Made by a program: the position numbers and the translations under genes. DNA of 34,689 bases from positions 1-34,689 of the IMG/VR virus record IMGVR_UViG_3300048121_001972. One strand, 5' to 3'. This document shows, one piece after another, positions 1 to 34,689 of the stretch. The stretch is from a virus. The notes under the pieces were generated by a model. It did no database searches, was not told the DNA's origin, and saw nothing but the letters and a program-made list of their open reading frames with translations. The stretch's first letter is position 1. Every line of letters starts with the position of its first letter.

Positions 1-197
1 TTAAGATGATTTAAATTAGTTTTTTTTCCTTTTTTTACGCTTGAAAAATTATAATTGCCCCTGAGTGCGTAGCATTTTGAACACGTTGTATTTTTTTTCT
101 TGGCTAGTTTTTGCCCTGTTATACACTCACGAGCATCAAGACCAAAAGAAAAACAATTTAATTTTGACGTTTGACTTAATTTGATTAGTTGTTGCAT
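1..197 (-). CDS. gp88-like protein, 3' end cut by window edge
   Basis: The frame opens at ATG 197 and stays open through the left edge, giving 65 residues without a stop. A good Shine-Dalgarno (AGGGAG, six bases before the ATG) fixes the start. The visible part contains TCSKCYALRGNY, the hallmark of the phage 'gene product 88' family, whose members carry a CxxCYAxRG-type motif early in the protein; an upstream Cys (residue 25) may join the same site. The biochemical role of that family is not known to me. It is the last gene visible in the leftmost operon and follows a conserved -10 element. The family call rests on one short motif and could be checked with the rest of the gene. Confidence 0.65.
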   Translation of the reverse strand, partial: MQQLIKLSQTSKLNCFSFGLDARECITGQKLAKKKNTTCSKCYALRGNYNFSSVKKGKKTNLNHL

Positions 198-214
198 TTT
201 ATTCTCCCTAAATA

Positions 215-251
215 TTGGGATATTATACCTTGGTTAAATCAAAAAGATAAG
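215..251 (-). promoter_or_regulatory. Putative promoter before the gp88-like gene
   Basis: On the minus strand TATAAT (222-227) is followed by ATCCCAA. The 13 bases 215-227 are identical to those at the strong promoter at 3210-3222. No convincing -35 is present at 16-18 bp (CTTATC or TTATCT), so this may need an activator. It overlaps the stop of the 390-aa gene and lies 18-25 bases upstream of the gp88-like start. Confidence 0.45.
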
Positions 252-1395
252 CTTTTTTTCTACTCATTTTTTTAAAAAATTGTAAAAAATCCTCTTCAAA
301 TTGTACGAAGTTTTCACAAGGAAAAACAAATTTTGATTTGCTCCAATTAAAGATAAAAGGTCTTTTTAATTCTCTATCAGGATAGTTTTTTATTGATCGT
401 ACTTTATTGTTGAACTTTTCAAAAAGGTTAATCAATGTTTCAAACTTACAAGCATCCTGACAATTAATTTTTTTAAATATTTCTGTATATTCTTTAAGAA
501 TACCTTTTGAATTATCTTTTTTTACTTCTTTTTTATTGGGCTTTTTCTTAGGTTTTATTTTGGGCTTTTCTTCGACTTCTTTATTTTCATCAGGTATTAA
601 AAGTTTTGTATATTTATCAAAATATTTAAATATTCCTGACGCATTTTTTCCCAGACTTGTCATGTGTTCGCCCCTTGCTCTATCGTTTTGCACCACTTCT
701 AAAAATATTTTTATGAAGTAATTTTTTAATTCTTGTAAACTTTTATGATGTTTTGATTGAATAACTATTGGTGAAAAACTCCCACCAATGTTATATTCAA
801 AATCAAAGACACCGACATATCTATCATTTATTAATGGAATATATTTTATTTTAAAATCTACTTTCCATGTTTTTGGTATATCAAAAGATATTATTTCAGG
901 GTTTATAATTGATAGTTCGTTATCATCTTTTTTATGATATTTTTCAGGTACTAAAAGCTCTATTAATCTTCTTTCTTCTTTTTGCCATTTCTCATAGTCG
1001 CTATTACTATTATCATATTCAAGGTTTGACGTGCTTTCTACTTTTGGATCTATTATTGCGTCTTGGCTTTCCTCTTCTTCTTCCTCTTCCTCTTCTTCTT
1101 CTTCCTCTTCCTCTTCTTCTTCCTCTTCTTCTTTCTCTTCTTCAGCGAAATCTTTATAAACATTTGGATATTTTTTTCCTAATTGTTTATTTTCATATTC
1201 TTCAAGATTTTCTCTTTCTTCCTCGTTATCAGAATTAATTTTTTTAACTAAATCTAAACTAGCTTGAGCAAGATTTTCTAAATCTGTGCTGATAGACTTA
1301 ATTTCTTCTTTCAATTCAATAATGTCATCTTGGTTTTGACGTTGTATTTTTAAATATTTTACTTCCCTGATTACTTCTTGAATTGTTTTAGACAT
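223..1395 (-). CDS. Hypothetical protein with a 21-residue polyglutamate run
   Basis: I chose the start at 1395 (MSKTIQEV, 390 aa) rather than the in-frame ATG at 1422, because AAAGGTGGGA sits just before it and the overlap with the previous gene then shrinks to 8 bp. Residues 1-60 look like a coiled coil. Residues 89-109 are 21 consecutive Glu encoded by mixed GAA and GAG codons (1069-1131), followed by a Lys and more Glu. A soluble alpha/beta-looking region follows (about 140-270), then a Lys/Pro-rich linker (about 275-300) and a C-terminal domain of about 90 residues. No enzyme motif was recognised. The acidic run could mimic DNA or bind basic proteins; that is speculation. Confidence 0.75.
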   Translation of the reverse strand: MSKTIQEVIREVKYLKIQRQNQDDIIELKEEIKSISTDLENLAQASLDLVKKINSDNEEERENLEEYENKQLGKKYPNVYKDFAEEEKEEEEEEEEEEEEEEEEEEEEESQDAIIDPKVESTSNLEYDNSNSDYEKWQKEERRLIELLVPEKYHKKDDNELSIINPEIISFDIPKTWKVDFKIKYIPLINDRYVGVFDFEYNIGGSFSPIVIQSKHHKSLQELKNYFIKIFLEVVQNDRARGEHMTSLGKNASGIFKYFDKYTKLLIPDENKEVEEKPKIKPKKKPNKKEVKKDNSKGILKEYTEIFKKINCQDACKFETLINLFEKFNNKVRSIKNYPDRELKRPFIFNWSKSKFVFPCENFVQFEEDFLQFFKKMSRKKAYLFDLTKV

Positions 1396-1990
1396 TTGCT
1401 TCCCACCTTTGAATTGCTTCATCCCAAAATTTCTTAGCCTCTATTTTAAAATAAGGTTCAAGCTGATTATTAAAAACATTTTTAATATTAGGATTATTGA
1501 TTACATCCCACTCACTTCCGTCATGATATTTTTTAGTGCTTTGTTTAATTTTAATAGAAATAGGATGTTTGCCATATCTATCCGTAAATTGATAATGAGG
1601 TTTACCAATTTTTATAATTTTCCATTTTACATAATCTCTTTTTCTAAATGCATTACAAAAAACAAAATCACCAAGTTTAAAATTATTCTCAACAATAATT
1701 TGTTTTTCATCAAATCTATCAAATTCTCTAATAGGTTTTGAATAAGGTAATTCTTTAATATTTGGATTTTCTTTAAATGCTTTTTTATAAGCTTGTTCAA
1801 ATAAAGTAAGGTCTAAAGCTTCTTCTAAATAAATCTTACCCATTACATTGTTATTATTACTATCAACATATTTTGCAAAATAAGAAAATGGGCTTATTTT
1901 TTTGTAAATATCTAAGTAAACAACATCCATGCTAGGAACTTCTAACCATGCGTTTTTTTGATCTGTGTATAAATTATAAGTTTTTTTCAT
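1388..1990 (-). CDS. Hypothetical protein, 200 aa
   Basis: The start is supported by AAAGGGGA seven bases before ATG 1990. The protein is soluble, rich in Lys, Asn, Tyr and Phe, with no signal peptide or membrane segment. A central basic stretch (NAFRKRDYVKWKIIKIGK) is followed by a beta-rich part. I recognise no family. It sits between the 84-aa gene and the polyglutamate protein and overlaps the latter by 8 bp, so the two are probably translated together. It belongs to the leftmost operon, where phage genes of unknown, possibly host-directed, function would be expected; that placement is inference. Confidence 0.7.
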   Translation of the reverse strand: MKKTYNLYTDQKNAWLEVPSMDVVYLDIYKKISPFSYFAKYVDSNNNNVMGKIYLEEALDLTLFEQAYKKAFKENPNIKELPYSKPIREFDRFDEKQIIVENNFKLGDFVFCNAFRKRDYVKWKIIKIGKPHYQFTDRYGKHPISIKIKQSTKKYHDGSEWDVINNPNIKNVFNNQLEPYFKIEAKKFWDEAIQRWEANV

Positions 1991-2006
1991 TTTATTCCCC
2001 TTTAAT

Positions 2007-2034
2007 CTAGTATCCCAGAATAATAGGATACTAG
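2007..2034. promoter_or_regulatory. Perfect 9-bp inverted repeat between two genes
   Basis: CTAGTATCC (2007-2015) and GGATACTAG (2026-2034) form a perfect 9-bp inverted repeat with a 10-base centre. It lies in the 60-bp gap between the 84-aa and 200-aa genes, just before the latter's Shine-Dalgarno. On the transcribed minus strand the T-run precedes the hairpin instead of following it, so it is not a normal intrinsic terminator. An operator, a processing site or a 5'-end stabilising hairpin are the alternatives. Confidence 0.5.
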
Positions 2035-2050
2035 AAAAAATTCAAGCTTT

Positions 2051-2305
2051 TTAATCAGATAAATCTCTAACTAAACTATAACAATCATGCTTTTCTAAAA
2101 TATTAGCTACTTCAACTTGAGCGTCTTTTGATAAAGTTTCTTCTTGGACTTCTTTTAATGCCATTATCCAATTATCGAGTTCTTGTAAGCAAAGGGTAAG
2201 ATCAGCATGTTCTTTTACTATTAAATTCATAGCTGATTTATCGATAGGGGTTAATTCGATTTCATATCCTTCAGGCTTTCCATTTTCATTAATTATTGTT
2301 TTCAT
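2051..2305 (-). CDS. Hypothetical acidic protein, 84 aa
   Basis: A small acidic, mostly helical protein. Its ATG shares the A of the upstream stop (TAATG at 2305), so it is probably translated by re-initiation after the 293-aa gene. There are two Cys (LTLCLQEL and KHDCYSLV) but no metal-binding pattern. No family recognised. The partner most likely to be functionally linked is the 293-aa protein, because of the coupling. Confidence 0.65.
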   Translation of the reverse strand: MKTIINENGKPEGYEIELTPIDKSAMNLIVKEHADLTLCLQELDNWIMALKEVQEETLSKDAQVEVANILEKHDCYSLVRDLSD

Positions 2306-3186
2306 TATCTTAACTCCATTAATCCTTTAAGATCATCAACAAGTTCTGAAGATACAATAGAAAGAGATTTACCAATTTTTTCATTTAAAATTGTATGATT
2401 AAAATCGTTCCAAACTTTCTTAACATCATTAGTATCTTTACAAGTTTTTAAATACTCACGCATTTTTGTTAAATTTGTATAATGCTCTTCAAGAAGTTTT
2501 TTTACAGATAAATTTAAGTGTTCCTTTGTCTTCACATATTCTTTTAAGAAATTAAAATCCTTTTTTGTTTTAACCCTAAAATCTAACTTATGGCTACTTA
2601 TATCTGGCACTTCAAAATAAAAAGGATTAGGAATTTTTTTATCATCATAATAATACGAAAATACAACAGGGCAATTATTTCTAATCCATGTAGATACTTT
2701 ATCACCCATATTACTATCGTTTCTTGGTTTTTGAAAACTATTAGGAATATTAGACGAAAAGACATTTAGACAAAAAGGATTTAAATCTTGTTGTAGTAAT
2801 TCATCAAAATGCAATGCTACTGCCTGATCAGTTGATAAATTAAAATCCAAACATTTATCTGAATAATCAAAATGATAAGGCTTCATCACAGTTTTATTTC
2901 CAAGTGGATAGCTTTCCTTTTGTTCAACATCAAAAGTTGTTTTTGCATAAAGATGACTTACTTTCGAAGTTGTTTTAAATTTTCTAAATGTTTCCAAATC
3001 AGAATGAGAGATTTGACCATACACCATATTGGTTGCTATTTGATATGCTTTAGTTCTATATGCTAAAAAATTACTAACTGCTACATCAAGTTTTTTTCTC
3101 ATAGGTGTTTTTGTTTGTAAGACAATCTTAGACCATTCAGCTAAGATTTTATCTCTATGCTTGTTATTTATTTTAATTAAAGTCAT
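2305..3186 (-). CDS. Hypothetical protein, 293 aa, first gene of leftmost operon
   Basis: The start has an ideal Shine-Dalgarno (AAGGAG, six bases before ATG 3186) and lies about 25 bases downstream of a strong sigma70-like promoter, so this should be a well-expressed gene. The N-terminal 60 residues are basic and helical. The middle has aromatic patches (MKPYHFDYSDK and VVFSYYYDDKKIPNPFYFEV) that suggest a beta-rich core, and the C-terminal third is helical. I do not recognise a catalytic motif. Phage proteins with a similar basic helical N-terminus occur among nucleotide-modification-associated families, but the resemblance is too weak to name one. It is coupled to the 84-aa gene by TAATG. 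Confidence 0.75.
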   Translation of the reverse strand: MTLIKINNKHRDKILAEWSKIVLQTKTPMRKKLDVAVSNFLAYRTKAYQIATNMVYGQISHSDLETFRKFKTTSKVSHLYAKTTFDVEQKESYPLGNKTVMKPYHFDYSDKCLDFNLSTDQAVALHFDELLQQDLNPFCLNVFSSNIPNSFQKPRNDSNMGDKVSTWIRNNCPVVFSYYYDDKKIPNPFYFEVPDISSHKLDFRVKTKKDFNFLKEYVKTKEHLNLSVKKLLEEHYTNLTKMREYLKTCKDTNDVKKVWNDFNHTILNEKIGKSLSIVSSELVDDLKGLMELR

Positions 3187-3216
3187 TTGATACTCCTTAT
3201 CTTAATTAGTTGGGAT

Positions 3217-3246
3217 ATTATAACCAAAAAAATATCTAAAAGTCAA
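3217..3246 (-). promoter_or_regulatory. Strong sigma70-like promoter of leftmost operon
   Basis: On the minus strand TTGACT (3241-3246) is separated by 18 bp from a perfect TATAAT (3217-3222). The start of transcription would be near 3210, giving a leader of about 25 bases that contains the AAGGAG of the 293-aa gene. It lies directly downstream of the terminator of the noncoding RNA unit. The -10 and following bases match those before the gp88-like gene over 13 bp. Confidence 0.8.
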
Positions 3247-3261
3247 TCTTGTAAATAAAGT

Positions 3262-3344
3262 TTTTAAAAAAATGAGGGAACGATTTACTATTAGGGGAAT
3301 AAAAGTAAGGATAGGAATAAAAGTTATCAAACGCTCCCTCATTT
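3262..3344 (-). terminator. Long-loop intrinsic terminator of the RNA unit
   Basis: Arms 3332-3344 and 3270-3282 pair over 13 bp on the minus-strand transcript with one G-U, enclosing a 49-base pyrimidine-rich loop, and end in a run of seven T (three inside the stem). The T-run follows the stem in the minus direction, so it would end the unit that starts near 3667. The large loop is unusual for a terminator. Confidence 0.65.
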
Positions 3345-3667
3345 CGTGATCAAGGATTGTACTCTACTGCTCCGTCTACCAGCAGAATTTCGGATAAGCA
3401 TACAACCCTAATGAAGAAAATCAGCTTACATATACCTCTGCCAAAATTCTTCACTTTCAATATGGCTTTGTTTATACCCACAAGGCTTGACTCCTTGGGA
3501 CAGGAATAATTTAAACATTTTTCCCGTACTGAAACATGGTCTGGTGTTTCTTTTCTTGCCTGTACCATATAGAAACTTTTAGAAAGCGTAGGCAGTCCCA
3601 TAGAGCAATCTATTGCCTGATCAATTACTTCAGGCTCAACTACTTTAGTCTGTTTTTCACTACGCAT
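3262..3667 (-). ncRNA. Candidate structured noncoding RNA, about 400 nt
   Basis: This unit has its own promoter (3674-3701) and terminator (3262-3344), and transcription from upstream should stop at 3710-3744. It is clearly less AT-rich (roughly 40% GC by hand count) than its flanks. The minus-strand RNA can form many local stems: 3660-3665/3586-3591 closing a domain, 3630-3635/3615-3620, 3609-3613/3600-3604, 3564-3570/3534-3540, 3521-3526/3501-3506, 3493-3499/3477-3485 (one bulge), 3447-3453/3412-3418, 3401-3408/3354-3361 (one G-U), and inside the last 3381-3385/3367-3371. A 105-aa frame (3350-3667) exists, but its ATG would be almost at the transcription start, with no Shine-Dalgarno, and its last third does not look like a protein. 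A leaderless small protein remains the alternative. I cannot place it in a known RNA class. Confidence 0.6.
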
Positions 3668-3673
3668 GATTAT

Positions 3674-3701
3674 AAGATAGTGAGATATATTAGGATGTCA
3701 A
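3674..3701 (-). promoter_or_regulatory. Promoter of the noncoding RNA unit
   Basis: Consensus TTGACA (3696-3701) is followed after 16 bp by TATCTT (3674-3679), with an overlapping TATAAT (3669-3674) at a too-long 21-bp spacing. Transcription would begin at about 3667, so the RNA would have essentially no leader before the ATG at 3667. Confidence 0.65.
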
Positions 3702-3709
3702 TACCCTAA

Positions 3710-3744
3710 AATAAAAAAACCCCTGAAGTATTTATCAGGGGTTT
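3710..3744 (-). terminator. Strong intrinsic terminator ending the left small-gene operon
   Basis: On the minus strand CCCCTGA pairs with TCAGGGG (3735-3741 with 3720-3726). Three more A-T pairs extend the stem to 10 bp, the loop is 8 bases, and TTTTTTTATTTT follows. It lies just after the 21-aa micro-ORF and before the promoter of the RNA unit, so it separates the two transcription units. Confidence 0.9.
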
Positions 3745-3763
3745 ATGAGTGAAAGATCGTTAT

Positions 3764-3829
3764 TTACTTTCTATTTCCAAAAAACAAAAAGTCAATTAGT
3801 TTTGCAAATTTTTCTATAAGCCAATTCAT
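3764..3829 (-). CDS. Putative 21-aa amphipathic micropeptide
   Basis: The sequence MNWLIEKFAKLIDFLFFGNRK starts at an ATG that shares its A with the stop of the upstream 65-aa gene (TAATG), the same coupling used by several clearly real genes here. It would form an amphipathic, strongly hydrophobic helix with a basic end, as in small membrane-active phage peptides. It is the last frame before the strong terminator at 3710-3744. The short length means chance cannot be excluded. Confidence 0.45.
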   Translation of the reverse strand: MNWLIEKFAKLIDFLFFGNRK

Positions 3830-4026
3830 TATCGTATCTCCTCTACTTCTTCAATTCTAAATTCTTCAATCTTTGATTTGTCAGCTTGTATTGATCTATC
3901 ATTATTTTTATCAAAGTACATAGCTCCTTTATCTTCTATTTTTTTTCTAGCATCATCTTGTGTTTTTGCGTTTAATATAAAGGTTTTAGCATAAGCTTCA
4001 TAAACTCTTACCTTATAAGTCGGCAT
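3829..4026 (-). CDS. Small protein resembling the DpnD/PcfM family, 65 aa
   Basis: AAGGAG lies eight bases before the ATG. The protein begins with a beta strand (PTYKVRVYEAYAKTFILNA), followed by a helix with alternating charge (TQDDARKKIED) and a final acidic strand (EEFRIEEVEEIR). This beta-alpha-beta layout, with 'A.s.deA...ie' in the helix, resembles the short DpnD/PcfM-like proteins found in phages and mobile elements, whose function is not established. The family call is by eye only. It is coupled by TAATG to the micropeptide that follows. Confidence 0.65.
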   Translation of the reverse strand: MPTYKVRVYEAYAKTFILNAKTQDDARKKIEDKGAMYFDKNNDRSIQADKSKIEEFRIEEVEEIR

Positions 4027-4028
4027 TT

Positions 4029-4256
4029 TTATTCTCCTTTTAAAATTAGATTTGTTTGTAAATTTTCTAACTTACTCGCTATAGTGTCTGCAACATAAAA
4101 TTCTACATCTGCGACTGTTTTGTTCATTACAAGGTCTTTAGTTTTATCAGCATTGTATTCATACAAAATTTCTTTTTTACTCGCCTCTGTAATTTGTTTT
4201 AATTGATCTTCCAATATTTTAGTAATTATGGAAAGTGATAGGTTATAATTTTTCAT
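4029..4256 (-). CDS. Hypothetical helical protein, 75 aa
   Basis: The start at 4256 has AAGGAG eight bases upstream. The protein is almost entirely predicted helix with heptad-like hydrophobic spacing (LSLSIITKILEDQLKQI, then VADVEFYVADTIASKLENL), so it may form a small coiled-coil dimer. No cysteines, membrane segment or enzyme motif. It lies two bases from the 65-aa gene and five bases after the 91-aa gene within one operon of very small proteins. Function unknown. Confidence 0.65.
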   Translation of the reverse strand: MKNYNLSLSIITKILEDQLKQITEASKKEILYEYNADKTKDLVMNKTVADVEFYVADTIASKLENLQTNLILKGE

Positions 4257-4261
4257 TTTTA

Positions 4262-4537
4262 TTATCTCCTTACGGCAATATCAGGATTTTTCCTAATATA
4301 AGAAATTAACTTATCATAATATTTTATACATCTACGACCTGACGCAATTATTTTTTGCTTATCTTCTAAAGAACTGTGATTATCTTTTTTAGCCCAATCT
4401 ATAAAATCATATTTCATTTTTTTAAAATCCTCTAACATATCAATTCTTTGATTATGCCCTAAATAAGCTAGATCTTTAAATATCTTGCCTTGTCTTTTTA
4501 AGTAATGTGTATAAAAAATATTTTTTTTGTATTCCAT
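4262..4537 (-). CDS. Hypothetical basic protein, 91 aa
   Basis: I place the start at ATG 4537 (MEYKKNIF), not at the in-frame ATG 4567, because AAGGAG sits ten bases before it and the longer form would overlap the 49-aa gene. The protein is very basic and helical (Lys/Arg-rich, with YLKRQGKIF, HNQRIDMLEDFKK and GRRCIKYYDKL), as in small nucleic-acid-binding proteins, but no defined domain is recognised. Confidence 0.65.
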   Translation of the reverse strand: MEYKKNIFYTHYLKRQGKIFKDLAYLGHNQRIDMLEDFKKMKYDFIDWAKKDNHSSLEDKQKIIASGRRCIKYYDKLISYIRKNPDIAVRR

Positions 4538-4538
4538 T

Positions 4539-4688
4539 TTATGTCTCTCCTTCTTTTTCATCAACAAGTTCTTCTAAAACTGTATAAGCCTCTCTAATAT
4601 TTTCATCTTCTTCTGTATCAAGATAATTATTAGCTTTCCATAATTCAAAATTTTTATAAAAAACTTCTAATGCTTCTTTAGCTTTCAT
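4539..4688 (-). CDS. Hypothetical acidic helical protein, 49 aa
   Basis: A short gene with a strong Shine-Dalgarno (AGGAGG, eight bases before ATG 4688) that lies inside the end of the upstream 72-aa gene (11 bp overlap). The product is helical and acidic (KAKEALEVFYKNFELWKANN, then DTEEDENIREAYTVLEEL). It ends one base before the ATG of the 91-aa gene, and its last codons carry that gene's Shine-Dalgarno. No family recognised. Confidence 0.65.
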   Translation of the reverse strand: MKAKEALEVFYKNFELWKANNYLDTEEDENIREAYTVLEELVDEKEGET

Positions 4689-4896
4689 AACTTAGTCCTC
4701 CTGGGCAAACTTTTTTTACTTGAAAATACCAATCTAAATATTGCTCATAATATAATTTATTTAATATTTTTCGATCATAAGAATTACCTCTACAGTCATA
4801 AAGAGGTATGTTCCATTTTGTATTAAACTCATCATCAGTTTTAAGAAAATGTTTGAAGGTTTTCCAAGCCTGTCTATCAATCTTTACTATCTTCAT
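4678..4896 (-). CDS. Hypothetical protein, 72 aa
   Basis: The start at 4896 has a G-rich site (GGGGGG) about six bases upstream, inside the end of the 76-aa gene (20 bp overlap). The protein is rich in Trp, Tyr, Phe and Lys (for example QAWKTFKHFLK and YYEQYLDWYFQVKK), which looks like a small compact helical domain. Two Cys (DCRGN and VCPGG) are too far apart to suggest a metal site alone. Function unknown. Confidence 0.65.
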   Translation of the reverse strand: MKIVKIDRQAWKTFKHFLKTDDEFNTKWNIPLYDCRGNSYDRKILNKLYYEQYLDWYFQVKKVCPGGLSYES

Positions 4897-5107
4897 TTGT
4901 ATCCCCCCAATCTATACCCACTTCACAAAAAGAAACTCCAAAAGGATAGTTATCTAAAAATGGTTTATAATTATTGATGTCATAACCCATGGCTTCATAG
5001 GTCTCTATCGCAGTCCTTAATCTTTCAAGTGCTTTGTTTACTTCTTGTATTGTATTTAAAACGTTAAGCTCTTTTTCAAGTTTTAGTATATGTGTATGTA
5101 GTTCCAT
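4877..5107 (-). CDS. Hypothetical protein, 76 aa, coiled-coil N-terminus
   Basis: I set the start at ATG 5107 (MELHTHIL) because AAGGAG is six bases upstream; an in-frame ATG at 5122 lacks a site. Residues 1-45 form a heptad-patterned helix (ILKLEKELNVLNTIQEVNKA), followed by a Tyr/Asn/Pro-rich segment and an acidic tail (DWGDTNEDSKD). Probably a small dimeric protein. It is the first small gene after the terminase small subunit. No family recognised. Confidence 0.65.
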   Translation of the reverse strand: MELHTHILKLEKELNVLNTIQEVNKALERLRTAIETYEAMGYDINNYKPFLDNYPFGVSFCEVGIDWGDTNEDSKD

Positions 5108-5158
5108 TGTTCTCTCCTTCACTTGCCAAAGTGCAATTAAAAAAGAATATATTACAAC

Positions 5159-5674
5159 TTATTGGGATTTGTCAATATCTGATTGATCTTCAATTTCAGA
5201 ATAATCTGCGTCTTGAATTAATTCATTTTCTTTTCTTAGATTTTCTAATTTTTGTTGAAGTTCTTTTCTGGACATATTGTCAAGACTAGCAGTAACAACT
5301 TCTTTTCTTTCAACATAAAAACCACCTAAGAGGCCTCTTCTATATTCTGCATTAATCGCAGCGGAATATTGTTTTTCCTCAACTGCCATATCTCTTAATC
5401 TTGCCATTTCTCTGGCATGTTTTTGAAATTCAATTTTACTAGCTTTAGAATATTCTTTTGTAAGGGTATCAATAAAATCTACAACCTTAGGATACATTTT
5501 AGGATTTTGTAAATTACAAGCTATTTGGGTAGCTGAGTGCTCTGAGTATCCAGCCATTTTCGCACATTCAGTGGGAGTAGCTCTGCCATTCTCTTGAACA
5601 AGGTATTGAGCAAAGGCTCTTTGTTTTCTAGTTAGACCTTCATCATCTTTTATATCACCAATTTGTTTTGACAT
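5159..5674 (-). CDS. Terminase small subunit (TerS), 171 aa
   Basis: The N-terminal 65 residues match the helix-turn-helix of Terminase_2-type small subunits: LTRKQRAFAQYLVQENGRAT, then ECAKMAGYSEHSATQIACN. TerS binds the packaging site on phage DNA and regulates the large terminase ATPase/nuclease. A long helical oligomerisation region (about 75-150) and an acidic C-terminus (DADYSEIEDQSDIDKS) follow. ATG 5674 is preferred over a TTG six bases upstream because it overlaps the stop of the 21-aa Cys peptide as TAATG. The large subunit is not in the window. TerS sits after the replication genes and among small genes, which makes its separation from the late genes notable. Confidence 0.85.
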   Translation of the reverse strand: MSKQIGDIKDDEGLTRKQRAFAQYLVQENGRATPTECAKMAGYSEHSATQIACNLQNPKMYPKVVDFIDTLTKEYSKASKIEFQKHAREMARLRDMAVEEKQYSAAINAEYRRGLLGGFYVERKEVVTASLDNMSRKELQQKLENLRKENELIQDADYSEIEDQSDIDKSQ

Positions 5675-5739
5675 TAGCAATCACAATCCTCTTCTATATC
5701 AAGTCCACAAAGTGGACAGTAAATTATATCTTCTTCCAT
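5674..5739 (-). CDS. Putative 21-aa zinc-knuckle micropeptide coupled to TerS
   Basis: The frame encodes MEEDIIYCPLCGLDIEEDCDC. It has CPLCG followed nine residues later by CxC, a complete four-Cys zinc site in a minimal protein. Its stop overlaps the TerS start (TAATG), so it may be a leader that couples TerS translation. The Shine-Dalgarno is weak. The non-random composition and the coupling support it; the length keeps doubt. Confidence 0.5.
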   Translation of the reverse strand: MEEDIIYCPLCGLDIEEDCDC

Positions 5740-5924
5740 TTTTTTATCTATATAGATATATATACAATAATATATATATAAAAAATTTTTTCATTTCATT
5801 TTTTTCACGTAATCAAGTAATATTATATATATATTATATATAAATCAACAATAGTAGCCATTACATGACTATTACCTTTGTCTTACACCATTACACAATA
5901 TTGAAAATAATCGTTTTAAGAAGT
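5740..5924 (-). promoter_or_regulatory. Very AT-rich intergenic region with a candidate promoter
   Basis: This 185-bp gap holds long TATATA runs and no plausible gene. On the minus strand TTGTTG (5846-5851) and TATAAT (5822-5827) are 18 bp apart and could drive the zinc-knuckle peptide, TerS and the following small genes with a leader of about 75 bases. The octamer CCATTACA occurs twice between 5858 and 5896. The sequence would also melt easily, so an origin function is possible but nothing specific shows it. Confidence 0.4.
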
Positions 5925-6293
5925 CTAGCCTTTATAGGCTTTGCCGTATCCACGTTTAGCTAAACGACCTGCCACACGAGGCTTAGAACGGGTTTTTGAG
6001 GTATTTTTAGATACCATTCCACCCCTCTTCATCTTAATCACAACTCCACCTGTTTTTCCTGTTGTTGGAACATCACCAGAGTCTTTTTGTTTCTGCATTT
6101 GTCGAATAATTGTTTTGAAATTATCGAAGTCTTCTTGTGTATCTATATCTCTCCAACTATCTACACCAAGGGCCTCTTGAGCACTGTTTACTATGTCATT
6201 ATCATATTGCAAACCACCACCAAAAGTGAAAGTTTTGTCCAGAAATAGACCTATTTTTTCTTTAATTCCTGTTTTTTTCTTTTCTTCAGCCAT
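5925..6293 (-). CDS. Small phage protein with basic Gly-rich C-terminus, 122 aa
   Basis: The N-terminal half is helical and acidic (VNSAQEALGVDSWRDI, EDFDNFKTIIRQMQ). The C-terminal 45 residues are basic and glycine-rich (KMKRGGMVSKNTS, then KPRVAGRLAKRGYGKAYKG). Tails of this kind are common in small proteins near structural genes of marine podoviruses, where a DNA- or capsid-associated role is possible; none is proven. It is coupled to the upstream DUF6321-like gene by TAATG. It ends just before the AT-rich gap and is therefore the last gene of its run. Confidence 0.7.
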   Translation of the reverse strand: MAEEKKKTGIKEKIGLFLDKTFTFGGGLQYDNDIVNSAQEALGVDSWRDIDTQEDFDNFKTIIRQMQKQKDSGDVPTTGKTGGVVIKMKRGGMVSKNTSKTRSKPRVAGRLAKRGYGKAYKG

Positions 6294-6427
6294 TATTTTT
6301 TCCTTACTGTTTGCTTTGCTCTAGCAAAAGCTTTCGCGGTGGGAGCACCTTTTGAATTCTTTTTTCTCATTTTTTCTCCACGTTTTCTTTTCGCATGAAT
6401 GTTAGCATAAAGACCAGGACGAGACAT
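6293..6427 (-). CDS. DUF6321-like peptide, 44 aa
   Basis: The frame encodes a very basic 44-residue protein with the blocks RPGLYANIHAKRKRGEKMRK and SKGAPTAKAFARAKQTVRK. The order 'GLYANIHAKR...GEKMRK...KGAPTAKAF' is the signature of short proteins found in cyanophages and other marine phages, which I believe are classed as DUF6321. Function unknown; the charge suggests nucleic acid or capsid binding. Both ends overlap neighbours as TAATG, so three consecutive genes (102, 44 and 122 aa) are translationally coupled. Confidence 0.75.
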   Translation of the reverse strand: MSRPGLYANIHAKRKRGEKMRKKNSKGAPTAKAFARAKQTVRKK

Positions 6428-6735
6428 TACTTCTTTTTTCTTTTAGTGGATTTCTTTTTCATCATTTTAAAATCCGCACCTGTAATTTTACCGTCTTTGT
6501 TCTTGTCTAATTTTTTTTGACCACCAACAAGACCACCATTTTTCTTCTCTTCAATTTTTCTAATAGCTTTGTCCATTTTAGCATATGTATTTTTTAAGCC
6601 ACTAGTCTCATAGTATCTTAGACCAGCTGGTGAAAGACCAAGTCTACCTTTTTCAACATAAGTTTTGGCACCTTCGTCATTTTTTTTACGACCTAATAAA
6701 CCAAGTCCTTTTTTAGCAATTCCAAATATACTCAT
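6427..6735 (-). CDS. Small basic protein with an EF-hand-like loop, 102 aa
   Basis: The C-terminal third carries LDKNKDGKITGADFKMM. This fits a calcium-binding EF-hand or dockerin-like loop (D-x-N-x-D-G-x-I-x-x-x-D). A polybasic end (KKKSTKRKKK) follows. The N-terminus (MSIFGIAKKGLGLLGRKK) is basic and amphipathic. There is no clear Shine-Dalgarno before ATG 6735. Similar small proteins with a DGKITGxDF motif occur in marine phages next to DUF6321-like genes. Calcium binding is plausible from the motif but not shown, and a single unpaired EF-hand would be unusual. Confidence 0.7.
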   Translation of the reverse strand: MSIFGIAKKGLGLLGRKKNDEGAKTYVEKGRLGLSPAGLRYYETSGLKNTYAKMDKAIRKIEEKKNGGLVGGQKKLDKNKDGKITGADFKMMKKKSTKRKKK

Positions 6736-6750
6736 AAGAAATAAATATCA

Positions 6751-6999
6751 CTAATGAAGAGTTTTGCCTAGTTTTTTCTTGAGCCGTGAGGCGTGATCCT
6801 TGTCCCTTTTCCCTTGCTCTTCTACCTCTAGCTCCACTTCCACATCAACCTTGAGGCATGGACAATTCACCAAAATATACGTTTCATAAATAGGAACATA
6901 AAGTTCCCCTGTATCTTTACAAAGGCTACAATCGTATTTCTTTTTTAATTCGATTTTTCGTCGAGACTTGGTATGTACTTTTTTCCTGTTTTTTCCCAT
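6751..6999 (-). CDS. Zinc-knuckle protein, 82 aa
   Basis: A basic N-terminus (GKNRKKVHTKSRRKIELKKK) leads into CSLCKDTGEL and, about 20 residues later, CPCLK. Together these give a CxxC...CxC zinc-binding module with a DnaJ-like CxxCxxxG loop. The C-terminal part is highly charged (VEVELEVEEQ, then RLKKKLGK). It overlaps the RHH-like gene by 55 bp in another frame, a long overlap that makes the exact start uncertain; ATG 6999 has only a poor Shine-Dalgarno. A nucleic-acid-binding role is likely for such a protein but is inference. Confidence 0.6.
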   Translation of the reverse strand: MGKNRKKVHTKSRRKIELKKKYDCSLCKDTGELYVPIYETYILVNCPCLKVDVEVELEVEEQGKRDKDHASRLKKKLGKTLH

Positions 7000-7133
7000 G
7001 CTTCATAAATCATTTCTATAGCTTTATCAGCTAAGGTATTAATAGGAATATGAGTGTTTAATTTAATCTCAGCTAATTTTTCATATCCTGGCTTATTTAC
7101 GGCAACAGATTTATATTTATTTATATCAGTCAT
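6945..7133 (-). CDS. Putative ribbon-helix-helix-type DNA-binding protein, 62 aa
   Basis: The layout is a short strand (KYKSVAVN), then a helix (KPGYEKLAEIKLNT), a turn (HIPINTLADKA) and a second helix (IEMIYEAWEKT). This matches Arc/MetJ/CopG ribbon-helix-helix proteins, which are small dimeric repressors that insert the strand into the DNA major groove. The ribosome site is weak (GAGAA). It lies between polA and the zinc-knuckle gene and could regulate the replication-to-packaging switch; that is a guess. Recognised by pattern only. Confidence 0.55.
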   Translation of the reverse strand: MTDINKYKSVAVNKPGYEKLAEIKLNTHIPINTLADKAIEMIYEAWEKTGKKYIPSLDEKSN

Positions 7134-7158
7134 TTTTTTCTCGGCTTTCTACTTTCTT

Positions 7159-9036
7159 TTATTTACCAGCTTCACCCCAAGTTTTTCCTACTCGAACATT
7201 TACGACACTAGGAACTTTTAACTTATCCACGCAAGTTTCCATAATTTCTCGTACTCTATCAACTTCTTGGGAGTTTTCAAGAGATATATCAAGTTCATCA
7301 TGGATTGCAATATCGGCAACAATACCTTCTTCAAACAAAGTCAGCATAGCTTGTTTCGTTTGATCAGCGGCACTCCCCTGAATTAATTTATTCAAGGATT
7401 TATACGTAAAGGCACGTTTAATGTCATTACCATATTCGACAACTGCTTCTGGGTGAGGAAGAGCTTTATTAATTCCAAAGCGATTAGGTTCCCATAAAGG
7501 AAATCGACATTTACGACCAAGCAGAGTTCGGATATGTCCATGTTTACTAGCAGTACGCATAGCAATGTCTTGTAGCTCTTTGACAAAAGGAATGGATTGA
7601 TGATACTTTTTTAATATTACTTCTGCGTCTTGAATCTCGAGGCCTAAGTCAGTAGCCATTTTTCCTTTACCCATACCATACATAATACCTAAGTTAATAC
7701 TCTTCGCTTCTTCACGAGTAATATCAGCCATGTCCGCTACCATTTGATGAAAGTCTACTTCACTGCCTTCATTGTATTTGGTTAAAACATCTTCACTACC
7801 GGTCAAACCACCTTTGGAACTTAATGCATAGTGAACCAAGATGCGTGGTTCTTGTTGCGAGTAATCAAACACATGCCACTTCTTTCCTTCCTCAGGTAAG
7901 AACGCACCTTTAATCATTTGTGCAACACGTTTATCACGTGCTGGAATGTTTTGAAGGTTAGGATTAGAATAGCTCATACGCCCTGTCACCGCTCCTCCGT
8001 CTTCACCCTTCATCTGATTAATCGATGCATGAACTCTTCCTTTATAAATATGTTTTTTCATACCCGCTAAAAAAGTATTTCTCGTTTTATAAACTTCACG
8101 GGCCTGAACGATCATCTGGGGAAACTCATGGACATGGGTATTTAAAAAATTCTTTTGGAACGAAGGCTCATTAGATTTTTCGGTGCGAGGATAGGGTAGC
8201 TTTAAATGATCAAAAGCTTTGGCAACGCTTCTTGCAGCGTGAATCTCGACATCAAAACCCACATACTTTTTTATCTTCGCTATCAGTCTTTTTTCTTCCG
8301 CTAATAATTCAGCATCAAGGTTATAAAGTTTTTCTTCATCAATACGCACCCCTTTTTTCTTCATGGCATAGGTCACAGGGATTAAACGTTCTTCTAAATC
8401 AAGAATATGGGTGCACTCTTGTTTTTCAATTTCATGCATTAAACGATTGTATAATTTCAATGTTAAGACTGTATCTTGTTCCGCATAGCGACCTACATAC
8501 ATCGGAGGTAATCTCCACATTTCACTTTTCGCATCAACATTAAATTCTGTAGCGGCCTCTCTTAGTGCTGATTCATCTTTCGTTTCCCCAACGTAGTCAT
8601 AACCTAGTGAGTTCAAGGAGTAGTAGGTTCGATTTTCATCGATTAAAGGTGCCATGATCATTGTATCTTTAATACGACCACGCAAGGAAAAGCCCTCAGC
8701 CTCTAACCACCCTATGTCATAGGAAGAATTATGAAATAATTTAGGGCAATCAGAATTGAAGATTTTTTGTAAAGGATCACGAATGATATTTAAATCAAAG
8801 TTGCCACCGCCTTCATGTGCAATTGGAAAATAACCAGTCCAACCATCAACGGCAAGAGATATTCCCGCAACAAAGCCGTCTTGACGGAAATATCCAGGAC
8901 CCAATTTTTTAAGATTCGGATCACTAGTCTCAACATCAATTGCAATACAAGAAGCCGAAGATAAATCTGGAACACTTTGAGGAGGCATCCATTCAGGAGG
9001 TGCTGTTTTTGCTTTTGGAAATTTGTTATCATTCAT
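7159..9036 (-). CDS. polA: Family A DNA polymerase (PolA) with 3'-5' exonuclease
   Basis: This is the replicative polymerase of the phage. The exonuclease is complete: Exo I D34/E36 (IDVETS), Exo II D107 (HNSSYD) and Exo III Y184/D188 (YAEQD). The polymerase has motif A at D391 (DYSQQEPR), motif B REEAKSINLGIMYG with K445 and Y453, and motif C HDE at 579-581. No 5' nuclease domain is present, as is usual for phage enzymes of about 600 aa. The residue equivalent to E. coli Phe762 is Leu449. In surveys of marine viruses Leu at this site has been associated with slower or temperate-type replication, whereas Phe or Tyr is linked to lytic phages. It overlaps the 68-aa gene by 8 bp. Confidence 0.97.
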   Translation of the reverse strand: MNDNKFPKAKTAPPEWMPPQSVPDLSSASCIAIDVETSDPNLKKLGPGYFRQDGFVAGISLAVDGWTGYFPIAHEGGGNFDLNIIRDPLQKIFNSDCPKLFHNSSYDIGWLEAEGFSLRGRIKDTMIMAPLIDENRTYYSLNSLGYDYVGETKDESALREAATEFNVDAKSEMWRLPPMYVGRYAEQDTVLTLKLYNRLMHEIEKQECTHILDLEERLIPVTYAMKKKGVRIDEEKLYNLDAELLAEEKRLIAKIKKYVGFDVEIHAARSVAKAFDHLKLPYPRTEKSNEPSFQKNFLNTHVHEFPQMIVQAREVYKTRNTFLAGMKKHIYKGRVHASINQMKGEDGGAVTGRMSYSNPNLQNIPARDKRVAQMIKGAFLPEEGKKWHVFDYSQQEPRILVHYALSSKGGLTGSEDVLTKYNEGSEVDFHQMVADMADITREEAKSINLGIMYGMGKGKMATDLGLEIQDAEVILKKYHQSIPFVKELQDIAMRTASKHGHIRTLLGRKCRFPLWEPNRFGINKALPHPEAVVEYGNDIKRAFTYKSLNKLIQGSAADQTKQAMLTLFEEGIVADIAIHDELDISLENSQEVDRVREIMETCVDKLKVPSVVNVRVGKTWGEAGK

Positions 9037-9235
9037 CTTGTTTGCTTTCTGATAATTCTTTTTTTACTTGCATGTGTTTTAAATAATAAGTTGCCGCTTT
9101 TGTAATATCTTCATGAAGCATCGGTAGATTACCAATGTCTAATTCAACAGGATTACCTATCTCATTATTAACTTTTGTTACTTCGTCTCTTGTTAAACTT
9201 ACTAATAGTTTTCCGTCTTGATAAATTATTCTCAT
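9029..9235 (-). CDS. Hypothetical protein between helicase and polymerase, 68 aa
   Basis: A short beta-hairpin start (RIIYQDGKLLVSLT) is followed by an acidic middle and a helix with a charged tail (YYLKHMQVKKELSESKQDE). It overlaps the UvrD-like gene by 4 bp (ATGA) and polA by 8 bp, so it is translated as part of the replication operon. It may be an accessory of one of those enzymes; this rests only on position. No family recognised. Confidence 0.65.
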   Translation of the reverse strand: MRIIYQDGKLLVSLTRDEVTKVNNEIGNPVELDIGNLPMLHEDITKAATYYLKHMQVKKELSESKQDE

Positions 9236-10767
9236 TGAAATATCTCCGTAAATTCTCTACTGCCTTCGGCTCTAATAATGTGTAATGATTTTTTTGCTCT
9301 TGTTGCTCCCACGTAAAATACTCTCCTTTCGCTATCAATGTTCGATAGCAGTTTATCTTCTGTCTTCTTTGACAGATCTGTTAATAACATCACATGATCA
9401 GCTTCTCCACCTTTTGATCCGTGAATCGTGCTGAGTTTTATTCGAGGCGGAGTTGTCAGCATTGTTTCATCTTTTTGTAGCATCGTCTTTACATACAAAG
9501 ATTTATTCTCACTTACTTTATCAAGGGCATGATGCCAAGGATAATTTGCATGAGCTACTAAACCGTGATTTTGTTGTAAGTCTTTCATTGAAAACATTTG
9601 TCCCGGAAGAACTTGAATGTTTAAAGTTTTATGTCCTCGCTTAACACGATTACCAACAGACATATAATAATACAAATCTTTAACATCAGAAAATTCTACA
9701 TCTTGACCTGTGCGAAGTTTTTCCCATGTTTCAATTGCTTTTAAAAGTTTGGAACTGACACTTGGTTGATTACCTCGAATAAAGTGATGTCCAAATTGTT
9801 TTAAGTCGTGTTCTATATTATCTAATAAATAATTAGCACGAGCTAAGATAAGCCACTCGCCATGATCAAAACTACTTGCATTGAGTTTGTAAGCATAGGA
9901 CTGCGTAAAACCTCGATACTTTCTAGGTTTCCAAAGCTTTTGTTTTCGATGTTGAATTCTTTGGACTAAACGATCTGCTACTTCATGATTTGTTTGCGGT
10001 ACACGATATGATTGATTTAACACTTCTGTTTCCCAATCAAGATCAACCAAACGACCACTATCAGCTCCCGCCCAATCGAAGATAGCTTGATCATCATCTC
10101 CCGCTACATAGACTCGTGTGGCGTGAGCCATGATCTTGTTAATCACGTTCCACTGTAACCACGACAAGTCTTGTGCTTCATCAACAATTAATACTTCTAA
10201 CTTTGGCGATGTCCCGATCTGTACAAAATCCATAAGCATGTCCGTATAATCTTTCACGTTCATGGTTTCTTTGTACTTAATCAATGATTCAATGACGTAC
10301 TTTGTTTTAAAAAAGCCACCATCAATACGACCAAAGCGATTGTATTCATCTTCTAATGTAGTTCCCCTCGCTCTGGATAAATCATAGACACGAAGATGTT
10401 CATTATTGTGTACAGATACGCCAACTTCATCAGCTGAAGTGACATTGAGGAGGGGAACTTTTATTACCTCAGCCAATTCTCGATAGTGCTGAGGTGTCAT
10501 AACTTCATCGGAGTTATAATTTAAATTTTTAAAAACAAAACTATGAATAGTGCGAAACCAAATTAATTCTTTTTTGGTAAGATTAAATTTATTACCAGCT
10601 CGTTCCACTGCTTCTTGAGCCGCTTTGCGTGTAAAAGCAAGATAGGCAATTCGATCAGGTGGAACGCCCCTAGCTAATTCTTCTTCAACAATAGATAATA
10701 ACCTTGTTGTTTTTCCTGTACCAGGAGGTCCGAAAATTATTTTTTTAGACAATGTGACAGTCTCCAT
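9232..10767 (-). CDS. UvrD/PcrA-like superfamily 1 DNA helicase, 511 aa
   Basis: All SF1A helicase motifs are visible: Walker A GPPGTGKTT (13-21), motif Ia AYLAFTRKAAQEAV, Walker B VDEAQD (195-200), motif III AGDDDQAIFDWAGAD, motif IV LNQSYRVP, motif V LSTIHGSKGGEADHV and motif VI YVGATRAKKSL. These ATPases unwind DNA 3' to 5' and act in repair and replication. The protein is shorter than bacterial UvrD (about 700 aa), as is typical for phage versions. The annotated ATG at 10767 lies inside the nuclease gene (23 bp overlap) with a weak ribosome site; a TTG five codons later has GGAG upstream and is an alternative start. Confidence 0.93.
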   Translation of the reverse strand: METVTLSKKIIFGPPGTGKTTRLLSIVEEELARGVPPDRIAYLAFTRKAAQEAVERAGNKFNLTKKELIWFRTIHSFVFKNLNYNSDEVMTPQHYRELAEVIKVPLLNVTSADEVGVSVHNNEHLRVYDLSRARGTTLEDEYNRFGRIDGGFFKTKYVIESLIKYKETMNVKDYTDMLMDFVQIGTSPKLEVLIVDEAQDLSWLQWNVINKIMAHATRVYVAGDDDQAIFDWAGADSGRLVDLDWETEVLNQSYRVPQTNHEVADRLVQRIQHRKQKLWKPRKYRGFTQSYAYKLNASSFDHGEWLILARANYLLDNIEHDLKQFGHHFIRGNQPSVSSKLLKAIETWEKLRTGQDVEFSDVKDLYYYMSVGNRVKRGHKTLNIQVLPGQMFSMKDLQQNHGLVAHANYPWHHALDKVSENKSLYVKTMLQKDETMLTTPPRIKLSTIHGSKGGEADHVMLLTDLSKKTEDKLLSNIDSERRVFYVGATRAKKSLHIIRAEGSREFTEIFQ

Positions 10768-11041
10768 TTTCTGTGACGTAAATAAATTTAACGCCTAATT
10801 TTTTTTGTTCATCTGACTTCTTGGAATAAATACGTCTACCCCTGTGTCGAGATACTTTAACTTTATCAGAATAATATCGTTCTGTCTTAACATCGAAGAG
10901 ATGCACTGATCCCTGACGAAACCCAATGATATCTACAGGACCAATTTTATAAATATTATCAAAGGGAATGTAGCCATGTTCAGCTAACCATACCAAAGCA
11001 AATTGATGGGAGATCATTCCTTTCAAATGTTGTTTATACAT
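10745..11041 (-). CDS. PD-(D/E)XK nuclease-like protein, 98 aa
   Basis: The core IGPVDIIGFRQGSVHLFDVKTE fits a PD-(D/E)XK nuclease: the first acid in GPVD, then a second acid and Lys in FDVKTE (written over two strands, residues about 33-54). An N-terminal helix (SHQFALVWLAEHG) and a basic segment (RHRGRRIYSKK) complete a minimal fold. Such small nucleases include Holliday junction resolvases and phage endonucleases that process DNA during replication or packaging; the substrate cannot be told from sequence. It lies directly before the UvrD-like helicase, with overlap, which suggests joint work on recombining DNA. Confidence 0.75.
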   Translation of the reverse strand: MYKQHLKGMISHQFALVWLAEHGYIPFDNIYKIGPVDIIGFRQGSVHLFDVKTERYYSDKVKVSRHRGRRIYSKKSDEQKKLGVKFIYVTENGDCHIV

Positions 11042-11222
11042 TGTCTCTTTTCTTACTTAATTGAATTGCACTTTCTAAAACTAAAGCTTGAGCATTAGTA
11101 AAATAATTTCTACCTAATAATTTTTCAGCAAGTTCTCTTGCACGTTTTCTTTTGGCTCGTTCCAATTTATATTTTACAGAACCTCTGTGATCAAAATGTT
11201 CATAAGTTGGTTTATGTTTCAT
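11034..11222 (-). CDS. Hypothetical basic helical protein, 62 aa
   Basis: A highly basic N-terminal half (SVKYKLERAKRKRARELAEK) precedes a helix (NAQALVLESAIQLSKKRDN). A purine-rich ribosome site (AAAGGATAGTAAGG) lies before ATG 11222. It overlaps the 85-aa gene by 11 bp and the nuclease gene by 8 bp, so it is a coupled member of the replication operon. The charge suggests DNA binding. No family recognised. Confidence 0.65.
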   Translation of the reverse strand: MKHKPTYEHFDHRGSVKYKLERAKRKRARELAEKLLGRNYFTNAQALVLESAIQLSKKRDNV

Positions 11223-11469
11223 CCTTACTATCCTTTTTGTTTACATATTGAGCAATGATTTTTCTTTCATAGTCTTCAAAAATAAGAGCTTGAATTTCTT
11301 GTTTTGATCTTGCAGTAAGATTTACTTCATCAAATTTTCTTTTAGTGTGATAATTGTTTTCGTCTGAAATTATTATTTCTGCCTCCAACTTAATGAGTTT
11401 AATATTAAAATTTAAACAATGATTAGTTCCTTTAAACATTGTTCCCCATAATTTAGGTCCTTTTTTCAC
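11212..11469 (-). CDS. Hypothetical protein with GTG start, 85 aa
   Basis: The frame opens with GTG overlapping the primase stop as GTGA (11466-11469), a usual re-initiation arrangement; an ATG ten codons later (MFKGTNH) is possible. The middle is beta-rich (LNFNIKLIKLEAEIIIS) and the end is helical and charged (QALIFEDYERKIIAQYVN). It resembles a small beta-barrel or adaptor but no family is recognised. It follows the primase gene directly and so may be an accessory to it; this is positional inference. Confidence 0.6.
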   Translation of the reverse strand: MKKGPKLWGTMFKGTNHCLNFNIKLIKLEAEIIISDENNYHTKRKFDEVNLTARSKQEIQALIFEDYERKIIAQYVNKKDSKDET

Positions 11470-13019
11470 AACAACGCCTCCGAACCGTCATCCATATCAG
11501 GTACAGAAAAACTTGTTTGTTGTAATCTTTCATAAGGCACCATCCAAACAAATTCTGTTTTACCATTAATAGATAATCGGTGATGCCCACCACTTCTCTT
11601 TAACTTAATGTGAGCAGACATTTCTGTTGTAGACATGCCTTTAAATTTTTTCTTTTCTTCCACATAATTTATTAAAAATTCCATTTTAAAATATGCTTTT
11701 GTTTGTTCACTCTTTTCATCTTTTTCAAAAAGAACATTTCCTAGTTTTATCTGTTCTCTTGTATCAGCGACAGGAGTTTCATCTAAAAAAGAATTTAATA
11801 AATTATCAAATCTTCCAACCTTTGTTATCTCTCTTGGCATTTCAATAACTTGTACTTTAGAAAGTAATTCATTTAACAATCGTATCCATTTCTTTTGAGG
11901 CATGGGTTCTGGAAAAGGAATAATGTTAATTTCATCAATACACCTTTTTAAAAACAAACTTTGTGAAAATAATTCATCTGTATTTAATGCAATAGGTTTT
12001 CCATCAATGTTCATAAACCATATAGAATCATCTGATTGATATTTTCTTAGATCAGATAATTGTGAAGCATAGTCTTCACCAATACCAAATTGTCGAACAG
12101 AACATTCTGTAGAATTACAATGATTACACATGGGAGGCACTTTACATTTATATTGATACTCTTGTTTTTTGTGTTGGTTAATTGTCTTCATTACCTGTGA
12201 ACTACTCAGGGGTGGTTGCATAAAGTCTCTATTAAACTCATCAATTTTTTGTGACCATACGTTCTCATCATTCCATTTCTTCTTCGCATAGACAGCATAT
12301 TGATATAGAGCTTCATCACGACCACCCTCTGGTATTCCCAAAGTCATCATAGTTTGTAGACAAGGAGGCCCATCGCTAAGGGGAGTATCGCTAGTATTTT
12401 TTTCCTTAGCTTTCAGCTTTGAGAATTTTTTTGGATCAACGGCAACTTCATCATAATAATCTAAAAATTGAGAAAGCTTCAGTGCATTGCCGTCTTCATC
12501 ATATGCATATCGCATAGAGTTTTCACCTTCAAAGTAAGGTAAGTTTAAAAAGTTTCCTGTATCACCTCTATCAGTTCTAATTTCAATTTGTTTAGGAAAA
12601 ATTTCACTAGAGGCATAACCAAGTAACGATGCAAATTCTTGTAATTTTTTTCTCATCATTACTGCTGGTATAAAATCAGTTGTAAATAAAAATAAATGGC
12701 ATCCCCCAGATTTAGACCTAAAAACTGTAAGAGGTATCTTTTTTTCTTTCAGTGATAGTGAGATTTTCTTGTGATCGAGAGGGTAAACGTCGACATCAAT
12801 ACAACCCCACTTGCACTTACTATCATCATTAATAGGAATAACTCCGAGAGATGCTCCCTCTCCTTTCAAATGCTTTTGCCAATTTACATCGGTGATAGGT
12901 TCTTGAACAACCTTACCCGTACCTTTGACTTTATTTTTATCAGATACTTCACCTGAAATAATAAAGATTCCATAGGCACGATTAAGACCTTCAAATATTT
13001 GTTTAAACTTATCGATCAT
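11466..13019 (-). CDS. AEP-type primase-polymerase with PriCT domain, 517 aa
   Basis: The N-terminal domain carries the archaeo-eukaryotic primase signature: catalytic D75 and D77 in CIDVDVY and a nucleotide-binding His108 in RSKSGGCHLFLF, followed by GNFLNLPYF, as in primases of the TOTE and phage type. About residue 225 a PriCT-like helical domain begins (GIPEGGRDEALYQYAVYAKK, with PPLSSSQVMKTI). Next is a four-Cys cluster (C292, C298, C301, C306) and then RQFGIG, probably a zinc or Fe-S site. The last 200 residues show no helicase motifs. It should make primers for PolA. ATG 13019 is chosen; a TTG at 13028 is possible. Neither has a Shine-Dalgarno. Confidence 0.85.
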   Translation of the reverse strand: MIDKFKQIFEGLNRAYGIFIISGEVSDKNKVKGTGKVVQEPITDVNWQKHLKGEGASLGVIPINDDSKCKWGCIDVDVYPLDHKKISLSLKEKKIPLTVFRSKSGGCHLFLFTTDFIPAVMMRKKLQEFASLLGYASSEIFPKQIEIRTDRGDTGNFLNLPYFEGENSMRYAYDEDGNALKLSQFLDYYDEVAVDPKKFSKLKAKEKNTSDTPLSDGPPCLQTMMTLGIPEGGRDEALYQYAVYAKKKWNDENVWSQKIDEFNRDFMQPPLSSSQVMKTINQHKKQEYQYKCKVPPMCNHCNSTECSVRQFGIGEDYASQLSDLRKYQSDDSIWFMNIDGKPIALNTDELFSQSLFLKRCIDEINIIPFPEPMPQKKWIRLLNELLSKVQVIEMPREITKVGRFDNLLNSFLDETPVADTREQIKLGNVLFEKDEKSEQTKAYFKMEFLINYVEEKKKFKGMSTTEMSAHIKLKRSGGHHRLSINGKTEFVWMVPYERLQQTSFSVPDMDDGSEALL

Positions 13020-13030
13020 GTAGGGCAATT

Positions 13031-13072
13031 AGGGGCGGGGAAGAAAGGAGAGAATAAGAAGAAACCGCCCCC
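13031..13072 (-). promoter_or_regulatory. GC-rich hairpin with pyrimidine loop before the primase
   Basis: In the gap between the SSB-like and primase genes, GGGGCGG (13032-13038) and CCGCCCC (13065-13071) form a 7-bp, all-GC inverted repeat. On the minus-strand mRNA its 26-base loop is almost pure pyrimidine. It precedes a start codon without a Shine-Dalgarno. This stands out sharply in AT-rich DNA. It could act as a translational control or processing element; it has no T-run in the minus direction, so it is not a simple terminator of that strand. Confidence 0.5.
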
Positions 13073-13079
13073 AAACTTT

Positions 13080-13895
13080 TTATATCATACCTGAGTCTTC
13101 ATTGTCACTATTTGTTTCTGCCACTTCTACTTCAGGTTTGACTACTACATCACCTTTTGTAACAGATTGTGAGAATACTTTAGCGTCCTGTAAGACTTCA
13201 ACATCTTTAACAGAATCTTCTAAAGATATATCCCAAACTGCCCAAGACATAGCATCCTTTTTTACAAGTTCACCTTTAAGCCTGTAAATGTATGCATAAG
13301 CGGGTGGTGTAAAAGGACCATTTTTACCTTCCATAACTTGTGATTTAATCATGGTATTCAATAACTTTGCTTTCTTGAAATTTGTAGAAAACATAGATAT
13401 TTGAGCGGGCTTCCATATTCCTTCTTCATCTTCAAATAACACAAAAAAGTTTCCATCAGTTCTTATATAAGTATCGGTCAATTCACCGTTTTCTATATAA
13501 ACATCTTTTGACTCTACTTTTTTGGTCTTTGTTAAAATATCAGAAGAAGAATCATAGGCTCCTAAAAAACCACCACCTTTTTCAACTTCTTTCCAATGAG
13601 TATATTGTTTGATAAAAGCACAAGGAATAATTCTTATTCCCTCAGTCTTTTTCCAAACTTTCTGTGATATATTATGATAAATTTCAGCTTTTGATATTTC
13701 ATCAGGAGCATCTTTAGCATTACCATGATATAATTTTAGTCTTGGTAGTTCTAAATCATTAGAACCAATATTTTGCGAACCATCTCCTGCGTTTTGTTCA
13801 AGAAATGAATCGATATTTAAAGTAGCTACTTCTGTATTTGCGTCTTTGGTAGCCACTGCACCCTTTTTCTTAGGTGTTGTTTTTCGTTTCGCCAT
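13080..13895 (-). CDS. Putative single-stranded DNA-binding protein, 271 aa
   Basis: The start has a near-perfect Shine-Dalgarno (AAGGAGGT), suggesting high expression, as expected for an SSB. A basic, flexible N-terminus (AKRKTTPKKKGAVATK) precedes a beta-rich body with LELPRLKLYHGN, RIIPCAFIKQYTHWKEV and NFFVLFEDEEG. The C-terminus is acidic (ETNSDNEDSGMI), like the tails SSBs use to recruit partners. Many phages carry a protein of this pattern ('PRLKL...', about 250-300 aa) between a small helical conserved protein and primase or polymerase genes. The SSB role is inferred from layout and context, not from a defined OB-fold motif. Confidence 0.6.
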   Translation of the reverse strand: MAKRKTTPKKKGAVATKDANTEVATLNIDSFLEQNAGDGSQNIGSNDLELPRLKLYHGNAKDAPDEISKAEIYHNISQKVWKKTEGIRIIPCAFIKQYTHWKEVEKGGGFLGAYDSSSDILTKTKKVESKDVYIENGELTDTYIRTDGNFFVLFEDEEGIWKPAQISMFSTNFKKAKLLNTMIKSQVMEGKNGPFTPPAYAYIYRLKGELVKKDAMSWAVWDISLEDSVKDVEVLQDAKVFSQSVTKGDVVVKPEVEVAETNSDNEDSGMI

Positions 13896-13904
13896 ATTAC
13901 CTCC

Positions 13905-14471
13905 TTAGGTTTTTGAAACTTTGGTTTTCTTGCCAATGTATAATCCAAAGAGGTCTTCTGGTATGCTAATACCCTTCTCTACGGCCTCTCTGCAAGTAGA
14001 CTTCAGCGTGCCTGCGTGAATTGTTTCTGTATGTAATACAGGAAGTCCTTCAGCGTTAAGTTTTTCTTTAAGGGCAACTGCTTCAGCATCTTGTGTCTTA
14101 TCAAATTGCACTGCAACCTGATTTTTAATAATAGTGCCAAGCCCTGCATCTCTTAACCATTCATAGGCAGCAGATTTGTTAGCTTCACTAATATGAGCAC
14201 GGATATCATTTACAATTGTTAATAGTAAACCATTATCTAATTTTAACTTAGATAAGCCAAGTTCATCCATGATTCCTGGTATTATTTCTTCCGATATCTT
14301 ATCTCTAGATTTTTTCAAAGATTTAGTTTCACTTTCTTTCAATTCAATCGCTTGATCATATTGAATAAGCTTTTTGACAGCCTCTGAAAGTGACTTTTGA
14401 TCTTTTTCACTGGAGTTAAAATCCTGAAGGTCTTCTTCTAGTTGTGCTAGAATTTCAGATTGATTTTCCAT
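13905..14471 (-). CDS. Conserved phage protein of the replication module, 188 aa
   Basis: I choose ATG 14471 (MENQSEIL) because AAAGGAG lies nine bases upstream; a longer frame up to 14564 would overlap the divergent helicase gene. Residues 1-75 form an acidic coiled coil (EAVKKLIQYDQAIELKES). Then come KLKLDNGLLLTIVNDIRAHI, YEWLRDAGLGTIIKN and DLFGLYIGKKTKV. This order ('EEIIPxxMxELG...KLxxG...AxxWLRxxGxGxxIKN...LFGxYxGxK') is shared by many phage proteins found next to SSB-like genes; function unknown to me. It may be a partner of the SSB-like protein nine bases downstream. Confidence 0.7.
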   Translation of the reverse strand: MENQSEILAQLEEDLQDFNSSEKDQKSLSEAVKKLIQYDQAIELKESETKSLKKSRDKISEEIIPGIMDELGLSKLKLDNGLLLTIVNDIRAHISEANKSAAYEWLRDAGLGTIIKNQVAVQFDKTQDAEAVALKEKLNAEGLPVLHTETIHAGTLKSTCREAVEKGISIPEDLFGLYIGKKTKVSKT

Positions 14472-14520
14472 TTGAACATCTCCTTTATTATAATATAGTG
14501 GGAGAATATGAAATTTGCAA
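14472..14520. promoter_or_regulatory. Divergent promoter region of the replication genes
   Basis: The 36 bases between the two divergent starts contain ATTATAAT (14487-14494), which reads as TATAAT on both strands. For the minus strand an alternative TTGCAA (14515-14520), 17 bp and TATATT (14492-14497) is well spaced, but its start would fall inside the Shine-Dalgarno. No good plus-strand -35 is seen. A promoter is expected here from the gene arrangement; exact elements are uncertain. Confidence 0.4.
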
Positions 14521-15965
14521 GTGTTAATGAGTTTACCTTTAAAACTCAACCATACCAACACCAATTAGATGCATTAAGTAAATCTCACAACAAAGATTAC
14601 TTTGCCTTTTTTATGGAAATGGGTACAGGTAAATCAAAGGTGTGTATAGATGATATGTGTATTGCGTATCAACAAAAAGAAATTAATTGTGGTATTGTTG
14701 TAGCCCCTAAAGGTGTGTATAGAAATTGGTCTCAATTAGAGATACCTAAACATATTAATGATGAAATTGATCATGATATTGTTGTTTGGTCTAATTCCAC
14801 AAGTATGAAAAACAAAAAACAATTGAGAAAATTGTTTGAAAAGAATGAAAAATTAAAGTTTTTTGTAATTAATATTGAAGCATTTAGAACAAGAAAAGGT
14901 ATTGAATTTACTAAAAAAGTGCTTCAGGAAAACAACTGTTTAATGGCAATTGATGAAAGCACTGTGATTAAAAATCCTCAGGCTTTACAAACTAAAAACA
15001 TTTTAAATTTAAGAAAACTAATTAAAAAAAGACGTTTGTTATCAGGTATGCCTGTCACTAAATCACCCTTAGATTTATTTTCACAATGTCAATTTTTACA
15101 TCCTAATGTTCTTGAATACGATAGTTATTATGCCTTTCGCTCCCGGTACGCTATTTTACAAACAAGATCAACAGCCTCTCATAGTTTTCAACAAGTAGTA
15201 GATTATAAAAATTTAGATGAATTAAATAAAAAATTAGAAAAACATTCCTCAAGAGTTTTAAAAAAAGATTGTCTTGATTTACCTGATAAAGTTTATGTTA
15301 AAAGATTAGTTGAACTAACTCCTCAACAACAAAAAGCTTATGATGAAATGAAGCGTGAAGCGATGACCATTATTAATGATGATCTCGTAAATGTTACAAC
15401 TGTACTTGCACAGATAACAAAGCTTCAACAGATATGTTGTGGTTTTATAATTGATTCTAATGGTGATCCTCAAACCATTGAAAATAATAGATACTCAGCT
15501 CTAATGGAAATATTAGAAGAAGCTGATGGACAAAAAGTAGTTATCTGGGCTAATTATCGTCATGACATCAAGAGTATTTTAAAACAAATACGATCTATTT
15601 ATGGCTTTGAATCAGCCATGGGTTTTTATGGAGATACAAAAGATTCAGAAAGACAAGATATAGTCACTGAGTTTCAAGATCCTAATAGTAAATTGCAATA
15701 TATAGTAGCAAATCCTCGTACAGCAGGGTATGGATTAACTCTTACAGAAAGTAATACAGTTGTCTATTTTAGTAATTCTTATGATTTAGAGATAAGAGTT
15801 CAATCAGAAGAAAGAGTCCATCGAATTGGTCAAACCAAAAAGTGTACTTACATTGATTTAGTCACAGAAAAAACTGTAGATGAAAAAATTATTAAATCTC
15901 TTCGCAAAAAAATAAATATATCATCTGAAGTAATGGGTGAAGAGCTCAAGTCGTGGTTAGTATAG
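14508..15965 (+). CDS. SNF2-family helicase/translocase, 485 aa
   Basis: This is one of three genes on the plus strand. The motifs are those of superfamily 2, SNF2/RapA type: PYQHQLDAL before the ATP site, Walker A MGTGKSK (38-44), DEST as motif II (149-152), LSGMPVTKSPLDL as motif III, and the C-terminal lobe with VVIWANYRHDI, AGYGLTLTESNTVVYFSN and the typical VHRIGQTK (437-444). Phage enzymes of this size translocate on double-stranded DNA and are thought to help replication or recombination; with no DnaB-type helicase here it may take part in fork opening. GGGAG precedes the ATG closely. It is divergent from the SSB/primase operon. Confidence 0.93.
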   Translation: MKFASVNEFTFKTQPYQHQLDALSKSHNKDYFAFFMEMGTGKSKVCIDDMCIAYQQKEINCGIVVAPKGVYRNWSQLEIPKHINDEIDHDIVVWSNSTSMKNKKQLRKLFEKNEKLKFFVINIEAFRTRKGIEFTKKVLQENNCLMAIDESTVIKNPQALQTKNILNLRKLIKKRRLLSGMPVTKSPLDLFSQCQFLHPNVLEYDSYYAFRSRYAILQTRSTASHSFQQVVDYKNLDELNKKLEKHSSRVLKKDCLDLPDKVYVKRLVELTPQQQKAYDEMKREAMTIINDDLVNVTTVLAQITKLQQICCGFIIDSNGDPQTIENNRYSALMEILEEADGQKVVIWANYRHDIKSILKQIRSIYGFESAMGFYGDTKDSERQDIVTEFQDPNSKLQYIVANPRTAGYGLTLTESNTVVYFSNSYDLEIRVQSEERVHRIGQTKKCTYIDLVTEKTVDEKIIKSLRKKINISSEVMGEELKSWLV

Positions 15966-16044
15966 GGTAACAACAGTTAATATTACTATTTAAAAAATAG
16001 TGATTTTTTGCCTTATATACACATACAATAAGTTGCTACCCTAT
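15962..16044. repeat. 13-bp inverted repeat enclosing a hairpin, after the SNF2 gene
   Basis: ATAGGGTAACAAC (15962-15974, overlapping the SNF2 stop) and GTTGCTACCCTAT (16032-16044) are inverted over 13 bp with one mismatch. The mismatch would be a G-U pair in a minus-strand RNA and A-C in a plus-strand RNA. The 57 bases between contain an AT-rich hairpin. The element separates the SNF2 gene from the 55-aa gene on the plus strand and is antisense to whatever reads through from the structural operon. Confidence 0.5.
15983..16009 (+). terminator. Likely intrinsic terminator of the SNF2 gene
   Basis: ACTATTT (15985-15991) pairs with AAATAGT (15995-16001), extended by a G-U and a T-A pair, and is followed by GATTTTTTG. 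The stem is AT-rich and so weak, but position and T-run fit termination 20-40 bases after the SNF2 stop. Confidence 0.55.
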
Positions 16045-16119
16045 GGGATATATTTAATCATAGCTGTTATGCAAAAACAACAATAAAATTTTAATAAAAA
16101 ATAAAATAAGTATTTACTT

Positions 16120-16287
16120 ATGTTGAATATTTTAAAATCATTTGGAAACTTTTTTACGTTAGAGCCTGACGCAGATAAGGCGTTGAAAGAGTTTATAAAA
16201 GCTGAATATAAAAAAGATTGGTTAGCTGCATACAAACATTATAAAGCAGAAGGTAAATTACCTAGCTATATGAGAAGAACTTTATAA
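16120..16287 (+). CDS. Hypothetical 55-aa protein on the plus strand
   Basis: The frame encodes a protein-like sequence with a hydrophobic start (MLNILKSFGNFFTLEPDADK), then KALKEFIKAEYKKDWLAAYK and LPSYMRRTL. It has a typical balance of charged and aromatic residues and looks like a small helical protein. The Shine-Dalgarno is poor. It ends 6 bp inside the convergent minus-strand gene at 16282. It follows the SNF2 gene by 154 bp, separated by a terminator-like hairpin, so it may have its own promoter, though none is clear. No family recognised. Confidence 0.55.
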   Translation: MLNILKSFGNFFTLEPDADKALKEFIKAEYKKDWLAAYKHYKAEGKLPSYMRRTL

Positions 16288-16494
16288 AACATCCTCCAAT
16301 ACTCCAGCTTGGACACAAGTAAAATTAATTTCTACAGTGTCTAAGTCTTGGAGATCTTTTGTTACTAAACTATAATATTCATTACATTGTTCGTAATTTG
16401 GAAAATCTACTTCGGAAACCATTCTTAAACATTTTTGATCTACTCCTAAACCAATACACACCCAACCTATTAAAAAAAATTTTAAACTAGCCAA
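16282..16494 (-). CDS. Small exported or membrane-anchored Cys protein, 70 aa
   Basis: A hydrophobic N-terminus (ASLKFFLIGWVCIGLG) looks like a signal or anchor, followed by a small domain with Cys 22, 37 and 60 (QKCLRMV, YEQCNEYYSL, NFTCVQ) that could hold a disulfide. I propose a TTG start at 16494, overlapping the stop of the 1159-aa gene (TTGGCTAG), because the hydrophobic segment then lies at the very N-terminus. An ATG at 16551 gives a longer form with an unlikely charged extension. Small phage proteins of this kind with 'CLRxVSE...EQCxEYxSLV' spacing are reminiscent of exported proteins at the ends of marine phage structural operons; role unknown. Confidence 0.55.
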   Translation of the reverse strand: MASLKFFLIGWVCIGLGVDQKCLRMVSEVDFPNYEQCNEYYSLVTKDLQDLDTVEINFTCVQAGVLEDVL

Positions 16495-19400
16495 AGACTG
16501 TATCAGTAGCTCCAAACACTTCCTGACCTCTTGATGATGTTTGACCACCACCTCTTAAAGGAGGTAAAAACGCCATAGAAACTTGATTCAAGCTTGATGC
16601 GGGGCTAATGGTAGGAGAACTTAAAATAGGTTGTACTGGAATATTTGCTTGTGATTGATCTCCAGGTACAGTCCTTGCAATTTCATCTTCTCTTCTTTTT
16701 TTGAAACTATCAGCTTCTTCCATATTAATATCTTGTTCAATTCCGTCAGTCATCATTCCACCAATTTGTCCTAAGAATCCAATCATCTTTTCTATATCTC
16801 TTGATTTAAGATCCTGTCCAACAATCATATTGACTAAGGATTCAGAAAACTCCCTGTCGTATAAAGATTTTGCTATTAATTCATTTCTTTTTCTAATGCT
16901 CAATTGTCTTAACATCCTAGCAAACAATTCACCAGCAACAAATTTAATTCCTGTACGACCAGAAGCCACTGCAAAGAAACGTGAAAGAATTTGTGGTGAT
17001 CCTGTGCCCAATACGCTTTTTACTACATCTCTTAATTGTTCAGGATCGGTTCTTCCTATAGGAAAGGGAACAGCTCCTGCTTTTTCATAAGCACTCGTAA
17101 TTAATTTAAGTCTTTCAAAACCTTGAGGATCATTTACTAAATTAAAAAATGTTTGAAAAGAATCTTTGTTTTTATCTAAGTAATCATTCATCTTGTCATA
17201 CTTTGGATATTTACCTTTTCTGATATCAACCATAATTGGGGCTGACCAATCTTTAAATATTTCTTTTTTAAAAGCTTGAAGTATGATTCCATCAGGATCA
17301 TTTTGTGCTATAGCAGTTACAATTTTTTCCATATCATCAGGATCTGCTAATGCTTTTTTTACCATATCATCAGCATTCTTATAAGTAATTCCTCTGAATA
17401 ATGTTTTGTCTTTAGCTAAATTTTCTAACTCAATAGTACCAGCAACATTTAATCTTGCATTCTGTTCATTAATTTTATTTGCAAGGTTTATACCCACATC
17501 AGTTTTGCTGTTAAGATCAGCTTTGAAATTTGGAATTATTTCATCCATTTTATTTATTATCTCAATGTTATCTGCTTTGAACTTATCAAGCTTTACATTG
17601 TCAATAACTCCTGTTGGCCTAAAAATATTTTTTATCATAGTATCATAAAAGGCGTTTTCTATTCCTTGTATGGCAATAGGATTATCACCAAAGAAATTTT
17701 TAAATTGATCTAAAGTTTCTGGGCTTTCTAAAAAAGCAGCTCCTACACGTTCATTGGGTAATTTGTAATTACCATCTCCTGTTTCTGTTCTTAACTTTAA
17801 AATTACTCCTTGTTCGTAAAGATCTTTATATTCAGTATTGTATTTTGTTAACCAATTATCTACAGGTTCAACTGCTTCTGGAACTGACTTGAGTAATTGA
17901 TCTGTTTTATGTTGTAGTAAAGATAATCTTCTAATTTTTTCTGAGTTTGTGTTTGGATTTCTAAGTGATTTATTTAAAGATTCTCCAATACTTCTTTTTA
18001 AACCAACTATTTCATCAGCACTTAATGTAAAAGTTTCATCAATTGGATTATATTGTGGAGCTAGTCCAAAAGGTGCATCACCTTTTTGTTTATTACGCAG
18101 TAAACGTTGGTTAAGCATATTTATTGCTTCATCTAATTCTATAGTACTAATTTGTCCAGATTCTAATAGGGGACCAAGTTTGGCTAATAGCTCATCAAAA
18201 GGCTTAGTTAAATCTTTTAGAATTGTATATTCCTGAGGCAAGTCTCCTACTGTTTGAAAAGGTTTAACAGCTAATTCACTTCTTACATCATCAACAAAAG
18301 TGTTGACCTCAACTCTTGGATTGAATTCTTTGACAGTTGCTTCTAATTCACCATATAAAGTATCTTGTGTTTGTTTAGCCTTTGTTCCTAATTCTCCACG
18401 TACAAAAATACCTGCATCTTTTAAAACTTCATCAGGAACCCTTGGAAATGTTTTTAATAATTGTTCTTCAGCAGCAGCAATTTTACCTGGTACATCATCT
18501 AAAATAGCTGCATTCAAATTCTTTTGTGGATCAACATAAGTATTAAATTTTTTAACAGGTTCTAATACCTCTTCTACACTACCATCATTAAACTTACGAG
18601 TTATAGGAATAGCATCAGGAAACTCTGCTGCAACTGTTGCATCTAGAATAGCTTTGTTTTGTAAAGCTCTTTCTTGTGCAGCAGTTAATATTTCAGTTCT
18701 AACAGGTAAATCTGCTTCCATTTGAGATTGTGTTTTTATTAATTGTGGATCTTGAGTTCTTTCAGCTAAAGACAAATTAAATTTTAAATCAGCTGCTTCT
18801 CCAGCTTCAGTTTTTTTAGCATTTTCGGAAGCAATAACGGGTGCAACTAAGTCTTCTATATTTTGTGATTCTTTTAAATTAGTTTTTGCAAAGTCATTTT
18901 CAACACTTTGTTGTATTTCACTTTTAGCATCTTCGTATGCTTTAGCCTCAGATTTTTTATCAATAAATTTTCTGAACTTATTAAAAACTGCCCCAAACAC
19001 TCCTTGATCTTTCATATTCATAACCACGTCTAATGTTGCTTTAGGAAAACCGTATAAAGCACCAGGCAAAGCTAATGAACTAGCAAAAGGTAAAACACCT
19101 CTCCATATCGCCTCAGTAGTACTTAATTCTTCTACTTTTTTATCAGATAAATCGGCAGGTAATTCTCCTAATTCCCATCCTGTAGTAGCTAAAACATCAG
19201 TAAGAGCTGCAGTTGCAGGTGATCTTTGATAAAGTGTTAAAATTTCATCAATAACTTTTTTACCTGTATCATAAACATTATTTTTAAAAGTATCAGGTCC
19301 CATTTGTTTCAGAATACTAGCACCAGCAGGTATAGATCCCGCAATTTTTGGGCTGGTTAAAGCAGCACCACCTGCTGCAAACTCAATACCTAGTAAGGTA

Positions 19401-19966
19401 CCAGCAGCTACACGATCTGCAACTCTCTCTCCTAATGTCTTTGGAGTAAATCTTGGATCAATAGCTTTTGTAATTTCAAAACCTTTTTGAATAGAGTCTT
19501 TTATATTTTGTCGATACTCTTCTTCTTCAGATAAATATTCATCAATATCTGAAGCAGTCCAATTTATGTATGGAAGAAAATCAGAACCAGATTGTAACAA
19601 ACCTGCTAACCTTTGATTAAAACCATTTGTAAATGATTTATATAAATTTTCACCATTACTTTGATAAATACCCGCTACTTGTTCTTTCGTTAAACCATAA
19701 TCATTTAAAAGTTCGTCAACTAATTGATTTGTTTGAAATGCATTAAAATCATTCTTGATTGAATATTGACGTAAGTTTTTTAAATCTTCTCTTGCATCAA
19801 TAACTTTTTTTCTTAACTCTTCGTCATCAGGTAAATATATTTTTGTGTTAGATTCTTCTCTTGGAATTTCTATTTCGTTTTGTACAAATTCACTATCTGT
19901 TTTAGAAGTTGCTTGGGCAACTGCTTGCTTAACGACTTCTCTCTCATATTCTGCAGGTAAAGCCAT
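16487..19966 (-). CDS. Large internal virion/DNA-ejection-type protein, 1159 aa
   Basis: The largest gene in the window. The protein is mostly helical, alternating charged coiled-coil regions (for example DDEELRKKVIDAREDLKNLR) with Ala/Gly-rich hydrophobic stretches (LLGIEFAAGGAALT near residue 200 and LPFASSLALPGALYGFP near 300) that could insert in a membrane. The C-terminal 60 residues are Pro/Ser-rich (PVQPILSSPTISPASS). Size, composition and position after the 389-, 296- and 373-aa virion-type proteins fit the large ejection protein of podoviruses (analogous to T7 gp16 or P22 gp16/gp20), which leaves the capsid with the DNA. No lytic transglycosylase or other enzyme motif was found. It starts by TAATG coupling. 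Confidence 0.65.
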   Translation of the reverse strand: MALPAEYEREVVKQAVAQATSKTDSEFVQNEIEIPREESNTKIYLPDDEELRKKVIDAREDLKNLRQYSIKNDFNAFQTNQLVDELLNDYGLTKEQVAGIYQSNGENLYKSFTNGFNQRLAGLLQSGSDFLPYINWTASDIDEYLSEEEEYRQNIKDSIQKGFEITKAIDPRFTPKTLGERVADRVAAGTLLGIEFAAGGAALTSPKIAGSIPAGASILKQMGPDTFKNNVYDTGKKVIDEILTLYQRSPATAALTDVLATTGWELGELPADLSDKKVEELSTTEAIWRGVLPFASSLALPGALYGFPKATLDVVMNMKDQGVFGAVFNKFRKFIDKKSEAKAYEDAKSEIQQSVENDFAKTNLKESQNIEDLVAPVIASENAKKTEAGEAADLKFNLSLAERTQDPQLIKTQSQMEADLPVRTEILTAAQERALQNKAILDATVAAEFPDAIPITRKFNDGSVEEVLEPVKKFNTYVDPQKNLNAAILDDVPGKIAAAEEQLLKTFPRVPDEVLKDAGIFVRGELGTKAKQTQDTLYGELEATVKEFNPRVEVNTFVDDVRSELAVKPFQTVGDLPQEYTILKDLTKPFDELLAKLGPLLESGQISTIELDEAINMLNQRLLRNKQKGDAPFGLAPQYNPIDETFTLSADEIVGLKRSIGESLNKSLRNPNTNSEKIRRLSLLQHKTDQLLKSVPEAVEPVDNWLTKYNTEYKDLYEQGVILKLRTETGDGNYKLPNERVGAAFLESPETLDQFKNFFGDNPIAIQGIENAFYDTMIKNIFRPTGVIDNVKLDKFKADNIEIINKMDEIIPNFKADLNSKTDVGINLANKINEQNARLNVAGTIELENLAKDKTLFRGITYKNADDMVKKALADPDDMEKIVTAIAQNDPDGIILQAFKKEIFKDWSAPIMVDIRKGKYPKYDKMNDYLDKNKDSFQTFFNLVNDPQGFERLKLITSAYEKAGAVPFPIGRTDPEQLRDVVKSVLGTGSPQILSRFFAVASGRTGIKFVAGELFARMLRQLSIRKRNELIAKSLYDREFSESLVNMIVGQDLKSRDIEKMIGFLGQIGGMMTDGIEQDINMEEADSFKKRREDEIARTVPGDQSQANIPVQPILSSPTISPASSLNQVSMAFLPPLRGGGQTSSRGQEVFGATDTVFG

Positions 19967-21087
19967 TATTGTTCTTGCCCTTCTATAACGTAGCTCCCTT
20001 CATCTGCATCTAAATTCATTCCTGAAAAAGCATCATCTCCAGACTTAAATTGTTGATACTCAGAGCTAGCACTAAATGGACTTGGGTTATTAAGATCATA
20101 TTCATTAACTAAATCATTATATTCTGCTCTATTAGAAGCTTTATTTGCAAATTTTCCGTAAGCTATAGTTCTATCTGCATAGAATTTTAAAATATTGACT
20201 AATCTCTGATTAGCTTCTGGATCTGTTGCTAAATTGGGCGTTGATCTAAGTAAATTTGTTAGTTCAAAGTTTGACTTATTACCTGTTAATTTCTCAGCTA
20301 AGTCCAATGCTAAATTTCTATTGATTATATTAAGCATATCAGAATCAGCACCCGATACAGTAAGTCGATTAAACCCTGTATTATTCAAAAATCCATCAAT
20401 ATCAAATCCAAAAGCATCGCCAACCTTGACTAGTCCAGCTAATGATGCAACAACTGGGTTTGTAGTCATATCAGGATCAGATAAAATTTGCATAGTCTCT
20501 TCTAATAACACAGTGGTAGCTTTTGCTTTATTCGCATCCTCTTCCTTTTTATCTCTGAAAGCAATGTAATCCTTTACATCATACTTACCTGTACCTTTTT
20601 GTTGAATTATACCCTCTAAATTTTCTAAATCTTTTAATTCCCAATCTGCTAATTTTTCTCCTGCTTGAATTCTTTGATTGTAAGCATTGATCTTTCCAAT
20701 AAAACCCTCTGTTTCGGTTTTTTTATCATCAGAAACATCAGGAATACTTTCTTTATAAATATCTAAGGAGGTATCTAATATCTTTGCTTGTTTTTCTTGA
20801 TCTGCTTGTGCTCGCAATAATTCATCAGTTTGTCTACCCGCACTAATTCCACCAAATAAATTTTTTAAATCATCTGCAAGAATTGCACTACTACTTGGAA
20901 GCTTTGTACCAGGTCTAGCTGTTCCAGTGAAACTTTCTGGATTTTGTGCTAAAAATTGTCCTGCAATGTCAAGTTTTGTTCTCTCAGGTAAAGTTCCAAT
21001 ACCTGAATAAAGATCACTTACATTAGATACAATATTTTCGAACCCTGGAAAGTTCGCAAACATTTTTCTATTTTCTAATTTTGCCAT
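19966..21087 (-). CDS. Internal virion-type protein, 373 aa
   Basis: A helical, acidic protein with heptad-like segments (DELLRAQADQEKQAKILDTS, then LEETMQILSD) and no membrane span. It has a flexible N-terminus and a Ser/Asp-rich C-terminus (PSPFSASSEYQQ). It is coupled to the 1159-aa gene by TAATG and lies three bases after the 296-aa gene, so these proteins should be made in fixed ratio. This is the setting of podovirus core or ejection proteins. No homologue is named with confidence. Confidence 0.6.
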   Translation of the reverse strand: MAKLENRKMFANFPGFENIVSNVSDLYSGIGTLPERTKLDIAGQFLAQNPESFTGTARPGTKLPSSSAILADDLKNLFGGISAGRQTDELLRAQADQEKQAKILDTSLDIYKESIPDVSDDKKTETEGFIGKINAYNQRIQAGEKLADWELKDLENLEGIIQQKGTGKYDVKDYIAFRDKKEEDANKAKATTVLLEETMQILSDPDMTTNPVVASLAGLVKVGDAFGFDIDGFLNNTGFNRLTVSGADSDMLNIINRNLALDLAEKLTGNKSNFELTNLLRSTPNLATDPEANQRLVNILKFYADRTIAYGKFANKASNRAEYNDLVNEYDLNNPSPFSASSEYQQFKSGDDAFSGMNLDADEGSYVIEGQEQ

Positions 21088-21090
21088 GGT

Positions 21091-21981
21091 TTACCCAAAT
21101 GCAGATAATGCTCCTATACCTAATCCTAGTGACTGAGAATAAGGGCTGTATTGATAAGGAGAGGATGTTACTGATTGTGATGGATAAGGTAATCCACCTA
21201 AAATACCAGCACCAAAATCAAGTCTTTCAAAAGGCTCTGCTTGTTGAGCTAATGTGTTTAATCGTTGTGCTTCTAAACCTGCTTGTTCTTGCTGTTGTTG
21301 TAGAGCACCAATACCTTGTAAAAAAGCAATATCTCTTTGAGGTGCTTGTTGAGCCGTAGTAGCTAATCCTCTAAATTGTGGAGCAGCATAAAGTGATCGT
21401 GCCGATGCTGATTCCTGAGCCGATTGTGATCCCGCTAGGGCCTGTAAATAATTTCTTTGTAAATCTTCAAAAATTCTTTTGGATTTAACGTCTTGTAAAT
21501 TTCTACCTAGTTCTGCTCGTTGTACACCTTCTCTTCCACCACCAAAAGCACCAGATGCTATAGCAGAAGCAGATAATTGATTTTCAGCTTGAGCAGCCTG
21601 TCGATCTAATTCAGCTAATGCTTGTTGAGTTACTGATTGTTGATAAGGATCCATGAATGATTGGATACCTTCAGCAGTGGGTGTAAATTGTGTTTGTGCA
21701 GATTGAAGTGCAGCGTTAGCTTGTTGCATGTATGGTTCAAATGCACCAAGTCCTAAACTTGTTGCACCAACATTACTAGCAGCAGTGTTAGCAGCTTCGG
21801 ATATAGCTTGTTGAACAGGAGTAAATGCAGCTACTTGTTGTGCAGGAATTTCTCTTGGTTTTTCAATTAATCCAGTTGTTCCATCTGTTCCAAAAATTGT
21901 ATTTAAAAGTTCTTGTGTCCTTGATTGTATATAAGGAGCAGGAAGAATGCCTGAATATGATACGTCTTGTATAGTAGCCAT
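21091..21981 (-). CDS. Gln/Ala-rich internal virion-type protein, 296 aa
   Basis: Low-complexity, Gln-, Ala- and Ser-rich protein (ALQSAQTQF, QQALAELDRQAAQAENQLSA, LQQQQEQAGLEAQRL), almost all helix. It contains the block IASGAFGGGREGVQRAELGR, a stretch I associate with virion proteins of marine phages. The C-terminus is Ser/Tyr/Gly-rich (YQYSPYSQSLGLGIG). It begins by TAATG coupling to the 389-aa gene. Probable role as a minor capsid-interior or ejection protein; inferred from composition and neighbours. Confidence 0.6.
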   Translation of the reverse strand: MATIQDVSYSGILPAPYIQSRTQELLNTIFGTDGTTGLIEKPREIPAQQVAAFTPVQQAISEAANTAASNVGATSLGLGAFEPYMQQANAALQSAQTQFTPTAEGIQSFMDPYQQSVTQQALAELDRQAAQAENQLSASAIASGAFGGGREGVQRAELGRNLQDVKSKRIFEDLQRNYLQALAGSQSAQESASARSLYAAPQFRGLATTAQQAPQRDIAFLQGIGALQQQQEQAGLEAQRLNTLAQQAEPFERLDFGAGILGGLPYPSQSVTSSPYQYSPYSQSLGLGIGALSAFG

Positions 21982-23150
21982 TATGCTCTACCTCCAACTT
22001 GATTTTGCATATTATATAAAAGTTCAGCACCTTTTGATCTTTCTTGTGCTCTACCTTTACCACCCATTAAACTTCCAAGTCCACGAACTGTTCTAGCATT
22101 TACTACAAACTCTCCATCAGACAACATAGCAGGAATATCATCAGAAGTTTCAGTGCCGGGTCCTTCGATCTCACCATTTTTTCTTGGAAAGCCACCTTCA
22201 GCTAAACTCATAAGTCCTCCATTCTTTACAAAGACTCTTGGATCTACTGGAGCATAACTAATAGGTGTGGGTTTATCAAAGCCACCTAACACCTTATCTG
22301 TAGTAATAGTTTCATACAAACCTTTAGGCATGGCTTCTTCATCAGTAGGTATTTCACTTTTAAGGTAATCACCACCAAGTTTTGTTATTAATGCTAATTG
22401 TAATGCTTTTTCAAAAGTTAAACCTTTTTTCATATTTTTACCAACTTCACCTTTTACTTGACTTTCAACAGATCCAGTTAAACCAAGTTTATCTGTGACT
22501 TTAGTTACAGCCTCACCTACTGATCCACCCTTAAAAGACATTTGACCACCAGAACCTAACACACCTTGTGTTGCTGTTGTTCTACCTGGTGCACCACCTG
22601 ATGCGATAGTATCTCCAAAAAGAAAAGAAGAAAAATCGGTAGCTGATGTTTTACCAGCTCCTGTTAAAAAACTTAAAGGTGTTCCTGCACCAAATTTTGC
22701 AACCTGACCAAGAGATCCAATACCAGGAGAAAAATATCCACTAGCTCCTGCACCTATATAATCTTTTACCCCATACTTTTGAGCTTCAGGTTCAAAAAAA
22801 GTAGCTCCTGCAGCAAGTAAGGGATTTCCTGTTAAAATACCAACTGCTTCACCAAGATACTTTTCTGAATCACCAGGTAAGATATCTTTAATAATTTTTC
22901 TAATACCTTTGATAAAAAACTCTGGAAGACCAGTTTTTGGATTAATAGAGTTTGCTTTACTACCAACTCTAAAACGAGAAGGTTCAAGTCCTATTTTTCT
23001 AAATTCTTTATATATAGCATCTTTTAAATCAGGGTTTAATTTAAGTAAATCAGAGGGAATGACCATTTCGTCTTCTGCCACGTGAGCCAAGAAGCTATCT
23101 TCATATCTACCTAATTTTGCTAATTTTTGTGCTTGTATTTTTTCAGTCAT
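21981..23150 (-). CDS. Virion protein with N- and C-terminal GEFVV-type motifs, 389 aa
   Basis: The N-terminus has DSFLAHVAEDEMVIP and the C-terminus GEIEGPGTETSDDIPAMLSD followed by GEFVVNA. Both patterns are common in large structural or tape-measure-like proteins of marine phages. The centre has hydrophobic Gly/Ala-rich helices (LGEAVGILTGNPLLAAGATF) that may span a membrane. ATG 23150 has AAGGGA upstream and a promoter about 25 bases before it, so this is the first gene of the 389-296-373-1159 operon. Probable ejection or internal virion protein; exact role unknown. Confidence 0.65.
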   Translation of the reverse strand: MTEKIQAQKLAKLGRYEDSFLAHVAEDEMVIPSDLLKLNPDLKDAIYKEFRKIGLEPSRFRVGSKANSINPKTGLPEFFIKGIRKIIKDILPGDSEKYLGEAVGILTGNPLLAAGATFFEPEAQKYGVKDYIGAGASGYFSPGIGSLGQVAKFGAGTPLSFLTGAGKTSATDFSSFLFGDTIASGGAPGRTTATQGVLGSGGQMSFKGGSVGEAVTKVTDKLGLTGSVESQVKGEVGKNMKKGLTFEKALQLALITKLGGDYLKSEIPTDEEAMPKGLYETITTDKVLGGFDKPTPISYAPVDPRVFVKNGGLMSLAEGGFPRKNGEIEGPGTETSDDIPAMLSDGEFVVNARTVRGLGSLMGGKGRAQERSKGAELLYNMQNQVGGRA

Positions 23151-23171
23151 TTAAGATCCCTTAATTATATA

Positions 23172-23200
23172 TTTATACCTAAAATTAAGGTATATTACAA
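23172..23200 (-). promoter_or_regulatory. Promoter of the ejection-protein operon, with palindrome
   Basis: On the minus strand TTGTAA (23195-23200), 17 bp, TATAAA (23172-23177). The spacer region coincides with a palindrome: TATACCT (23174-23180) and AGGTATA (23188-23194) around a 7-base AT centre. The palindrome lies between divergent genes (389 aa on minus, 99 aa on plus) and would suit a dimeric repressor. Confidence 0.6.
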
Positions 23201-23209
23201 AGAAAAATA

Positions 23210-23509
23210 ATGAAAGTAATTCGTAACTTCCAAGACTTTAAATTAACCGATTGCCCCTTAGTATTGGTTAAATGGCTTGATGCTCATGATGCTCTTGAGA
23301 CAGGATGGCATGAATGGGCAGACATTTTTCGTAAAGCAAAGCTAGCAGAATGTACCTCAGTAGGTTATTTATTTCATCAAGATGATCAAAAGATAGTATT
23401 AGTTGCCGATGAATGTGGCGAATTTGGATCTCGTATTACAGTTATACCAGGCAACTGGGTAGAAGATGTAGAGTTTTTAAAAAAAAGTAAGTCTAAGGGA
23501 TCTTCTTAA
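23210..23509 (+). CDS. Conserved-looking phage protein on the plus strand, 99 aa
   Basis: A compact alpha/beta protein with the stretches CPLVLVKWLDAHDA, GWHEWADIFRKAKLAECTSV and GYLFHQDDQKIVLVADEC. The order 'V.W.D......W......K......c.SVGyl..eD...ivl' recalls small phage proteins of unknown function that occur in many genomes. The ribosome site is weak. It lies opposite the structural genes, divergent from the 389-aa gene across a palindromic promoter, and converges on the methyltransferase gene with a 17-bp overlap. Its isolated orientation suggests separate timing or a regulatory role; this is inference. Confidence 0.7.
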   Translation: MKVIRNFQDFKLTDCPLVLVKWLDAHDALETGWHEWADIFRKAKLAECTSVGYLFHQDDQKIVLVADECGEFGSRITVIPGNWVEDVEFLKKSKSKGSS

Positions 23510-24092
23510 GCCATCTTTCAGGATCATTTGATTTATCGTGATACCACGTAGACTCTTTGCCCATCATAACAGCTAAATGTGCATTGCCTTTATAATATTC
23601 AGATAAGCCTTTTTTACATCCCATTTCTACTGATTGCATGTAATAATCATCACCAAACATTGTGCCGTCATCTTTAATTTTTGGTAACCAATTTAAAACA
23701 TCTTCTGTAACAGCCTCATATTTATGATCAGCATCAACCATAACTGCATCAAAATATTTATCATCAAACAACTTTACGGCTTCATCAGTACGCATTTTAT
23801 GTACTTTTGTAATCCATCCTTCTTGCACTAAATGACCGCAGTGATCAATAAACTTATCATAAAAAGATTCCATATGATCATGTTCACCTGATGTACCTTC
23901 AAAAGTATCTACAACATGAAATTCAAATTTTTTATTATGTTCCTTGAGCCGTGATGCAAGAAAGTTGGTGCTTTTTCCAAGCAAACATCCTAGTTCTATA
24001 AATTTACTTCCTTCGGGTAGTTTATGAGCAATCATCTCATACGTTTCCATATAATTAAAGTATCCTGGTATTTCAAACCATGGTTTTGACAT
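23493..24092 (-). CDS. Class I SAM-dependent methyltransferase, 199 aa
   Basis: AAAGGAG precedes ATG 24092. Motif I FIELGCLLGKST (31-42) is the SAM-binding loop. FHVVDTFEG gives the acidic ribose-binding end of strand 2, and VMVDADHKYEAV (117-128) plus DDGTMFGDDYY follow in the order of the Methyltransf_24/TylF-like group, which modifies sugars or small molecules, often beside glycosyltransferases. In a phage tail-gene neighbourhood it may methylate a sugar or protein on the virion, or modify host surface glycans; the substrate is unknown. The visible D120, D122 and H123 could bind a metal, as in metal-dependent members. Confidence 0.85.
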   Translation of the reverse strand: MSKPWFEIPGYFNYMETYEMIAHKLPEGSKFIELGCLLGKSTNFLASRLKEHNKKFEFHVVDTFEGTSGEHDHMESFYDKFIDHCGHLVQEGWITKVHKMRTDEAVKLFDDKYFDAVMVDADHKYEAVTEDVLNWLPKIKDDGTMFGDDYYMQSVEMGCKKGLSEYYKGNAHLAVMMGKESTWYHDKSNDPERWLKKIP

Positions 24093-24110
24093 TCTCTCTC
24101 CTTTTTTATT

Positions 24111-24362
24111 TTATTCTTTTATTACGGCACCTGTAAATAATTTTGGTGCAATAACATTTACGTCTCGTCTGATTTCACTATCAGTGGTGTCGGTGCTAGG
24201 ATCGGCAACGTCATTGTTTGCGTGATCCTCAGATTCATATTCGACACCTGTTCTTGTATTAGTAATAGTGGTTTCTACCTTACAGCTATAGACAGGAATT
24301 TGATTTCCCTCTGCGTCGTACTCATAGCGTAAGATGATTGGTTCATCTATAATCTTTGCCAT
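24111..24362 (-). CDS. Hypothetical protein in the tail region, 83 aa
   Basis: A beta-rich acidic small protein (IILRYEYDAEGNQIPVYSCK, then VETTITNTRTGVEYES) with a disordered Asp/Asn/Thr-rich centre. No Shine-Dalgarno is seen before ATG 24362. It may be a minor structural or chaperone-type protein by position between the methyltransferase and the DUF6065-like pair. No family recognised. Confidence 0.6.
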   Translation of the reverse strand: MAKIIDEPIILRYEYDAEGNQIPVYSCKVETTITNTRTGVEYESEDHANNDVADPSTDTTDSEIRRDVNVIAPKLFTGAVIKE

Positions 24363-24401
24363 GTTATAGTTTTATCTAGTAAAAACTACGAAATCAAGGG
24401 G

Positions 24402-25118
24402 TTATTTAAAGGACTTTTTCTTCCAAATCTTTGTTTTATAGTTATCTATAAAAGTAGAGAAAAACCCTAATGCTTTTTTATCATTAGTTTCTTGATCAGT
24501 TCTGTCTATATTTACACGTATTTCCCAAGATTCTCTTTTGAAAGGAATAACTAAAGCCATAGGAGAGCCTTGTTCTAGAGTATAAGATTCGTGTGCATTC
24601 TTTGTCCAATAAAAAGGAAAATGAACTTGAAATTTATAATCATCAGTATCAACAATTCCAGTTATTAAATCAAAGGGAAGATTTCTATTAAAAGGATTTA
24701 TAAAAAGACAGCTATATCCTTTAGGAGTGCTTATAGTCCAAGGATTCATAAATTTAAACACAGAATCGATTGTTCTTTTTGATGACCTCAAATCTGAACT
24801 TATTTGTTTTTCGTTATGTGAATTAACTCCTACACACTCTTTATCTATAAAGTCAGTAGGAATATTACTATTTATAGCAAACTCAGATGTATTTTTTTCT
24901 TTGTCATAATGATATCGAATGTCTGTGGGAAAGGGAATAATATATCCAGTGGTATAAGCATCTAAAAAAGGAATACATGATTTTATTGTTCCGTTAGAAA
25001 ATGTATCATCAATCCTACTTGTCATTTTTTTATAGGCTTCAGGTATAAAAAATTTAGCAGGTTTTGGATCAGGGATTAAACCTTTTAATATTGATTTAAA
25101 TTGTATTTTATTGGTCAA
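24402..25118 (-). CDS. DUF6065-like protein, copy A, 238 aa
   Basis: The core reads KFMNPWTISTPKGYSCLFI, NPFNR, then GIVDTDDYKFQVHFPFYW and LEQGSPMALVIPFKRESW. This order ('NPW.I.TP.GYS...P.NR...GiVDTD...v..P......GsP....iPfkR') resembles DUF6065, a beta-rich domain of unknown function. It is a paralogue of the gene at 25131-25814. The frame opens at a TTG (25118), directly after an in-frame stop and without a ribosome site; no ATG is available near the N-terminus. The fold may be a double-stranded beta-helix, like the neighbouring oxygenases, but no metal ligands are evident. Confidence 0.65.
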   Translation of the reverse strand: MTNKIQFKSILKGLIPDPKPAKFFIPEAYKKMTSRIDDTFSNGTIKSCIPFLDAYTTGYIIPFPTDIRYHYDKEKNTSEFAINSNIPTDFIDKECVGVNSHNEKQISSDLRSSKRTIDSVFKFMNPWTISTPKGYSCLFINPFNRNLPFDLITGIVDTDDYKFQVHFPFYWTKNAHESYTLEQGSPMALVIPFKRESWEIRVNIDRTDQETNDKKALGFFSTFIDNYKTKIWKKKSFK

Positions 25119-25130
25119 TATTTATTACTT

Positions 25131-25814
25131 TTATTTAAAACTATATTTATATTTAAATTTATTATAACGCCTCAATATACCTAAGACTTCGGATTCAGAA
25201 GATTTTTCAGGATCATTTAAACTTTCTTTTTGAAACTCTAGTTTAAAACTACCCGTCTTTATTGGAAAAAATTGAAACAAAGGTGTTCCTGCTGGAATTA
25301 CATATGACCCATCTTTTTTGGTTAGTTTTAAAAAAATATGCATTCCAGGCATCCAACTAGATTCACTTAATCCTTCAGAAGACTCAAAAATGTCATCGTT
25401 TCTAAAAGGCACTTTATTAATAATTATTTTTGTATCAGGGGTAGTTTTAATATACCATGGATTCTCAATTTTTACCCAGCCTCCACACCAATGAGAGTTT
25501 TCATTTGTCTTCTTTATTGTTGGTTTGTTCCAAATATCTGAGTTTAAAGGCATGCGGGCATGAGTTCCGAAACTCACTATTTCTCCATTACGGATATCAA
25601 AGTACATATCACACCAACTAGGCACTATGTAGCCATAAGAGATTATATCCATAATACCAGGACAACGTTTTGGATGAGCTTCTAGTTTAGGAGTCTTAAT
25701 ATCTAAATCAAATTTTTTAATTAGATCTTCTTTACGTTTATTTGCGGGGTAAATAGGGAACCATTTTTCGACTATAGGGTGCTCGCAACTAATTTTAATA
25801 GGTGTTTCGAACAC
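25131..25814 (-). CDS. DUF6065-like protein, copy B, 227 aa
   Basis: A diverged tandem copy of the next gene: CPGIMDIISYGYIVPSWCDM corresponds to the 'C.P.LDAY..GYIIPFP.D' segment of copy A, KIENPWYIKTTPDTKIII to its 'NPW.I.TP', and VIPAGTPLFQFFPIK to its 'GSPMALVIPFK'. The start is GTG, overlapping the stop of the 118-aa gene as TAGTG. The function is unknown. Two copies side by side suggest a duplication followed by divergence, perhaps to bind two ligands or form a heteromer. Confidence 0.7.
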   Translation of the reverse strand: MFETPIKISCEHPIVEKWFPIYPANKRKEDLIKKFDLDIKTPKLEAHPKRCPGIMDIISYGYIVPSWCDMYFDIRNGEIVSFGTHARMPLNSDIWNKPTIKKTNENSHWCGGWVKIENPWYIKTTPDTKIIINKVPFRNDDIFESSEGLSESSWMPGMHIFLKLTKKDGSYVIPAGTPLFQFFPIKTGSFKLEFQKESLNDPEKSSESEVLGILRRYNKFKYKYSFK

Positions 25815-26170
25815 TATTGTTGTTGTTTGATCTCTAAAACAGAAGCTTTGATGACTAAATCATTGGCACTACTAGAGGTTACAATTAAGCTATCGCCACC
25901 TTCAAAAACAAAGGTTCCGTTGATAATGGTCGTAGCTTGATGAGCCACAGCTACGTTATTAATTTCAAAATCAGTGCTTCCATCATTGTAAGTAAGCACG
26001 GCATCTACAGTTCCAGAACCTGCTTGATTATGTAAAACAATAGTTTTTACCATAAAGGTAGTCACAGGGGTAGGAGGAGTTGCTGCCACATTGGCTAGTG
26101 GTACTGTAAACAATGTATTGGCACCTGTGTTAGCGGGAGAAAGTGCAAAGGATCTAAATCTATCAGCCAT
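25814..26170 (-). CDS. Small beta-rich structural protein, 118 aa
   Basis: Ala/Thr/Val-rich with alternating strands (TTFMVKTIVLHNQAGSGTVD, DAVLTYNDGSTDFEINNVAV, GTFVFEGGDSLIVTSSSAND), as in immunoglobulin-like or jelly-roll decoration proteins of tails and capsids. It starts by TAATG coupling to the 62-aa gene and ends by TAGTG coupling to copy B of the DUF6065-like pair. Probably a virion component; this is inferred from composition and context. Confidence 0.65.
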   Translation of the reverse strand: MADRFRSFALSPANTGANTLFTVPLANVAATPPTPVTTFMVKTIVLHNQAGSGTVDAVLTYNDGSTDFEINNVAVAHQATTIINGTFVFEGGDSLIVTSSSANDLVIKASVLEIKQQQ

Positions 26171-26358
26171 TAGTCAGTCGTTGTGCCTCCTGTTGCAAAG
26201 TATACTGCTCTTCGAAATGATTCTTCTAAAGTATCTTCTGTGTACTGAGTATTTAATTGTTGTATTAGTTCTTCTAATTGTCTGATCAATTCAGCCGCCT
26301 GTTGAGCATCATACTCAGGTCTTGGATCAGGAAATCTTTGTAGTGTTAGTTTTGCCAT
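26170..26358 (-). CDS. Small coiled-coil protein, 62 aa
   Basis: A short basic start (AKLTLQRFPDPRPEYDAQQA) followed by a heptad-patterned helix (AAELIRQLEELIQQLNTQY) and a Gly/Thr tail. It could form a dimer or trimer within the tail. No clear Shine-Dalgarno; it is coupled to the next gene by TAATG. No family recognised. Confidence 0.6.
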   Translation of the reverse strand: MAKLTLQRFPDPRPEYDAQQAAELIRQLEELIQQLNTQYTEDTLEESFRRAVYFATGGTTTD

Positions 26359-26362
26359 ATTT

Positions 26363-26893
26363 CTATTGTATACTAAAATTGCAAGAAAGTACTATTCTTT
26401 CCTCATCTTGATTAGGACCTACATAGTGTGGTAAAGACCCAGAAAAAATAACAAATTTTGATTCTTCTGCGTCTACTGGAATTCCTTTTGTTGGAATATA
26501 AGGAAAACCTGGAGCCATAAAAACAGTTTCAGAAGAATCTTTAGTGCACTGTATATAGAAAATTAAAGAATAGTCATTCACTCCACAGTTATGAACATGC
26601 GTTTCATGAAAATCATTTTTTCTATAAGCTTGAATCCATGATCCCTGCATATCAAATGTTTTCTTTTTCATAATATGCTCTGTAAAAATTTTGATATACT
26701 TGTATACGTGATTTTTTAAATCAACAAGTTTCTCATCTTTTAATATTTCTGGATTATCAAAATATGTTGTAAGCATTTCCCCGCTCACAAAAGAAAAACC
26801 TTTTATAAAATCTATTGTTGTTTTTTTATTAAATTCAGAAGGTATTTCGTAAATTGAAGTGACAAAGTTATGTCTTTTTATTTCTATTTCCAT
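26363..26893 (-). CDS. 2OG-Fe(II) oxygenase-like protein 1 (HxH type), 176 aa
   Basis: The C-terminal half has the pattern of the 2OG-FeII_Oxy_5 group: WIQAYRKNDFHETHVHN (candidate ligands H99/H101), a strand SLIFYIQC, then FSGSLPHYVGP (H156) and ERIVLSCNFSI (R166, which would bind 2-oxoglutarate). Enzymes of this superfamily hydroxylate proteins, sugars or nucleobases. The usual HxD ligand pair reads HxH here. AAGGAG lies unusually far (17 bases) from ATG 26893. It is separated from the other five oxygenase genes by the gp10-like hub or further genes. Confidence 0.7.
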   Translation of the reverse strand: MEIEIKRHNFVTSIYEIPSEFNKKTTIDFIKGFSFVSGEMLTTYFDNPEILKDEKLVDLKNHVYKYIKIFTEHIMKKKTFDMQGSWIQAYRKNDFHETHVHNCGVNDYSLIFYIQCTKDSSETVFMAPGFPYIPTKGIPVDAEESKFVIFSGSLPHYVGPNQDEERIVLSCNFSIQ

Positions 26894-26925
26894 CTATGTT
26901 TAATTTATCTCTCCTTAATAAGTCT

Positions 26926-28755
26926 TTATCTTCTACCGTCAGGCTGTACATCAAAACGTTGTGTACCCAATCTCCATGCAGTTCCTGCAGTGTTTGAAAC
27001 AACATTGACTGTGAATTCTCTACCTCTACCTCGTAAACTCACAAACTCTGTAGTATCACTGAATGTTGTAGTTTTGGTAACGCTTTGTGTGTTGTTAGGG
27101 TAGTATTTAAATTCTAAATCCATATTTAAAACACCTGATTGGTTTTGTATATCAGGTATTAATTTCTGTACAAAAAGTATATCATTTCCTTCCCCTATTT
27201 CAACAGATCCAGATTTTACAAAAGCGGTCATTGCTTGGCCATCAGCGTCATTACCAGCTTCGTGTAGATACAATTGAGATGCTCCATTAGTCAAACCTAA
27301 TATTGTTTCATTATTGGCTGTTATAGTGGCATCGTATTCTGTTCCCACAGGATTATCATAAACTTCTCTATCAATCCAAGCTGTGCGGGAGAGAGTCCCT
27401 GTCCACCAAGTTTGCTCTAAATAATTATAAGCCACAACAGCGTTTATTTGATTAGATCCTTCTCTAGCATAAAACCAAAGTATTTCATTAAATTCACCAT
27501 TATGCCCTGCAAAAGCATTTTCGGATCCTGTCTGATTAATATTATCAAAAACAAATTGTTCTACGGTGCAAGGAAGTTTTTTCACAGTACCATCAAAAAG
27601 ATAAAAAGAATCTTGAGACATCCAGTAAGAAACACCATTTAAATCAACGCCCGCATGTTGTCCAATAATCCCACAGTTTTGACCTAGTTGTCTAAGACCA
27701 AAAGTAAATGGCGGACCAATAAATTGCATTGAGTGCAATGAAGTGTCAGTCCAAACAAGTATCTGTCCTCTAGAACGTTCAGCTGCCACGATTCGTGATC
27801 CGTCAGCAATACGTAATGAGCCTGCAGTATTTTCTGCTGTGGGTTGATATGTAGTAATATTTTCTTGATCTGAAAATCTTATTAACAAGTCATCTTGACT
27901 TGTTACATCTCCAACTACACTTTCTGTCCCCATAATTAATAAATGTCGGTCAGGAGTAGAAATTAAACTTAATCGTGAAGCAGTTGGAGCATTTGTAATA
28001 GCGGCTGCTCTTGTAGAGAGTCCAACAGAGGTATCCCATTTAAAAGTCCCTCCGTTTAAAACAGTTGCAATAAGATCCTCTCCAAAATTATCTAAGGACC
28101 ACTGTCTAGCAGCAAGAGTTACGTTGGATGCTGTTGAAGGACTTCCCCAACCACCTGCGCTCCATTCGTCTGTTCCATAACCATAAGCAAGAAGAGAAAA
28201 TTCGGGACCAGGATTAATTTGATAATTAGCGTTACCTGTTCCTCCACCACCTGCGGTGGAGCCAGAGGCAGTGCTTGTATGGGTAACTACATATGCACTT
28301 GTATTAACAATCGAGGTGACTTCAAATTCATTGTTCATATTCAATCCGTCTATAGCGGAAAAAGAATCAAACGTTACAAAACTACCTTGAATACATCCGT
28401 GACCTGAGTCAGTCACCAAGACAGAAGTAGTAGCATTCGTGGTGAAAGGATTAGTTAAAGAAGTTGGTCCTCTTCTAATAGGTGTAATATCATAAGCTAG
28501 TCCCTCTTGAATAACATAAAGTTTTCTATCAGTGCCTACTGCATTAAATCTTGTGCCGTCTAAAGATACCCAGGCGTGTTGATCACGCACCACTCCTACA
28601 ATGGTGGAAATGATGAACTTTTCCCAACCTTTTATTTTTTGAGGTAATCCTTGAAAAAAGCGTACATTATCACTGTCTGTCCATCTATTTTCACCTGTAT
28701 AGTCGGTTACTTCTTTATTGATACCTGGAGCTGGTCTAAAATTAACTAGGGGCAT
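26926..28755 (-). CDS. P22 gp10-like tail hub/DNA-stabilisation protein, 609 aa
   Basis: N-terminus MPLVNFRPAPGINKEVTDYT followed by DNVRFFQGLPQKIKGWEKF, then many repeated beta blades with aromatic and Gly residues (GRSRGQILVWTDTSLHSMQF-like segments) and a C-terminus RLGTQRFDVQPDGRR. This is the pattern of the 'packaged DNA stabilisation' or tail hub protein of P22-like podoviruses, which closes the portal and joins the tail machine. The ending FDVxPDGRR is one I associate with marine phages. No Shine-Dalgarno is seen; a candidate promoter lies directly upstream. Confidence 0.8.
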   Translation of the reverse strand: MPLVNFRPAPGINKEVTDYTGENRWTDSDNVRFFQGLPQKIKGWEKFIISTIVGVVRDQHAWVSLDGTRFNAVGTDRKLYVIQEGLAYDITPIRRGPTSLTNPFTTNATTSVLVTDSGHGCIQGSFVTFDSFSAIDGLNMNNEFEVTSIVNTSAYVVTHTSTASGSTAGGGGTGNANYQINPGPEFSLLAYGYGTDEWSAGGWGSPSTASNVTLAARQWSLDNFGEDLIATVLNGGTFKWDTSVGLSTRAAAITNAPTASRLSLISTPDRHLLIMGTESVVGDVTSQDDLLIRFSDQENITTYQPTAENTAGSLRIADGSRIVAAERSRGQILVWTDTSLHSMQFIGPPFTFGLRQLGQNCGIIGQHAGVDLNGVSYWMSQDSFYLFDGTVKKLPCTVEQFVFDNINQTGSENAFAGHNGEFNEILWFYAREGSNQINAVVAYNYLEQTWWTGTLSRTAWIDREVYDNPVGTEYDATITANNETILGLTNGASQLYLHEAGNDADGQAMTAFVKSGSVEIGEGNDILFVQKLIPDIQNQSGVLNMDLEFKYYPNNTQSVTKTTTFSDTTEFVSLRGRGREFTVNVVSNTAGTAWRLGTQRFDVQPDGRR

Positions 28756-28761
28756 ATCGTC

Positions 28762-28789
28762 AATATACTATTGATTGAAAGTAATTCAA
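28762..28789 (-). promoter_or_regulatory. Candidate promoter before the tail hub gene
   Basis: TTGAAT (28784-28789), 16 bp, TATATT (28762-28767) on the minus strand. The transcription start would fall at or next to the ATG at 28755, giving a leaderless or near-leaderless mRNA, which fits the missing Shine-Dalgarno. It sits in the 41-bp gap after oxygenase 2. Confidence 0.4.
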
Positions 28790-28796
28790 TAGAGTT

Positions 28797-29306
28797 TTAA
28801 GAAGCTATTGCTTGAAAATTAAAAGCTAGTGTGATTCTTTGATGATCTTTACCTCCACAAGGGCTAACAGAATGAGGCATTAATCCCCTGAAGAAAACCA
28901 TACGTCTTTCTACTGGTACAAAATTAAAATCTTCAGTTATCATTGCAGGAACTAAATGAGAAAAATTTGTAGTTGCTTTGTCACAACAAACTTTGTGGTA
29001 ATAAATTACTGACCACTCTTCAAGACCATGAATATGAACTCTATTAAAATCATTACCTGAATTAATATTTAACCAAAAAGTATTTAATTGTGCCTTGAGG
29101 CCTATGGTTGCAAAACCATCAACGGCAAATTTTATTAAATTACTAAAACCAAAAGTAATAGAGTTGCTTTGATAGCCTCCTTCATTACTAAGTTGCCTTC
29201 CTTTATCGAAAGTTAAAATATGTTCTATGTGTGATTGTATGGTATCTGCATCACCTTTGTAATCATTGTAAAAAATTGATTCTTTATAAATTACTTGTTC
29301 AATCAT
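28797..29306 (-). CDS. 2OG-Fe(II) oxygenase-like protein 2 (HxH type), 169 aa
   Basis: Same type as protein 1: INSGNDFNRVHIHGLEEWSV holds the candidate HxH ligands, then VIYYHKVCC, FFRGLMPHSVSP with the distal His, and HQRITLAFNFQ with the 2-oxoglutarate Arg. I start it at ATG 29306 (MIEQVIYK); a TTG at 29327 would add seven residues. It lies between the glycosyltransferase and the hub gene. Likely a hydroxylase of a virion or host component; the substrate is not readable. Proteins 1 and 2 are more like each other than like the four HxD-type neighbours. Confidence 0.72.
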   Translation of the reverse strand: MIEQVIYKESIFYNDYKGDADTIQSHIEHILTFDKGRQLSNEGGYQSNSITFGFSNLIKFAVDGFATIGLKAQLNTFWLNINSGNDFNRVHIHGLEEWSVIYYHKVCCDKATTNFSHLVPAMITEDFNFVPVERRMVFFRGLMPHSVSPCGGKDHQRITLAFNFQAIAS

Positions 29307-29330
29307 ACTTTTAGATAAACATTTCAAAGT

Positions 29331-30134
29331 TTAGTTTGTTTTTTTAGCAAACAAAGATCCTACATGACCCTTGAAAGCTCTATTACCAAAGTGTGTTAGA
29401 GGCATAGCTATATCAGCCCATATATCTCCACCACATTCCTGCCATAATCTAGAGAAATAGTAGTCCTCTGATAAATATCTTCTAGTACCGTTTGTTTCAT
29501 AAATTCCTGCACAAAATAAATCATAGCAGTTATCAGAGCTAAAAGATTTACCATTGATGATTTGATCAGAAGTATATTTGCGTTCTGGGAATTTCTTCAT
29601 CATAGTCCTAAATACTTCTCTTTTGACAAGCATCATCCCTGTAGCTGCCTCTTGTACCTTACAGAAACCATCTTCCATTTTAACATTCTTTGGATCATCA
29701 AAGTTAAGGTTATATCCAAGACTTTTAACTTCAAGTTCCTCAGGAGTAGCATTCGGATTTTCTTTTAAAATGCCTGGTATTTTCTCTAAGTGAAGGTGTT
29801 TTCTTGGATAGATACCACATACAACATCTTTATCAAAAGCAAGCATACGTTCAATGTTTTGAGATTGAAAACCTATATCAGAATCAATGAATAATAAATG
29901 TGTAGCAATGTAATCTGTTTGATCCATCATCATAGAAACACAAGTATTTCTTGCTCTGGTAATTAAACTTTCATTGCCCATTGTTTGAACACGCATTCCA
30001 ACGCCTTTTGCCATTGACCACTGCTGTAGCTGCAATAACCCGTGCATTGTATTTTCTGTTAACATACCACCATACATAGGCATGCCTAAAAATATCTTAA
30101 ATTTCTTGTCTTTTAGTTCTTCTGGTTTAATCAT
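29331..30134 (-). CDS. Glycosyltransferase, GT-A fold, 267 aa
   Basis: TAGGAG precedes ATG 30134. N-terminal KIFLGMPMYGG is the first strand of a Rossmann-like nucleotide-sugar fold; LITRARNTCVSMMM and HLLFIDSDIGFQ follow, with D84 and D86 as the DxD metal site that binds the nucleotide-sugar. Later come DVVCGIYPRK, AATGMMLVKREVF and LSEDYYFSRLW (acceptor-side acids E/D). Phages use such enzymes to decorate virion proteins, DNA or host glycans. It is embedded among four oxygenase genes, so glycosylation of a hydroxylated residue is a tempting model, but is inference. Confidence 0.85.
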   Translation of the reverse strand: MIKPEELKDKKFKIFLGMPMYGGMLTENTMHGLLQLQQWSMAKGVGMRVQTMGNESLITRARNTCVSMMMDQTDYIATHLLFIDSDIGFQSQNIERMLAFDKDVVCGIYPRKHLHLEKIPGILKENPNATPEELEVKSLGYNLNFDDPKNVKMEDGFCKVQEAATGMMLVKREVFRTMMKKFPERKYTSDQIINGKSFSSDNCYDLFCAGIYETNGTRRYLSEDYYFSRLWQECGGDIWADIAMPLTHFGNRAFKGHVGSLFAKKTN

Positions 30135-30672
30135 TAATTTCTCCTAACCATTTTATTGATATTCTAGCAATATGTGGTTCATTAAAAGCATTAGCTCTAT
30201 GTACATCACTAGCCGTTATTGTTACAACTCTGCCATATTTATAAGGAACAGTTACGTTCATTGTCTGATTTATAAATTCACCACCAATATTTTCAACAAT
30301 TTCATTACTTAACATTAATATGTGAGCCACTTCATCATCTCTGCCATCTACGTGAAAGGTGCCGTCCATACTTTTAAATTGTAAATTTGTACTACATTCT
30401 ATTAACCGTAAATCTTTTTTTAATCTTTGATTAATAGCCTTAAAGGCATCTATAAAACTATTAGATAAAGTTCTATTTGAGTTATACTCTATGTTATCTT
30501 CACTAAGTCTACGAAAAAAAGTATCGCCCAACAACCTATGTGAGCCTCTTTCTTTATAAGGCCAAGAATTTCTATTTGCAACATTGTGTGCATGCCAAGG
30601 AGCTAAAATTAATTGACTTGTAATTTCATCTAAATATTTTTTATCAAAAATATCGTCACAGTAAGTAATCAT
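30127..30672 (-). CDS. 2OG-Fe(II) oxygenase 3 (HxD type), 181 aa
   Basis: Complete facial triad: GTFHVDGRDD (H107, D109) and SDVHRANAF (H158), with PHIARISIKW supplying the 2-oxoglutarate Arg170. The strand GGEFIN and the basic patch PYKYGRVVTIT lie where expected in the double-stranded beta-helix. Similar phage enzymes occur in marine viruses. The gene starts by TAATG coupling to oxygenase 4 and overlaps the glycosyltransferase by 8 bp, so these three are co-translated. Confidence 0.85.
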   Translation of the reverse strand: MITYCDDIFDKKYLDEITSQLILAPWHAHNVANRNSWPYKERGSHRLLGDTFFRRLSEDNIEYNSNRTLSNSFIDAFKAINQRLKKDLRLIECSTNLQFKSMDGTFHVDGRDDEVAHILMLSNEIVENIGGEFINQTMNVTVPYKYGRVVTITASDVHRANAFNEPHIARISIKWLGEIND

Positions 30673-31166
30673 TAATGAAGCCTATTGTTTTCAAAAAAAT
30701 TTATATTTACAACTATTCTTCTATTTGTATCTGTTTGACTTACAGATCTGTGCTCTATATTTGAATCGAACAACACTATAGAATTTTCTTGATTTGGAAT
30801 AATAATTCCGTCTTTTAACTCAGTATACCCATTACAGTTATTTAAATAAAAAATACCTGTTTTACACTTAAAGGGCATATCTACATGATAGGCTGATTTA
30901 AAAACGGTTTCTTTTTTTAAAACTAGATTGGCTCTTGCAATAACAAGAGAAACACAATTAATTCTATCTAAAATATGAGGAATAAAAGAATGATACAAAT
31001 TAGATTGTATTTCATTTTTTACATAGAAACAGTGCATAAAAAAATTATTTTTATCATATGCTGTCATGGTGTCTCTATAAAACCATGAAGTTTCTTCGGA
31101 CATCATTTCATTTTTAAAACTTAAAAACAAATTCTCCTCTAAAACATTATTTATAATTCTATACAT
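30672..31166 (-). CDS. 2OG-Fe(II) oxygenase 4 (HxD type), 164 aa
   Basis: Triad SAYHVDMP (H94, D96) and SNIEHRSVSQ (H139), with NRRIVVNINFF giving the Arg (149/150). GIFYLNNCNGYTEL is the turn typical of small prolyl-4-hydroxylase-like phage enzymes ('TxFYLNxNxGxTxF'). No Shine-Dalgarno is seen before ATG 31166. It is coupled by TAATG to oxygenase 3. The substrate is unknown. Confidence 0.85.
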   Translation of the reverse strand: MYRIINNVLEENLFLSFKNEMMSEETSWFYRDTMTAYDKNNFFMHCFYVKNEIQSNLYHSFIPHILDRINCVSLVIARANLVLKKETVFKSAYHVDMPFKCKTGIFYLNNCNGYTELKDGIIIPNQENSIVLFDSNIEHRSVSQTDTNRRIVVNINFFENNRLH

Positions 31167-31193
31167 AAAGATTTTGTTATCTTCTATATTTTA

Positions 31194-31823
31194 TTAAGGT
31201 TTTTTTAAAAAACCAATATTGTGCCTTCCGTCATATTTTTGATCTTTATAGTTTTCATCATCTTCGTCCACATAATGTAAAAATGTTTGCACACAATGAT
31301 CTCCTTCAAAAGCATCTCTCCAGTGCAATAATTCTTGACCCATATAGACAGCCCCTTCTCCTGGTTTTAAAGTAAGTTCATTTAAAATCTTAACCTTTTG
31401 TCCATTATATAAGACACCGTCTTTTGAATTAGGATCAAGTACACCGTAATAAATAGACCAAGGATCTCCTCCAATGTTTACAGTAACTGAATATTGACAA
31501 GCTGGTCTATCACTGTGAATTTTTAATTCTTCTCCTGCCACGTATACTCTGCTATAAGAGTAAGTAGGACAAAGATTTTTTTGCACTATATTAGATAAAG
31601 GTTTATCTAGTTGTGATAAAAGAGTTTCTGCTGTTAGATCACCATAAGATCCTTTTAAAAAATCATCATAAATTGATTTGTCCATTTCTGCTGAATCATT
31701 AAAGTCTCTATTTGTACATGCTTTTAATACAAAGTAATTATATAAAAAATTAATAACGTCTGGAGAAATTAAATTTTCTACTACGACATATTTATTTTTT
31801 TTAAAATACTCTATCTTATCCAT
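31194..31823 (-). CDS. 2OG-Fe(II) oxygenase 5 (HxD type), 209 aa
   Basis: RVYVAGEELKIHSDRPACQY has H103 and D105; GEGAVYMGQELLHWRDAF has H167. The 2-oxoglutarate partner on the last strand is unclear: QTFLHYVD replaces the usual Arg, so R169 or another residue may serve. The N-terminal FKKNKYVVVENLIS and the C-terminal basic tail resemble phytanoyl-CoA/prolyl hydroxylase-like proteins of marine phages. It overlaps oxygenase 6 by 13 bp. The odd C-terminal strand leaves some doubt about activity. Confidence 0.8.
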   Translation of the reverse strand: MDKIEYFKKNKYVVVENLISPDVINFLYNYFVLKACTNRDFNDSAEMDKSIYDDFLKGSYGDLTAETLLSQLDKPLSNIVQKNLCPTYSYSRVYVAGEELKIHSDRPACQYSVTVNIGGDPWSIYYGVLDPNSKDGVLYNGQKVKILNELTLKPGEGAVYMGQELLHWRDAFEGDHCVQTFLHYVDEDDENYKDQKYDGRHNIGFLKKP

Positions 31824-32392
31824 ATTACTAACACCTTCCTTACACCTTCTAAAACAGGTTCAACTTTATGAGGAAAACAAAGATTACTAGGAAACATCAC
31901 TGCTTGGTTTTTTTTCAACTTAAATTTATATTTATCATTGATAACGTTAAGCTGCCCGCCCATATAATCATTATTTAAGCCTACTATTATAGTAAATTCT
32001 CTAGGAGTAAATTTGCCTGAATCTTTATGCCAGTCATAATGTCCTTTATCTTCGGATTGATATTTTAAAAAAGAATAATCGAATTCAGCTTGTTCTTCTT
32101 TTTTCAAACTTAAAGCAGAACAATAAGTGTTATAAATAGTATTTACTGTTCTTGTTAACTCGTTAAATAGAATTCTAGAAGATATTGAATTTCCAATATC
32201 TTCTTCTTTAAAAAATAAAGTTTTTACTCTGCGAACTTCTGGATCAATAAGACCTTGTCCATTTTTTGCAACTACTTGAGCTTCAAGAAAATTTGATTTT
32301 TTGAAAATAACATTATCAATAGCGTCTAATAATGATTTATTGCCAAAATCATCAAAAGTTCTTATGAAGTCAGAAAGACTAAAGTTATGCAC
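31811..32392 (-). CDS. 2OG-Fe(II) oxygenase 6 (PKHD/prolyl hydroxylase type), 193 aa
   Basis: SFLKYQSEDKGHYDWHKDSG contains H122 and D124; REFTIIVGLNNDYMGGQLNV is the conserved strand after it; FPSNLCFPHKVEPV carries H175 and EGVRKVLVIWI the Arg185. This is the order of PKHD-type hydroxylases such as PiuC and of small prolyl hydroxylases. It uses a GTG start that overlaps the stop of the 157-aa gene by 8 bp. First oxygenase in transcription order. Confidence 0.85.
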   Translation of the reverse strand: MHNFSLSDFIRTFDDFGNKSLLDAIDNVIFKKSNFLEAQVVAKNGQGLIDPEVRRVKTLFFKEEDIGNSISSRILFNELTRTVNTIYNTYCSALSLKKEEQAEFDYSFLKYQSEDKGHYDWHKDSGKFTPREFTIIVGLNNDYMGGQLNVINDKYKFKLKKNQAVMFPSNLCFPHKVEPVLEGVRKVLVIWIR

Positions 32393-32858
32393 TTAAAATA
32401 TTATTCTTTGCTGTTGTTGCTTGGGCTGATGCATTTGATTCTGCTGATTCGTAGTCAGCCGCATATGTTTCTGAAGTTGCATCAAGATTAGCCACTAAGT
32501 CACTTAAAACAGAGTTATAAGTATCCTCATAAGTCTTTTCTCCGTTCCATCTAGTTATCATTGTATTAGCCCAAGAAGGAATATCAGCTGAACTAGACAA
32601 AACTAAATTGTGAGCATTGCCCACATATTCTAATTCTCCACTGTCAGTTACTGGAGAAAACTGTAGCGCATGTACGTTTGAAGGAATAATGTCACTTGAT
32701 GAAATATTTAAATATGCTCTACCATCAATAACTACATCAGCCTCAGTATTTCCTGAATACTTTGCTGGCCCATCGTTAGGGTTAGAACTATTAATATCGG
32801 CATCATTAATGATGCTTATCTGATTATTTGCGGTTACGTTGTTTATTGTTATTGGCAT
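32385..32858 (-). CDS. Small tail-associated protein, 157 aa
   Basis: AAAGG lies before ATG 32858. The first 100 residues are beta-rich and polar (NNVTANNQISIINDADINSS, VVIDGRAYLNIS), the last 50 a helix of low complexity rich in Ala, Ser and Thr (YAADYESAESNASAQATTAK). This is typical of tail-fibre accessory or chaperone-like proteins. It overlaps the Cys-cluster gene by 35 bp. No family recognised. Confidence 0.65.
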   Translation of the reverse strand: MPITINNVTANNQISIINDADINSSNPNDGPAKYSGNTEADVVIDGRAYLNISSSDIIPSNVHALQFSPVTDSGELEYVGNAHNLVLSSSADIPSWANTMITRWNGEKTYEDTYNSVLSDLVANLDATSETYAADYESAESNASAQATTAKNNILSA

Positions 32859-33291
32859 TTTTTGTTACCTTTGTTTTACCTTTCTTCTTTTTATCAAGTT
32901 TTTTATTAGAAAGCAAGTTGATATCCTCTGGAACATCTTTACCTTCTTTCAAACTTTCTTGAGCATCTCCTATAGCCTCCCAAACACTGCCTGCTTCTTT
33001 AAGTTTAGGATTTTCTTTTTCTTGAGCCATTTTAGGCAACATTGAAAGAGTCACCATATTGGCTTTAACCATTTCATTTCTAAAAGATTCTACAGCAGCT
33101 GTTGTTTGAATTTGTTTACCGTTATTTTCAACCAAAAGAAGAGGTAGCCAAGCAACTGAACATCCCCACTCTTGAACAGGTGCTCCTGTTTGAGGATTAT
33201 TACCTTGAAGCATATTATACCAAATACACTGGTGTTTTATGCATTTTTTATTTAAAAGAGGACACTTACCGTCTGGATCAAAAATAGGCAT
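32824..33291 (-). CDS. Cys-cluster (probable Fe-S or zinc) phage protein, 155 aa
   Basis: The N-terminal 50 residues carry C10, C17, C22 and C44 in GKCPLLNKKCIKHQCIWYNM and EWGCSVAWLP, with 'PxTGxxxxEWxCxxAWLPxLLxEN' after it. This block resembles proteins found in other phages next to tail-fibre genes. Four Cys in such spacing suggest a metal cluster. The C-terminus is Lys-rich and disordered (KKLDKKKKGKTKVTKNANN). Role unknown; a redox or metallochaperone function for the iron enzymes next door is possible but unproven. Confidence 0.7.
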   Translation of the reverse strand: MPIFDPDGKCPLLNKKCIKHQCIWYNMLQGNNPQTGAPVQEWGCSVAWLPLLLVENNGKQIQTTAAVESFRNEMVKANMVTLSMLPKMAQEKENPKLKEAGSVWEAIGDAQESLKEGKDVPEDINLLSNKKLDKKKKGKTKVTKNANNNKQRNRK

Positions 33292-33326
33292 TTCTAATTA
33301 AAACTATACAAAATATTTTTTTAAAA

Positions 33327-34400
33327 TCAATCTTTAGTAGCCGCTATGATATCTTCATACTTAACGTCCATAGTAGGAACAGTCAAGGAGACGCTGTCAG
33401 AACTCACTGAACCACTAGCTGTTATTGGAGAACCACTAAAAGGGTGGCTGTGTGCACCACTGCCTCCTGTACCGCCAGAATTTCTAGCAGGTTGATTATC
33501 ATAAAACGGAACATAGTAATTATTAGCTGGGGTTTGATATCTATAATTAGTGAAAGTACCTCTAGGTACTGCACCAGATGCACTTGAGGGGTGAGTGTGT
33601 GATGCTATTGTTGGAGAACCCAAAGAAGTGTCACCTGTAGAACCACTTACTGTTCCTGAACTACTTACCGCAAAAGGAACTGTTTTTGCTTCTGTTGTTT
33701 TACTTGAAGCAAGAGTCGTTGTAAATCCATCAGCACCACCTACGCCTCCACCTGATCCTGTTACAACTCTTAAACAACAATCGTTTATGGTAGCCGCTGT
33801 ATTTTGTGTCCAACCTGTTGGTGCGGTTCCTTGATAAAAAAGAGCCGTTGATCCTGAAGGAATAGATGAAACACCTGTCAAGTTAGCTCCATTGCCTGAA
33901 TAAGTTGTTGCGTTAACGGTTCCGTTAGAAGATATAACTGTTCCATTAACAGTCAAAGATTCTTTAACACTAAAAGTTCCAAGAGAATTAGCAAAAAGAT
34001 CGACCATTGCATCCCCTTTATTATACATTATTGTGTGTGCTCCCTGTACAACAGTTACTCCATTTGATCCGTGGCCCGTAGGCGCTACAGTCAAAGATTG
34101 TGATCCTGATGTATTATTAAAGAATATGTAGTTGGACTCTACGGCAGGAACAAAAACAGTAATATCTCCTGTTAGAGCGCCTGTAAACTCTATGACTTTG
34201 TTAGATGCTTCAGCATTTGGATCAGCATTATTTGTGGACAAAGTTACATTAGCAGAACCAGCGACATCTTTAGATAAATAACCAGCAGTGAAAGCATCAA
34301 TTGTTTCTAAATTTGTGTTGGTGTTATTCCCCCATGTATTTGCATTGGCTCCTGTTTCTTGAAGTTCTAATTTATATCTATCTGAATAAGTGCTTGTCAT
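33327..34400 (-). CDS. Tail fibre/collar-domain protein, copy 2, 357 aa
   Basis: AAAGGA precedes ATG 34400. The N-terminus SDRYKLELQETGANANTWGN followed by TNTNLETIDAFTAGY is an attachment domain shared by phage tail fibres. The middle is Thr/Ser/Gly/Asn-rich beta (SLTVNGTVISSNGTVNATTY). The C-terminus has a collar-like fold with PSGSTALFYQGTAPTGWTQN, then HTHP and HSHP metal-binding pairs (as in T4 fibre tips, where His pairs hold iron) and an end VPTMDVKYEDIIAATKD. It probably recognises the host surface. It is a paralogue of the cut gene to its right. Confidence 0.85.
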   Translation of the reverse strand: MTSTYSDRYKLELQETGANANTWGNNTNTNLETIDAFTAGYLSKDVAGSANVTLSTNNADPNAEASNKVIEFTGALTGDITVFVPAVESNYIFFNNTSGSQSLTVAPTGHGSNGVTVVQGAHTIMYNKGDAMVDLFANSLGTFSVKESLTVNGTVISSNGTVNATTYSGNGANLTGVSSIPSGSTALFYQGTAPTGWTQNTAATINDCCLRVVTGSGGGVGGADGFTTTLASSKTTEAKTVPFAVSSSGTVSGSTGDTSLGSPTIASHTHPSSASGAVPRGTFTNYRYQTPANNYYVPFYDNQPARNSGGTGGSGAHSHPFSGSPITASGSVSSDSVSLTVPTMDVKYEDIIAATKD

Positions 34401-34403
34401 TTT

Positions 34404-34689
34404 TTAATCCTTTGATGCTATAATATTGTCTACATATTTCAATTCTATATTTGGAACACTTTGAGATACAGATATAGGTATTGAACCAGAGTATGTTGCT
34501 CCTCCTGAAATTGGGTGTGAGTGAGATCCACCGCCACCTGTATTGTTTACGTTACGACTTCCTGGTTCAGTGACAAACGATTGTCCATAGTTTCTATTAC
34601 CTCCTGTGGATCCCGCAAATCTAGAATGATAATATTGGTGAGTGTGACCACCAAGAGTAGGTGTAGAAATAGTTGTTCCGCCAGAAGTT
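34404..34689 (-). CDS. Tail fibre/collar-domain protein, copy 1, N-terminus cut by window edge
   Basis: The last 94 codons of a gene that runs in from the right. It encodes GGHTHQYYHSRFAGSTGGNR, then GGGGSHSHPISGGATYS and the end VPNIELKYVDNIIASKD. The order HTH, HSHPxSG, then 'P..(d/E).KY.D.IIA.KD' is the same as in the next gene, so these are tandem paralogues. The gap to the following ATG is three bases, which puts that gene's Shine-Dalgarno inside this gene's last codons. Confidence 0.8.
   Translation of the reverse strand, partial: TSGGTTISTPTLGGHTHQYYHSRFAGSTGGNRNYGQSFVTEPGSRNVNNTGGGGSHSHPISGGATYSGSIPISVSQSVPNIELKYVDNIIASKD

Follow-up and report, generated by a model that had tools for sequence, protein, structure and literature searches.

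Near one end of the window (the whole stretch of viral DNA that was analysed, 34,689 nt long), positions 3744 to 3217 of the minus strand carry, in this order, a terminator, a promoter-like site, about 400 nt in which no credible gene is seen, a second terminator with a long stem and a promoter-like site of the next operon. The features of this locus are:

3717–3744, minus strand: intrinsic terminator of the upstream operon (10-pair stem, 8-nt loop, T-run)
3674–3701, minus strand: sigma70-like promoter TTGACA-16-TATCTT, from a pattern scan and kept in relatives L004, L005 and L006
3350–3667, minus strand: 105-aa open frame that is unlikely to represent a gene (no match; length varies or frame absent in relatives)
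3586–3665, minus strand: 5′ RNA module M1, with closing stem GCGUAG/CUACGC and inner hairpin GCCUGA/UCAGGC
3460–3570, minus strand: core RNA motif (P1, pseudoknot, P2, P3, P4), 95.4 bits with model R1, which counts the window core among the 14 rows that it was built from
3413–3452, minus strand: 3′ hairpin with loop AGAGGUAUAUGUAA (z −1.89, 9 of 200 shuffles as good)
3352–3409, minus strand: 3′ stem AGGGUUGUA...UACAAUCCUU enclosing a hairpin (z −2.60, 3 of 200 shuffles as good)
3266–3344, minus strand: terminator of the RNA (13-bp stem, 49-nt loop, T-run, that is a U-run in the transcript)
3217–3246, minus strand: promoter of the next operon, TTGACT-18-TATAAT, from a pattern scan

This arrangement bears out the preliminary description, which had read from the letters alone a strong upstream terminator (placed at 3710–3744), a TTGACA promoter, a second terminator with a 13-bp stem, the promoter of the next operon and a region less AT-rich than its flanks; the GC content is 0.37–0.40 in the RNA body and 0.26–0.27 in the flanking genes. 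The transcript of the window is predicted to start at about 3667. Counted as bare patterns, the region has five promoter-like sites, compared with 4.9 (sd 1.9) in shuffles, and a single terminator-like site, compared with 0.4; neither count exceeds chance, and the promoter-like sites of the window therefore rest on their order and on the comparison with relatives, in which L003 carries the version TTGACA-16-TATATT and L004 and L006 are identical to the window over 521 nt. The terminator at 3266–3344 has a fold z of −5.00, with none of 200 shuffles as good, and escaped a scan with a loop limit of 8 because its loop is 49 nt long. Among relatives, L003 has A-U in place of a G-U pair of this stem, and both L003 and L005 have a loop shortened by 6 nt. 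The whole 439-nt RNA has a fold z of −2.66 (1 of 100 shuffles as good), a value which alone would prove little. The observation as a whole, that is the layout together with a structured RNA of about 400 nt, is confirmed, and the comparative data are its strong part.

A blastn search of the region against 50,697 phage records returned one hit, 52 nt long, in an unannotated gap of Pelagibacter phage HTVC115P, and the bases common to the window and this phage formed the basis for pattern scans of IMG/VR. The first scan gave 58 loci with 53 members, the second, with a loose pattern, at least 11 members among the 89 new matches listed, all of which were scanned with the model, and the last 13 new loci with 11 members. 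No member was found among 119 new loci of a further loose scan, and none of 116 loci in genome contigs fitted the core pattern, seven of these being scanned with the model as well; the hits of these loose patterns were mostly due to chance. In total, the core occurs in at least 75 IMG/VR contigs besides the window, some of them near-identical, and unannotated in HTVC115P. In that phage (MN698247) the ends of a discrete RNA are predicted near positions 2743 and 2861, and as it has no clear promoter in front, such an RNA would have to arise there by processing. A recount gave 77 loci that fit the core pattern, including two judged to be chance matches (L397 and L398); 69 of the 77 records were analysed, of which 68 yielded 54 distinct cores and one (L040) is truncated by the end of its contig. 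Of 85 chosen sources, 55 were matched by model R1 at an E value of 1.2e-4 or better; the model also matched the remaining 11 members of the first scan. Besides L397 and L398, L014, L015, L018, L039 and L050 were dropped as chance pattern matches, and L082, L085, L090, L108 and L168 because of E values of 0.2–0.74 with the model.

Exactly one R1 match was found in each member record that was searched whole (34 of 34 and 18 of 18, together 52 of 52), a count in which a divergent second copy could be missed because many records are incomplete and the short type of core scores low with R1. Three named relatives of the window phage by DNA polymerase (023Pt_psg01, HTVC023P and HTVC027P) had no core match, and a match in phage DSL-LC04 lacked the conserved bases and was dropped as a chance match. 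In a search for a cellular home, there was no core match in a set of seven genomes nor in a set of 24. A single match among 385 genomes of the class was dropped since it lacked the conserved bases; this set may hold few or no Pelagibacterales because of its stricter filters and an even draw made without names.

The core is about 83–214 nt long across the members and about 110 nt in the window, where its parts lie as follows:

3564–3570, minus strand: 5′ strand of P1, pairing with 3460–3466 (five of seven P1 pairs changed on both sides)
3561–3563, minus strand: 5′ strand of the pseudoknot, ACA, with a proposed pairing to UGU at 3515–3517 (position supported across the family)
3531–3550, minus strand: P2 hairpin, supported by permutation and a place of insertions in relatives
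3500–3527, minus strand: P3 hairpin ACGGGAA/UUCCUGU, supported by covariation and fold (four of five scored pairs never vary)
3515–3517, minus strand: 3′ strand of the pseudoknot within the P3 loop, supported by the permutation test
3477–3499, minus strand: P4 hairpin CCCAAGG...CCUUGUGGG (three of seven pairs changed on both sides)
3460–3466, minus strand: 3′ strand of P1, supported by covariation

Covariation was assessed for helices P1, P3 and P4 in an alignment of 41 members, 40 of them distinct and including the 14 behind R1. In these helices 97.3% of the cells are paired, compared to 33–42% when the helices are slid along the alignment. Changes on both sides of a pair were counted in 76 cells (21.5 in shuffles, a value reached by none of 500) and in nine of 19 pairs (5.3 in shuffles, reached by one of 500), none of the 500 shuffles reaching the alignment on the other four measures; these counts lean upward because relatedness is lost in the shuffles and the model guided the alignment. 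Variation is absent from nine of the 19 pairs and is found mostly in P1 and towards the top of P4. The proposed helices thus show more compensatory change than the controls, and the aligned members also share near-invariant unpaired stretches.

The bases just after P1 pair with the loop of P3 to form the pseudoknot, and the two strands vary among members: UAAGAC/GUCUUA in L025, UAUUGC/GCAAUA in L405, GCCG/CGGC in L035, UCUG/CAGA in L009, GCAG/CUGC in L086 and UGAC/GUCA in L053. When the partners of 29 distinct pairs were permuted, the observed score of 10.38 compared with 7.54 (sd 0.37) and was reached by none of 5000 permutations. A test limited to a single pair per strand type (13 types) also gave 0 of 5000, and an earlier one with 25 pairs gave 0 of 2000; P2, tested with 34 pairs, likewise gave 0 of 5000. 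These permutations do not keep the relatedness among the sequences, and P1 was set by hand in L022, L103, L114 and L409, the row of L114 being mis-cut so that it counts against the test. In the window type the pseudoknot has only 3 bp (ACA/UGU) and the script preferred another pairing; L113 and L406 carry GCA/UGC, a change on both strands that preserves the pairing. P2 lies in the stretch from P1 to P3, whose length ranges from 16 nt without a P2 in L086, L113, L404 and L406 to 127 nt in L034. The core folds only modestly better than shuffles (z −2.47, −2.50 and −2.84), and the short type of L113 no better (z −0.28).

Covariation of the stems, which had been put forward from the start as a point on which the proposed RNA should stand or fall, came out in its favour, with the nine doubly changed pairs of P1, P3 and P4 and with the permutations of the pseudoknot and P2. 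The at least nine local stems counted in the preliminary description correspond, by comparison, to the 5′ module, the core, two 3′ stems and the terminator. Based on these comparisons, the locus holds a structured RNA with a promoter-like site and predicted terminators around it, and its core represents a new RNA family, consisting of a closing helix P1, an optional P2, a P3 with a loop-to-strand pseudoknot and a P4.

The suggestion of a class of its own, dedicated to the phage, also agrees with the database searches: neither the window nor 19 homologous loci gave a gathering-level match to Rfam 15. Among 12 sub-threshold matches in 3180–3860 (E up to 10, best E 0.15) there was no GOLLD, ROOL or OLE; of two other weak scans, one gave no match up to an E value of 1 and the other a single match with an E value of 0.88. 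Riboswitch families, the glutamine riboswitch included, had no gathering-level match in the window or the 19 loci (sub-threshold only in 3180–3860), and self-cleaving ribozyme families had no match in the window, the 19 loci or a weak scan of 3180–3860. Neither a tRNA nor a tmRNA was found in the window or 33 related loci, which are fragments. GOLLD, ROOL and OLE all have Rfam entries, and many GOLLD members are longer than 800 nt and lie near tRNA islands, according to PMC12286853. The possible membership in GOLLD or ROOL that had been raised earlier is therefore not borne out, and neither is one in OLE: no family model matches, the core spans about 83–214 nt and is not the single large conserved fold of these families, and the tRNA neighbourhood frequent in GOLLD and ROOL was not seen.

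Likenesses to described systems do exist. GOLLD, as portrayed in PMC12286853, is also a structured RNA of phages whose function is unknown and in which one part is more conserved than the other, whereas the window core has about 110 nt, no tRNA was found and Rfam gave no match. ROOL is, according to the same source, structured, pseudoknotted and phage-borne, but here there is no Rfam match and a tRNA island was not seen. The manA and wcaG RNAs of cyanophages are likewise RNAs of marine phages and, according to PMC2864571, linked to metabolic genes, while the present core precedes varied phage genes and has no Rfam match. The glutamine riboswitch of phages Melnitz and Mosig, as presented in PMC9004378, is a structured RNA in phages of streamlined marine bacteria; in our case no such Rfam match and no tmRNA were found. 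A literature search returned no description of the core RNA. Fremin et al. are said to have published, in 2023, a large set of candidate phage RNAs, and this set could hold the RNA unnamed; since Rfam contains curated families only, absence from it does not exclude an unnamed earlier prediction. The novelty that we claim, as far as searched, concerns fold, family and organisation, function being a matter of proposal rather than demonstration.

The core is surrounded by further RNA modules. M1 is present in four further, dissimilar contigs: it precedes the core in L401, and no core was found in the stretch analysed in L419, L427 and L428. It is absent in L003. In L401 its stem sequences differ (closing stem ACAGGG/CCCUGU, inner hairpin GUUUGAG/CUCAAAC) and the fold is the same, with a z of −3.23 compared to −2.82 in the window; one pair of the closing stem is mismatched in L419 and L427. 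The invariance of UCUAUGGGACUGCC in M1 is by choice because the search pattern fixed it, and all else in that pattern was free except AAUAGA. The 16-mer of the 3′ hairpin occurs in 16 contigs: four belong to the window group, five (L401, L419, L420, L423 and L426) share a module of about 86 nt with a stem GCC/GGC or GUC/GAC (z −2.15 in L401), and in the other seven it stands in unrelated sequence that is probably coding. The 3′ stem at 3352–3409 is known only in near-identical relatives. Short pieces between the core and the next gene, and also inside P2, are common to different phages and differ in order. For example, two pieces shared by L029 and L034 are swapped, and a piece of about 58 nt is, by eye, part of the 5′ core in L051 and the loop of another module in L038. 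The sequence comparisons thus demonstrate that modules around the core are gained, lost and reshuffled between phages.

Several other recurrent elements were noticed. A module of the form GGC-loop-GCC lies downstream of the core in L012, L029, L032, L034, L038 and L051, with variants in L401, L419, L423 and L426; its loops (for example UUGGGUAGU, AAGGUAGU and UGGUAGU) can pair with a later ACUACC element, and by eye loop and partner change together. Also downstream of the core, a hairpin module GUGAAAACCUACGCCCUUGGCGGGU-UCAC is found in the two otherwise different arrays of L012 and L044, a module GCGAAAGCAGUCUGCAAAAAAACAGGUGC with differing closing stems in L032 and L059, and, in L053, a ACUAGACGGCA-like word that is repeated at intervals along a stretch lacking any clear gene. 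Two tandem copies of AUAGGGUGUUAAUCCAAAU with different closing stems stand at about 30.0–30.6 kb of the contig of L034 (G014), at the end of a long array. The element CAAACACC...GUUAGUGUUU recurs in L019, L022, L083, L401 and L423; in four of these loci it stands after the core and before the next gene. Module arrays without a core detected by the model are present in the stretches of L419, L420, L423, L426, L427 and L428, and similar small genes follow differing module sets in L401, L419, L426, L427 and L428, again by eye.

The position of the core relative to promoters and genes was compared across the family. Of 52 distinct upstream regions, 31 have a site with at least nine of 12 promoter matches, the end of its −10 box being at most 14 nt away from P1. 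In 28 of these the gap is 5–8 nt, which suggests that P1 probably starts the transcript. Single promoter scores are weak, as shuffles often reach nine of 12; many upstream regions are related, and the argument lies in the constant distance. No such promoter adjoining P1 was found by the script in the other 21, among them the window itself, whose M1 separates the promoter from the core, and L009 and L016, for which an equal-scoring site further off was taken. In L003, without M1, a promoter-like site directly adjoins P1, and in L002, L086 and L126 the core lies close behind another gene. Downstream, as located by a simple script in 56 distinct regions, the first ORF of at least 45 aa led by a Shine-Dalgarno (SD) sequence begins within 40 nt in 24, at 41–150 nt in ten and further away in 21, with none in one; promoter, core and ribosome-binding site follow in succession in L013, L035 and L110. 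The genes behind the core fall into different sequence clusters without a constant gene, and some of them are, from their sequences, putative primase, helicase, polymerase or packaging genes. Behind the core of L061 come a terminator-like stem, CCCACAG...CUGUGGG-UUUUUU, and then ORFs on the opposite strand, the first same-strand SD-led ORF being 934 nt away.

The PHROGs search covered the proteins of the window only. In it, two frames on the minus strand, of 1159 aa (16487–19966) and 373 aa (19966–21087), had no match at E values up to 0.01; they adjoin a gene matching a DNA ejection protein family.

The reading that we tentatively favour, at somewhat less than an even chance, is a non-coding RNA of a new family that would work in trans and not as a cis leader; it is preferred because no constant gene follows the core, the unit of the window is bounded and L061 has the arrangement just described. 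The transcript would start at the first closing helix, each RNA module would fold as a closed domain, and the unit would be ended by a terminator, as in the window, or be cut free from the downstream mRNA. A protein of the phage or its host would recognise the invariant unpaired bases that the pseudoknotted core displays; this protein would most likely belong to the machinery of transcription, RNA decay or translation. Further binding sites would come from the exchangeable modules. The covariation, the permutations of pseudoknot and P2, the single core per record, the terminators on both sides in the window, the promoter-like sites near P1 and the exchange of modules are in line with an RNA of this kind. 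The modest folding excess of the core, nil for the L113 type, the 3-bp pseudoknot of the window type, the 21 upstream regions without an adjoining promoter and the cores close behind a gene speak against it, as do the 24 downstream regions with an SD-led ORF within 40 nt, which resemble a 5′ leader.

A cis-acting 5′ leader, possible and in our view less probable than an RNA acting in trans, would explain the order of promoter, core and ribosome-binding site equally well, and this order counts against the trans-acting RNA as well. The core would then be a 5′ UTR domain of one phage operon that controls translation or mRNA stability, as a riboswitch-like sensor, a protein-bound operator or a protection of the 5′ end; in the window, the terminator would cut it off from the gene, or transcription would read through. 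Both the 31 upstream regions with a promoter-like site close to P1 and the 24 short distances to an ORF would fit such a leader, L013, L035 and L110 being examples of this order. However, the gene behind the core is not constant, a terminator and a new promoter precede the next gene in the window, and L061 has no same-strand gene directly downstream. A general device for 5′ protection is moreover argued against by the single copy per record.

An antiterminator encoded in the transcript, by which a polymerase that has passed the core would read through terminators including that at 3266–3344, appears unlikely to us. Its models are the put RNA of phage HK022 and the EAR element. The put RNA is promoter-proximal, structured and independent of the genes behind it, which the core resembles, but it consists of two simple hairpins whereas the core is a pseudoknotted multi-helix domain. 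The promoter-proximal position in many members (31 of the 52 upstream regions, with 21 to the contrary), the independence of gene identity, the single copy per record and the downstream terminator in the window would all suit such an element. Against it, a first ORF within 40 nt in 24 of 56 cases leaves little room for a terminator before the ORF, and read-through in L061 would enter opposite-strand ORFs; a literature search on the likeness to put and EAR returned nothing.

It is very improbable that the phage transcript is processed by the core as a self-cleaving ribozyme or another catalytic RNA: the compact pseudoknotted fold and the near-invariant unpaired nucleotides would fit, but no ribozyme family of Rfam matches and, with P1 near the predicted 5′ end, hardly anything would be left to remove there. 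PMC10085705 describes how new RNA motifs were sought in the vicinity of hairpin ribozymes. We regard as slightly less probable still an origin of replication or a primer RNA, which is by nature single-copy, as the core is in each record, and which would suit its position next to genes read as replication genes in some contigs. Among five larger records, three show a turn in cumulative GC skew, the nearest about 4 kb from the core, and two run without a turn and say nothing; as the skew may only follow gene strand, the origin was rejected on weak grounds. A packaging RNA was also considered and dropped. In one clade the core directly follows a putative terminase small subunit gene, as read from sequence, and a gene of this sequence cluster lies near 34 of 58 cores. 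In L031, L035 and L103, however, core and gene are on opposite strands, and the 6 kb around each of the remaining cores, many of which are at contig ends, contain no such gene.

Least probable of all, to the point of being nearly dismissed, is a small protein gene corresponding to the 105-aa frame, which begins about the predicted transcript start, as had been noted at the outset, with no ribosome site visible. The frame is open over 105 aa in the window, L004, L005 and L006, and similar frames exist in four further loci (72 aa in L003, 114 aa in L019, 47 aa in L021 and 45 aa in L122). On the other hand, it had no tblastn relative in the phage collection and no PHROGs match, its lengths vary, L003 lacks about the first 97 nt, and no same-strand frame is listed over the window-type cores of L022, L083, L102, L103 and L110. 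The conservation of the frame in homologues, which the preliminary description had named as evidence against an RNA, was thus not found; between the window and L005 its codons show one synonymous and two non-synonymous changes, too few to judge.

Beyond the trans-acting RNA itself, a wider proposal, which we regard as possible and rather doubtful, is that marine phages hold loci of exchangeable, self-folding RNA domains. In such loci, a pseudoknotted core present once per genome near the 5′ end of a transcript would be followed, or interrupted in the P2 loop, by modules which are shuffled, nested and swapped, as an RNA counterpart of hypervariable accessory genes that may serve host takeover or counter-defence. 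Overall, our analysis adds to the phages, including a cultured Pelagibacter phage in which it is unannotated, an RNA family with a well-supported pseudoknot. If the shuffling of modules reflects selection on RNA domains, these phages would carry an RNA-based accessory repertoire which is missed by protein-centred annotation.
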